From: Norana najaformis
Lineage: Eukaryota > Annelida > Clitellata > Crassiclitellata > Hormogastridae
Reading direction: 5' to 3'
DNA length: 64,000 nucleotides
Assembly: GCA_964023275.1 (NCBI GenBank)
Contig: OZ029914.1
Span: forward strand, 50,422,530 to 50,486,529
A model generated the notes under the pieces. That model did not search any database and was not told the DNA's origin. It saw only the letters and a list, made by a program, of their open reading frames with translations. Both the position numbers and the translations under genes were made by a program. Below are positions 1 to 64,000 of the stretch, one piece after another (positions within the stretch are counted from its first letter, which is position 1; the number at the start of each line of letters is the position of its first letter).

Positions 1-410
1 TCAGATGGGTTGTTCAAAGGTGCCATGTGAATAACGAAATCCGGTTACCAGATGATCAGAGAGAGAAGGGAGAAAGGAGGTGTTAGGGTAGGTTGTGCTT
101 AAGAGAAATTGGGAGGTGGCGGATTGGATGGATTAGGGTAAGATTTCTTGTTAAGGTGGATGACTCGAGACAGATGATGGTGGGTGAACGACGGAAGGGA
201 TAGAGGAACGAAGAATTAGCGAAATTCATAATGGAGATCGTTCCAAAGTTGTGGTGTAGTGTGGCATATCGATTGGTTAGAGAATATAAGATGCGTAGAG
301 ACAGGGGGACGGTGTAGGAGTGAGGGAATAGAATGGACGGAGAGATGGATGATTGGATAGTAAAGAGTATTGTGCTTCTTAAAGAAAGCGTAAAGTAAGA
401 TCTTATTCAT
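1..410 (-). mobile_element. 3' end of a CR1/L2-like non-LTR retrotransposon
   Basis: Read on the minus strand, about 216-410 encodes a peptide ending in PQLWNDLHYEFR. This matches the terminal 'PxLWNsLPxxxR' segment found just after the reverse transcriptase domain of CR1/L2-type LINEs. The frame then breaks, but the low-complexity continuation towards position 1 still resembles the end of such a protein. No polymerase core or endonuclease is present, so this is a 5'-truncated dead copy, or the window edge cuts it. Clade assignment is inferred from one short motif. Confidence 0.5.
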
Positions 411-1866
411 ATTGGATTACATAATAATTTTGTGAGGTAGGCCTACTTCAGCGCTTTGGTAATACTGTATATTAGAAATCGCTTAATAAATCACTGTAAC
501 ATAACTGTGGTAGAATTGGTGCACGTCATCTGTAGAGTTGGCGGCAAAGTCGACCATATGAAAGGATACTTTGTGTAACTTTTGTTTAGACTTGATTTTG
601 GATGTCTATCGTGTGTGACACTTTTGGTTATCAGTATTTTGACTAGTCTGTTAGTCTCCTTGAGAGGATGACAGGCTTTTGTAAGTCGTTTTTTTGTCTG
701 TGAGCCATTCTGGTTGTTTTATGAGCCATTTCTCGTCACCTTTCGTGGTGTACGTTCTGGTTATTTATCGTAACAAAACACAATAAAGTCTACCAAAGAC
801 AATCAACTGGACGATGCATCGATCAAGTTTTTGCTGTTTTGTCCACAACGACTGAATAGATTTCGGCATCTTCCTGTTGAGCTGAATTGGAGTAGAGCTA
901 AAGAATTTTTCGTCAACAAAGAAGCCATTACATAATCTCTTCAAGGTCCCTCAAATTTGTCCAAATCGAAGTATTTTAAAATTCAATGGTCACGGAATCG
1001 TTCTTGGTATACCCTATCTATTTCAAATTTTGCGCGCCAGTGAAAGCAATAGTGCATCGGCCAGCAGGCTAGCTGCCATTTCCTGTAATTCTTTGAAAGG
1101 CGACAACAAATGGCGACAGCGTGCAAAATAGATTGACTCTAAATTAATTGTTTGAAAAAAACGCAAATATCAAAGTTTATTCTGTACCAAAAGTCCTGAA
1201 AATGACATCGTGACATTTGATCTTATTTTATTTCTGAACGAAAAAGTATTTAAAATTTCAATAAAATTCTGTGGAAATTTATATGCAATTCATTCAAATA
1301 TTATGGCTTAACTACTTATCTATTTGAAAAACTAGTTTAAATGAATAGTTGAAATGAACTTTGTGAATGTCGTTCTTTAACTAGTTAACCAAACAATGAT
1401 CAGTCGGTTCATGGGAGAAAGTCCACGATAGAGCAGCTCGGCGCATCTTCTACGTGATTATGTTCAGCTGATTTTGCAGGAGAAGAGTTGATAGAGCTTT
1501 CATTAACACTTCAAGTCGCTGTTGTTTTAGCCTGTGTTCAATCACCTAAATTAAGATATTATCACGTTATGTGTCTATAAATTCTTGGAAAACCAATTAT
1601 ACATCATCGATAAATTCCATGATCGCTAAGTAAAATTCCCTATTTACTGGCATGGATGACACAATCGCGAGGTAAAGAATTAAGCTACAATACTTTTATT
1701 ACTTTATCTTTGGAGCAGGTGACCTATTTTTTGATTTGGAAGGTTTGGATTTTATTTTATGGAATTTTATTTTACGGTTTAAACAGTGGCCTTTCATTCC
1801 ACTGACTTAATCCTCTTTGAGAGACCTTCAGGCATGTCACAATATTAACTTTGTTGCTTTGTTCAG
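411..1866. other. Non-coding stretch upstream of receptor A
   Basis: AT-rich sequence without a convincing exon. I looked for a signal-peptide exon ending in phase 1 before GT, as found for receptors C and D, and did not find one. The first exon or a V-type Ig exon of receptor A may lie outside the window or be too divergent to see. Confidence 0.4.
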
Positions 1867-4800
1867 AATCAGAACCACAGTGTAACATGAATATGTCTGC
1901 AGCAAACGGTAGCATCGAAGAATTCGATTACGTTTCATTCGGATGTGCAGTCAGTTACTCTGGAGAATGGACTCCATCCATGCAATGGTCCATAAGAGGG
2001 AAAGCTCTGGTTGCCTATGAAATGCCTTTGGTTGTAAATGGACAAATGTCTCATTTTGTACAACATTTGTCGTCAGTTATTATTTTGCAAGTCAGTGCAG
2101 AAGACAACGGTGCAACCATTATTTGCAAAACAGGGTTCAGTGATCCACCAACGAAGGTCCACTACACCAATGCCACCAATGTACCAAACTACTCGTTTTA
2201 CTGGAATACGACATTAAGTGTTCATTGTAAGTGCATTTACCGTTCGACTAAGCATCTACTTTCTAATTAAGTATTAATTTAGAATTATCATTCTTCCAGT
2301 CACACCAACTAACTGTGAAGGCACTTTCGTTCAGCATCGTTCCAGAATTTTAAGCATCAATGCCAGGTTAGTCAAGCAAAGTGCTGGTGTGTGGCACCAA
2401 CACAAATCGTCATAAATATCATCATAATCACAATCAATGGCGTGCCCGTCTCTGGATTTTTGCCGTTTCCACGACTCTTGCCAACCGTCCCGGCATGAGT
2501 GATTTATGAAAAAGAAAGCTGTGTAGACCATTAAATGTGAATTTGCATTCTTCTGAATTAATTAAACTTCTTCACTACATAAGAATTTATAGACTAAATA
2601 AGGCTTTAATATATTAATATCATTTATTTGTTTTAGCTACAGTCCCTTAAAAGGATAAACCGTGTTTACTAAATATTTTTGTTTATGGCTGTTTAATTGT
2701 ACAATACGAAACGGTTCTGTTCTTGATACCGCTATAATTCTACACTGTACACTGAAATGTCAGACGTGAACATTTATCTTGAGTCATTGAAAAAACTTGG
2801 CATATATTCAATAATTAAACGACTTTAATTTTGATTCTGTGCTTCCTTATACGACTTTATTATTAACGATTTCCTTATTAGATCGTTATGTATTGTTATG
2901 AAAAGAAATTCTTGAAGTAAAGCTGTTTTATATTCGATTTCAGTCGGAGTGAGAAATGTTAGAATAACCCCTCGAAAGAATAAATATTCACTGGAAGACG
3001 TTCTAAACTGTGCCGCTGATGGAAATCCAAGTCCTGTATACATCTGGAGAAATGTAAGGACACAAGGGACAGTCGCAGTTGGGCCTCAGTTAGCCTTAAA
3101 TAAGGCTAGAATAGAAGCCAATCAACGTTACACCATTGAATGCATTGCTGAAAATCACGTGACTGAACAGATCAAACAGTCTTCTGCAACGATCCATATT
3201 ACAATCTCAGGTAATATGGCATAAACAGCTTAAAATGTACGCATGTATGAATGTTCGTATATATGTATGTAAGTAGGTATGTATGTATGTGGGTAATTAT
3301 GTTTTGAGCATATATCGCCTTTAAGAATCTTAAACCGTTGTGAACTTGACTGTCTAAGGTCCGTCTTGACACAAGAAGAGATTGTAACTTGAGCCGAGTT
3401 AGAGCAGAACGTATGTTTGGAGAAAATCTATTCCATAAAGGGATGGACCAACGCACGATAGAGTGCGGATTTCTCATGAAGAAAGCCAGAGCCCAGAAAA
3501 TCTCCAGTCATCCGAGCTAAGCGACTGAAACCCCATTGGGTCGAACACTTTCCGTGGGACCAGTGAGACCGGTCCCAGTTCTGAGGAGTGACTGATAAGC
3601 TTCACTGAACACTACAGCGCTGTCTTGTATCTTTGAGGAAAGAGATTACCCTGTAGGCATAAGAATCTAATGTGATTTCATTATGGTCTATTGAAGATAT
3701 CGTTCACGGTATTGTAACGTAATCAGATTGATTAAAATCTCTTCAAAGGATCTCATTTGTAAGCTATTTCTGTCCCAGCCCTCATGACACACTGGTAGTG
3801 TATTAGCCTGGATTCATATCTTATTTCTTGTTATTTTTTCAGGATTCGATCTTTCGCTCATTACCCTCTTCGTGGGAATAATGTGTGCCATTTTGTTGCT
3901 AATTGTAATTGTTGTCGGCAGAGAACATATAAAAGGTAGGCAGACTATTGTGTGAATGGCTGTGACTCTAACCGTACTGTAAGTTTAATATAATGTATTG
4001 ACGATAACTGATACAACAGCATAAGTAGCGAGCTACTTCTAGGGTGCTTTACAATGTCAATTTTCAGCGTAGGTACTGAGAGTTGCGTAGTAAGTAGAAT
4101 TTCATTTGTTTTTTAACGTGAATCCGTGGAATTGTGTTACGCGTACTGTTGCCGATTAATTAGAAAGCAATTCTACTGCACAGTTCAACATATAACTCGA
4201 ATTTCCTTTTAGAAAGCAGTATTAATACCCATCGAATCAGCTGCATTCCCATTTCTCTCAGCTTAAACACGGCCCACCCTAACAGGTTCTTTCCCCTTTT
4301 ATCGCTGGTCTTCTGCCAACCGGACTTTGTTCTTGACATGACACCTTTAGACAACCCCACTGACTTGACACAGCACTCGTGAATTAGCTGGTGCTTTGCG
4401 CTTAACTTCTAAGTAGCGTTTCAGAAAATTGGAGTTCACGATTACAATTACGATTAGTATTATTAATAATAGGAAAGATTAACTAATCAATCAACTGCAT
4501 TAATAGATTCATAGCTCCTAACATGTTTAACGGCACGCATCAGGCAGTTTGTAAAAAAACATATTTGAATGTAATGGCCGTCAACAATAGCGAAGGATTC
4601 ACAGATTGTTATTTACTAATGGATCATTTTAAACTACTGGTTGTAGGATGCTTTACTTATACTGCGCGTGTTTTTCAACGAGGACCCGCCACCGAGCCGG
4701 ACATCTTACCAAACGCCGGTGAAAATCGTATTGGTGTGAATATGCGTTGCAATATCACAGTATAAAACCTAATAGAGTTGCTCCACTTTCAGTTGTATAG

Positions 4801-7709
4801 TCGACATACTCCATGTTCGCGTTAGGTATGTTAAGCAATCTTCACTCATCTACCTTTGTGACATAACTTAACTGTAGTTGGCTCCGACTGTGCTCTTTCA
4901 TGATTATCCTTAAAGGTGGTTCTCTGTGCAACTATGTACTTATTAGTGATGGACTGATGGTGTATCCTATTGTATTCAGGCAGAGCTGATGACTACGTGT
5001 TGGAACCTTATGGACAATATGTGATGCCAGCAGAAGCCGCATTACTTGTTGGTGAGCTATAATACTGCCAGTACAGTGTTTCGAATAAAATGTTATGCAT
5101 CACTATGTAATTTTAAATTCCGAAGTATCGTTATAGTGAAGGTTATCAACTGATGGCTCACTGAAGCCTACTGTATCTGGAAATCCTGTAAACTCTGGTG
5201 GATGGTTCCAATATAATCGAGAAATTGCCCAAGAAAGAGATTAGCGCTTAACCGCTACAGAGACACCTGTGACTTAGTGAACAGTAGAGATGGATGAAGC
5301 AAATTCCAGTAAAATGTGATACCAATTTGACACAGGTACAGATTTACAGTGTTATTTATGCATGGCACTACAAAACATTAGTTGCAGATGTGATTTTAAT
5401 CAATTATATCACAATTCTGAATAATTTTGCAATCTTCTGTAAGTTAGTAGGTGATCTTTGCCTAAGCCTGTATTATGATGTCAGATTATATAGACTCATT
5501 ATTCGATGTAACTTTCGTTCTTAACATACTACATATAAATATTTATATGTGTGGACTGCTTGGAATACAATGATCGAAACACATATATATCGACATTGGT
5601 AAAGTATGCTTTCTGTTAAATTCAGACTTACAGATATTCAAGCTAACTTTTGATAACATTGAGACATTGACTTCATATAAACAGTGCAAACTATAATATG
5701 GCCAAATAGTCATGATTAATGCCATGCAGATGTCAAGGCAGCATGCAAATAAATTGGTTAAATAGTACTGATATGACCAAGCCCCTGAGTCTAGCTTTTG
5801 CTAATGTATCGCTATTTGTTTAGCCATAAAAGAGACCAAATGTTACCGATCGTAAAAGTTGGCTTTGGCTATCTTAAAATTACACTGTCTGCATGTTACA
5901 CTTACAGTCTACCTATTTTATGAACTTACAAGCCACAGCAATGTAATCCGTTACAATAAAATTACTTTAAAAGTTTAACTATTTGTACAGGAAACGCTCC
6001 GAGACGAAGAGATGAAAACGAAATAGGATGCCACGCCATTGAAAATGGTAGGTTCAAAGCCAAACATTAAAACAAAACAAAAGAAATTTATTCTATGCTT
6101 TATATTTTACTTCATTTCTGCAAGTCCATTTATTTGACCCCGTATGTTTGCATCGCTTCGTGCAAAAGTTTTAAAAACTGTCCAAAACAGTAGAGAAGAG
6201 AGAGAATATTGCAGTTCGCATGCTTTAGCCCCAAAGAAAAATTTTTCATAGTCCACACAAATTGGTCACGGCGTTTTGGTTGAAGCCGATCCCGAGAATT
6301 ACGTGCACATATTGGTGCAACTTCGTTACAATTATAATCATACTGAAGAGCATGTTTAGATGTTTATTTTGAAAGTTTTCAGTTCCTGGTAATGAAGAAC
6401 AATGTAATACGCAAAATCCGTAACATCGACTCCATAAACTGCTTTAACGTACACATTGATGTATTTTAAGGGGCTGTCGCGTTTGTTTTAGACCAGAGAG
6501 GTGAACCAGAAGTCCCGGTGTATGCGGAGATCAACAAATCATGCAAATGTCAGTATGTCCTTTTAGAGTATGAATGCATGCATTATTTTCTGTTGATTAC
6601 TAACAATTAGTGTCAATTAACAGAATTCGCTGCATGATTATACTGGGTCATTTCCATAGCGCCTTTAGGAACCTTTACTGTCTAAGAGCACGACATTCCT
6701 TATAGTTCATACAACAAACCAGGTTGTTTGATCGTATTTGTAGGCCTAAACTTAAGTGTACTTTTATAAAGCGTCTCTTCAACATAACAATTCGGAGGTG
6801 TTCTTCACCTGACAACACAAGACCACGATCAATTAGAACGGTATTTAACCGCTGCTGAAATAGTTTTATGCCAGTTTCTTGTGCGCAAAGGTTCTCTTAC
6901 TATTCTGATATCTAGTCAATGTTTCACAAAATTTGAAACATTGACTATCTACTTTTCTCGGATGCATCGTTCTTTATCTCTGTCAGTTTTGACCTTTGGA
7001 TGACGACTAACTTTGTCTCGTTAAGGCATCTAGGCAATCTCTGTTTTCTTATTAATTCAACGGCTACAAGTTGAGAGAACGATCTGAGATTGTGGATTCC
7101 TTTTTGTTTTGCATTTTAGCAACCACTGCATCACGCGATTACGCATTTAGTAAAACAGCATAAACTGCAGTTCTATATAACACCTTTTTTTGAAAATAAT
7201 GAGGCCCAGTTGAAACGTTTAAGCCATCTCTGCTTTTCCTACGAATTCAACGGCTACAATTTGAGAGAACGAACTCATATTGTGGATTTCCTTTTGTTTT
7301 GCTTATTAGACACAACTGTATCACGCAATTACGCATTGAGTATAACAGTATAAACTGTAATTCTATATAATACCTCTTTGAAAATAATGAGATCAAGTAA
7401 GGTCGACGTCAACGGTCTTCACAGCCAGAAGATGTTGCAAGATTCTAGTGTTAAAGTCCAATTATCATTACTGATAGAAAAATTGACTAATAAGTGACTG
7501 TATAAACGTTTTCGCACAAAATTAATTGTTAGAGCTTATTGTCGTTGATTGCTGAAGATAGGAATAAACTCACTTTTGAAGCGGTGAAAAACTTAATTTG
7601 TAATTGTTGAAATCAAAAAATTTCAGACAGAAAAACTGATGCAGCCGCTTCATGTCAAGGGCAGACACATTCCACCTACTCCACAGTCAACAAAACAGCA
7701 TATGGCTAG
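1867..7709 (+). CDS. IgSF receptor A: two Ig domains, membrane segment, ITIM tail (5' partial)
   Basis: Predicted type I surface receptor. Exons, all joined in phase 1: 1867-2226 (Ig1), 2944-3210 (Ig2), 3843-3935 (membrane), 4980-5051, 5991-6047, 6492-6548 and 7627-7709 with stop TAG. Every internal boundary has AG/GT. Ig1 shows the cysteine pair, the core tryptophan (MQWS) and DNGATIIC before the second cysteine. Ig2 shows NCAADG, YIWRN and IECIAEN. The membrane exon encodes a strongly hydrophobic helix (FVGIMCAILLLIVIVVG). The tail has an ITIM-like VYAEI in the sixth exon and a canonical ITIM, STYSTV, in the last; the fourth exon adds YVLEPYGQYV. ITIMs in known receptors recruit SH2 phosphatases; here that role is inferred. 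Because the cassette exons are multiples of three, skipping any keeps frame. The signal peptide is not found. AATAAA follows at 7817. Confidence 0.8.
7018..7395. repeat. Tandem duplication, two copies of about 180 bp, in the last intron of receptor A
   Basis: About 7018-7200 and 7205-7390 are imperfect tandem copies. Both contain TTCAACGGCTACAA, GAGAGAACGA, a CGCxATTACGCATT segment and end in TTGAAAATAATGAG. Both lie in the intron before exon 7627. A related inverted sequence lies at 39780-40040. No coding potential is seen. Confidence 0.7.
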
Positions 7710-7816
7710 TATTCCGTTGTTTAAATTGGATATCTCTATATTTTGAAAACGGACAAATTGTTATATTCAGTTTGTTCAATTACTAGCAAATGATGAATTG
7801 TAGAAATTAAGCTAGA

Positions 7817-7822
7817 AATAAA
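7817..7822 (+). terminator. Candidate polyadenylation signal of receptor A
   Basis: AATAAA lies 108 bp after the TAG of the last receptor A exon. It fits a short 3' UTR ending about 20 bp downstream. The motif is common in AT-rich DNA, so position relative to the stop is the main support. Confidence 0.45.
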
Positions 7823-8797
7823 AAACACAATTTGATGTTATTATATTGCGATTTTTAGTGTTATTTTGGTGCGATTTTCATAATCTAAGACATCTGTAAC
7901 ATGTAGCTGTTTATGAGCTGGTACATCTGTACCAATTTCCTATGACATTTTTGCCCAGTCGTTGTGAGTTTAAAATATTCTGGTGCAAATGAATAATGTC
8001 TGCCAATTTCGTGCAGCTATCTGCTGTTTCAGATTTTAATTGAACACATTTTCTTGCACCGTTATACCAACTTATTGTACGTTGTATTAGTGAGTTGAGC
8101 TATTTGGGTTAAATAATACTTAAGTTTGAGTACATTTTTTTGCATAAAACCACAATTGTAATCTTGAACAGAGAACATTTATTATAGAGAATCAGTCTTG
8201 TACCTGATTCCAAGTAAGGGAAATATTTACGCTGTTGAGATTTTCTTAATATATTTGATTTAAAACTAATCTCTATGGCTTCTGTAGCGCCTTTGTCAGA
8301 ATGCCCAAGGCATCAATTATCGATGGTGGAAATCGTAATCGAAGTCATAATCCTTTGTTGAAATCAGGTCGAATTCCTATAGGTCAGAAAAACCAGAAGT
8401 TAGGCTAAGGTAGGTAAGCAAGTTGAAACAGATGAGTCCTAAGTCAATGCATTTCCTTTGACTGTTCCACTCAACTGTAAGTTCAGTTTTGCAGCACTGT
8501 AACATTTTACTTGTAATTGCTGCATGAAATGTTCGCAGACAACAAAATTGAATCAGCCATTTTGTGTCCATCGCAAACACTTCATGTCGATTCCAAACAC
8601 ATGACAAACAAATTTGGCAAGTGTTCCAATTGCTTAACATTTTATCTGTGAAGTATGGGTAACCAATTTTTATTCTGAAACTGCTTAGAGTCAGATATTG
8701 TTTAGGATGCTTTAAAAGTAAGCAATCATTTCAGATAATTGAATGTGTAGCTGAATGCATTGCAATTATCTGCCTCCTGTGTTGTTATCTTAAATAG

Positions 8798-9696
8798 CTG
8801 CATCCGAATGCAAAGCTGATATTCCAGGAGACACGACAAAGAAGCCCTGTTCAACAAAAATGGCAAGATAAGATTGAAATTGCCACAAATCTTTAAATAT
8901 ATTTCAGTATCGTAGCATGTTATAAACTATTGTAGCTTTTTATGAGATACTTGAACAGCGCTACATCAAGTGTATTTATTAGGTAAGTAAGTAATGCATT
9001 TGTTAGCACGCCATATGTCCATCGGCTGAGCACGGACTCGTAGATATGCGATGGTCACAGCAGTCGGGCAAAAAATTCCTCTATTATTGTTTCCGAATGA
9101 TAGAAGAATCCCACGATCCTGAACACAGGCCAATGCATCACAAGACTTGCCGTTTATTTCCCAGCTTGCGCCAGCACCAAATTCTTCTGCTTGATGGCAG
9201 TCACTTGTATGTAAACAATTTGCCCGGAGTCGTTATACAAAGTCCGCTCAGCAGTACAAACCCACAACATTTTTTGTTTACCCAACGCGTCAATTGAATC
9301 GACTACACAATCATATAAGCACATAGAAGTTTCATTAGTCGAGTCTATCAATGCATTTGACGGTTAAGCCGCTGATGATTTATTCGGTTTATTCTTTTCA
9401 ATTCTAAATGCATAAAACAGTCGACAAAACATTTATATTTATGTCAATCACCAGTTGTGTGAACTGTTGTGCCTTTGATTTTTAAGAGCATAGGACTTGA
9501 CGGCACAATCTATGCGGAACTGAAGGCAGATGGGGGTCTTCATGAGTCGCAGGCTTCTGGATCAGTTTTTCATGATTCATTGTTCAACAAATCGGATTAC
9601 GCCTCCATTGACCACACAACTCAACCTCCGCCACCTCCACCACCTCCGCCACCTCCACCACCTCCGCCACCTCCACCATCTCCGCAGAGAGACTAA
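8798..9696 (+). CDS. Alternative C-terminal exons: two tyrosine motifs and polyproline tail
   Basis: Two exons downstream of receptor A. 8798-8862 (65 nt, phase 1 to 0) reads ASECKADIPGDTTKKPC. 9487-9696 (phase 0 to stop TAA) reads SIGLDGTIYAELKADGG and continues with KSDYASIDHTT and 18 prolines. TIYAEL and SDYASI fit YxxL/I motifs; the second is a canonical ITIM. The first exon can join the phase-1 end of receptor A exon 6492-6548, replacing the STYSTV end. The alternative is a separate gene that has lost its 5' exons. Copies of both exons exist elsewhere: 38565-38629 and 56027-56191, both minus. The donor after 8862 is GC (GCAAGA), whereas the 38.6-kb copy has GTAAGA. Splicing to receptor A is inference. 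Confidence 0.6.
9624..9686 (+). repeat. 18-bp minisatellite encoding polyproline
   Basis: About three tandem copies of CCTCCGCCACCTCCACCA, in frame within the terminal exon, encode an uninterrupted proline run followed by SPQRD. The copy at 56027-56191 has only four prolines before TRRD, so the run expanded in frame. Proline runs can bind SH3 or WW domains, but no specific ligand core is evident. Confidence 0.8.
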
Positions 9697-10159
9697 TATG
9701 TCCGTTCCGAAAATTGTAATGGCATTGATACACGTCAGACTTTCACAAATGTACTTGGGGTTAATTTTCAAATGTCTTATATTAAGTTAACGCTTCTTCA
9801 TTTAGCCATGTTTCAGTTTTTGCACAGCATCTAAAGTATCCTCGAAACTCAAGATTACGGTTCTGTAGACGCCTTTAAAAGTAAACTTGGCACAACCTTA
9901 ACTTTTGATTTGAATGATTGTAGAGCGAACATATGTGTAAAGTGTTAGTCAATTGTTGCGATATTAGAGCTTCAGTGTGTGAATTTAACCTTTTCTCTGA
10001 GAAAAGTCAAAAATGAGGACTTGAAATGCGTTCTGAAAACAGTCCCATGGTCGTATTTGTAAAACTTAAGCAAGCTGACGAAGATTCCCATAGTAAATGC
10101 AAATGTAAGTGCAAACTTTTCTATACCCACCATATGGATTCCACCCTGCTCATTGTTAA

Positions 10160-10350
10160 ATTAATTTATCGGGTGAGATCCATTACCACCGCTGCTCGTT
10201 TGAGTGGGCGCTACGCCAATTAAGGTCGCCGTGCACGGACCGTACTAGCCTGAGATTTAATTCTCTGAAATAAGCCCCACGATCGGGTTGCGAACCGGCA
10301 TCCTAACGCATAGAGGCGCCTTGATGTAAGCTTTTACCAATGTAGCAAAC
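10160..10350. repeat. Dispersed repeat family 1 (SINE-like), copy 1
   Basis: About 190 bp matching 23555-23750. Shared blocks include TCGGGTGAGATCC, AAGGTCGCCGTG, GCGAACCGGCATC and TAGAGGCGCCTT. The length and single-unit dispersal suggest a SINE. Pol III boxes are not clear, so the class is uncertain. Confidence 0.6.
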
Positions 10351-10699
10351 TAGGCCAGTTTTTTAATCTACTCTTCGTTCGAGCATAGTTTGCATATATC
10401 AACGCTATTGCCGAATATCGAATAGTGTCTTATTTCCATTATATCCTGTTATCCAGAAAGTTATTATTGTCGACTATTTGAAAGTACTTGCTTACTAAAA
10501 GAGAAACAGAAAGCATGTGTGGTCTCGCACTCGCAAACGTATTGCACAAAATTCTTGAGCTAGATAGGCTGATAATTGGTTTCTCTTTCATAACTCATGT
10601 TTCCTTTTTAGAGTTTTTCTTTGTAACAGTTATTAATCAATCGACTATGAACCAGATAATTTGTTAGCTTAAGAAAGACAATTTTAAAGGCTCATAATT

Positions 10700-11555
10700 G
10701 GACACTATTTGATTTAATCATGATGTATAATGGACTCGTTGCAGATGACAGTTTGAGTTGTTTGGCCACGTGATTTTCAGCAATGCATTCATACGTGTAG
10801 CGTTGATTGGATTTTAGTCTAGCTTCATTTAAGGCTAACTGAGGCCCAAGTGCAACAGTCTCTTGTGTCTTTACATTTCTCCAGTTGTATGAGGGACCTG
10901 GATTGTCATAACTGGTACATGTTAGAACATCTTCTTGCAGATAGCTTTCCTTCTGAGGCGTTACTGTAACATTCCTCGGTTCAACTGAAGTGCAGATAAA
11001 AAAGTAATAATTAAAGCTCATTTTTTAGAGCAACGAAAACAATATTGGAGTTCTATATATTAACAGAAATTACATTTTTTCGTCGTTTTTATATGTCGTT
11101 TTAAGCCAATAAACTTCTACTGCGCTGATGGCACACCAAAACCAAATCGAGAAGGTAGGTTATATACCAATGACGTATCAATTATCCAATCGCAAACAGT
11201 GTACGTTAAATGTAGTGTTTCAATAAAAGGTATAGTCGTGCACATTAATAGCATTGGTGTAGTAGTCCTTTTTGGCTGTATCACTGAACACTGTTTTGCA
11301 AGTTATCGTTGTACCGTTGTTTTCTGCACTGACTTGTAAAATAATTACGGACGATAAATGTTGCACAACACGATAAATACTGGCATTCATAACAATATAT
11401 GTTTCGTTTAAAGCGTTTGCTTCTTTTGACCAGTGCATGGATGGCATCTAGTGTCCCGAGTAGTTAACAGCACAGCGCAATTCAACGTAATCGTATTCTT
11501 TGATGATGCCTATTGTAACAGTTGTAGATATATTGATGCTGCACTGTGGCTCGGA
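10700..11555 (-). pseudogene. Inverted, inactivated copy of receptor A Ig exons (B)
   Basis: Read on the minus strand. 11555 down to about 11208 matches receptor A exon Ig1 (shared SEPQCxxN, RCAVNYSG, VVQHLSSVIILQVSAE). 10984 down to about 10715 matches Ig2 (PRNVTVTPQ, YNWRNVKTQE, ECIAENHV). Two tryptophan codons of the A copy are stops here: TAG at 11448-11450 (A reads EWTPSMQW) and TGA at 11220-11222 (A reads FYWNTT). Both are TGG with one G to A change. At the end of Ig2 the A donor (CTCAGGTAAT) has no counterpart, and the Ig1 acceptor no longer leaves the phase-1 remainder. No membrane or tail exon follows. Similarity elsewhere is high, so the duplication looks younger than the decay. Confidence 0.8.
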
Positions 11556-11559
11556 CTGC

Positions 11560-14500
11560 ACGGAACAACATGCTGCAGTTATTGTTTCAAAGTTTAGGGG
11601 AAACCTATTGCCAACTCCACAATAATTCTGCGTAGACAAACGTCCCTCATGCTACCACTGTTAATACCTGAATAGATAAAAGGATGATATCGCAACAGGC
11701 GAATATTATGGTTTCACTCCCACCACATTCATTTATATTTTCCCTATGACTGTCATAAAATGTAGTACGGTCAGACATCCAAGTCCCAGGGAACATCGAG
11801 AAACTCTGAAATGTATTAACATATAGACTATTCTAAGGTGTTTTAACGCCGTCGTGACAACCCTTGTATTAAGTAAGAAAAATCATATGTAATTAAGGTG
11901 ATATCACACAACTCGCTCATATATAGAGTTGAGTTCCAGTAAAAGAAACGTTTTAACTGAAATAAGGAGTCTTACTGAACTCGGACTCGACTACGAGTAA
12001 AATGATTTCGGCATTAACTTGTAGTAATGACTAAAACAGTAATTAGATTTACTTAACTCGATATAATCATTTAAATAGTCTTCAACCTCGAGATCAGCTT
12101 CATTTCGTAAGTGTATGGCATTGTTACATAGAAGAACCTTGTTTGAAATAGACATTCATTTAGCCAGAGAATCGCAGTCATCTTACCTGTTAATAGTTTC
12201 AGGATAACCTGACACAACAAAACCTAGTTTTCTTGTGTGCCGACTGAACATGTTAAAAATCTACCTAATGTGTTGCAAGGAAAACTTGCGTGAATCGTGA
12301 CTGAAGCAACTGTTAACATAATGTGGTTTCTTTTAGCAGCATCTGGCTATAAAATGCGGTTAGCCAGACGGATCTGATATGTTTCTTTATGATAATGGCA
12401 AAAGAAAAACAGTAGAAAAAGAGAAATGCATGAAGGATTCATCAAACATTATTGCGGAAGTCTTTCTTTTGAGACATATTGGGGTTTGTCTCAAAGCAAT
12501 TTTAAACCACAAAATACCATGTGCCGTTATCCCATTAGTCGCTTTTAGTTACCAACAACCTTTTCACCACTCAATTTTATATTGTTTTGTTAAAAGACGA
12601 AAACTAAGTCCACATAGTCAATATTAGGTTCCAAATTAAGAAATGTATGTGAACAAATTATGGCTGATAAATGTAATTATTTAGATTTCAAAAAATGCTC
12701 CAACAAGATGTAACTCAGATTATTGAAATTCATTTATATTTGTGAGCCAACTGCAAGATGTTTGGTTAGAAATCCTGTAACCATTGTGACTATTCGTTGT
12801 ATAAATTTGGACTGCGCTCATATAGATAGCTTCAAGAAGGCAATTAAATGTAGTCGTATCGCCAATGGCATGTAATGTTTTATGTTATTGTCCTTCAGTC
12901 AACCACAGATGGACAATTAGAGGGCGCTTGAGAATGCATGAAACTTGACTGTTGGTTTGGAAAGATCTCTCTATGGAATAATAACATTTGATTTAAGGGC
13001 TCAGTTTTCAAATAATCTCATCAACTAGATCTCTCGCGTCTTAGCGTGAGATGTCACACGCGCGGCAGAATTGGTTCTCCTTGGGTTGCAATCTTGAGAA
13101 GTCTCTTCGTATTAGCAAGAACATTATATAACTAATTCAGCTGAGGCTCGTCACTTTGCGTCAACTATAGCGCCACAAAATAAGCCCGTCCTTAATTTTC
13201 TAAAACTTTCAAATACCATTTCTGAGTCTCTGATTATAACAGTCCCTTTTTATTTAATCTAAATGATGTAATAGAGCCTGAAAACATGTGACTCAAATGT
13301 AATAATGTTGAAGGCATTAGTCGATGGCCCCTTCTAACTAAAACCAATTTGCATGTCAAAAGTTGGGGTGAGTTCGATTGAAACTTAATATATCTATCTG
13401 TCATCGAGACACAGAAACAGTTCACAGATTGGGAACGCGATACGAAAAGGATGTCTTGAGTCGTGATCTAAACGCCAACTGAACTCTTCACAGGTCAGAT
13501 TAATGTAAATTTGACAAAACGTGTATCGATGCAGACTTCAAGAGCAACGAAAAATGAAATATCCTTGTCCTCTAGTCAGGATGAAAAATTCACACGAAAC
13601 GGTCGCGCATTTGTTGGTTGACCAACTCATATGATAACTGGAACCTTTACTCTGGTAAGTTTTCTTTAAGTCACAAACAAAAGTAGAATTTTTATATAAA
13701 ATAATTGTTGCCTATTTAAACTGTCTATTCTTGGATGAACTATTCATGCGTTTACTATGCAACATGCTTTTCAAATCAATATAGTTGTCAAGGCGCTCAA
13801 ACCTAATGAATATATAATCGGCTCTAAAAACAAATTTATTGTTTTAGACTTTCCATTAAAGTGCAGAAAAATAATTTATTTTTCGCACCCATCATTGCTA
13901 AAGATTTAGCATATTTGGCAACAAGACAAGCTTTCCTAAGTCGTCGTAACTACAGACTCAAAATTTCCAACAGTTAAGTATAATGGGAACTAGCCTGATT
14001 AGGTCAAGACAGATAAGAGATGAGTTGTCCATAGATATCATGTGAAGATCAAGATGAAGGAGACCAGCGAGAAATAAGGACACGAAGGAGCTTTTGTGAA
14101 GATGCCGGATTTGACAGATAGACGCATGATAGTCAGTATAGCAGGATTCAATGGGATACGAACTTCTGATAGAAAAACGATTTATGACCGAATCATGAAC
14201 AGTTTCTCATCAGGACATTCAAGATGACTCTTTGATGCTGTTCAACGTTCAGAGCAACTCGTTATCCAGATTGTAAATGTGGGATGTATATAGAAAGTGA
14301 AACAGTGCCCTCATAAAAACATTGTTTAGTAATGCAACCAATCTAGGATCCTGCCCGAGTTAATGGTCGCCATTTGCCGTTTATTTGCACGTGAACCCAT
14401 GTTGCAACAACTGCGATTGATTTATTGCTATTTTGCAATTAGGAAAACAAATATGATAATTACGAGGTTTTCTTTTGAGTAAACGTATACGGTTTCAACT

Positions 14501-14990
14501 GTAGGCCATGCAGTTGCGCTGATATGAAAACCGCCATCTGTTGGCCAATCGCCGTTGGGCCAACGACGGGCCTCTCTGTGGGTGCGCGATTTAATTGGCA
14601 GGTGCACCCATATTCGCTGCGTCTTCTGACTAGGGGAACTTCAGGCACACTTTATTAATGCTTTAAAACTCCGCTTTCTTCGATCCTGGGGAGAGAACAC
14701 CTCTAAGTTGATAGTTTAAAGAGGCGCTATTTACGTTAACTGAATGACTGACTGAATGAATGAATGAATGAGCTTGTATCAGTAACTAAATGCAACGAAA
14801 ATATAACCCTAATCTTAACTTTTCGCTGTTTTAATAACACTGTGAAACAAATTTTTAATTTTGGTTTGTTTCTTAGTATTTTGTGTTATTTCCTTATTGC
14901 TTTTGCCTCAAAAGTATAGAAAATGGCTCTTATTACTCACTGACTTTTCTTTTGTGACCAGGACAGTGCTATTCTGAAATTTACCAATTT
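11560..14990. other. Long stretch without recognisable genes
   Basis: Nothing here gives a recognised protein family. Apparent open frames, such as 12379-12627 plus and 13234-13425 minus, lack splice context and family motifs. A GC-richer island at about 14460-14650 is unlike its surroundings and may be a decayed mobile element; I cannot classify it. Confidence 0.4.
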
Positions 14991-15038
14991 TGCAGAAAAT
15001 TCAAGATGAATTCAGTGCTGAGTAAACTTGGAGTAACT

Positions 15039-15130
15039 GCTAGAACTTTCGAGAACTTTTGAGAATATTTTCTAGAACATCCGAGAACCTTCTACAACTT
15101 TCCATAAATATAAATTGCAGTATAAATACA
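15039..15130 (+). promoter_or_regulatory. Heat-shock-element-like array plus TATA box
   Basis: 15039-15103 is a run of alternating GAA and TTC units at roughly 5-bp spacing: TAGAACTTTCGAGAACTTTT, then GAGAATATTTTCTAGAAC and CGAGAACCTTC. Such arrays bind heat shock factor in animals. TATAAATA follows at 15121-15128, and an ATG lies at 15191 in a fitting short-leader position. The arrangement resembles insect hsp70 promoters. It sits directly upstream of the truncated transposon-type gene. Confidence 0.55.
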
Positions 15131-15190
15131 GTGGCCTTAAGTCCGCCAGTTCAGTTTAGTTGTAGCTGCCTCAGTGGATACATATCTGAG

Positions 15191-15423
15191 ATGGCATCAA
15201 GAGGCTGCAAGCATCCGGCAGACGTATTTTGCTATGTCTGCGGCCAATTTATCATGACAAGAGGGAAAAAGTACTCCATGGAAGCATCTGCTAAGATGTG
15301 CGAGGCCTACAAGGCATATTTTGGCATGCCTCTTGGGGATCAAGACAAACCCTGGGCACCTCATTTCACCTGCAAGCACTGCAAAAAAAGCTGGAAGGTA
15401 AGATGGACAATTTGCAATTGATA
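15191..15423 (+). pseudogene. Truncated N-terminus of the CYVCG-type transposon protein
   Basis: From ATG 15191 the frame reads MASRGCKHPADVFCYVCG and continues to LGDQDKPWAPHFTCKHCKK before stopping at 15419-15421. It matches the N-terminus of the protein at 50504-52211 (HPDIFCYICGEY, VKLGDQDKQWAPHTVCKTC). The paired cysteines suggest a zinc-binding module. After about 70 residues the match fails and unrelated LINE sequence follows, so the gene is truncated. A GTAAGA after the last lysine codons could be a donor, but no following exon is visible. Confidence 0.65.
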
Positions 15424-15483
15424 CTCGCTTAGATGGCGATATTTTATGTTATAAAAGTTTTACAAGTTTGAAATGTTGTAATT

Positions 15484-15840
15484 TCACAAGTTTTGAAAAT
15501 TTTCAATGTCATTAAACAAATATTTCATATGTGAAATATATCGCGAGAATTTCTTACACAAATTTGTTCTTATTAGCTGTTGTAGGATTTTTAAAATATT
15601 TAAATACTTAGCATACAGACGGGATTTCTTGTTACACGACTTTAATAATGCTTTAGTCATCCGATGTTGTTTGAACTTATGTTGCTTACGAGGGTGGCCA
15701 TTTATTAACGGGAAGGCTTCTTCATATATAGATTTATATTTATCAATGAACATGGCATAGGCATGGGATGGGTCTCCTTGTTGGCATGCATTGTTGATAT
15801 CTGTCCAGTCAACCTCATTTAGCAAATTCCGAAATTTACA
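15484..15840 (-). mobile_element. LINE fragment, linker between endonuclease and reverse transcriptase
   Basis: The minus-strand frame begins MLNEVDWTDINN and includes HAYAMFIDKYKSIYEEAFP and KSCNKKSRLYAKYL. This pattern (a W-x-D block, then 'F...Y..I...fP', then 'K..LY.K') is typical of the region just before the reverse transcriptase domain in jockey/CR1/L2-type LINEs. Neither enzymatic core is present. It abuts the truncated transposon gene, which suggests nested insertion. Confidence 0.55.
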
Positions 15841-16222
15841 TTTGGCATTCTCACTAATTGCTCTTTTATTTTATTTTTATTTTTATTTAAACTAAACTAA
15901 GTTCATAGGTAAACAACTATCTCCAGTGGAGATACTCTGTCATCATATATCTACTGACTCAGATCATATGTGCAGATATAAATAAACACTTCATTAGAAG
16001 TATATTCGTTTATCTCAGTTTGCACGGATTGTTTGGATTTGATGACTTATCTGCACGTGTGTTTAAATTTTTACTAACTCTAGCAAATCCAGTCTTATTT
16101 TGTCTAACGTTTCCTTCACGTGCGGTTCCCCTAAACTGAGCTTCAATTTTTCCTCAATTTCACCTGAATTATTTTTGCTTAGTTTAAACGATTCTAGAAG
16201 CTTAACCATTAATCGTATTTAG

Positions 16223-16483
16223 TTGGGCCAAGGAATCTCTCTAAAGCTCCGAAGAAGACTACTTACAGCATAGGCGATCGTCCTTACTGCTCAGCATCTG
16301 GTAATCAACCTCAGGCTTACAAAGGGAAAGATGTTGAAACTGGAAATGTTGTTGATGGACCATACTTGACCGTGGATGAAGTAATGGAGCAGAGAATGAA
16401 TATCACGTATCAGTGTACAGCTGAAAGCGCAGTTGCCGGAGAACAGCAGACGGCTTTATGTACGGTCACAATCAGCGCTCCAG
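16223..16483 (+). CDS. Orphan Ig-domain exon (Ig2-like)
   Basis: 261 nt, phase 1 at both ends, acceptor TTTAG and donor GTCAGT. It is homologous to receptor A exon 2944-3210: it begins GPRNLSKAPKKTTYS, has the cysteine pair (PYCSASG and TYQCTAESA) and ends TVTISAP. The core tryptophan of the C strand is missing (QAYKGKDV where A has YIWRNV), so the fold may be altered. It lies just upstream of the E1 block. In the paralogous E2 block the equivalent position precedes the membrane and tail exons of receptor F, so this was probably an extracellular exon of an F-like receptor. No membrane exon follows here. Confidence 0.65.
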
Positions 16484-18854
16484 GTCAGTATAATTCTTGT
16501 TTACTGCATTAACATGTTAGAGCCAACATTATGTTTTCTCTGATGATACCAGCTGAAATCAGGTGATATATTCGCCTTGCTATATTTTTTTTACTTGTGG
16601 AACTTGTAGACCAACAATTCTTTACCATGCACCTCAATCAAGGAGCCAAGTTGCCAAATATCTTTAACTTACATGAATTTAATGTGACCTGAAACTAAGT
16701 CAGACGCTACATTAAGAAAAAGTAGCTTCGTGATTAAAAACTGAATACTCACGGTTAAATTATTTGGCTGTGATTTGCTTTAGATAATAGGTTTTTAGAC
16801 GTCATATTATAAGCTCATTAATCTGTAATCAAGTCAAGCTTTGTCTCTCATTTGCTACGCAGATTACTTGTTAGCTTTGTTTTAGCTGATAGAAGCAATT
16901 TCTCTTAAGCTGAATTTTTAAACTAAACTACTTACCCAAAATTCAGGGTTATGACCTGAAAATTTTTTAAGGGATGACCCTCCCTTTATTGTTAATAAAT
17001 CCCGTCGAAAATCATCAAATATTTTTATTCGCTAATTCTGTGATTACTTACATCTTTTGCGAGCATCTGAATTATAATATCACCTTCAAATAGTCCATGT
17101 GTCATAATATTGCATTGAACGCCATGTGTGAAAGTTACAAAATATGCCAGAATGGTGCAACACAGAGTCTCCTGTGAGTTAGAAAATGCTGCCAGATAAC
17201 TGCAGTCGAATAGATACATAGTTGTCCGTGATCAATATATATATATATATATAGTCTAAATTTACACTTCAGTAATTAAATGAAGAAGGCCGTTGACATC
17301 AAACATTTTATTGATATTTTTAGAATCTGTTGTATAATATCAATTGTGAAATTGTTTAGAAAATTTGTCGTGAAACAAATATACTGGCTTCGAATCTGCT
17401 ATACTTTCCATTTAAAACAAAATTGTATTGTACCATAGGACCCGTTAATCGTTGGCTCTTCCAATCAATAGCAATCAACCTTCGGCTTCAATCTTCACTT
17501 CCGATGTTAATACTGTTTACTTGCAATGGATTTGCAAACTGATCTTTCTTATGCTGCTATCACTCAACGTCTATTTTAACGTTTCAGTTACAGTTGAGCC
17601 CGTAACTGGTCACCAGTTACACAAGTGGCACTATGCGAACCAACTATGACCCCAACGAAGTGGCCGCCTAGTGTTGTCATTCAGACTTGGAGAAAGTTGA
17701 TAACGATGCTATTGACCCAAATAACTTGATGCATATCGGCCAAGTCCTGTCGTAATTGTAAACTTTGCCCATCAGAAACATAGCTGTAGAGAGCAAGCTT
17801 ATTGGTCATTTCTCAACCAAGGCAAAATTGCTAAAGTTTAAACTCCGATTGTGATGGTTCATGCTCGATACTCAACTGGGTTATGCTCCGCTTCTGCATG
17901 GCAGCCTTTATTAATTAACACAAGTTGACTATTAAGCCTAAGGTATGAGCTCTACATTGTTTTCGTAGCAATGTTTCTGTTTGTGTTTTCACTGCCTTCG
18001 AGTGTAGTAAACTGTTGGGTGGATTGACAAAGAACTATCACTCTCCGTTCAGTGTTTTTCTGCTGCTACTAGAAAGCGGGATTCCGTGAAAGTTGCAGGC
18101 TTAAATTTAAAATATGTTCGAGGTTAAGCAAATTTCAAAGTAACTAGTTTTCAATGCTCCTGTATTGCGTCAGATTACCTTTTGACAGATTAGTATCTTT
18201 GATTCTTGCATTCATTCACGTGTTCATGCGTATATAGAAGCCTTTACATAGATTGCAGTATCAAATTTATGGCGTCAACACTTGAGTTGGTTAAAACATT
18301 TAGAATAAAACTCACAGTATAAATCTTTGTCAAATATTTCTTGAAGAGAACATTCAATTATAAATGCAAATATTACCACATTGTACAAGAGTTTCAACAA
18401 ATAGTAACCATTATAACTTAATGTAATGATATTGTTCTGGAATGTTTTTCATAATTGCGAGTTGATTAACTTGATTTACAGAGATCCACTGCTATACAAT
18501 CTCTGTCATAGGACAGTGTCACTTGTGGGTCCATACAGCGACGATGGGAAAACGTCTCTTAACCGCCATATGTGCGCACACATAATTCGACAGTACTGTT
18601 GCCTTGAATACCAGCTTGATCAACCGTTTGCCCCGTTCCACAAGAAAGTTGTTTTCCTGTAAACAAATTTCAATGGTCAAGATAAAATACAGACGCTCAG
18701 TTACGTGAAAATTAAATTACATTTCATAGAGATATTGCTACATAAGTCATTTCGTCATTCACGCATATACACACACGCAGGCACACAAACAAGCATAATA
18801 ATTAATTCTATTGATATTCAACTGAAATAGACTCGTGTTATTATTGTTATTTTT

Positions 18855-18985
18855 GCATTTATTGCTCGCTGAACAATTGTGAGTGAAGAACTGGCTCAAG
18901 GTTCCTAAACAGTAACCGTCTCAGGGAGACACGAACTCGTACTCTAGGTGTTTCAAGCTGAACGCTCTACCCAGTCGGTAGTAAA
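18855..18985 (-). repeat. tRNA-like SINE head
   Basis: The minus strand shows GGGTAGAGCGTT (A-box-like) and GAGTTCGTGTCTC (B-box-like) at tRNA-like spacing. Related copies occur at 22280-22410, 63135-63212 and 63762-63815. Orientation is from the promoter boxes. Confidence 0.5.
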
Positions 18986-20022
18986 GATCTAAGGTAGTAT
19001 TACAGTAAGGCAGGCAAGACAGAATAAGGCAATGTAGAATAAAGTTTGATCCAAGATTGTTTCACGTTTTGACTGAGCCACAAAAACACAGCAAGTCACT
19101 AAACATGATGACTTTCTACTGAGTTAATTATCCTGGAGGCAGCTACATTTATATGCAAAAAAATAGTAAATTAAATATACTATTTACAAGACAAGCCACC
19201 CGTAACTATTTCAAACACGACAATATAAGAAACCGTCTAACTGACAGACTGGGTTCAGATTTTGCTTTCTTACCATTGAAAACTATATATGTATTTCCTG
19301 GGTTGGGACCAAAACCAAATGAGCTGTTGACTTGGCTTATGAATTCGTCAAGTAACGCTGTCTGCAATGAGAAAATAAGGAACCACTGAGAGACATTCGT
19401 AACAAGATATGCACGATTGGTATAAAAGTAGTACCATAAATTTGATAACTTTCAAAAATCTTATTAATTAACGGACTTCATGAAATGGTTTTCTAATTAC
19501 GCTTTGGCTACTAATTCATTACATAGTTTCACTGCGGTTTCGAAGTAATCCTTGATTTCTAATTCATTAACATAATTTCTCTTAAAAGTTGCAAACAGCG
19601 GAATATGATCAACCTTATGCCACATAAATATGGAAATGATCGATTTTATAGTTTACTTGAAATATTGCTTATGCTAACGAGTCCTTAAATCACAACATTA
19701 GATGCAGAAATTTGTGTTGACTTCACGAAACTGATACAAAACAACAAAGGAGCGACAGAAAGAACGACAGAAAAACAAAACGACGATCAGAGACAGACAG
19801 AAGTAGACAAAGAGAGCCAGAAGTAGACAAAGAGAGCTAGACTTCAGATGCAAGACATCGTGTAAATATAGAGAGGAGGAGAAAAAGAGTCAGACAAATT
19901 ATGTAAATGCTTTTTTCCGGTTCTGTGCTGACTTTGCACCTAGCTAAAAGCTCACTTTTAAATTTATCAGTAATTAACTTAATATACAATAACGCTTTTT
20001 AATTACTGAGTAATTTACTTAC

Positions 20023-21581
20023 TCGGTTTATCTGTAGAGGTTTCGTTTGATTTCCCTGACCTCGGACGAAGACCTTTATAACTGAAGAAAGTATAATAAA
20101 AATCTAATTCAAAATACCGAGTTCTTTATTGGATTGTGATTAGATCGGGTAATTGAAGTACGTTAGCGACTCTTAAGAAAGTCAAAAAGGTGGAAGAAAA
20201 GGAGGAGCATGAACATAAAAACAGAAGTTAGTGGGACACGATTGGTTGAGCTCTCAATGCGTTGAACCTCAAAGTTTGCGCCTTCGGGTCTCCCTTTAGA
20301 TGTGGCTCTGCATTTGACCTTGATCCAGTCCTTTCGACCAAGATTCTTCAACAGATTCTGATTTCTACTTAAGGTTTCACGTGAAGCAACAATCGTGTGA
20401 TGCCTTTTTAAGCATCAAAACATTGCTAAGGAATATATCAGTATAGTATAGTATAGTATAGTATAGTATAGTATAGTATAGTATAGTATAGCATAGTATA
20501 GTATAGTATAGTACAGAATAGTCTAATATAGTATACTACAGCATAGTATAGTATAGATTAGATTAGCTATAGATTGGACTAGATTAGAATAAATATTTAT
20601 ATAACGCCATTACCTAATAATAAGCATATCAATAGGTAATGGCATTATACAAATGTAGGAGAAATACTATAATAAACAGAAGGATGGAGAGGAACACGAA
20701 TTGGAATTCTATTAAGGTAGACAAATGTAGCAACTTACGTTTGTTATCGGTTGGTTCGGCTTTGATGTTTGGCTTCGGTTCATCTTTGATATGAAACTTT
20801 GAATCGTCTTTGATTATCTTGACTGATTCTTGTCTGGTGGCGGACCAAGACGTTGACGTATCCATCGGTTCTTCTTTGATTTGCTTGGCACAAGTGCTGG
20901 TTGTGCCGCTGCCAGAGAGCGGATTCTGCAAATAAAAAGCAAAATCCGGATCATAATGAATCTTCGCAAGAGACGACACCTATCCATGTCACCTGTTATT
21001 AAATCTAAACTGTCTAAAAGTAGTTTTTTTTTTGTAAATCGATGTATCTTAGCTATATTCAGCTAACTTGTCAGTTGTTGTAACTTGCACTTGTCAGTGT
21101 TATAATTTATTGTACTAAATTATGTTAAATTACATTTAATTAAATCGTATTAAATTATATTGAGTTAAGTAAATTATATTCAATAAATTGTACTAAGTTA
21201 AATTAAATTGCATTAAATTAAATTGTAATGTAATTTAATTAAATTGTAGTAGGTTGCGTAAAATAAATTAAATTAAACTGCCTGCCATTTCATTTAATCA
21301 TTGCTAGCTCCCTTCGCTGTTTAACAAATTCTTTCCTACCACAAGAAGGAAAGAAAACCTACAAGAAAGATAATTAGCCATTTGATTTCTTCTCTTACTT
21401 TTTGCTGGAATTGATAGCCTCCGTTAATTATCGAACCAGGTGAAGCAGAAACGTTACGATTGCCTTCGGGCATCGGTTGACCCGTAAACGAATTGCCGCT
21501 AAAATTCATTGACCGGTTTCTATCCATTATCGTTTCTCGTTGCTGACTGAATGATTGACTGATCGAAGGATCTGATGACAT
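20023..21581 (-). CDS. Gene E1: small protein with repeated SUMO-acceptor motifs
   Basis: Proposed exons on the minus strand: 21581-21399 (MSSDPSISQSF to GGYQFQQK, phase 0), 20925-20739 (phase 0 to 1) and 20081-20023 (59 nt, tentative). Acceptors are TTGCAG and CTTCAG; donors are GTAAGA, GTAAGT and GTAAGT. The second exon contains QIKEEPMD, HIKDEPKP and NIKAEPTD, three matches to the SUMO consensus (hydrophobic-K-x-E). The first exon is rich in serine and asparagine. No known domain is recognised. A paralogue, E2, has the same exon boundaries and an in-frame length difference, which supports coding. Further 3' exons may be missed. Function unknown; a nuclear, SUMO-modified protein is a guess from composition. 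Confidence 0.55.
20435..20580. repeat. TATAG pentanucleotide repeat in intron of E1
   Basis: Roughly 25 copies of GTATA with a few substitutions, decaying into GATTAGATTAG. A related, more diverged array (TAGCATAG, TATAG, AGGATAGGAT) occupies the same intron of E2 at 61000-61260, so the array predates the duplication. Confidence 0.9.
21105..21285. repeat. AT-rich degenerate pentanucleotide tract (intron of E1)
   Basis: Irregular repeats of TTAAA, AAATTG and ATTAAATTAAAT. The matching intron of E2 has the same at 61800-62080. No other signal seen. Confidence 0.7.
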
Positions 21582-21615
21582 CGTTTTTGAAGACCGTAGT
21601 CTTGTCCTACCTATA

Positions 21616-21740
21616 TTTATATAGTGATTGTGACTCATCGATTGTGTCGCCAAAATCCTGTGGTTTCAGTTTAGAAAAAAGCAGCGTATGCAGTTCTCTT
21701 GATTTGCATTGTGGTTTAAGAGTCCAGCGAAGGTTATTGG
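21616..21740 (-). promoter_or_regulatory. TATA and CCAAT elements of gene E1
   Basis: On the minus strand TATATAAA occupies 21623-21616, 34 bp before the proposed ATG at 21581, and CCAAT occupies 21740-21736. Both are conserved in E2 at similar spacing. The 5' leader would be very short if this TATA is used. A start further upstream (MSHNHYI) is the alternative, in which case the TATA-like sequence would be coding. Confidence 0.45.
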
Positions 21741-22019
21741 TGGGTATATGCTGTGTTTGTTTTATGCGTTTTGTTTCTGATTGATCAAGTACTGGTAGTG
21801 TGGATCATCGCTTTATTAGGATAACGACACCTGTGGTTATATGACAACCGGATGGCTTTTATAACAGTAATAACATTCACTGATTATCGCACTGATGATC
21901 CAGGGATAATTGTCGCGTTATTTGCCTAATTTGGATCGCATTGTAGGGCCTACCTGTATTGCATCAGTCTGTAAACAGCCCTGAGTGACAGAGATTTCTC
22001 GATTGTTCTCGAGAGTTCT

Positions 22020-22270
22020 CGGTAGTTGGCCCAAGCCTTTGGAATTCGCTGCCCTGGAGTGTTTGCTGTTTAAGTTTTTTAAAATGTCATTCAGATCTAT
22101 GTTTAAGACTCAACTGTTTCAACTTGCTTACCCACCGTAACCCAGCATCTGGTTTCTCTGATATATTGGAATTGAACCTGGCTTCTCCAGCATATTGTGA
22201 TTTTGATCACAATTTCACTTGAAGCGACCACCAATTGATTATGATTATTTCTGCCTTTATTAAGCACCAG
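22020..22270 (+). mobile_element. Degenerate 3' end of an L2-like LINE
   Basis: The plus strand reads LWNSLPWSVCC from about 22037, with a damaged continuation. The E2-block copy at 62870-63000 is better preserved: LWNSLP, then SFSSKLMTHLFRHAY, the usual C-terminal signature of L2/CR1 polymerases. The tail has CACTTGAAGCGACCACCAAT, shared with the remnant at 43795-44110. Confidence 0.6.
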
Positions 22271-22279
22271 TGTCTAATG

Positions 22280-22410
22280 ACTAAACTTCAGTCGATTGCG
22301 CTGAGCAATTGTGAGTGAACGACTTGCTCAAGGTCCTTACATAGTAACCGTCCAAGGGGAGAAAGGACTGAACCCGTACTCTCCGCGTTACAAGCCAAGC
22401 GCTCCAACGG
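22280..22410 (-). repeat. tRNA-like SINE head
   Basis: The minus strand shows GTAGCCGTTGGAGCGCTTGG, then TTGTAACGCGGAGAGTACGG and TTCAGTCC. This is tRNA-like A-box and B-box spacing with an anticodon-loop-like CTTGTAA. It matches 18855-18985 and the split copy at 63135/63762. Confidence 0.55.
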
Positions 22411-22429
22411 CTACCCCTATTCTGACACT

Positions 22430-22655
22430 CCTTCTTCCTCTTATCTGTCTCTCTGCTTCAGTCACAAACACCACCCACCGTAGCTGCCACGCTGTCTCTC
22501 TGCCTGACTTTTGGATCTTCACCTGGAACCGAACCCTTTTGCCTATCGATTTTGTTTTGACTGAGCGCCCGTGAATAAGCTGGTCCCCGTGACGTGGCTT
22601 TCGTTGGGCGCTGTAGAAATCTCGCAATTACGATTACGATTACCCAGAGTTAAAG
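22430..22655 (+). repeat. SINE tail family with ATTACG tail, copy 1
   Basis: Shares ATCGATTTTGTTTTGACTGA, GTGAATAAGCTGGT and GGCTTTCGTTGGGCGC with 44935-45110. Both end in tandem ATTACG units, a common SINE tail type. Weaker relatives occur at 4380-4460 and 48150-48365. Confidence 0.65.
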
Positions 22656-23554
22656 ACCTGCGCAGCGATTGCAAGGAGTGAAGTGTTGGTTAGTTCGTAA
22701 GGTGGGTCAGATAGTTGCACATTAGATTGGATTAGATTAGTTCAGATTACACTGGATCGGATTTGATTGAATTAACTGGAATGGATCGAATTAGCTGAGA
22801 TTGGATTGCATTAAATCATATCAGATTATATTAGAGGCCTATAACAAATCTGAATGCATTGATCCCAGACTGGGCTTCCTTTCGATGGTCACTTTGAGAA
22901 AAACTGCAGTCTGTTGTCATAATCAGTAATTAGACTTCAAGTGTAATATCTGATTTCTTCTTCGCGTCTCGGTAAGTTAGCCTAATATCATTTTTGTCAT
23001 TCTATTTTATTGGCCTATTATGTCATTTAATTTTGAGGATTTTCGTTTGTAAGCAATGCTGTTGTGTGGGTTATAATTCATTTATTATTATTTCTGTTTG
23101 CTGTCACTATTTTGATGATAATGGCCAATATTATAAAACCGTTACGGTTATACATGGTTAAATTTTATAATTAATTATAGAGGCGTCGGTCTACTCTGTC
23201 CAACGAATGACCAATCATACCCAGGACATTTCAAACCATTGGAAAAACCCGTAGTCATCGATTACTATGCAAATTATTGCTATATTTAACTGGAATGCAC
23301 CACAGGAAATAACCGTGAAATTCCTTCACATAGGCCTATAGCCAAAAAGTTAGCCACTTATAATCAGAGCGATTTGAAACTATTGGTAAATTTCACAGTC
23401 ATACATAGATTTTCCAATAACTGTAATGAATAAAATACATAGCTGCAACTTTTTGCACCTCAAGGTAGCTTCCGTTGGTCATATCAAATGCAGCTGAAAA
23501 TGTACACGGATTTATACAGCGAACCTATGGCCTCGACCATGCTCATTTTTTTAT

Positions 23555-23750
23555 TGAATTAATCGGGTGAGATCCTTCACCACCGTAGCCCGTTTGAATG
23601 GGCGCCACGCGATTTAAGGTCGCCGTGTACTGACCTTGTTTGCCGGAGATTCGAGTCTCTGAAATGTCACTCTCGGTGTGCGAACCGGCATCATCAAGTG
23701 TAGAGGCGCCTTAATGTAGACTTTAAGCAATGAGCTGACTAGGCCAGCTA
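23555..23750. repeat. Dispersed repeat family 1 (SINE-like), copy 2
   Basis: Second copy of the 10160-10350 element, same orientation, with the same GTGAGATCC start and GACTAGGCCAGCT end. Confidence 0.6.
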
Positions 23751-23844
23751 AAGCGTTAGGAGTTGTATATCGCTCTAGCGAATGACCTATCAGATGTAGA
23801 AACGAAATCAATAATCATGGAAAAATGTGAACATAGCAGCTTAA

Positions 23845-24000
23845 ATAAATGCATACATAAATACATACAAACACATACATACATAATTCATGCATACATA
23901 AGTGCATCCATATATACATACACACATACATGCATACACACATTTATATACACATACACATATACATACCTACATATACATACATACATACATAAAAGTG
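23845..24000. repeat. CATA/CACA microsatellite
   Basis: Imperfect ACATACAT and ACACATAC repeats over about 155 bp. No function assigned. Confidence 0.9.
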
Positions 24001-24976
24001 ACTGGCCTTATTGCCCAAATAGAGGCATAAGGTAGACTGGAAGTGCGACAACTATAATTAATTAGTGTTATTGCAATTATTATTGTTGTTGTTGATGTTG
24101 TTAGTAATAGTATCATTATTTTACGTTTCCTTCAGTTTAGGTGGAAAATACGGAGATATGATTGTCGCGATTCTGGCGTTTGCTCTGGGTACGATGTTTG
24201 CCGTTCTTTTGGAAGAAATTGCATTTCTTTTTTAGTAAGAGAAGGCATAAGATTATGTATTTAATGACACTTCAAAATAGCAGCTTTGAAACAATCAAAG
24301 AAGATTTATTTATTTTATTATTTTATTTGGATGTTGAAAGGCCCTTAAATCTTGCATCTATGTATTATATGAAAGTTCACAGTTTTAAACCTAGCTAATG
24401 TGAAGTTTCAGTTGCTCGGTATAATCGACAATTTCTGATTGCCTAGAATCTACCTGTGCTCTTCACAACTGACTTCTTATTTCGCTAATGAGTTCAATAA
24501 CTGCAAGAAGTGTGTAGTCTTCTACATTTCAAAAGCAGAGCTCAGATCTGCTTTGACAGGGTGTTAGCAAAAAGCGCTTTCGAGAAGCCTAGTGCCATTT
24601 ACTACAGTTTGGTGGTTAATGGGTTAAAATACATTGTAGCAATATTTAGAGACAGACAACGACGTGTTGCAACAGATTGAAGCATTTCCTGTTTGCTCAT
24701 AATTCTCTGCTCCTTAAAATGGCGCTTAAATGCCCTACTAAATTTCGCAAATATTTATTAGTATTTTATACGGTTTTTTAAAATTCTGACGTATTTGTTT
24801 CAGATAATGCCTAGCACGCCGTGTAAGAAAGTATCGTTTGAATTGTGAAGATGTAACCCGTTGGAAATTGGGTTTACAGAAGGACGAGAAAAGACATCGT
24901 TTCAAACTGCAAAGTACCCTGAAAGAATATCAGATAAACTGCAACAAAAACTTTTCAGCAATTTTAATTTTTACTC

Positions 24977-24977
<1 letters not shown>

Positions 24978-25009
<32 letters not shown>

Positions 25010-25046
25010 GACAGACACAGAGACAGACAGACAGACATTCAGTTGA
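24978..25046. repeat. GA then ACAG microsatellite
   Basis: A run of AGAGAG changes to ACAGACAG. It is open in two frames purely because of the repeat. Confidence 0.9.
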
Positions 25047-26233
25047 ACTGTTGTTCTTGATGAAAGTTTAACAAGCGCTGAGATAGGGATGCACTTAATG
25101 CACTCAATATTGAATATCGCAAGCCAACCAAAAAGTGTAATCTTGCCTGGTCATGTAAGAAATTAACTTTTTAAGGAAACATTTTAAGCTTTAAAGCTTA
25201 GGTAGATTTGTTCTAAATAACTTACGTTGGAATTCGCGAAGCTCTTAAAAGTTGGCCTTTGAACTATGTAATGCTTTCAGCATCAGACAAAATAGGCTTC
25301 TTCGCAGAGAGGTGTTTTAAACTCTGCCCATGTGGCCGCTCTTCTGTTGAAATGTTCCTTGTTTACACAGGCCTTAAAGCTTAGCTAAATAACGACGTAA
25401 GCAATTTTACATAGACCCTGAACCTTTTGAGCTGCTTGAATCATTCATCGTGGACGAAACTGGCCTATCGATCTGCGTATCAATATTAGACCTATACAAT
25501 TAGGCCAGGACGAAATCAGTCACACAGTCAAGGTGAGTGTTGCTTAAAAACGCGACATCTATACCTCAAATTCTCAAAATTGCTGCAGCAATACTTGCAC
25601 AAAGGGCAAACACCGCATTCATTGCAGTCACAAATATTTTGTTGTTATTTTGAGGCATTTGTCAAGCATCAGTTTAACTTTAGCCTCGCTGAACTCTAAG
25701 AAAACTGCAATGTTTAGTGCCCACGCAAGTACTTGGCTATTTATTTAGCGCCTTCAACAGGCTTTTCAATTTTTAATCCATATCGATATTATTTCAGTTG
25801 ATGTCTAAAGTTGTATGAGCTTAATTGCAGCAAATTTGGATTAAAAATTAAACTTATTGTACAATATTTTCTGCTTCAGCTTGAGATCAACGAGGAAGCT
25901 TAATCCACAGATATTTGTCCGCATACGTTTGATGCACTTAGGCATACTAGTACATGGACAATCACTGCAGAAATTCCAATAGAAGCTCTTGCCTTATTGT
26001 AAGATTGCGTTGCATATTTGCGTATGAATAAGCCTAGGCTGATTTCGTTTAGCCTGAGACGCCGTCTACTCAGGCATCATTTACAATATATTGTTGGATC
26101 CTTCATGTACACGATATTGACAACGACGTGCCTACACAGTAAACATTGATTTCGAAAGCGGTTGGTTGAGAAAGACGCAATTAAATGAACAGCAGTCGTT
26201 TGACATGAGAACTTCGCTCTACTGATTGAGAAA

Positions 26234-29200
26234 ATGCACCCAAAAGAATTAAAAGCGTTTTGCCAACATCGACTCATCGTGATTGAACTGCTGCTCCTTG
26301 TTACGGTTACAGGTATTCTGGATTTAATTGTTATCTAATGATTTCTTGTGCGGAATAAATATGTTTAAATTGATTAACACCAACGATAGGAACTTATCAT
26401 TATAACAACCTGTTAAATTTAAACATCAAAACATTTTATTAAGTTGCTACAGTTAAGTGCGGTTACAGTCTTAGTGGACCTTCTGGATATTGAAGACTGC
26501 GGCTTTGCTTTGTGCCATCGGTGTATGCCTTGTGCATTACACCGTGCGATAGAAGTTACTAATTACAATTACCGCAGACATCGTTTGATAGTAGTCTGAT
26601 GTGTGATCAGTCTACAAGTCTAATTCAAGCTAAAAGATATTTATGAAGCGAAAACAATGAAAGGCAAATGACTCAACCCTAAGTTACCACATATGTGTGA
26701 TAGTCAGAAAAAACAGTGCAGAAAGTGCGACAAATCCGAAAAGCGATAGTGAAATTATAAAATGGTGGGGGTTAAAATGAATAGGTCTATAATTATTAGT
26801 TTGAAACATGTCGTCATCATAGTCTGTTGGAAAGTTACCCTACGATAGTATACATAAGTTTGTACTTATAGTCAATATTCATATATTGTAGTTAATGTAT
26901 ATAAATTCCCCATAAAGTTAGTTTCTGAATTACAGATCGCATTTATTTCAGTCATATGATGGTGCATTTTAAACACAGACGCGAATGCTTGCATTACTCC
27001 GAAACGGTTCATGAACCCATTCAGCAACTTTATAACCCCTTTGGTTGCCCTTCCTGGTTCGTCGAATGTCCATATTGAAATCGCTGTTGTATAGCTATAG
27101 TAGTACAGTCCATGTCAGACTATGCCTTTTCAAGGGGCGCCTTCTATTAGCCACACTAATAAGCCTAGGCATGCATATTAAGCAAGCAGTTTGAGATGCA
27201 CGCAATTTCACTTTAGCGCTAGCTGTTGGTTTTGTTAGTTCAGCGGGCACCCGTAGATCTCTACAAACTGCAGTTAGTCTGCACTGGGCCTACAAGTGAC
27301 CTAACTGAGATAAGCAGATAAACAGTTTAAGGCACTTGAAATTTAACTTTATTAACAGCTTCCGTTGATAAGCAATTGATAAGCATTGAGCTGTTGTGCT
27401 ACAGGTTTTGGGTCAGCTATTACATCATACGATTCTATACAACACTTTTCCTACTCCACCGCTGTCCAAAAGCTGTTGAAACAGGCACCCAGATACACAT
27501 TTACAGATGTGTAATAGTTCAGATATGAACAATATTATTAGCTTTTCATAATGAAATGTGAGCAGATGGACTCAAAATTGTCAACTAAAACTCCTTGAAG
27601 TATGCTGTTGTTTAGGTGACAATTTTTAATTTGTGCTTTTTGCAAAATATTGCGAAATAAAACTTATGATTTTTGGCTAATTAACTTCAGTGTCCTCTAT
27701 ACAAAAAAACTTGACTACAGATATTAATATATTACCGCCTAACTGCCTAGAGTAAAATTAAGTCCTCTCAATGAATGCATCTTATACATAACGAAAATGC
27801 AGATATTAACACAAATGACCGCGGGATAGTTTTCCGGAAATATTTGTCCTTTCCTTATATCGTAGACTTTATAATCACCACAGAAATTATTTATCTTGTA
27901 AGGCAACACTTTTGTATCACTGCATCAATAGTATGGTCTGCTCCAAATTACCAAAACGTCCTGCGTTCATTTGTCAAATTGCAACATTAAAATTGGTCTT
28001 GTTGAGACTCAAAGTCGCCGATAGCAAGCTATAGTATAGGTCGATTTTGATAAATACAGTCACTTAGTTCACAAAACTTAACCTTGCATCGAACAGAGCA
28101 AAGTTAGCCTACTATCAATCTTATCCCGAAAAATCTGATTTTCAGCATCACATAACATAGAGCAACATTCAACAGAAATAGCCAATGCGCACAGTATTAT
28201 CGAATGGACAGTTGACTGCTAACTGCAGTCAATACGTTGCATCTGTATTCTGTATACAGGCGTACTATTAATTCACTAGTTGTGAACAGTTGCTTAGTAA
28301 TGAGTTTTTAAAACAGAATTTAGAAAATTAAAATTCCTTCAGATATGAACTTCAGAAAAAAATTAACTATTGATGTCCTGATTAACTAACTATTCAGTTC
28401 CAGTTAAATAAATTGCACTGTTTTCTATGAACTTGATGTATGTATGTACAATCGTTAGCCTTGCAATAAACTGTTATCATATTATGTTATATCATGCTAT
28501 AGTAACTTGTGTCTGGCTATATATAACTTAATACCCCTAATTAAACCCCAGAGTTTACTACTGAAAGCAAGTATCTGTAAATTTATGGTTATCATTAGTT
28601 ACTGCTTTTACTGATTAGGCAAATTCCTATAAAATTGCTGCGATTTGTAGCAGTCTATGGAACATTATAGTAGGAGTGTGGTATACTTGGTCCTGTGCTG
28701 GATTTCTCGTCTATTTCAGAAGCCATAGATAGAATGGTTGAATGTCCAGCGAGTGGGCTCTATGCAGTTGGCTGATGTTGAGTTATCTGTCTATCCAGTA
28801 AAGAACTGTAGTTATCTCTCGTCACCAGAGGCAAATTGGCTTCATATGCTGAATCATTTCTAGCATCACNNNNNNNNNNNNNNNNNNNNNNNNNNNNNNN
28901 NNNNNNNNNNNNNNNNNNNNNNNNNCATGAACTACTCATCTGAAACAGATGTCAATTTGTTCCATTTCTATGAATACAGTTCTCACAGTTCTGAATGTGG
29001 TAGGATCATGTCTTATTATGCAAACTAGTATTTATAAAAAAAGTAATTTAGAATAAGATAGGGATCTTTGCAATGCAACAAGCTGAGAAATTTAAGCGAT
29101 TCTAAATCGATTTTATATTATATCTTTTATATCTTCTGCAACTAATATTATCTACGAATAGTTTCACTGAATACTTTGTTTTGTTTACAAAAAGCATTAG

Positions 29201-30225
29201 CATTCAAAAAATGTCGCGATTCAGTAAGATCGGTTTTTTTCGGAAACTTGAGCCATGAATTTTATGCTGCTGCAAATCGCTTTCAAATTCTGTTTTGCAA
29301 ATAGTAGCATCGAGAAACAGTCTCATTATTACAAACTGGCTAAACACTGTCTTATCCACCATGGACAGCTTCTTTATCTCCTGACTAGGGGTTCGGGTTG
29401 GTGCGTCAGCGGTTGGTGCCTTGTGCATCAGGCACCGTCCTTATAGAGGTTACTCATTATTATGATAAGCTTCCACAAATATAAGTAAAACTGCGAGTTA
29501 CAGAACGTTGAGAAGATTAGAAGCCGCGACATAAATTCGCAACTACATACTTTATCTATATGGTTGAAAGTTGACCACCTAACCTAACGGAATCTGAAGC
29601 AGAGTTCACCTTATTTTTAACGAAATGTCTATGTTTTAGGTAATTCAAGCAACCTTGTCGCTTTAACAGTGTCGTCCATAGTATTCTGTGTAGGTGGCTC
29701 CCTTTTGACCGTCCTGTTCATAGGATGTTTGATGAAGATAAAATGGTTGGTTATCAATCTCATTTTATAGCCGTTATATTATGTTTGATGCATTTTGCTG
29801 TTACTGTTATAATTACAACATATCCATGATGTGGTAAACTTCTTGTTCCCTTTCTTCGCACCTCGTCAAATCACTTTCGTACCTTTTCAATGGTGGACCA
29901 TGCTTTTACTAAATCTCTTCTAAAATATTCACATTCATTGTTCAATATTCTTGGTCCTGCGTTCTTATCCCGTAATAAAAGTGCAGTTTGTTGTTAAGCC
30001 ATACAAATCGTAAGGAAACCCAGCTATTTTGTTGGATCACTGCAGTATATTGCATACCGTCAAAAGCATGCACCTGAAGACAAAATGTTGACGTAATCCC
30101 ATAAAATGTTAGTTTCTTTTAAGGATATACATAAGTTTCAATTTTTTCGATCTTGTTACGTTTTCATTTGCCATAGCTTCCGGAAGAAAGTGCGCTCACT
30201 TTTACCGAACCGGCCACTCCATTGA
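26234..30225 (+). CDS. IgSF receptor C: signal peptide, spacer, membrane segment, short tail (gapped)
   Basis: Exons: 26234-26312 (signal peptide MHPKELKAFCQHRL then IVIELLLLVTVT, phase 1), a spacer exon interrupted by the gap and ending at 28999, 29640-29745 (membrane) and 30177-30225 (tail, TGA). The spacer end NYSSETDVNLFHFYEYSSHS matches receptor D, which has DYSAGTD, FYFYENSAHSS. Both have donor GTAGGA. The membrane exon has FCVGGSLLTVLFIGCLM, and both C and D use the donor GTTGGT in phase 2. The tail is basic (FRKKVRSLL) and short. V and second Ig exons, present in D, are not seen between 26313 and 28869. They may be deleted or hidden in the gap. Confidence 0.7.
28870..28925. other. Assembly gap (56 N)
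   Basis: Run of N within the spacer exon region of receptor C. The true missing length is unknown and could include Ig exons. Confidence 1.
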
Positions 30226-31780
30226 GAAACATACGACAAACTGGTTTCTGCAGATCAATACGCTGATGAAAATTGCATAAGTCAGCTGTCGAAATAGCTT
30301 GCGTATTTTTGATTTTGTACTTTTAAATACAATAGAAGTAAAATAGTGTAAATATTTAGTCTGTGATTATCTAGTTGTCGCCAAGACTCTAGAGCCAGCT
30401 ATCATTTTAGCGATCCTCCCTTTAATTTGCGTTTGTATTTATTAAACTAAGCTGGGAACAGCTTTTTTACCTACAAAGTTAGTGTATAGTTGTTCAGTGT
30501 AGTTCGTTTGTAGTAGTAGAATTGTGTATAGATGCAGAAGTTAGTATAGTTCAGTAGGAAGGCCAACATATAAGAGTAATAGCTAGACTTTTAGATCATG
30601 GCCAACTTAAGTAGGAACCTGGGTTTAGTAAATCGTATAGGACTCTACCACGCCAACATGACGGATTATAGCCTACACGACGAATTTACGAAAGGATTAA
30701 TCTGACATTACAGAGCAAATTTGAAAATTCAACATTGGCTGATGTCAGCAAGCAGCCGACAACTGTAATGGATGGTTGGCAATGGTCATGTGCAGATCAG
30801 CGATGACGGTTGGCCGCCATTGAAGACCAAACGAACTTTTATTGTATAAGAGGAAGTTTTCTGAGTTCAGTCGGAGAGATACGTTCTTTGGTGCATGTTG
30901 GTACAGACGTGAAAAAACACATTCGAAAACCTCCATCAGTACGTTTGTTTTTTGCGTGCGTGTGTGTTTGAGGTCGAACGTTCTTTAACTTCGATCATCA
31001 TTCGCGTAAGAAGTTTCCTTAGTGTGTAGGAACTTCGAAAGAAACTGGGATTTACCTGTGTTCGGAAGCGGCGATAGTCGTATCGAACTGTGTTTGTATC
31101 GACAAACTTTTCGATCGATAAAGTTAAGCGAGCTGCAATACGCGATTGGGCTTTGAAGAGAGAGTAAACGGACACCTCGTCTGTTTCGTCGTTCAGAGGG
31201 GCCTGGAAATTCAACAGTTCATCGGCTGGAGGGAAGAAAATTAAATTACCTCTTTTAATTGGCTTAGCTAACTTCGTAGTTGGCCTGTTGCAGTCGTAGG
31301 ATGAAGTAGTTGTATTTATTTTATTTTATTTATTTAAAGCACTTGTAACGCGCGCAATGTCAGTAAACCTGTATCTGAGGCGCGGATGTATATTCGCTAG
31401 GGCCAAGATGGAGTCATGCAAAACCCAGGATGGAGTAGTGAGTGATGTTAGTTTAATTGAACTCAACATACTATCTTGACTGATAGTTTATTTCAATAAT
31501 AAAATTGTTTTAAACTTAACAGTAAGTTTGAACGAGCCATCATTTCATCAAGATCAAATTCAACGTTTAAGATTGATAAGATAAGACTTGAGATAGATGT
31601 ACTTTGACAGAAATCTTTAGTCATTTACATGTACCCTTTCCCAAGGACCTATAACTAAAAGAGAGGTCACGCCATCTAGGGATTGTGATTTAAGTTACAA
31701 ATTGTCACAAAGGTAGAGATTTCTCAGGGTACAACCGGTAGTAGCCCGAAAGGATTGCTACATTTTTAAGGAACCGGTAC
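30226..31780. other. Unassigned sequence after receptor C
   Basis: Not present in the paralogous region after receptor D. Two adjacent minus-strand open frames (30745-30936 and 30936-31214, the latter containing DYRRFRTQVNPSFFRSS) have no family I recognise. CG-containing stretches and a TTTATTTTATTTTATTTATT run near 31320 suggest an old retroelement or LTR, but no terminal repeats were found. Confidence 0.35.
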
Positions 31781-31899
31781 AATCATGTTAGTAAGCTTAA
31801 CGGGTTGTGGATCGATTTTATTCTTGCAAATTGCAAAGTTTTTTTATATTATTAAAGTAAAGCCCCATGTCCCATCATGGGACTTACGAGAGATGCTCG

Positions 31900-32150
31900 T
31901 TTCCTTTTCTTTGATCAATGAGCCAACAGCAGGCAATTCCCATAATTCTGGATGCGGGGACAAGGCACTGCAGAACTTCCCGTTTGTTTCCAGTTCCCGC
32001 AAACTACTTGCCCTGGACTTTACACATAGTCCGTTCAGCAGGTTCGAGCCGTAACCGTTAGGTCACAGAGATGTTACGGACTGGTTCGAGCCTGCTGAGC
32101 GGACTCCGTGTAGCGACCCCGGGCGACTTTTGGTACTATTGAATTAATTA
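31900..32150. repeat. Head-to-head pair of SINE-like repeats (family 3)
   Basis: Two inverted copies meet near 32060: GTCCGTTCAGCAGGTTCGAG on one side, and GGTTCGAGCCTGCTGAGCGG on the other. GGTTCGAGCC is B-box-like. Other copies: 9150-9260, 49860-49990 and 56440-56570. Confidence 0.6.
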
Positions 32151-32957
32151 GCAAATTATGCTAACGATAGCTATATTTCCGAAAAAGTAAAATGGTATTC
32201 TCGAAAGTGTTGTTAGCAGTGCATAATAACACATACATATTGAGACTAAAGTTACGTTGCACCGATTCACAGCTCCATTGCAATGGCTTAACGTGTTTGC
32301 TAAATGTTTTTACATAGTTCTAATGCATGCCAGAAAATAACATTACTATATTAATCACTGCTATGGTTCATAAAGCTAAGTTTCAAACTAAAAGTGTGAA
32401 AAGTCATTCCATTTTCTTTGTAACTCTAAACAGAAAACAAAATGAACGTTCCAATTTGGTAACATAAACTTTAAATAACCCCATAAACACGTGAGTGCGC
32501 AAACATTCATCGTGAGATTTCCTATTTCGCATTTCCACAGCTTTTGGAACTAGCAAAATTATCAGTCTGGGATTAAGTCTTGGGAATACACCACTGATAT
32601 AAACTTTTTGAATAACCATCTGAGATAAATTAATCTATCTTAACCTTTATATTTCATATTTATTAAACTTTCTTAATTATTGACTAGTCACTTTGCAAAT
32701 TTCACATTTAATACCGTTCGAGAAGATTACACACAACTGAATAAAGCTCCAGTGACAAGTGATTAAAGTCAATTGAAATGTACAATACAAGTGGCGCAAA
32801 GACACGTGTATTCCAAACCTATACTGGCTTTCTATTTCTACTAATGCATAAATGGTGGCCATATTAAAATCTAAGATTGAATTTCTGAATATTGCTCGTA
32901 GTCCGATGCTTCGAGGCTACTTTGGAAGGTTGCAAATCAGGTTTTGTTTGTATGCAG

Positions 32958-33026
32958 ATATAGATTTAGCAAATATCCACTTGTTTGCGTGTTTTTATCG
33001 CATCCAAATTCTCTTGGTTCATCGAG
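32958..33026 (+). CDS. Orphan phase-1 exon candidate with conserved partner
   Basis: 69 nt between TATGCAG and GTAAGT, phase 1 to 1, reading DIDLANIHLFACFYRIQI. The paralogous 53392-53463 reads DLDLAKNIHFSASLYRIQI, 72 nt, also between AG and GT. The two differ by an in-frame triplet, which suggests selection on coding. The hydrophobic centre might be a membrane-proximal segment. It is not attached to any gene I can trace. Confidence 0.4.
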
Positions 33027-33450
33027 GTAAGTAGTCTCTAATGACAATAAGTTCTATTTTTGCAGTTTGTTTCTGAATAAACGCACGCTACAGTAGAATT
33101 TTTACACAGATGTGTTCCACAAGGTTCTAATCTTTTCTGAAGTTATCCTGTGATTTATTCCACAGCTTTCATCTTAATTTTCTTGATCTCTAACTTTTCT
33201 ATAATTTCTCTATCTTAAACTATGAGCATCAACTTAGCATCCATAGAAAATTTATCGCTTGCTAATTTGTAATGTAAATATAATTATAAATTTATATAGA
33301 GCCGTATAAAGAGAAATTAATCACAGGTTTTCGTGCTGCGATGAACTTCATCATTTAAATTTTCATGTACAAGAAACAAATATTGTCACAGTGGCGCTAA
33401 AGAAGTTTTCAGATTATATTTCTTAAAACTCACCGTGTCATCATTTACAG

Positions 33451-34534
33451 GACTTGCCTCGCTTGCGTTGCCTACAAAGGGCATCACTGATGGTACGTCG
33501 ACTACTACAAAATTTTAAAGCAGACATAGTGGAATTATACTAGGAATAGCAGTAAAAAGCAACTTTAAAATAGAAAACAGGATGGTATATCCGGCAATAT
33601 CAAAGGAACTTATTAGTTAGCAAATTACTGCCTAAAAAACTGACTATGTAATATTGCATAAGAAATTCATACCAGGCAGACTTTCTCACATGCATTTGCC
33701 TATCGTGTAGTCTGTGTTTAGGTTATACCAATATGCAACTTGAGAAATGGTAACAACAAATACTATGAAAATATAACTCCCCACTGCAAAAGGTATACAA
33801 TTTCAATGACTGCTAAGCAAGGTTTACTAAGAAAACATTTCCTAATTCATAACAAAATGACATCAGCTTCGTTTAATTACTACATTACTATGAGAGCGAT
33901 TAATTAAATTGTTCAGCTGTTTTCAATTAATAATACTAGAGTCTGTATTGCAATCGTTTAGGCCTCTCGTGTCACTGTTAAAGCCAATAGTTTAGAAAAT
34001 CTTATGAAATCATTAAGCGGATTTCTTCAATATTACTGTTGAATAATTTTTGTCGAAGGAAGTTCCAACCTTAATCAGGTTTCATCAACTTTGCATGAAT
34101 AGGCTTTTGCGGTTGTGGAACAGGACTAGCCACACCTTCTAGAGTATAGAAAACACAACTCATAAACGTTTTCATTGACTATCACCTATTAACGCTAGAA
34201 CGCTCGTCAAATGAATATCGATACTAATGAGCTACAAATAACATCACTGAAATTTAGAAAAATAAATAAAACTTATGGATTACACTTTAACACCATTTAG
34301 GTTGACGTAGGCAGCGCGTCCTTAAGTTGCATATTAAGTATCTAGAGTACTGACTGTTTGAATAAATACCACTATGGTATAGTTAACGACCACTGGTGAA
34401 AGAATTTAAATTGACATCCAAAAAGTATTAAGTCTCGCTTTGCAGATGCCAATAAGACAACAGAGGAAATATTACCTCCTTGCCCTCGTGATTTGTCTTC
34501 AATACCCGACGATGTGTCATCTAAACCACCTTAA
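33451..34534 (+). CDS. Orphan tail exons (phase 1), terminal exon with stop
   Basis: Exon 33451-33492 (42 nt, GLASLALPTKGITD, AG/GT, phase 1 to 1) can splice to 34446-34534 (DANKTTEEILPPCPRDLSSI, stop TAA), giving an uninterrupted acidic, proline-containing C-terminus. The phase matches the receptor tails, but no tyrosine motif is present. Receptor C cannot splice straight in, because its membrane exon ends in phase 2. These may be remains of another receptor or chance exons. The partner block lacks this segment. Confidence 0.35.
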
Positions 34535-34988
34535 AATTGCATCCTTTGAAAGAACAAACTGGGCGCAAACGCTGTTTCAGATCGGTCTGTGAAAAAGTGC
34601 AACCGACATGTCTACAATGTTAGACCTTGCTTGTTTTCTACAACCATTCAGACTTGCTTTTTGAATTATACAGACTATTGAACATAACCGTTGTATTACC
34701 GGTAACACAGACTACCTTTGTAAAAACTGGTTCGTTGTCAGTCACTGAGTACAGACTAAGACTTCTATGCTCTTTTTGTTTATATGTGAAGCTTTTTGTT
34801 GAAACACATAATCAGCTTCCATACTTCAGCTTCTTTTTCATGATATTTTACAATAATTATGTAGAAATGTTAGCTTTTTATATCACGTTGATACAGGCAT
34901 CTTGAGCTCGTTGCCAATATATGTTAGAAAAAACAGCACAAACATCTAGCCCAACTATGCTCAAGTTCAACCTTGATGCTTCAAACTG

Positions 34989-35040
<52 letters not shown>
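34989..35040. repeat. ATT trinucleotide microsatellite
   Basis: Seventeen ATT/TTA units without interruption, followed by two nearby copies of GGGCAATCGAATG. Confidence 0.95.
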
Positions 35041-36011
35041 GGGCAATCGAATGTAAGTAGTTAGGGCAATCGAATGCACGCAAGGGTTTTGGAAGAGTTT
35101 ACAATAATAGAAGATTAGCTGGAGCAGAAGGAGAGACAACTCAATCATGCCAGAGCAAGACGAAAGAGAAGGATTTTAAGAACTGCCCTCAGTTAAGCAG
35201 GGTATACCGTTTACTGAAAATTTGCAAAATTAAATATTAGTCAGGAAGATAAAGAGGAAATATACATTTGCTCCAAGCCGATGAGCTTGTAACACACTTT
35301 AATTACGCATCTTAACCTGATGCTGATAGTAGAACAGATTTTGGCTGATCCTACTATGACACCAAATGTTGCTAAATTTAATGTTGGTCAACTATGGAAT
35401 GGAAGATTTATTCTACATTTAAGATCGCGCATTTGACTACTATGGTAACTCAGCAAAATCGCGATTAAAGGTTTCCCTGTTATACATGCATTTAACTTGT
35501 TTAATCTGACAAAGAATCTCATCTAAATTTCTTTTCCTTATTTCAGCTTAATATACAGATTTACATGGAAATATACATGCAATATATGCACCTTTACATG
35601 CAAAATGCAAAACTCTTAGTTCTAATTACCTTTTATTATTACAAACAGCAGAAGTATAACCTTGTCAATCACGTTTAGTATGTAGGACACGTCTCCGATA
35701 GAAAAGAAGTACACACAGACTTATATTCATCTCTGTTGCCCTGTCTGCTGCAAGCATACACAACGGACTTACTAAAAAATTGCTGCAGGCTAATTTGCTG
35801 TTTGTTTTGAGCATTGGTAATAACTTAGGCAAATTAAATCTACTTTCTGTTTCTGACTATATGTCGCTATATTTGCTGTTTTCTAAATAAACAAAATAAA
35901 AGCAAACGGATGCACTTACAATGGTTGAATTTTAAAATATATCTAAAACGATCTATTCCTCGAATTTCAAACGCTGAAAATGTTTTTATTATTATTTAGT
36001 AACTTCTATAG

Positions 36012-36118
36012 CCCCACGTCTAATGCACAAAACATCAACCGATGGCGCAATCAAGTTCATACCTATAAGGTCATTCTGCCGAGACAGACATGCTGTAGTG
36101 GACAAGCCAGATGAAAAG
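36012..36118 (+). CDS. Candidate internal tail exon (phase 1 to 0)
   Basis: Between TTCTATAG and GTAAGT, 107 nt reading PRLMHKTSTDGAIKFIPI and ending VVDKPDEK. Phase 1 to 0 is the same unusual combination as exon 8798-8862. The homologous sequence at about 54833-54959 has stops in this frame, so only one copy could be functional. Confidence 0.3.
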
Positions 36119-36993
36119 GTAAGTTTTGGGCCTAGACCGAAACGACACAACACAATGCGCAGAACGAACAAATATTTCCTAAATTTAGGTAAAAATCAAC
36201 CGAAAAAGCTCGTTCTCCAAGAACAAGCACTTCTAGTTTTTAGAACAATAATAAAGGCAATCGGATGACCTTGTTGAATGCTGATAAGACAGAGGAATAA
36301 AGAATGATTTCAATTACTGTGTTTGGCTACAATTCAATGTTTTATAAACCATAAATCTCCATTTAATACAGATTCTGTACTAAACAGGAAGCCAATGCAG
36401 TTATTTAAGTACAGAGGTTACATATCACAGTTTGGTCCATTGCTATAATATAGTGTAGTGTATAGTGTATTATATCGTAGTGTATATGACTATGACTGAA
36501 TAATTTGTGACAACCAGGAATATAAGCAAAATTCTAAATTAGAAAAATCACCACTAATAACCATTTATCAGGGAATTGAGGCTCCAAAGAGAAAGCACGA
36601 GGTTATGAAAGATAAACCGATGATCAGCCACGACATTTGTGCAACAGTTTTGCAACTACTAGACAGCATATGCTTTCTGTTTCTCATCTAGTGAGCAAGT
36701 CCTTTCAAATACTCAATAATGATAACTTACTGAATAACATGGTAGAGTGAAAATAAGACAGTTTCCATTTTTCGGCAGTATCGTTCATATGTTTAATACA
36801 AAGAAAGTCGAACCAACACCTGCAATTTTCGTCATCTAGCTTTCGGTGACCGTTTTTGTAGCGCTTGCAAAGTTCTCATTGTTTACTTTTCTTAGAAGCA
36901 AGATAAAAGCCGTAGATTGTACATGAAGTTATAACAACGCCAGACTTGACGAAAGTGTTCACTCCAAAAGCATTTAAATCAACTGATGCTTGG

Positions 36994-38276
36994 GTAAGGC
37001 TATCTTCGTCGTAAAGTTCTCTGCCACCGGGCAGGTTCGAACGTCCAATGACGTTCAGTTTACCATATCCATTCTCCATCATCCAGTCTAGTAGCATTTG
37101 TCTCGATTTTCCTCTTCTTTTCTTTCCCTCCATTCTTCCCTCTATGATATTTCTCAGAAGGGAATTACTTCTCAGTATGTGTCCAATCCAGTTCCTCTGC
37201 CTTGTTCTTATTGTAACCATTTAAGATCTTCTGTCTTCCACCTGTTGAAGCACCTCTTCGTTTGTTTTGTGCTCTGTCCAGCTAACCTTCTCCATCCTGC
37301 GCCATACCTATATCTCAAAAGTCTCCAGTCTTCTGATGTCTTCTTTTCTGATGGTCTGTGTTTCCGATCATATAAGATCACGCTCCATATCAATGTTAAG
37401 TTCCTGTTCAGTCATCCTCTCATTAATTCTTTCCTCTTCGATAAGGCATATTTTCCCATTGCTATCCTTTTTATTTCATTACGACATTTTATACTACCTG
37501 ATTAGCAAAACTGCCTGGCCTGTTTCAACTCTTCATCATTTACTATAATTCTTACTGTTATTTCTTCTTTGCTGCTTATCTTTATAACTTTTGTCTTTTT
37601 CATATTTATTTTCATACCATATTCCATCGAAATTAATTTCAGGTGGTCCATCATCCATTGTATACCTTCCTGTCTATTTGCCAGCTTTGCCTGGTCGTCT
37701 GCAAAACTCAGCGCCGTCACCAGTCTTCCTCCTACTTTTATTCCCTCATCCACATTTACTAGCGCCTGTTGTATAAGTTCTTCAATATAGATGTTAAACA
37801 GTAGTGGTGATAGCGGGCATCCTTGTCTTACTCCTATACCAGTTATTCTCGGTTCTGAATATTCGCCTTCTATTCTTATTCTAACCTTATTGACTCATAT
37901 ACAGATTTCCAAATAGTCTTCTATCCTTCGAAATCAATTTCCAGTTTCCTGAGTGAGTGCATCAGTTTCTTCCAATATACTCTGTCTCGTAATTCACAAA
38001 ACATATATAAACGTTTTGATCGTGTTCAAAGTTTCTTTCTATCAGCACCCTTAGTGCTCCAATGGCATTTCTTGTACCTCTACCCTTCCTGAGTCCGAAT
38101 TGGTCTTCTTCCAAATACTCCATCCCTTCTGCCTTGGCTTGTACTCTTTTGTGATGATCTTTAGTATAATCTTGGAAGCATGTGAGGGTAGGCTGATTGT
38201 TGATGATCCTCACACGCCGTGGCATTGTTCTTCTTTTTCATCGAGATTATGATGGACTGTAAGAAAGTAAGGCTAT
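36994..38276 (-). mobile_element. 5'-truncated non-LTR retrotransposon with 10-bp target duplication
   Basis: GTAAGGCTAT occurs at 36994-37003 and again at 38267-38276, flanking an insert read on the minus strand. The insert encodes, in order and with frame breaks: EEDQFGLRKGRGTRNAIGAL and CFVNYETEY (RT palm, normally F.DxxxAFD), TALSFADDQAKLA (the FADD box holding two catalytic aspartates), MKINMKKTKVIK, and the C-terminal RQRNWIGHILRS. The endonuclease is missing. There is no polyA; the 3' end reads TACGACGAAG. The partner block near 55870-55900 (AAAGGCTGTATATT) shows the empty site. Clade uncertain; the GHILR end occurs in several LINE clades. Confidence 0.85.
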
Positions 38277-38279
38277 AGT

Positions 38280-40040
38280 CATTTTAAAAAATGTCTAGGC
38301 ACTCGTAATCTTGAGTTTCGAGGATAGTTTAAATGTTACACAAAACTGAAATACGTCAAAATCAAGAAGGGAGATCACTAAGTACATGGGTACTTATTTT
38401 TTACTTTTAAACTTAGAACAAATACGATGAATATATGCATTCATGTGTCAAGACACTTAATATAGCACTGTTTAAGTACCCAACACAAGCGTTGCAATAG
38501 TCTGTAACATGCTACGATATTGAAATTTATTTAAAGATTTGTGGCAAAGTTAATCTTATCTTACCATTTTTGTTAAACAAGGTTTCATTGTTGTGTCTGT
38601 TGGGCTATCAGCTTTGCATTCGGTTGCAGCTACATAATGCAAAACATACATCACGTAAATACCAATTCCAATAATACATTCGCCTACATATTCAATTATT
38701 TGCAATAATTGCCTACGTTTAAAAGAATAAACAGCTCGTTTCAAGCCCATACTTCACAGAATAAAGTTTAAGCAACTTGAATTAATAGTTTTATTTATTC
38801 ATTATTAATATGGAGTCGACATAAAGTGTTTGCGATGGATTCAAACTGGCTGATTCAAGTTTGTTGACTGCAATAATTTTATTCAGCAATTACAAGTAAA
38901 ACATAATTATTTTCTGGAACAATAAAATTTAAGTGCACATTTTACATTAAATTTATTAAGAAAATATTTACAGCGTAACTTTAGGTTCAATTAAGAATCA
39001 AGTATCTCAACAATAAATTCTTACTGTCCAAGATTGCGGTGGTGGTTTTATACAAAAAGTGCATGCATGCTAATGTATTAAGCAATTACAATAGCTCAAC
39101 AGACTAAAACAGCATAAAATAACGGTTGAAAAATGTGTTTGGTCAAAATATGAAGCAACAGATTAGTGTTCAGCTGCAGAAAATTGGCAGAAAATTATTC
39201 ATTTGCACCGTTTCTATAATGATTTCAGATTTACAACGTTTGTTTTGAAATGTCTTAGGAAACTGGTACAGATGCATCACCTCGGGATAATTATATTTTA
39301 CAGATTTCTTAGACCACTAATAAACACTTTAAATCGAAATATAATAACCTCAAATTATAGTTTTTTCTAGTTTAATGGTACAATTTATCACCATCAAGTT
39401 ACTGAGCAAACTGAATATAACAACCCGTTGTTAGCTTTCCAAAAAATGCACAAGTGCAATTTAAGAATACAGAATACTAGCCATATCCATTTGGACTCTG
39501 GAGTAGATGGAAGTGTCTTCGCTTGACATAAAGCAGTTGCTTCAATTTTTCAGTCAGAAAAATACGCTTTTAACAACAATAGATTGAATTTTTCAGCGTT
39601 CAAAAGTGAGTCTATTCTTATAGATGACAATCGGTGATGGGACACGTTATCATTTATACCGTCCATAATTAATGAACTTGTCTTTTAGTAACAATGATAA
39701 AGGGCTTGAGCACTAAAACCTAGTGCTTGTGTCTAGTGTTTTACGACATCGCATGGGTGTTATTGTGGTGAACCTTTTCTAACCTCATTATTTGCAAAAA
39801 AACATTTAGTAAAACTACAGTTTATATAGGAATCTTAACAAGACCAAGTTAGTCGTCATCTAAAGGTCAATACAGACTGGAAAGACGAACGATGCACCTG
39901 AGAAGAATTCATAACCAATGATTCGAATTTCTTGAATCATTCACTAAATGCTAAAAACAACTAGAAAAACCTTGTTCACAAGAAACTGGCATAAAACGTT
40001 TTCGCCGGCGGTTGAACACCGTTCTTATTGATCGAGGCCT
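38280..40040 (-). pseudogene. Inverted, decayed copy of receptor A tail region
   Basis: Minus-strand match to 6830-9900. The last receptor A exon corresponds to 39555-39477: it keeps SIYSRV, an ITIM, but its acceptor reads CTG instead of CAG and the frame shifts after it. The ASECKAD exon corresponds to 38629-38565 (ATECKADSPTDTTMKPCLTK), same 65-nt length, with intact AG and GTAAGA. The terminal SIGLDGTIYAEL exon, expected between about 38330 and 38500, is absent. No Ig or membrane exons lie upstream. The 40040 end is a sharp break in similarity. Confidence 0.7.
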
Positions 40041-40049
40041 GTGTTGGTT

Positions 40050-41554
40050 GGCGTGAAGGGTATGAACAGAGATTGGAAGTATTGTAGACGGGATTGATCT
40101 ATTAGCCATTCCAGGATATTTGTGAAGGGTCTTGTAGTTTTCTTAGTAACTGGGTAGGTCATTTAATTTAGGTTTACATGCAAGTGTCACAGTTAACGTG
40201 GCACGGCGAATTATGCCCAGAGTCTAACTAGCCAGGGAGGTTGTGATCTAATACAATCTCTTACAATCTATTCACGCGTGCTTCAAAGGATGAGTACAGT
40301 TTAAGAGCCATATGGGCCATAATGATCAAGTCCTCGAGAGCTCGGAGACAGCCACTCGACCGACATAGAACCATATGGACTAAAATCATAGAAGAGAATC
40401 TGACAGCTTTTGAACATTGGCCTTCATATTGCATGTAAGAAAGAGCAGGACTGAACAGCTTGGCGACGCATTGACCCGGCTACGTTCAGACGAGTTCGCC
40501 ACCAGAGAATCCATTCTGCGTTGCAGTACATTGCATTACAGTAAAATACAGCGCAAATAAAGTGCAATATTGAGTTTAATAATGTATTGTATTGTATTTG
40601 ACTACTTATATAGCGCTTCTTACAGAACAAACTACTCAGAGGCGCTTCCAGTGTGAGAGCCCCTGGGAAATAAGAACGTCTTTAAACAACGAGCTGACTG
40701 AGCTCTATTAACAACAGTGACCCTAGCACGAAGAGATAGCGGAAGTCTGCACTTACAACAGCTCAAACCTGTATTCAAGGGCCAAATAATAGAAAATAAT
40801 ATTGTTGTGAATTACAGGCCTAAGCACAGTGAAAGAGCTTTCAGCTTAGAGCTCAGTAAGAAAATCGCGTACACCCTTCTGGATTGAGAATTGCTGTAAA
40901 TGAGTGCCGGCTAAAGAAAGGATAAGCAAAATGGACGGTGATCTAAAATAGTCTAATCGACCTGTGTGGCTTATCACTGGCACTCAGCCAATAAATCTGC
41001 AGTTTTAATGTCGCTTAGGCTTTGTACAAAGTCAACTTTACATGACAGATAAAATCCTAAAACGATTCATATATGTAGTAAGGTTGTCAGTTTACAGATT
41101 GGCTTAAGCAGAACAGTCGGCTTAAGCAGAACTTTAAGGACTTCGCAGTTGCTTATAAACACTTGAGTCGAACCAATCAGAACCCTGGATTACGAAACTA
41201 TTCAGAACGTTTGCTGCTCCTCATGAACGATTCTGCCTTATTCAAATGGCATCTCAAAAAATCTGCGCCTGTGCCGTCTTAGCCGTCTGAAGTTTGAAAT
41301 CACGCTCTTGAAAGCAACGATTGTGTGCTTAGCAAATGGTCACGCATGCATATATACCTGAGTCGTTATGAGTAATACGAGCATTGAGTGTACAGGCATC
41401 TAAAGGCACTGCAGATATTACAGTAGTGGTTGCTTATTTGATCGGCCAAGGTACAACTGCAATGTAGTGTTGAGAATAAATGAGCCATACGTAATTCAGC
41501 AGAACCAAGAATACATGTAAATAGCCACCAAAGTCTTAGTTTTGTTAAGAGACA
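40050..41554. other. Intergenic sequence upstream of receptor D
   Basis: No gene seen. A repeat-like segment at about 40600-40700 (TATATAGCGCTTCT, CAGAGGCGCTTCCAGTG) resembles the 3' ends of LINE/SINE elements. The receptor D promoter must lie here, but I find no convincing TATA box. Confidence 0.4.
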
Positions 41555-44500
41555 ATGCTTAAAGCTTCTCTCTCGCTCATCACAGTACTGGGCGCTATAA
41601 GTAAAGGTAAGCATATCAACATATTACGAATTACTTTTAGCAGTTGAACCTGGTTGATGGAGAATGAATTTGCAGTATGCAGGACACAACTTTCGTCTCA
41701 TAATCGCGTACTTCAGTAACTAATACAAGATTAGGAAACGCACATTTCTTAGAGCTGACTCAAAACACAGTTTTTCCATACTCCATAGCATCCATAGTTC
41801 AGCTGTTGTTACTGGCTAGCATTAGACAGGGGCGTGTCCAGGATTTGAAGTTGGGCAGGATGGCTTAGTAATTGTGGAGCTGATGCGTAATGAGAAGTGA
41901 GGTCTACGCCCATTTTGCCTGTCCTTAATCTTCCTCTACTGTATAAGTTGAGCTTGTTTAATTAGGTTTAAAAGTTGGAATAGGCTAAGCAAATCCCTTG
42001 TACATAAACCGCTTCATCAGAATCGATGAGAATAAATCCTATTGATAAATGTTTCGACTGCAGCGCTTCAAATTGAATTATATTATTATGTTCTGTAGAG
42101 TTAAATTTATTAGGCTAATTTGCACTTATCAGTAAAATACTCACTAGTAAATCCTGTATCTTCACACAGGGAATATTTATCAGATTTTTTGAAAACAACA
42201 TGTCATTTGTAACAGTGACCATCCACTTTGGTTTTGAATTGCGCGCGTGGTCCGCCAATTTTTATACCGTAAGATCACCTGACTGTACGATATGGTACGC
42301 AATACCACGTGACTGTACATAAGGGCACGTAAGACCAGTGATTGTACGTAGGAGGCCTATAATAGGACTCAACGGACAGAGACGGTGTATGTATGCACTG
42401 GTAGACCTACCTAGACGAGGTACTAGCAGGAGAGCGGCCGAGCAGGCAAATAGCCGAATACCCGACAATGACAATGACACATCGACGGTGCTCGTGCTGT
42501 AGACTTCTTTTGTAGATGTAGGGTAAGTGTTGTTTCCTTTAAAAAAAGTTGAAACGTGACGACTGTCGTTGATTCAGCCTCTTGACAGACCACGGGAGCC
42601 TTACCCCGGGATCGAACCTCGGACCGGACGCTCATAGCGTTCGCCTTGGTGTAAAGCTTTAGTTAAGCCAGCGCCCCGCTTGGGTGAAATGTCACACGAG
42701 GGCGAAATCAGTCACACATACAAAACCATGCATTACGAAGCAAAACCAAGGAGTGTAATACAATATAATGTAATGCAATGCATTAAAATCCAACACCGCA
42801 CGACACAACAATAAGATACTTACGATGACAACCAGACATCGGCTACAGCTATAAGAACGATAAAGTTCATCTTGTAATTATTGCTGTGCCAAACCCAGTG
42901 TCATGCATACATTTTACAAAGCGCATTTACATAGCATTTTACATAGTAACATAGCTCATATATGCACGACAGTTACACAGCGCATTGATTGGTGACATCT
43001 ACAGCGGAGCGATTCAAAGATTATCACTGCAAGAAAATAGGATCAATATGTCTAATCTTCTTGATCTTTACATAAAATATATTTTGTTGCCTCTTATGTA
43101 TAGAGAACTACTTTAAATATACAGCTTATCATAAATAATAATGGCTTACTGTCTTGAGGGCTGTTTATGCAATGGTCATTTAGATATCAGTAATAGGCCT
43201 GCTTGTGACACAGACTTTGCTTCCCTTAGATTATCGGTTTCAAGTAGGTCCCAGGTCAGTTGTAAATGTTCTTTGTTTGAATTGGGTGATGGTTCCAGGT
43301 AACCTGCTGGCTGAGTGATTTCAAGAGTTGCTTATATTGGCCCCAGATCAATTCAATAGGCAATATATTAACGAATTAGTCCATAACTGTACGGACATCT
43401 CTGCCTTACTTTTCTGTCATGCCTAGAAGAGCTTGCCGGCTTGTTCCTTAGCTAAAATCTACACTATCCGAAATCCTCGATAAGCATATTCAGCTAAATT
43501 TTAGACGGCTGCAGCATGCCCCGCCATGCTTTATTAGAAATCGGACATTGTGCTGCAATGAGATTACGCAACATTCCTGAAAAGTGCTTGGAGTTTCTGT
43601 TTGACTTCTGAATTTCTTTAACTTAGGCACCAATCTCAAATTGTTCTTAAGCTTGGGTTATCGGACAATTCCACATATTGGCCCCGTGAGTTCTTAGTTT
43701 ACAACGACTGACAACAATGATAAAGTGCAATGTACGTGTACCTCATTTCTGGTGTCCCTTAAAAGAATGCTGTGATGCCTGCCTTAACGGAAAGTTTTAC
43801 TCCTCTAGTGCTTCGCATTGGAATTTTTTTGGGCCCACGGGAGTTTTCAGTCGCTATTTCGAAGCTGCTTTGGAATTAAATGCGCAGCCCAGAGCAAATT
43901 GTCAGTTTTCAAAATATCATTCATGTCTATCTATACTTAAGACTGATCCAATTCAACTTGCATGCTTATCGTAGCCGACTTTCTATTTCCCTAACCTAAT
44001 GGATTTTGACTGGAATTCTGCAACGGATTTCGATGTACGACTAGAGTTCACTTGAAGCGACAATCTATTAATGCCTGGTGCATTACGATAATGGCGCTGT
44101 ATAAGTCATTAGCCTATAATAGACGATTAGATCATGATTAGATGATGATCACGACACTGACAATGACGACGACGACGACTACGATGATGATAATAACGAT
44201 GATGATAACAGTAATGACGATGATAATAGTAAATAAGACTATGATGATGATGATGATGATAATAATAATGATGATCACACTACTCTTGTATGCTTAAAGG
44301 ATCGGCAGGACAACCCACAGTGGTTCCTCAGAGCGTCATAGCACAAGTGGGAACAGTTACATGTTTCAGTTGCATTGCTGTGCATAATGTTCCTGTCTAC
44401 TGGACAACGACACCTTATGGATCAGCATCCACTTACGACATCTACATCGGCGAGAAACTTCTACTGGATGACTACGGAAGATCCGGAAGGTTCTCTGTTG

Positions 44501-46976
44501 AGGTCAACAACACCCTGAGAAGACATGATCTAATCATAAACAATACAAAACAGACTGATAGCGGTGCCTATATCTGTATTGATGAACAGGGCCTTGGAAA
44601 GAAGGCTTACGCAGAGCTGGTTGTCTGGGGTCAGTGTTGTCATTAGTAATAATTATTATCATTGATTTCTTTCCATTACTAGGCTTATGAATAAGGCTTG
44701 TCTTTGAACTCAATGCATAGCAAACGGTTTGGATCTAGGTAACAAGTAGATTCAAAAATTTTATTTGTAATTCGCTCAAACATTTCTTTTTCAGGAAGAT
44801 ATATTGTTTCATGCTAATTACACTTAAGATGCATGTCTTTAAATCAAGACTGGAAACATTACTCTTACAAAAAATCTTATTGTGATTCTTCGTCTTCCCT
44901 AATCTCTCTCTCCCCGCTCCAGTTCAAAACACTATAAGCCGTAGCCGTCTGCTTGCCTGCCTGCCTGATTCCTGGATCTTGAAATGTAACCGAACCATTT
45001 CTGCCTATCGATTTTGTTTTGACTGAGCGCCTGTGAATAAGCTGGTTCCGGCGACTTGGCTTTCGTTGGGCGCAGGAGAAATCTCGAGATTACGATTACG
45101 ATATTACAATTTTCTGCTTAACTTTCGGTAATTCTATAGTTTTTCAAACAGAATCTCTAAAAATTACTCATTTCAAATATCCATATTTACAGACAAGCTG
45201 GTATGTCAAGAGGAAGAGCGACAAGATGGTTACATGGGAGACAATGTTTTCGACATAGACCAAGATGCGATACGCTTCGCCTGCCAAGTAAACTACACTG
45301 GAAACATTCGACCTTGGTTTGAATGGTCAGTAGGTGGGAGAAAGTTGCAGGGAACTCGGGGAACCGATTCAGGAATTGTATCTTCGTCACTGACTTTAGT
45401 AGCAATGAGCAAGCTTAACGGCGCTAACGTCACATGCGAGGCTGTCATCCGAAGCAGCTCAGGTGACTCAGATGCTCGGACTGGAGTTCTTTGGACATCA
45501 GGCCCAATCCGAGTAAAATGTAAGAGCAGCCAGTTTGAAATTTATTAAACTAGATATAAAATCGATTAGAAACGTGTAGAAAAATCTAAATGAACAAGAT
45601 TGGATCTGGTGGATTTGTTCGCAAAAGATTCAAATTGATAAGATTTAAAATAGATTTAAAATCAGTGACTAAGTGTATTGCAGCAAGAAATCTGATCACT
45701 ACTGAAGTGTTTAAATAAGATGCACGAGTGGGTGAAAGAATGAGTGAGTTGATAGATCAATGGGTCTGTTGGAAGAGACATGCACATACGCCTACTCAGT
45801 AACAGCGAATTGAGAATATTATTGAGTCTTTGTTAGACTCAGCCGTATAAGATGAGTATCTTTTAAGATTTGCTTTTTTCTAGATGCAATAATGAAAAAG
45901 GTAGGTGTAAAGGAATCTCCCGGTTTGGAGTGGACTTTTGACTGCAATCCTCCTTGTTCATACCTACTGGAGACTGTCAACGGCACACAACGCTGTACGA
46001 TAGACTACTCAGCTGGAACAGATCACAAACGGTTCTATTTCTACGAAAATAGCGCTCACAGTTCCGAACCTGGTAGGACCATGTTTTCATCTGTGCAAAT
46101 CGTCATTTGTGTAAAACATCGCACTAGAGTAAGATATAAATCTTTGTTCTGTAACTTTTGCCGTGGGTTACAGACTACTGACATTTCAAAGGCGGCATAT
46201 AAATTTCCAGCTACGTGGTTTTTACTTTAACAAATGAAAGATGACCATCATTTAAGCGTAGCGGGTCATTTATTCGAAGTGGAGTTCATCCTTAGTTTGT
46301 GCAACGAAATATGTATGTTGTAGCTTGGTCAAACTTGTCAATCGTTATGACAACGTTGGCCGTCGTATTCTGTTCAGCTTGTGTCCTTTTCATCGGCCTG
46401 CTCATAGGAGGATGCTTGACGACTAAACTACGGTTGGTTATCAATTCCAGTTTATACCCGTTATAATTTTTCTGTTACTCTTACATTATTTGATATCAAC
46501 GACATGTGTTAAACATTTTATTCCGTATCCGCGCCCCTCGACAACGCAGCGTCGTAGCTTTTTCAACGGTTGGACCATCTTCTTCGAACATTCAGTATTA
46601 AATATTCTTAGTCCTGTGTTCTAATCCCGTATTCAACTTGCAATTTGTTGTTTAGCCAATAAGGCAAAGGTTGCTATTTTTGGTGGATTACGGCATTATC
46701 TTTCATCCCGCCAAAACCAAGCGCCTTAAGATGCAATCCTTTTAAAACATGCACCTAAAGACAATTTGTTGATGGACTCCTATCAAGTATAAGCGGGGAT
46801 CTTGTCTAAACTAATTTTCTTTTCTTTTAAATAAATGAATAAACTTTAAATATTGTTGATTTTGTGATGTCTGTATTTGCTATAGTTACCAGAAAAAAAG
46901 AAAACAGAATAATAAAGAGAACACTGAATTGAATGAAAAGATGACTCTGCCGCCGATCAAAGTCTGCGTGATGTAA
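41555..46976 (+). CDS. IgSF receptor D: signal peptide, V-like Ig, second Ig, spacer, membrane segment, short tail
   Basis: Complete exon set: 41555-41606 (signal peptide MLKASLSLITVLGAISKG), 44300-44629, 45193-45519, 45884-46072, 46324-46432 and 46886-46976 (TAA). Junctions are phase 1 until the membrane exon, which ends in phase 2. The first Ig has VTCFSC, VYWTT, RFSVEV and DSGAYIC, the standard V-set hallmarks. The second has RFACQVNY, FEWSVGG and NVTCEAV. The spacer has four cysteines (DCNPPC, QRC) and many aromatic residues. The membrane helix is MTTLAVVFCSACVLFIGLLI. The tail (YQKKRKQNNKENTELNEKM) is basic and has no tyrosine motif beyond the first residue. It may pair with an adaptor or be non-signalling, but the helix has no charged residue. 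The best supported gene here. Confidence 0.85.
42240..42700. repeat. GC-richer repeat-like segment in first intron of receptor D
   Basis: Three spaced copies of GTACG/TACGTAAGA-like words at 42280-42350, then a B-box-like GGGATCGAACCTCGG at about 42606. It looks like a SINE-type insertion; boundaries not resolved. Confidence 0.35.
43795..44110 (+). mobile_element. Degenerate L2-like LINE 3' end in first intron of receptor D
   Basis: Related to 22020-22270 and 62870-63120. The plus strand keeps TTTGGAATT at the 'LWN' position and the CACTTGAAGCGAC tail, ending near GCGCTGTATAAGTC, a typical LINE/SINE 3' end. Coding sense is lost. Confidence 0.45.
44140..44276. repeat. GAT-rich microsatellite
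   Basis: GATGATGA, GACGACGAC and GATAATAAT units ending about 20 bp before the V exon of receptor D. It occupies the place where a polypyrimidine tract and branch point would be expected, which leaves a weak acceptor (CTTAAAG). Confidence 0.85.
44935..45110 (+). repeat. SINE tail family with ATTACG tail, copy 2
   Basis: Matches 22500-22650 over about 150 bp, ending AGATTACGATTACGAT. Lies in the intron between the two Ig exons of receptor D. Confidence 0.65.
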
Positions 46977-47088
46977 AAATTCAGCAAACTCAGAAAGATA
47001 GAAAGGATGTACAATTGCTTGTCCTAAGAAACTTCCGCTAGTTTATACCCGCTATCATTTTTCTGTTACTCTTACATTAGGGTCATTC

Positions 47089-47405
47089 CAGCTCAACTCA
47101 ACTAATGCCTCCCACTCGACCATCTCAGAATTGGCTGAAATTTTAACCACATGTTGCAAGATGTATTGGATGGAAAAGTCCGAAATTTTTATGCAATATT
47201 TAAGATACTTTCCAAGATCCGAAGGCATTTCACGGAATCAACGATATCTTGGAAAGTATCTTAAATATTGCATGAAAATTTTGGGCTTTTCCATCCAATA
47301 TATCTTGCAACATGTGGTTAAAATGACAGCCAATTCTGAGATGGTCGGGTGGGAACCTTCCTCAAAAGTTGCTTCAGTTGAGCATTGAGTTGAGCTGGAA
47401 TGATC
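47089..47405. repeat. Fold-back element (long inverted repeat)
   Basis: Left arm starts TCATTCCAGCTCAACTCAA; right arm ends TTGAGTTGAGCTGGAATGA. Inside, ACCATCTCAGAATTGGCTG pairs with CAGCCAATTCTGAGATGGTC, AACCACATGTTGCAAGAT with the complement of ATCTTGCAACATGTGGTT, and GCAATATTTAAGATACTTTC with the complement of GAAAGTATCTTAAATATTGC. The loop is only about 30 bp. Total length about 317 bp. It lies between the D stop codon and a candidate polyA signal, so it may be transcribed in the 3' UTR as a long hairpin. No coding capacity is claimed, although one strand is open. Confidence 0.85.
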
Positions 47406-47457
47406 AATTACTTGGTACCCACGATATCATATTCTTTTGTTATATCCAATCCCTCAA

Positions 47458-47463
47458 AATAAA
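47458..47463 (+). terminator. Candidate polyadenylation signal of receptor D
   Basis: AATAAA about 480 bp after the TAA, downstream of the fold-back element. If used, the hairpin would be in the mRNA. Confidence 0.3.
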
Positions 47464-47464
47464 A

Positions 47465-48599
47465 GTAAACCAGACGTGATCCAAGCGAAGTCGCTATATC
47501 AAGATTTCTACCTCGGCCAAAGACAACTTTGAAATGCTCATTTATTGGCTCATGTTTTCCTCGTTGAAAAGCTTCCTCATAGTATTCTCAATAAGTGATT
47601 CATGCTAAATATTCAGGTATTATATATTTTTTTTTATTTAAAAAATTTCTATAAACATATTTTATACTTTACAAATTTGTATTATATATATTTATATTTT
47701 AGAAATTTGCATAATTTTTACAAACAGGTAGCGACTTTCTCCTGTCAGATATCATTTGAACCTGCAGGATGTATTGCAATTATTGTTTCCAGTTTATCTG
47801 AGCACTGCATTGTTTAACTTTGTTCTTAATGGAAATATTTCCAACTCTGGAGAGTATTGGCTAACCAAGCAGTATAATTTGATGCTTGTGCTACATTGAA
47901 TAGCACGGAATTTGTCGTGTTGGGCATTTTCTTTTTGTCCCCATGAATTTGAAAGTGGCAATAATCTAACCTAATTTAATCTACAAAGTGGTAATACGGA
48001 TGATGATTCCCCTCTCGAATTTACTATCTTCCAAGATACGAAGAGGCGCTACGCACTTAACACAGCATGATAAATGAAAATGGCAAAATTCTATTAATAT
48101 TCAAAAATGGTATCTTGCATAGTAGCAATGTAGTTATTGATGGTGGTTGTAATTATAACTATCCGATCCCGCTTCCGATCCTGCACCATCCATGACCACC
48201 ATCACCAACGATCTCCCAGCTTGAACTCCCAGATTCTGACCTATCACCTAAACTGTCCAAACTACTTGGCTCTTGCTGACTTGATTTGATATAGCGCCAG
48301 TTTTTAAGCTGCCCCCTGACGAGGCTTTTGTGTGGCGCTGCAAAATTTAGTAGAAGCTGCAAATTATAATAATAGGTTTGCCAGAACTCTGCCGAGAATT
48401 TCCGAAATTTCAGAGATTTACACTTATATTGCATATGTTGCACTCAACATAGTTTAGCTATCGAAGTGGTCATTTTGAATACTGTTGATGTTATTGATCA
48501 AAAAATCTATGTAAGAATGCTATTAGAGCAAAGAACGTAAGAGCAAACCATGAGATCTCAAGGAAAGGTATCATCGTACTACTGTAGGGTAGTATCACA
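47465..48599. other. AT-rich intergenic sequence
   Basis: Contains very AT-rich TATATATTT stretches (47620-47730), and at about 48150-48365 a segment with GATATAGCGCCAG and GTGTGGCGCTGC resembling the ATTACG-tail SINE family. No gene seen. Confidence 0.4.
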
Positions 48600-49860
48600 T
48601 TGTTTAATTTGATAAAATGTGTCTTTGTAAGAATGATATTTGTACAAAGGACGTAGCAGCACACATCATGCGAGCTGAAGGAATGGTATATGATAGTACA
48701 ACATTGTTGTAATTGAAAAATATGTCTGAGTGAGAATGTATTTTACAAAGAATGTAACAGCACACATAATGCGAGTTGAAGGAATAGTAAATGACAGTGT
48801 AACATTGTTTTAATTTATAAATATTTCTGCGTGACAATGCTATTTTACAAAAAATGTAACATCACACATCATGCCAGCTGAGGCAATGGTATATGATAGT
48901 GTAATATTGTTTTAATTGATATGGATCCCTGCATAAGATTGCTATTTTACAAAGAATGTAACATCACGCATAATGCGAGTTGAAGGAATGGTAAATGACA
49001 GTGTAACATTGTTTTAAATGAAAAATATGTCTGACTAAGAATGCTATTTTACAAAGAATGTAACAGCACACACAATGCAAGCTGAGGCAATGGTATATGA
49101 TAGTGTAATATTGTTTTAATTGATATATATGCCTGCATAAGATTGCTATTTTACAAAGAATGTAACGCCACGCATAATGCGAGCTGAAGGAATGGTACAT
49201 GATAGTACAACATTGTTTTAAATGACAAATATGTCTGCCTAAAAATGTTACTTTACAAAGAGTGTAACAACATACATCATGCGAGTTGAAGGAATGATAG
49301 TATAACTTTGTTTCAAATGATAAATATGTCTGCACAAGAATGCTATTTTACAAAGAATGTAACAGCAGATATAATGCGAGCTCAAGGAATGGTAAATGAT
49401 AGTATAACATTGTTTTAATTGATATATAAATGTATACTTAAGAATGTTATTTTACAAAGAATGTAACATCACACTTCATGCGAGCTGAGGCAATGGTATA
49501 TGATAGTGTAATATTGTTTTAATTGATATGTATCCCTGCATAAGATTGCTATTTTACAAAGAATGTAACGCCACACATAATGCGAGTTGAAGGAATGGTA
49601 AATGATAGTATAACATTGTTTTAATTGAAAAATATGTCTGAGTAAGAATGCGATTTTACAAAGAATGTAACAGCACACACAATGCGAGCTGAGACAATGG
49701 TATATGATAGTGTAATATTGTTTTAATTGGTATATATGCCTGCATAAGATTGCTATTTTACAAAGAATGTAACGCCACGCATAATGCGATCTGAAGGAAT
49801 GGTACATGATATTACAACATTGTTTTAAATGACATTGTTATAAAGAATGTAACAGTACAC
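48600..49860. repeat. Satellite array, unit about 102 bp, about 12 copies
   Basis: The word ACAAAGAATGTAAC recurs at 48745, 48847 (variant), 48949, 49051, 49153, 49255 (variant), 49350, 49454, 49556, 49658 and 49760, mostly 102 bp apart (one step of 95 and one of 104). Two unit types alternate (CTGCATAAGATTGC versus CTGAGTAAGAATGC), indicating a dimeric higher-order period of about 204 bp. Because 102 is divisible by three, the minus strand stays open for long distances with a repeated YHSFNSHYVC, YILCKIAF pattern. I treat that as a by-product of the period. Confidence 0.95.
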
Positions 49861-50503
49861 ATCATGTCCGTTCAGCAGGCTTGAACCCGTAACCGTTAGG
49901 TCACCGATGTTTTATGGACGGGATCGAGCCGGCTGAGAAGATTCCGTGTAATAAACCCTGGGCGACTGTTGTTACTATTGCAAAAGAATTAGCCAATTAT
50001 GATAGTGTTAGCTACATTTCTGATAAAGAAACTGGTATTCTCGAAAGTTTTGTTCAAAATACATTAAAACATATCGAAACTTGAGTAACATTACTCTTAC
50101 TCACAGTTCCACTGAAACAGGCTTAACTTGTTTGTCTAACTACTTTTACATGGTTGAAATGGAAGCCAGAAAAGAAAATTACTATATCACTGGCCAACAA
50201 ATAATTTGTTGCCTCAAATGTTAGAACTGTTTCTGGGTATATTTGACCTGCTGATTCCAGAAAAGGCACCAGTTTTCTCCCAGCAGGTCTAGTTTTCGAG
50301 ATATAGAACATTATGCCATATACCAGTCCTTGCCTCTGCTCGCCCATAAAACATAAGGCTATAGCTATAATTATGTAGTGCTCAATTTATTATGTGATAC
50401 ACTAAATAAACATAATAATACAAATACTTAAAAGAAAATGGTAGTACCTGAAACTGTACTTATATGATACCAAACAGAACAAGTTTGTTATAAAAATTTC
50501 AAG

Positions 50504-52211
50504 TCATTCGACACCGAAGAAGCTCCTTTTGTACGATTTCCGAGTGTGGCATCTGCCGGAACAATCGCGCATAATATTCCAGCAATAGTCTGCCATCATG
50601 TGTGCATCCCATCTTCCTTGATATCGATTTTCCATTGTTTTGATGTCTTGGTGAAATCTTTCACCTTGCTCTTCGCTGAAGTCACCAAGATTCTCTGGAA
50701 AGCGATCTAAGTGACTGTGGAGATAATGGACTTTAATGCTCATGTTTGCAGCCAAGCTTGTTGAAATGAAGAAGCATATCCTCTACTAGTTGTGCATAAT
50801 TGTCTGCCTTCTTGTTGCCAAGAAAAGTTTTAGTTACAAGAACAAAGGAAGACCAGGCACAAGATTCGATTTCATTCATTGATGGTATGAAAAGTGGGTC
50901 ATTCATAAGTTGCCTGATCTGTGGACCATCGAAGATTCCAGCCTTCAATTTTTCCATTGTAATTCCTGGTAACTTGTGTACTATGTATTCGAAGCATGAA
51001 CCTTCTTTATTCAAAGCCCTGACAAATTCTTTCATCAGGCCTAGCTTTATATGTAGTGGTGGCAGTATGATCCTATCTCGTGCCACCAAAGATTCCTTGA
51101 TTACATTTTGGGCTCCAACCACCATGTCTTTCCTCGAAGGCCAATCTTTTCTTGTCCAATGTTCATGCTTGGCTCTACTGTCCCAAAGCTGACACAAAAA
51201 GCAGGGATACTTTGTGTAGCCACTTTGTTGACCAAGGAGGAAATTTACCATCTTCAAGTCTACACAAATTACCCATTGATGTTCTTTGTATTTTATCTTT
51301 TCCAGTACTAAAGAGATGGCATTGTACTCTTCTTTCATCCTGGTGGAGTGACCGATTGGAATAGAACCAAATTTGTTGCCGTTATTTAAAAGCATACATT
51401 TCAGACTACGTTTTGAACTGTCGATAAAAAGACGCCACTCATCTGGGCTGTAATCCGACAGACCAATTTTCTTCAATAAGTTGCTGATGTCATTACAGAA
51501 TACTAGGTTGTTGTCTTCGGTAAAGAATGGCAGCAAATCCTTTTCTCTGTTTCTATAAATTGTAATTTTCGTTCCAGGCTGAAGTGCATTCTTTTCCTTT
51601 AGTCTGGACGCAAGCAATTCAGAGGACTCTTTGGAAAGATTTAAGTCCCTGATCAGATCACTCAACTCTTTTTGGTCAAAACGTTCACTGTGTGAAGTTG
51701 ATTGGAAATCACTGTCACTGCCCCCACTTTCTTCACTTTCGTCATCTTGTCCGATATTGAACATGCAAGTGTCATCGTCTGAGAGCTGAGGTAGTTCGCG
51801 AAAAGGTGGAACTGGTACAATATCCGAATGCGGAACAGGTCTCCTGGCTGAAGGTATATCAGGGTAAGACAACTTGTGACGATTATTTCGATTGATGCCT
51901 ATGATATTAACCATACAAAAGTAACAGTCGTCGAAGTGGTTTATCTGTTCCCTCCAAACCATCGGTACACCAAATTTCAGGCAGCTTCTCTTTCCAATTG
52001 TCCAGTGGCGCAATTGTTCAATACAAGTTTTGCATACTGTATGAGGAGCCCATTGCTTATCTTGATCTCCAAGTTTGACACCAAAATAACCTACATATGC
52101 TCTTTTTACAAACTCAGAAATCGGTTTCCTGTTTGCTTTTAGTGTGTATTCCCCACAAATGTAGCAGAATATGTCTGGGTGGTTAATGCAGCTCCGTCTG
52201 GAAGTAGCCAT
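50504..52211 (-). pseudogene. Candidate transposase (CYICG zinc-finger protein), one frameshift
   Basis: ATG at 52211 opens about 490 codons; an extra A in an AAA run at about 50745-50747 stops the frame at 50733. The next frame continues with MSIKVHYLHSHLDRFPENLG to 50504, so the intact protein would have about 565 residues. The N-terminus has HPDIFCYICG, CKTCIEQ and CYFC (likely zinc-binding), followed by an acidic linker (about residues 150-180). The core has WVICVDLKMVNFLLGQQSG, YPCFLCQLWDSR, HEHW and LPPLHIKLGLMK. I know similar uncharacterised proteins from many invertebrate genomes. DLK, the CxxC/HxxH stretch and later acidic residues could form a DDE-type nuclease, but catalytic residues are not proven. 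Location as the sole gene between TIRs supports a transposase role. Confidence 0.7.
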
Positions 52212-52367
52212 AACCTTAAGGATGTTCGCATCTGAGGAATTAAATGACTAACCTAAAAAATAGTAAGAACATGTAGTTATTTAATGCTCACATTCACAGA
52301 TTGTTCTTGCGACCAACTCTTAATATGCCCTAAGACGACTGCGGCTGCTCTAGCTTTCAGGAGGCGG

Positions 52368-52375
52368 TTTATATA
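52368..52375 (-). promoter_or_regulatory. Candidate TATA box of the transposon gene
   Basis: TATATAAA on the minus strand, 157 bp before the ATG at 52211 and inside the element. The truncated relative at 15191 also has a TATA box (TATAAATA) upstream. Confidence 0.35.
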
Positions 52376-53391
52376 GGCTATAAATGCTGACTTCAGCATA
52401 ATCTATTTACATAGTTCGAAACCATGAAACGCTGTATAAGCACAAATAAATTCTAAATGAGGCCATGAATTTAGTGCTGAGTAAGCTGTAGGCTACGGAA
52501 TAGTTATTTCGTTGAATCAGCAATATCTCAGCACGCGGCAAGATATGCTGATTTTACATTATAAGGATGTAGGCATTATATGAATCAGCAAGAATTATAA
52601 TTAGCCATAAATAAAGCTTATTATGACATTTTAGTTTTGTCAAAGACATCGTTTAAAGAGTGGACTGGGTTTTCTTTACAAAATCGACGATATCTCAGAA
52701 ACTAGACCTGATGCACTCAACCCAATGACATTTTCTGAATCAGCGCCCAAAATTACCCCAAGAACAGGTCTAAAACCGAAGGCAACAAGAAAAAAAAAAT
52801 TTTCTGTTGGCCAGTGTATTAATCACAGCTATGGTTTGTTTCTGTTTCCAAAGTAAAAGTTAAAAACAGCATTCGATTTTCTTTGCGACTTACAGCAGAA
52901 AACAAACTGACCGTCCCTCTCTGGTTACATAAAATTTAAATGACCCTATAAACACGTAAATGTGCAAAAAGTTCCCTATTTGCCTTTCCGCAGTTTGGGA
53001 ACCCACAAAATGACCAGTCTGAGATTAAGCCTTGGAATTACGCAACTGAGATTTATTAATCTATCTTAATCTTTATATTTTATATTTATTAATTTTACAT
53101 AAATATGACCTAGTCATTTTGCATATTTCACAATAATACCGTTAATATGTACTCAGAACAGAATAAGGTGATAAGGTATTCAAGTCAAGTGGAATGTACA
53201 ATACAAGTGACGCAATGACACTTGTATTTCAATTCTAGAATAGCTTTCTACTGTATAAATTTTACCCACATCAAGATGTAAGATTAAATTTCTGAATATT
53301 ACTCATAGGCAAACGGTTTACAGTTGATGATCCGTTAGCAGTTTTTATCAAATTCTTTAGTTCCACATTGGAGTATGCAAATTTCGCGCAG

Positions 53392-53463
53392 ATTTAGATC
53401 TAGCAAAAAATATCCACTTCTCTGCATCTCTTTATCGCATCCAAATTCGCTTCGTTCAACTAG
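53392..53463 (+). CDS. Orphan phase-1 exon candidate (paralogue of 32958-33026)
   Basis: 72 nt between GCGCAG and GTCTGT, phase 1 to 1, reading DLDLAKNIHFSASLYRIQI. One codon longer than its partner and open throughout. The donor is weaker than the partner's GTAAGT. Confidence 0.35.
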
Positions 53464-56026
53464 GTCTGTAGTCTGTAAAGATAATAAGCAATATTTTTAC
53501 AGTTTGATATTGAATAAACGCACATTACTCTAGAAATATCGTTCAGATGTTTTCCACAAGGTTCTGGCATTTTTTGAAGTTATCCTGTGATTTATTCCAC
53601 AGCAGTCATCTTAATTTTCTTGATCTCTAACTTTCTAGAATTTCTCTATATTAAATTATAGGTATCCACTTGGCATCTCAGAATATAAACAGCTTGCTAA
53701 TTTGTAATTTAATTGTAATTAAAAATTTATATAAAGCCGCATAAAGAGAAAATAATCACAGGCTATTGTGCCCGGAAGAACTTCATATCACTTTCCATGT
53801 ACAAGAAATATATCACAGTGGCGCTATAGAAGTTTTCATAGCGCCCATGTTATAATCGAATGTAATGACTTCTATAAGCGCAGCTTTTATAACATAATGA
53901 AAATAAAAACAGCACAGCTATTTTATAATTTGGCGATACACTTTTGACGCATATGCAGCTGAGAGCGTTTTTCTGAAGTCAGATTATTGTTTCAACGGGG
54001 TTGTGCAAATAACAAATTCGCCGCAGCCTTTGAGAATATTGGGTCGATATGTCTTAGGCGCAAGAAGTGTGTCATTTGCATCTCATTAAACTTGAAACTG
54101 CTGCTGTGATGGCCACTTGCTAGATATATCAAAATCATTTGAGTTATTAGTTCTTGACTGCCCACATTATAACAGCAAGTGTTGTTAAATGGTCAAATAT
54201 GGAATGGAAGGTTTATTCAACATTGAAGATCGCGCAGCGCATTTGACGACGATGACAATAGATGAAATATCCCTGCTTAACATTGTTTTATATACGTGCA
54301 TTTAACTTGTTTAATCTAGCAGAGAATCTCAGTTGAATTTCTTCTCCTTACCTCAGCATAATATAAACTGATGCTGATTAAGATGTAAATTTGCATGTAA
54401 TAAATGCCACTTTCCATGACAACTTCTAAATTGTTAGTTCTAATTACCTTTTATTTTTACAAACAGCAGAAGTATGATCTTCTCCATTAGTCTTAGTATG
54501 TAAGCACGTGTCAGGTAGAAAGGAAGTACGCAGACTTATATTCACATCTGTTGTACTGTTTGTTGTAAGCAAATACAACGGCCTTACTGAAAAACTGTTG
54601 CAGGCTAATTGGCTGCTTGTGTTAAACACTGGTAGTAATTTAGGTAAGTTAAATCTACTTGCTATTTCTGAATATATATAGCTATATTTGCAGTTTTCTA
54701 AATAAATGAAATAAAGGCAAACGGATGCACTTACAGCTGATAAATTTAGAAAGATCTGAAACGATCTATTCCCCGAATTTCATATGCCGGAAAAGTTTTT
54801 AGGTACCAATTAGAAACTTCTACTGTATAACCCCCATGTCTAACGCACTAGGCATTAGCCGTTGGCACTCCAAAACCAAGCCGAACTCAGCTTAATGCCC
54901 AGATTATCAGTCTGCTGAGACAGACAGACATACTACGGTGGACATGCCAGCGGAAAAGGTAAGTTTTGAGCCGAAAGTGGTTTTTTTTGCATGGATTTAT
55001 TACACCGTGTTTACTCGTTATATCCCTGAGTTTTACCAGAGCGAAGGGACAAATAGTAGGCCTATTATACCAGTTTTTACCCTCTTTTATTATTTTACTA
55101 TATAAGGGCCCCGAGATTGATTCCTGCCTAGGGCTCAACTAACCTTGAACGGACCCTGCCTCTAACGCATTCAAATCTAAAGTATTTTAATAAGTTTATA
55201 GGCCTACAACCCTCCCTAACAGCCCATCTGCTTTCTTCGCTATGTTATCGCCATAAGCGTATCGTATCTTTCCCGTCATACGGTATTTCTGGACATCCCA
55301 CATGACTGTGAATAAAATGATGTATTGCGTTTAGTAGCAAGTGTAAGATTGTACTTGAGTATGACTGGATAATTTGGTACAGCCAACAATTTAACCAGAC
55401 TTAAATTGACAAATACATGATTAGTAACCATTTATCGGGAAAGAGAAACTCTAGAACGAAAACACGAGGTTATGAAAGAGAAAACTATCTGGCTCACGAT
55501 TTTTGTCCAACACTTTTGCAAGTGATAGACAACTGTTTTTCTCTTTCTCATCTTGTAAGCAAGTCCTTTCAAATGCTCGATAATAACAACTTTCTGAATA
55601 ACAGAATAGATTGGAAAAAGAGTTTCTATTCGGAAATATCGTTCATATGTTTGACGCAAGTACGGTCGAACGAACAGAAGATACTGTTTCAATATTTGTC
55701 ATCTAGCTTATTAGCTTATTCTTCACATTTATGACCACGTGACCGTTCTCACAGCGCATTAAGAGTCCTCATTCTCTGACCTCTTTTATAAACAAGATAA
55801 AAGGCGTAGCTGAAGCTCTAATAACGTAACACTTGACGAATGTGTTCTTTCTAAAAGCATTTTGATTAAAAGTCATGGTCGGGAAAGGCTGTATATTATT
55901 TTAAATAACCTCTATAGACTCGTTATCTTGAGTTTTATAGGATACCTTACATGATACATAAAAATTGAAACAGTGCTAACAGTCGAACGTTTTAACAATG
56001 CCATTACAATATTCGGAAGTGGCATA

Positions 56027-56191
56027 TTAGTCTCTCCGCGTAGGTGGCGGAGGCTCAGTTGTGTGGTCAATGGAGGCGTAATCTGATTTGCTGAACAATG
56101 GATCTTGAAACCGTGATCCAGAAGCCTGCGACTCACAGAGACCTCCATCTGCCTTCAGTTCCGCATAGATTGTGCCGTCAAGTCCTATACT
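56027..56191 (-). CDS. ITIM terminal exon, second copy
   Basis: Acceptor TTTTTAAG, then SIGLDGTIYAELKADGG and SKSDYASIDHTTEPPPPTRRD with stop TAA. Same phase-0 start as 9487-9696. It keeps both tyrosine motifs (TIYAEL, SDYASI) but only four prolines. Its upstream exon should lie above 56600, where an assembly gap intervenes. Flanks match 9030-9850 inverted. Confidence 0.6.
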   Translation of the reverse strand, partial: SIGLDGTIYAELKADGGLCESQASGSRFQDPLFSKSDYASIDHTTEPPPPTRRD

Positions 56192-56439
56192 CTTAAAAAT
56201 CAAAAACACAACAGTTCACACAGCAGGTGATTGACATAGATGTGAAATGTTTTGTTCGAACTGTTTTATTGATTAGGAACTGTAAAGAACTAACCACAAA
56301 ATAAAATGCCTCATAATCAACGACCTAAACCCTCAAGTGCATTGACCGACTGAATTAATGAAACTTCTTTCTGCTTATTTGATTGTGAAAATTAGGTCCA
56401 TTCGGTTAACACGCTGGGTCTATAATCGAAATGTTGCGA

Positions 56440-56570
56440 GTTCGCGCTGCTGAGCGAACTCCATGTAACCATTCTGTGCAAGTTGTTCGCTTTCACAAAG
56501 CAGAGGAATTTGGTACTGGCCTAAGTTGGGAAATAAAAGACAAGTCCTGTGATGCATTGGCCCCTAGCCA
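56440..56570. repeat. SINE-like repeat family 3
   Basis: CTGCTGAGCGAACTCCATGT and AATTTGGTACTGGCCTAAG match the reverse complement of 9150-9260 and parts of 31900-32150 and 49860-49990. Confidence 0.5.
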
Positions 56571-56885
56571 GTATCTTCGGATTCATCTATTACCAGCTAA
56601 AGTGTCGAACATCGAGTAATGAGAACCTCCCCAACGTTCCTCTAGGGTCATGGTTGCCTACTTTTCCACTTTTAAACTTAAATAATGTGTGTGTGCGCAT
56701 GCAAAAACGAAAACGAAAGCGTTTGATTGTGTCTCAAACGAGAAACTTTGGCCAGTCATGACAGACATGGCCTACCCTATTTATATCATCAACCTGCTTG
56801 CTGGACTCTACTGTAAACAGCACGCTAGAGTGAGAACAGCCAGTGCATATCACCAAGTTTGGTTTCAAGAAAGAGGTTCGACAGG

Positions 56886-56895
56886 NNNNNNNNNN
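56886..56895. other. Assembly gap (10 N)
   Basis: Ten N, probably an arbitrary scaffold join. Order and distance of sequence on either side, including the receptor F 5' exons, are therefore unsure. Confidence 1.
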
Positions 56896-56986
56896 GACTT
56901 AGAAAACGATGCAAGATTACTGCATTCAAATAAATATATAGTTGTCCGTGATCAAGTCATATTCTGTTGTTCAAAATTCAACCCAG

Positions 56987-57938
56987 GTGAGCCGAGATTG
57001 GACATGATACAATACTTAGCTACTTTCATAGATTCATTATCGTCAAGTCCAGCACTGATCGTCGTCGTTGGAGTTGGTGCAGCTGTTGGCGGAATCCTGA
57101 TGACCATAATTGTGGCCTTTCTGTGGAAATCAGCAAAAAGAAACTGCAGTACGTTGAACTCTTTTCATCTCACGAATATCTGTTTGATGCTGTTTTGGAA
57201 GGCAATAAAGCATGACGCAGGCAAAACTTTATTGTCACTCGTGAATATTACCTTATACTGTAACTTACTGATTAAGTTATAATGTGAAGGTAGTGATGAC
57301 TGCTTTCAAATTTGAGACAACGACAATGACGATGATTTTGATGGATATGATTATGGTGGTGATGATGATAATGATGATTATGACGATGAGGATGACGATG
57401 TAGATGATGATGATGATGATAATGATGATGATGATGATGATGACAAAAACAATGATATCGATGCAAGCATAAGATATTTCCGCAGTAATATCGATTGTGC
57501 TTCAATGGATCATTAAATTTAGTAACGAGTCATATTAGCAGTTCTTTTAAAACTTATGTAATGCTTCATTTAGAGCAAATTGTAGATGTACCGGACATTC
57601 TTACAGGACTCAAAGACCGAGAAGATCAAGATGAAAGGGGTGCAGAGGAAAGACGTGAATCTGGTGTATATGAGTCCGTTCGCTCATCTGCTATTGAAAT
57701 GGACCAAGCGGTATATGCGGCTATTGAAACAGAAGAATTATCAGTTATGCATACATTCGGAGTAGCATCTGAATTCCAGAACGGGTATAAGAGTCTTGGT
57801 GAACGTCCGATCGTTCAAGAAACACAACTATATGCCACGATTGATTCAAGAACTACCGAAGTAGAAAGAGGTCAAGACACGTCCCAGACCCAACACTCAT
57901 ACTACAACATTGAGATCAATACAGTTTATATGCAGTAA
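56987..57938 (+). CDS. Receptor F: membrane exon and tail with five or six YxxV/I/L motifs (5' partial)
   Basis: Exon 56987-57148 (162 nt, phase 1 to 1, acceptor ACCCAG, donor GTACGT) encodes a hydrophobic helix rich in glycine and valine (ALIVVVGVGAAVGGILMTII) followed by basic KSAKRN. Exon 57574-57938 (acceptor CATTTAG, stop TAA) encodes the tail with VYESV, VYAAI, GYKSL, LYATI, SYYNI and a final TVYMQ. YKSL and YATI are separated by 11 residues, as are YESV and YAAI, within the loosest ITAM spacing. None has the strict ITIM residue at minus 2. Extracellular exons fall in or before the 10-N gap. In the paralogous block, the segment with both exons is missing. An AATAAA lies at 58323. Confidence 0.7.
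57322..57452. repeat. GAT-rich microsatellite in intron of receptor F
   Basis: GATGATGAT and GACGATGAT units. The opposite strand gives a histidine-rich open frame, an artefact of the repeat. Confidence 0.9.
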
Positions 57939-58529
57939 TCCAGATTACTGAATAACACGAAGGCCATTTTTGGTACAAGATTGAGTTTTCACTTTCAAAT
58001 TATCCTAGGCGATCTATCAGACCCGCTAATACGTCAAGACATCCGAATAGCAACTGTCAGCCATGAAAAGCATTTCATAAATGAGAAGCAGTTTCAAAAT
58101 ATCTTGAACAGTTTCATGTCTAACAAAGAACAGGCAACACTAATCAAGCACGGCGATCATTGTAAACTAAACTTTCGTTATCTTTTAGGAAAGAAAAACC
58201 GACTCATGATACAGGGACCTATACAAATAGACAGACTATAAATATACATGGATGGATGTGAGACCATATAGCTCTGCTCACGACGATATATATATATATT
58301 TTGTCTAAATTGCACTTCAGTAAATAAATGGAGAAGACTCTTGACATGAAGCATTTTATTGATATGTTTAGAGCCTGTTGTATAATGTCAGTTGTGAAAC
58401 TATTTAGAAAATTTGTCGTAAAACAAATATATTGGCTTCGAGGTTGCAACACTTTCCGTTTAAAGCAAAATTACAATGTACAGTAGGACCTGTTAATAGC
58501 TGGTTCTTCCTATCAATAGCATCCAACTT

Positions 58530-59780
58530 TTGGCTTCAATCTTCACTTCCGATGTTAGTACTGTTTTCTTGCAATGGATTTGCAAACTGATCTGTCTTAT
58601 GCTGCTATCGTTCAAGTTTATTTACGTCTCAGTTACAGCTGAACCCGTAACTGGTCACCATTTACACCAGTGGCACAAAGCGTTCCACTATGAAACCAAC
58701 GAAGAGGCCGTCTAGCGTGTTCTCAGTTAAACTTAGACAAAGTTGTTAATAGTGCTATTGACCCAAATAACTTGATCCTGTCGTAATTGTAAACTTTTCC
58801 CATCAGAAACATAGGTGTAGGGAGTAAGCATATTAGTCATTTCTTAACCACAGCAAATTGCTAAGGCTTCAACTCCACTTGCGATAGTTTATGCTCGGTG
58901 CTCTGTCAACCTGCACAACTGGACTGAGTATTTTCCGTTTCTTGGCAACCTGTATTAATTAACACAGGTGGACCATTAAGCCTAAAGTGTGCGCTCTACA
59001 TTGCTTTTGTAGCAATGTTTGTGTTTGAATAGCATGTTTCTGCCGCCGGGTGTAATAAACTGTTGGGTACAGTGACAAAGATCACTCTGTCCAGTGTATA
59101 ACTGCTGCTATCAGAAAGTGGGATCCCTTGAACAGTTGGAGACTTCAATTTAAAATAATGTCCTAGGTTAAACGCATTTCAAAGCAACTAGTTTTCAGTA
59201 CTTCTGTGTTGTGTCAGATAACCTTTTGACTGAATAGTATCTTCGACTCTTGCATTCATTCGCGTGCTCATGCGCATATAGAACCTTTATATCCATTGCA
59301 GTACCCAATTAATGGCTTGAGTTGATTAAAACATTTACAAAAAGTTCACAACATAAATCTTTGTCAAATATTTCTTGATGAGAACATTCAATTATAAATG
59401 CAAATATTCACACATTGTACAAGAGTTTCAACAAATAGTAACCATTATAACTTGTTGTTACGATATTGTTCTGGAATGTTTTTCATAATTGCAAGTTGAT
59501 TGACTTGAATTGCAGAGATCCACTGTTATATAATCTTTGTCAGAGGACAATATCACTTGTGAATCCATGCATTGAAGATAGAAAAACTTCGGTTCTTTTC
59601 ATTGACATCTCTTAACCGCCATATGTGCGCACACATAATTCGACAGTGCTGTTATCTTCAATACCAGCTTGTTCAACCGTTTGCGTCGTTCCGCAAGAAA
59701 GTTGTTTTCCTGTAAACAAATTTCAACAGTCAAGATAAAATAGACACTCAATTAAGTGAAAAACATTAAATTACATTCAA
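58530..59780. other. Duplicated non-coding stretch (matches 17460-18680)
   Basis: Well conserved between the two blocks (for example CGCCATATGTGCGCACACATAA and AGAAAGTTGTTTTCCTGTAA, each present in both). No reading frame is conserved across the pair, so no gene is called. A regulatory role is possible but not shown. Confidence 0.4.
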
Positions 59781-59925
59781 TAAAAGATATTGCTACAGAG
59801 GTTACTTCGTCACTCACGCATACACACATACATGCACGCACGCACGCACACCCACACGCATATTAATTAATTCTATTGATATTCAACTTAAATCGACTCG
59901 TGTTCTTAGGGGTCATCCACGAGGG

Positions 59926-59996
59926 AGGGAGGGAGGGAAGGAGGGAGGGAGGGAGGGAGGGAGGGAGGGAGGGACGGACGGACGGACGGACGGAGG
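59926..59996. repeat. GGGA then CGGA tetranucleotide repeat
   Basis: About 13 GGGA units with one GGAA, followed by about 5 GGAC units. Plus-strand G-runs at 4-bp intervals can form G-quadruplexes. It marks the downstream edge of the Penelope fragment. Confidence 0.9.
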
Positions 59997-60008
59997 GCTT
60001 AGGATAGC

Positions 60009-60590
60009 CCTGTGAGAGTGCACTGGCGCAACCGTCGGTTCTCCCGTCCCAACGTTTATGTGTGTATTATGTGTGTATTATGTGTGTATTATGTGTGTTT
60101 TATGTTTAGTCCGAACGGGATGTATGTCATCAGTTCGTTCATCCAGTATTGTTCCCGTTCTAGTCGTTCCTTTCTGTTGTTTGTTTGTTCTATTGGTAGT
60201 ATCGTCAAATGGTTTTTTGTATGTCCGGTCTCGTTGAAGTGTGTTGCTATCGGTGTGTCGTTTTTCATTTTTATATTATATTTGTGATTAGATAATCTTG
60301 TTGCTAGTGGTCTACTGGTTTCCCCGACGTATTGTTTCTTACATTTTTTGCAGGTAATTAGATAGACTGTGTCTCGATTTTTACAGTCTAATGTGTGTTT
60401 TATGTTGTAAGTTCTTCTTGTGTAGGTGCTGGAGAATTGTTTTGCTATCGTTACGTGTTGGCAGGTTTGGCATCCCGCCGAGTTGCATTTGAAGGCACCT
60501 ATCGTTTGTTTAGATGTGTTTGTTGTTTTTCTAGAGTTGTCTTGAGTTAATAGTTGTCCCAAGTTTTTATGTTTTGTGTAGGCGGCAATA
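60009..60590 (-). mobile_element. Penelope-like element fragment with GIY-YIG endonuclease
   Basis: On the minus strand the frame ending at 60089 contains KCNSAGCQTCQHV, CKNRDTVYLITCKKC, KKQYVGETSRPLATRLSNHK, IATHFNETGH, EREQYWMNEL and PFGLNIKHT. This is the C-terminal part of Penelope-like elements: cysteine motifs, YLI...QYVGET (GIY-YIG core), the catalytic arginine and the glutamate in EREQYW. The polymerase is missing, so the copy is 5'-truncated. The endonuclease residues look intact. A TGTGTATTATG tandem repeat follows the stop (60057-60104). The upstream part of the frame (LCLSVVLS) belongs to the host sequence. Confidence 0.8.
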
Positions 60591-60881
60591 ATAGGGAGAC
60601 TGATACAAAAGTACAAAGGGGCGAGAGAAAGAACGACAGACAGACAAAACGACAATCAGGGACAGAAGTAGACACAGAGAACCAGAGAGAACCAGAGAGA
60701 ACCAGATGCAAGATATTGTGTAAAATAGAGACAGGAGGAGAAAAATAGACATACATGTAGAAATGAAGTCAATGTTTTTGCGGCTGTTGCTTTTACTTTG
60801 CCCTCAGTTAAAGTTTTTAAATTTAACAATAATTCAATTAATGAACAATAATGCGATTTAATTACTAAGTGATTTACTTAC

Positions 60882-62438
60882 TCGGTTTATCTGTAGAGCT
60901 TTCGTTTGATTTCCTTGTCCTCGAATTAAGACCATTATAACTGAAGAAAACAGAACGGCAAACTTAATGAAAATCTAAATCAAAATACCAGTTCAGTTCA
61001 TAGCATAGCACAGTATGGCATAGCATAGTATTGTATTGTGTAGTACAGCATAGTAAAGTATAGCAAAGTAAAGTATAGTGTAGTAGAGCATAGCATAGCA
61101 TAGCATAGCATAGTATAGTATAGTATATTATAGTATAGTATTGTATTATATATAATATAGTATAGCAAAGTAAAGAATAGTATAGTATAGAAAAGGATAG
61201 GATAGGATAGGATGAGACATTACAGGACAGGAAAGAACAGAATGCGACTGGACTAGATGAGATTATATTAAATATTTATATATCATTACCTAATAATAAG
61301 CGCATCATTAGGTATAGGCGTTATATAAATTTAGAACAACTAAACTAATAAACAAGAGGATGAGGAGGGACACGAAGTGGAATTCTATGAAGGGGGACAA
61401 GTGTAGCGACATACTTTTATTATCGACTGGTTGGTCTTTGATCGGAGTTTTCGTTTCGTCTTTGATGTTAGGCTTCTGTTCGTCTTTGATGTGAAATTTT
61501 AGATCGTCTTTATTTGTCTTGATTGGTTCTTGTTTGATGGCGGACCAAGGCGTTGTTGTATCCATCGGTTCGTCTTTGATTTGCTTGGCACTGGTGCTGT
61601 TTGTGCCGCTTCCAAAAAGCATATTCTGCAAATAATAAGCAAAATTCTGATCATAATGAGTGTTCACAAGAGACGACACCTTTTCATGTCACCTACAATA
61701 TTATTAAATCTAAACTGTTTGAAAGTAGCTTTGGAAATCGATGTATCTTGAACTAAATTCAGCTGTTATAGTCTGTCTATTATATTTGGCCTTGTTATAA
61801 TTTTACACTAAGTTATATGAAATTGATTTAAATCAAATTGCATCAAATCGTATTAAATTATACTGAATTAACGCAAATTACATTAAATAAACTGTATTAA
61901 CTTAAATTAAATTGCATTGCATTAAATTGTTCTAAATTAAATTAAATTGTTCTAAATTAAATTAGATTAAAATGCATTAAATTAAATTGCATAAAATATT
62001 ATTAATTTAGTTATATTCCACTAAATTATATTAAGTTATAGTAAGTAAAATATAATTAAATTAAATTGCTTGTTCATTCATTCATTTCATTCATTTATTT
62101 CATTTTTATTGCTCCACAAAAAGACAACAGCATACAACATATTTGTCATTTCCTTTAATCATTGCTAGCTCCCTATGGCTTAACGAATTCTTTTCTGCGA
62201 CACGAAACCGCGAAAACTTACCACAGAGATAATTTAGCCATTTCATTTCATTTCTTACCTCTTTCTGGTGTTGATGACCTCCGTTAATTATCGAACCAGG
62301 GGATGCAGAAAAACTGCGATTGCCTTCGGGCATCGGTTTAAACCTAAGCGAATTGCTGCTCAAATTCATTGAAGGGTTTCTATCCATTGTCGCGTATTGT
62401 CGTTGATTGAATTACTTACTCGTTTGATCTGATGACAT
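60882..62438 (-). CDS. Gene E2: paralogue of E1, start region disrupted
   Basis: Minus-strand exons: 62387-62259 (from internal methionine MDRNPSMNLS to HQHQKE, phase 0), 61625-61415 (phase 0 to 1) and 60940-60882 (tentative). The start equivalent to E1 (62438, MSSDQTSK) runs into TAA after eight codons because of small deletions, so translation would need the next ATG at 62387. Exon 2 has four SUMO-type motifs (QIKDEPMD, AIKQEPIK, HIKDEQKP, NIKDETKT), one more than E1, and is 24 nt longer in frame. TATA (62477-62470) and CCAAT (62603-62599) are conserved. Either a shortened functional protein or an early pseudogene. Function unknown. Confidence 0.5.
61000..61260. repeat. TATAG-type repeat in intron of E2
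   Basis: Degenerate CATAG and TATAG units drifting to AGGATAGGAT; orthologous in position to 20435-20580. Confidence 0.9.
61800..62080. repeat. AT-rich degenerate repeat tract (intron of E2)
   Basis: AAATTAAATTG and TTAAATTA repeats matching 21105-21285 of the first block. Confidence 0.7.
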
Positions 62439-62869
62439 CGTTTGAAGATCGCATCCAGTCTTACCTATGTTTATATAGTAATTATGACTCATCGGCTGGG
62501 TCGCCAAAATCCCTAGGTTTCGATTTTGAAAAAAGCAGCGTGTGCTTTTTTCTCTTGAAATGCATTGTACTTTTGGCAAAGAACAGTCCAGCAAGGTTAT
62601 TGGTTGGTACATGTCACATATTTGTTAAATGAATTTTGTTTCTGACTGATAGTGTAGATCATCGCTTTATTGGGACATTGACACCTGTGGTTATATTATA
62701 GCCGGATGGCTTTTATAGTAGTAATAGCATTCACTGATTATCGCGCTGATGATCCAGGGACAAACTGTCGCATTATTTGCCCATTAGGCATAGCAATGCA
62801 CCTGCATTGCATCAGTATGTAAACAGACTAAGATTTCTCGACAGTTCTGGAATGTTCAGTAGTTGCTTC

Positions 62870-63120
62870 AAGGCTTTGGAATTCGCTGCCCTGGATTGTT
62901 TGTTTTGTCAGTCCTTTGACGTCATTCAGCTCTAAGCTTATGACTCATCTCTTTCGACATGCTTACTCTCCGTTAGCTAACATCTGGTTTCTCTTATATA
63001 TCGGAATTCAACCTGGCTTCTCTATTAGATTGGGATTTTGATTATGATTTAACTTGAAGCGACCACCGATTGATTATGATTATATCTGCCTTTATTAAGT
63101 GCCACTGTCTATTAGCTTAA
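62870..63120 (+). mobile_element. L2-like LINE 3' end, second copy
   Basis: Reads LWNSLPWIVCF, then SFSSKLMTHLFRHAYSPL, the typical L2/CR1 C-terminus. Shared by duplication with 22020-22270 but less damaged. Confidence 0.65.
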
Positions 63121-63134
63121 TAGAAATCGATGGC

Positions 63135-63815
63135 GCTGAGCAAGTGTGAGTGGAGGACTTGCTCAAGGTCCCTACACAGTAATCGCCTCGGGGAGGCTTA
63201 AACCCGTACTCTCTACTAGGGCTGCCAGCCGTCCCGGATTCGCCTGGACAGTCCCGGAACCGGCCTTATGCGTACCGTGTCCCGGATTGATCCAAAATTC
63301 TCCCGAAACTTGGTGTAAATATCCACTTCACCAAATATTGTTCTTTCTTCGCACACTAACCTCGAACAGCCGGCCGTAAATAAGTGTTACAGAGTGACCA
63401 TAGAATAGAGGATAGTTAGGTTAGTAGACCCAATAAATGACATCTGCAAATTGCATGCATCACGCATGTATATTATAAACTTAGCTTATGCTAGGCACTG
63501 AAGCCTGGTAGGTTACTGGAATTTAATAAACGTTTTGCTCTTGAAGTTGATTCAGATTTTATATATAGGCCATTTGACTCTTGATGATTTGAGTCAAATC
63601 ATTTGATTGTAATTTTTACGACTATTTGCAGCAGATCCTACATTAGGCTGACTCAACATTCGTTACATACAGTCATGTGGACAGGGTAAATTGGTACTGG
63701 CATATCGAGTGACTGACTACGCGGGCGTCCCGGATTGGCAGAATCAAAAATTGGCAGCCCTATGCGTTACAAGCGGAGTGCTCTAACCAATCGGCTACCA
63801 TGCCCCGATTATATT
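63135..63815 (-). repeat. tRNA-like SINE split by a later insertion
   Basis: 63135-63212 and 63762-63815 together match the uninterrupted SINE at 22285-22425. The first part has AGTGTGAGTGGAGGACTTGC, the second GCGTTACAAGCGGAGTGCTC and CGGCTACCATG. The insertion separates B-box from A-box sequence. Confidence 0.65.
63213..63765. mobile_element. Short non-autonomous TIR element (MITE-like)
   Basis: Starts TAGGGCTGCCAGCCGTCCC and ends ATTGGCAGCCCTA, giving perfect 11-bp inverted ends; GTCCCGGATT occurs near both. About 550 bp, no transposase. It interrupts a SINE whose intact copy is in the paralogous block. The target duplication cannot be resolved (TA is possible). End sequence recalls hAT-type MITEs, but this is a guess. 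Confidence 0.65.
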
Positions 63816-64000
63816 GCCCTGATTATGTATTGCCTCTTGGGCAATATGATTCCGGCGCTATAGCCGTCATAAGATTGGATTAGACGAGCATAGCACAGCA
63901 CACAAAATTGCAATGAAATTTCAGCATTCTAACGCCAACTATTCTTATGCGACGTAATGTAATGTCACATGACGTAACGTAATGTAAAACAATTTAATGT
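63816..64000. other. Non-coding end of window
   Basis: GGATTAGACGAGCATAGCAC and TAATGTAATGTCACATGACG type simple repeats. No gene seen. Confidence 0.5.

Follow-up and report, generated by a model that had tools for sequence, protein, structure and literature searches.

A complete TIR element of 2,629 bp lies at positions 50188-52816 of the window, the whole 64,000-nucleotide stretch of Norana najaformis DNA that was analysed. The left end, CACTGGCCAACA, starts at 50188, and the right end, TGTTGGCCAGTG, which is the complement of the left, stops at 52816; each of them occurs once in the window. The features of the locus are as follows.

32021..33411, plus strand: paralogous block with the empty site, TAT at 32349-32351 (BLAST of flanks)
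50185..50187, no strand: left copy of the target-site duplication TAT, with A before it (window sequence, flank alignment)
50188..52816, gene on minus strand: complete element, very likely of Chapaev3 type (ends, duplication, empty site; genome-wide repetition)
50188..50329, plus strand: left TIR, perfect over 12 bp, similarity over about 142 bp (local alignment)
50504..50755, minus strand: remainder of the transposase in another frame, an 83-aa ORF with H(4)H and the catalytic E (ORF list)
50669..50671, minus strand: codon of catalytic E513 (intact-protein numbering), invariant in 57/57, inside helix 512-528
50711..50728, minus strand: H(4)H motif, H494 and H499 (intact-protein numbering), 56/57 and 57/57
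50733..52211, minus strand: ORF for the first 492 aa of the transposase, interrupted near 50745 in the window copy
51051..51056, minus strand: LH motif, L385 and H386 (intact-protein numbering), invariant in 57/57
51192..51203, minus strand: C(2)C motif, C337 and C340, invariant in 57/57
51258..51260, minus strand: codon of catalytic D318, invariant in 57/57, just past strand 314-316
51420..51422, minus strand: codon of catalytic D264, invariant in 57/57, at the end of the first core strand 259-265
51777..52211, minus strand: N-terminal zinc domain, aa 1-145 (numbered on the intact copy L012), ZAD-like model (profile and predicted fold)
52662..52816, minus strand: right TIR, perfect over 12 bp, similarity over about 155 bp (local alignment)
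52817..52819, no strand: right copy of the target-site duplication TAT, with T after it (window sequence, flank alignment)

The insertion and its gene

By BLAST, the left flank (49856-50187) corresponds to 32021-32351 of the paralogous block and the right flank (52817-53838) to 32349-33411, at 73-76% identity. The two matches overlap in that block by exactly 3 bp, so the overlap is the TAT duplication, and the flanks joined through a single TAT align to the block without a break across the junction. The whole insertion is present in the window, and the paralogous block preserves its empty site; the preliminary description had proposed the complete transposon, the empty site and the 3-bp duplication, and all of these are seen in the alignments. 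Its figure of about 90 bp for the TIRs was too short, as the similarity beyond the perfect 12 bp contains gaps and reaches about 142 bp on the left and 155 bp on the right (local score 49.5, compared with a maximum of 29 in 1,000 internal pairs).

A short way left of the insertion, at 48485-49835, lie similar tandem units of about 0.1 kb with self-matches of 70-88%. Elsewhere in the window, ORFs at 57495-57938 and 1851-2270 resemble, by eye only, the tail of a receptor, in which several YxxV/I motifs occur, and a domain of immunoglobulin type; they may belong to a cluster of immune-type receptors. A 188-aa ORF at 60089-60655 resembles, also by eye only, the GIY-YIG nuclease of some retroelements.

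The single gene of the element had been described as encoding one zinc-finger protein. One gene per element is correct, but in the window copy it is broken into ORFs of 492 and 83 aa; judged from these frames, this copy would no longer make the full transposase, while both ends are retained. The copy at locus L012 (L012:670-2373, minus strand) has a single intact reading frame of 567 aa. Counting only proteins that start with MATS, the 567-aa protein is intact in 50/64 loci picked by protein match and in 5/20 picked by left end. The ratio of non-synonymous to synonymous variants was 66:58 as compared to an expected 3.0:1; this ratio is biased because the copies were chosen by protein match, and it was not used.

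Copies across the genome

The genome searched comprises 608 Mb in 17 contigs. At least 87 protein matches were scored, at 98-100% identity, and exact TWA-flanked ends numbered 1,009 on the left and 1,022 on the right, while reversed-pattern controls for the two ends gave 0 and 0 genome-wide; these counts take in exact ends with a TWA flank and leave out other flanks and altered ends. A first sample was taken by protein match (68 loci, less 4 repeats of the same places, giving 64 with the window copy included), and 47 of the 64 match to both ends. All 47 start with CACTGG and finish with CAGTG, and the exact terminal 12-mer is found in 45/47 left ends and 45/47 right ends. The host genome search suggested earlier thus yields about a thousand further end-flanked copies, and members lacking TIRs, which would have spoken against a mobile element, were looked for inside the host genome, where the copies carry TIRs and mostly 3-bp duplications.

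The flanking trimer is identical in 40 of the two-ended copies; re-pairing the flanks 2,000 times gave 14.8 matches on average and never more than 28, and a shift of either flank by 1-3 bases leaves 0-7 matches. These shared trimers are TTA (19), TAA (14), TAT (4) and three others once each; TTA or TAA accounts for 33/40, and the window copy has TAT. Among the same 40 copies, A stands at -4 in 35 and T at +4 in 36.

Divergence from the majority sequence in the two-ended copies is 0.08-0.80%, with a median of 0.30% (0.38% for the window copy). A second sample took every fifth of 100 listed left-end places, on contigs C1 and C2 only; the element was present in all 20 loci (13 as one block, 3 with internal deletions and 4 without the right end), and the flanks agreed in 14 of the 16 loci having a right end. 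Taken together, the copy number, the low divergence and the sample of end-picked loci point to a recent burst of copies. A distant-relative search for other Chapaev3 families gave 76 places at 58-59% identity among the best candidates scored. As this is the level at which the query relative itself matches the present family, no second Chapaev3 family is shown, and none was seen in this search. At one place (G000:C1:909011-909046) a left and a right end on one strand begin 17 bases from each other, which suggests abutting or rearranged copies.

About one fifth of the copies are without one end: 12 of the 64 protein-match loci are short of at least 34 bp at one end, the right in 7 and the left in 5, and the right end is absent from 4 of the 20 loci picked by left end. 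Contig C1 has 84 left ends, 63 of which are paired with an exact right end no more than 6 kb away; 21 left and 28 right ends, altered ends included, are partnerless. In 10 of 16 truncated loci a direct target repeat of 14-56 bp lies at the break, at most 3 bp from the intact side.

Right end lost, break adjoining duplicated target: L036, L060, L064, L065, L075, L087, L019
Left end lost, break adjoining duplicated target: L033, L045, L049

The score in the 40 complete copies reached at most 11, a value equalled by L019, the weakest of the ten. The repeat was not seen at L025, L029, L046, L071 and L083, and L040, situated within simple repeats, was left out of the count. At L060 the repeat is followed by an apparent piece of the element's right end. 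Such repeats could come from real one-ended insertion with end joining, possibly from repair with the empty homologue as template, or possibly from an assembly artefact in which the assembler switched from the inserted to the empty haplotype. Identity between the repeats is 287/292 bases, and this difference of 1.7% exceeds the element median of 0.3%, which leans to the assembly artefact.

The encoded protein and its relatives

The family to which the protein belongs numbers at least 2,072 protein clusters, and 0 of 120 relatives listed carry a Pfam domain or a transposase name, so the label 'uncharacterised' is an annotation gap. It had been said that the family is known only as uncharacterised in many invertebrates; the lack of a name stands, and the family extends beyond invertebrates, with bat, frog and reptile proteins among the matches. 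The relatives P0127 (bat), P0142 (frog), P0147 (snake) and P0032 (amphisbaenian) are 58-70% identical to another relative, P0112, and P0032 is 65% identical to the present protein; from their sequences, these relatives would fit the horizontal spread reported for Chapaev3. One relative, P0101, comes from a 2.7-kb contig assigned to a Pseudomonadota MAG and is probably a eukaryotic contaminant. Viral contigs, when scanned, gave 28 pattern matches and no relatives.

In the predicted model, the protein has an RNase H-like core with the fold of RAG1/Transib, RAG1 being the enzyme by which antibody genes are cut. Structural alignments to RAG1, Transib and RAG-like proteins have about 9-14% identity. 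D264, D318 and E513 are invariant (57/57) and the predicted fold agrees with them, in line with the suggestion that D, D and E would be invariant on an RNase H-like core and not on an unrelated fold. PDB sequence searches with the protein and its profiles gave nothing meaningful and found no RAG1 or Transib. The RAG1_imp_bd profile matched 1/57 relatives (E 0.011), 0/50 in another set and 1/24 N-termini (E 0.067), the sets overlapping, and these matches were treated as chance. With its gene between matching ends, the invariant DDE and the RAG1-like predicted fold, the CYICG/CFLC protein is, as had been supposed, very probably a cut-and-paste transposase.

The N-terminus is predicted by the model to be a folded Cys-rich domain. 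In predicted fold, aa ~10-77 are alike to ZAD (zf-AD), the dimerisation domain of arthropod C2H2 transcription factors, which form a large insect family, and two CxxC pairs (C16/C19 and C60/C63) are placed there. Among the fold matches listed for this domain there are ZAD domains only, below the usual threshold. The zf-AD profile matches weakly over aa 16-70, scoring 17.2-19.2 bits in the L012 protein, under the cut-off of 28, with a best relative at E 3.5e-5 among 57. At E <= 0.1 it matches 17/50 relatives in one set and 4/10 in another, the majority being without a match, and FYVE also matches 9/24 N-termini at E <= 1. Because the fold and the weak profile match indicate the same residues, it is possible, though rather doubtful, that the N-terminal zinc domain of Chapaev3 is homologous to ZAD and that this module came to ZAD factors and RAG1-like transposases from a common ancestor. 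If true, a large family of insect regulators would thereby be connected with a domain of transposases. In the literature, ZAD occurs together with Chapaev in one reptile repeat review, each word once (PMC7397244).

Probable assignment to Chapaev3 and its meaning

Passages of PMC4079192 describe Chapaev3 elements as having CAC/GTG ends, a TWA duplication with insertion always between A and T, the motifs C(2)C, LH and H(4)H, and transposases, mostly encoded by one exon, of 556 aa or 78+484 aa (about 556-562 aa); hosts range from Hydra to vertebrates with repeated horizontal transfer, and the duplication in Chapaev overall is 3-4 bp. The group dates from Repbase Reports 2008, as cited in PMC4411706, parts of which place it with Transib and RAG1 and name its N-terminal zinc domain 'Chapa'. 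The present element shares with Chapaev3 (Merrow, Garfield and Conan; a Chapaev sublineage) the CAC/GTG ends, the 3-bp TWA duplication between A and T, the three motifs with the invariant DDE, animal hosts and a transposase of about 560 aa (567 aa here). It differs in its single ORF, whereas Merrow and Garfield have two exons, and in also using TAT and a few other duplications. Membership is thus assigned by features from published descriptions and not from labelled Chapaev3 sequences. On these features, the element is very likely a young, high-copy Chapaev3-type DNA transposon of the CMC/CMCT group, whose gene encodes a transposase of ~567 aa that has a zinc domain at its N-terminus and a predicted core like that of RAG1/Transib.

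Other groups were also considered. Chapaev proper is a group with a 4-bp duplication; flanks here match over 4 bp in 1/47 copies and over 3 bp in 40/47. The target duplication of Transib is 5 bp, and a 5-bp flank match is found in 0/47 copies; the core fold predicted here is like that of RAG1 and Transib, but the duplication is 3 bp. PIF/Harbinger came into question through the TWA duplication and was set aside on the RAG1-like predicted fold, with no Harbinger model among the Pfam families listed.

An unlikely alternative is that the element represents a new CMC-like superfamily separate from Chapaev3, which would suit an L012 protein with no Pfam family above cut-off and no NCBIfam match at E <= 1, and the lack of a transposase name among the 120 relatives listed. 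However, the tested Chapaev3 hallmarks are all present, with the A^TWA^T rule and the length of the protein among them, and Chapaev3 is reported, in the passages cited above, from Hydra and vertebrates, as are relatives here. It is very improbable that this is a CACTA/EnSpm element proper: the wider clade has in common the 3-bp duplication, CAC ends, C(2)C and H(4)H, but the present element has one gene only, and it is for Chapaev3 that passages of PMC4079192 report a preference for TWA between A and T. Neither the 3 Pfam families listed for L012 (E <= 10) nor the 11 listed for 57 relatives (E <= 0.1) include a transposase model, of CACTA or any other kind, which is not an exclusion. Of the proposed CACTA/CMC type, the CMC part is supported. 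A host zinc-finger gene family sitting in repeats, as the weak zf-AD match and the database name 'uncharacterized protein' might suggest, is scarcely credible for a gene that lies between matching ends at 47 loci, where the 3-bp flanks are identical in 40, and that has a predicted RAG1-like fold and invariant DDE.

The element is confirmed and the transposase idea is correct, yet the group, Chapaev3, is a known one; the view that a protein family is newly tied here to a mobile element gives way, since the tested hallmarks fit published Chapaev3. Literature searches gave no match for the protein motifs and only an unrelated one for the end 12-mer; the label PTHR46114 had no literature match.

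For the Chapaev3-type element, a transposase dimer would bring the two TIRs together, with C337/C340 and H494/H499 probably holding zinc and shaping the core. The DDE site would cut at the CAC/GTG ends, perhaps via a hairpin as in RAG and Transib, and the ends would be joined to the target strands with a 3-bp stagger at A^TWA^T, gap filling then giving the 3-bp duplication.

The at least 2,072 protein clusters are explained as likely transposases with a RAG1-like core, and annotations can stop counting them as host genes. With about a thousand near-identical copies, and the gene intact in a quarter of the end-selected loci, this genome is a promising natural source for testing Chapaev3 cutting and joining, which bears on how V(D)J recombination arose.
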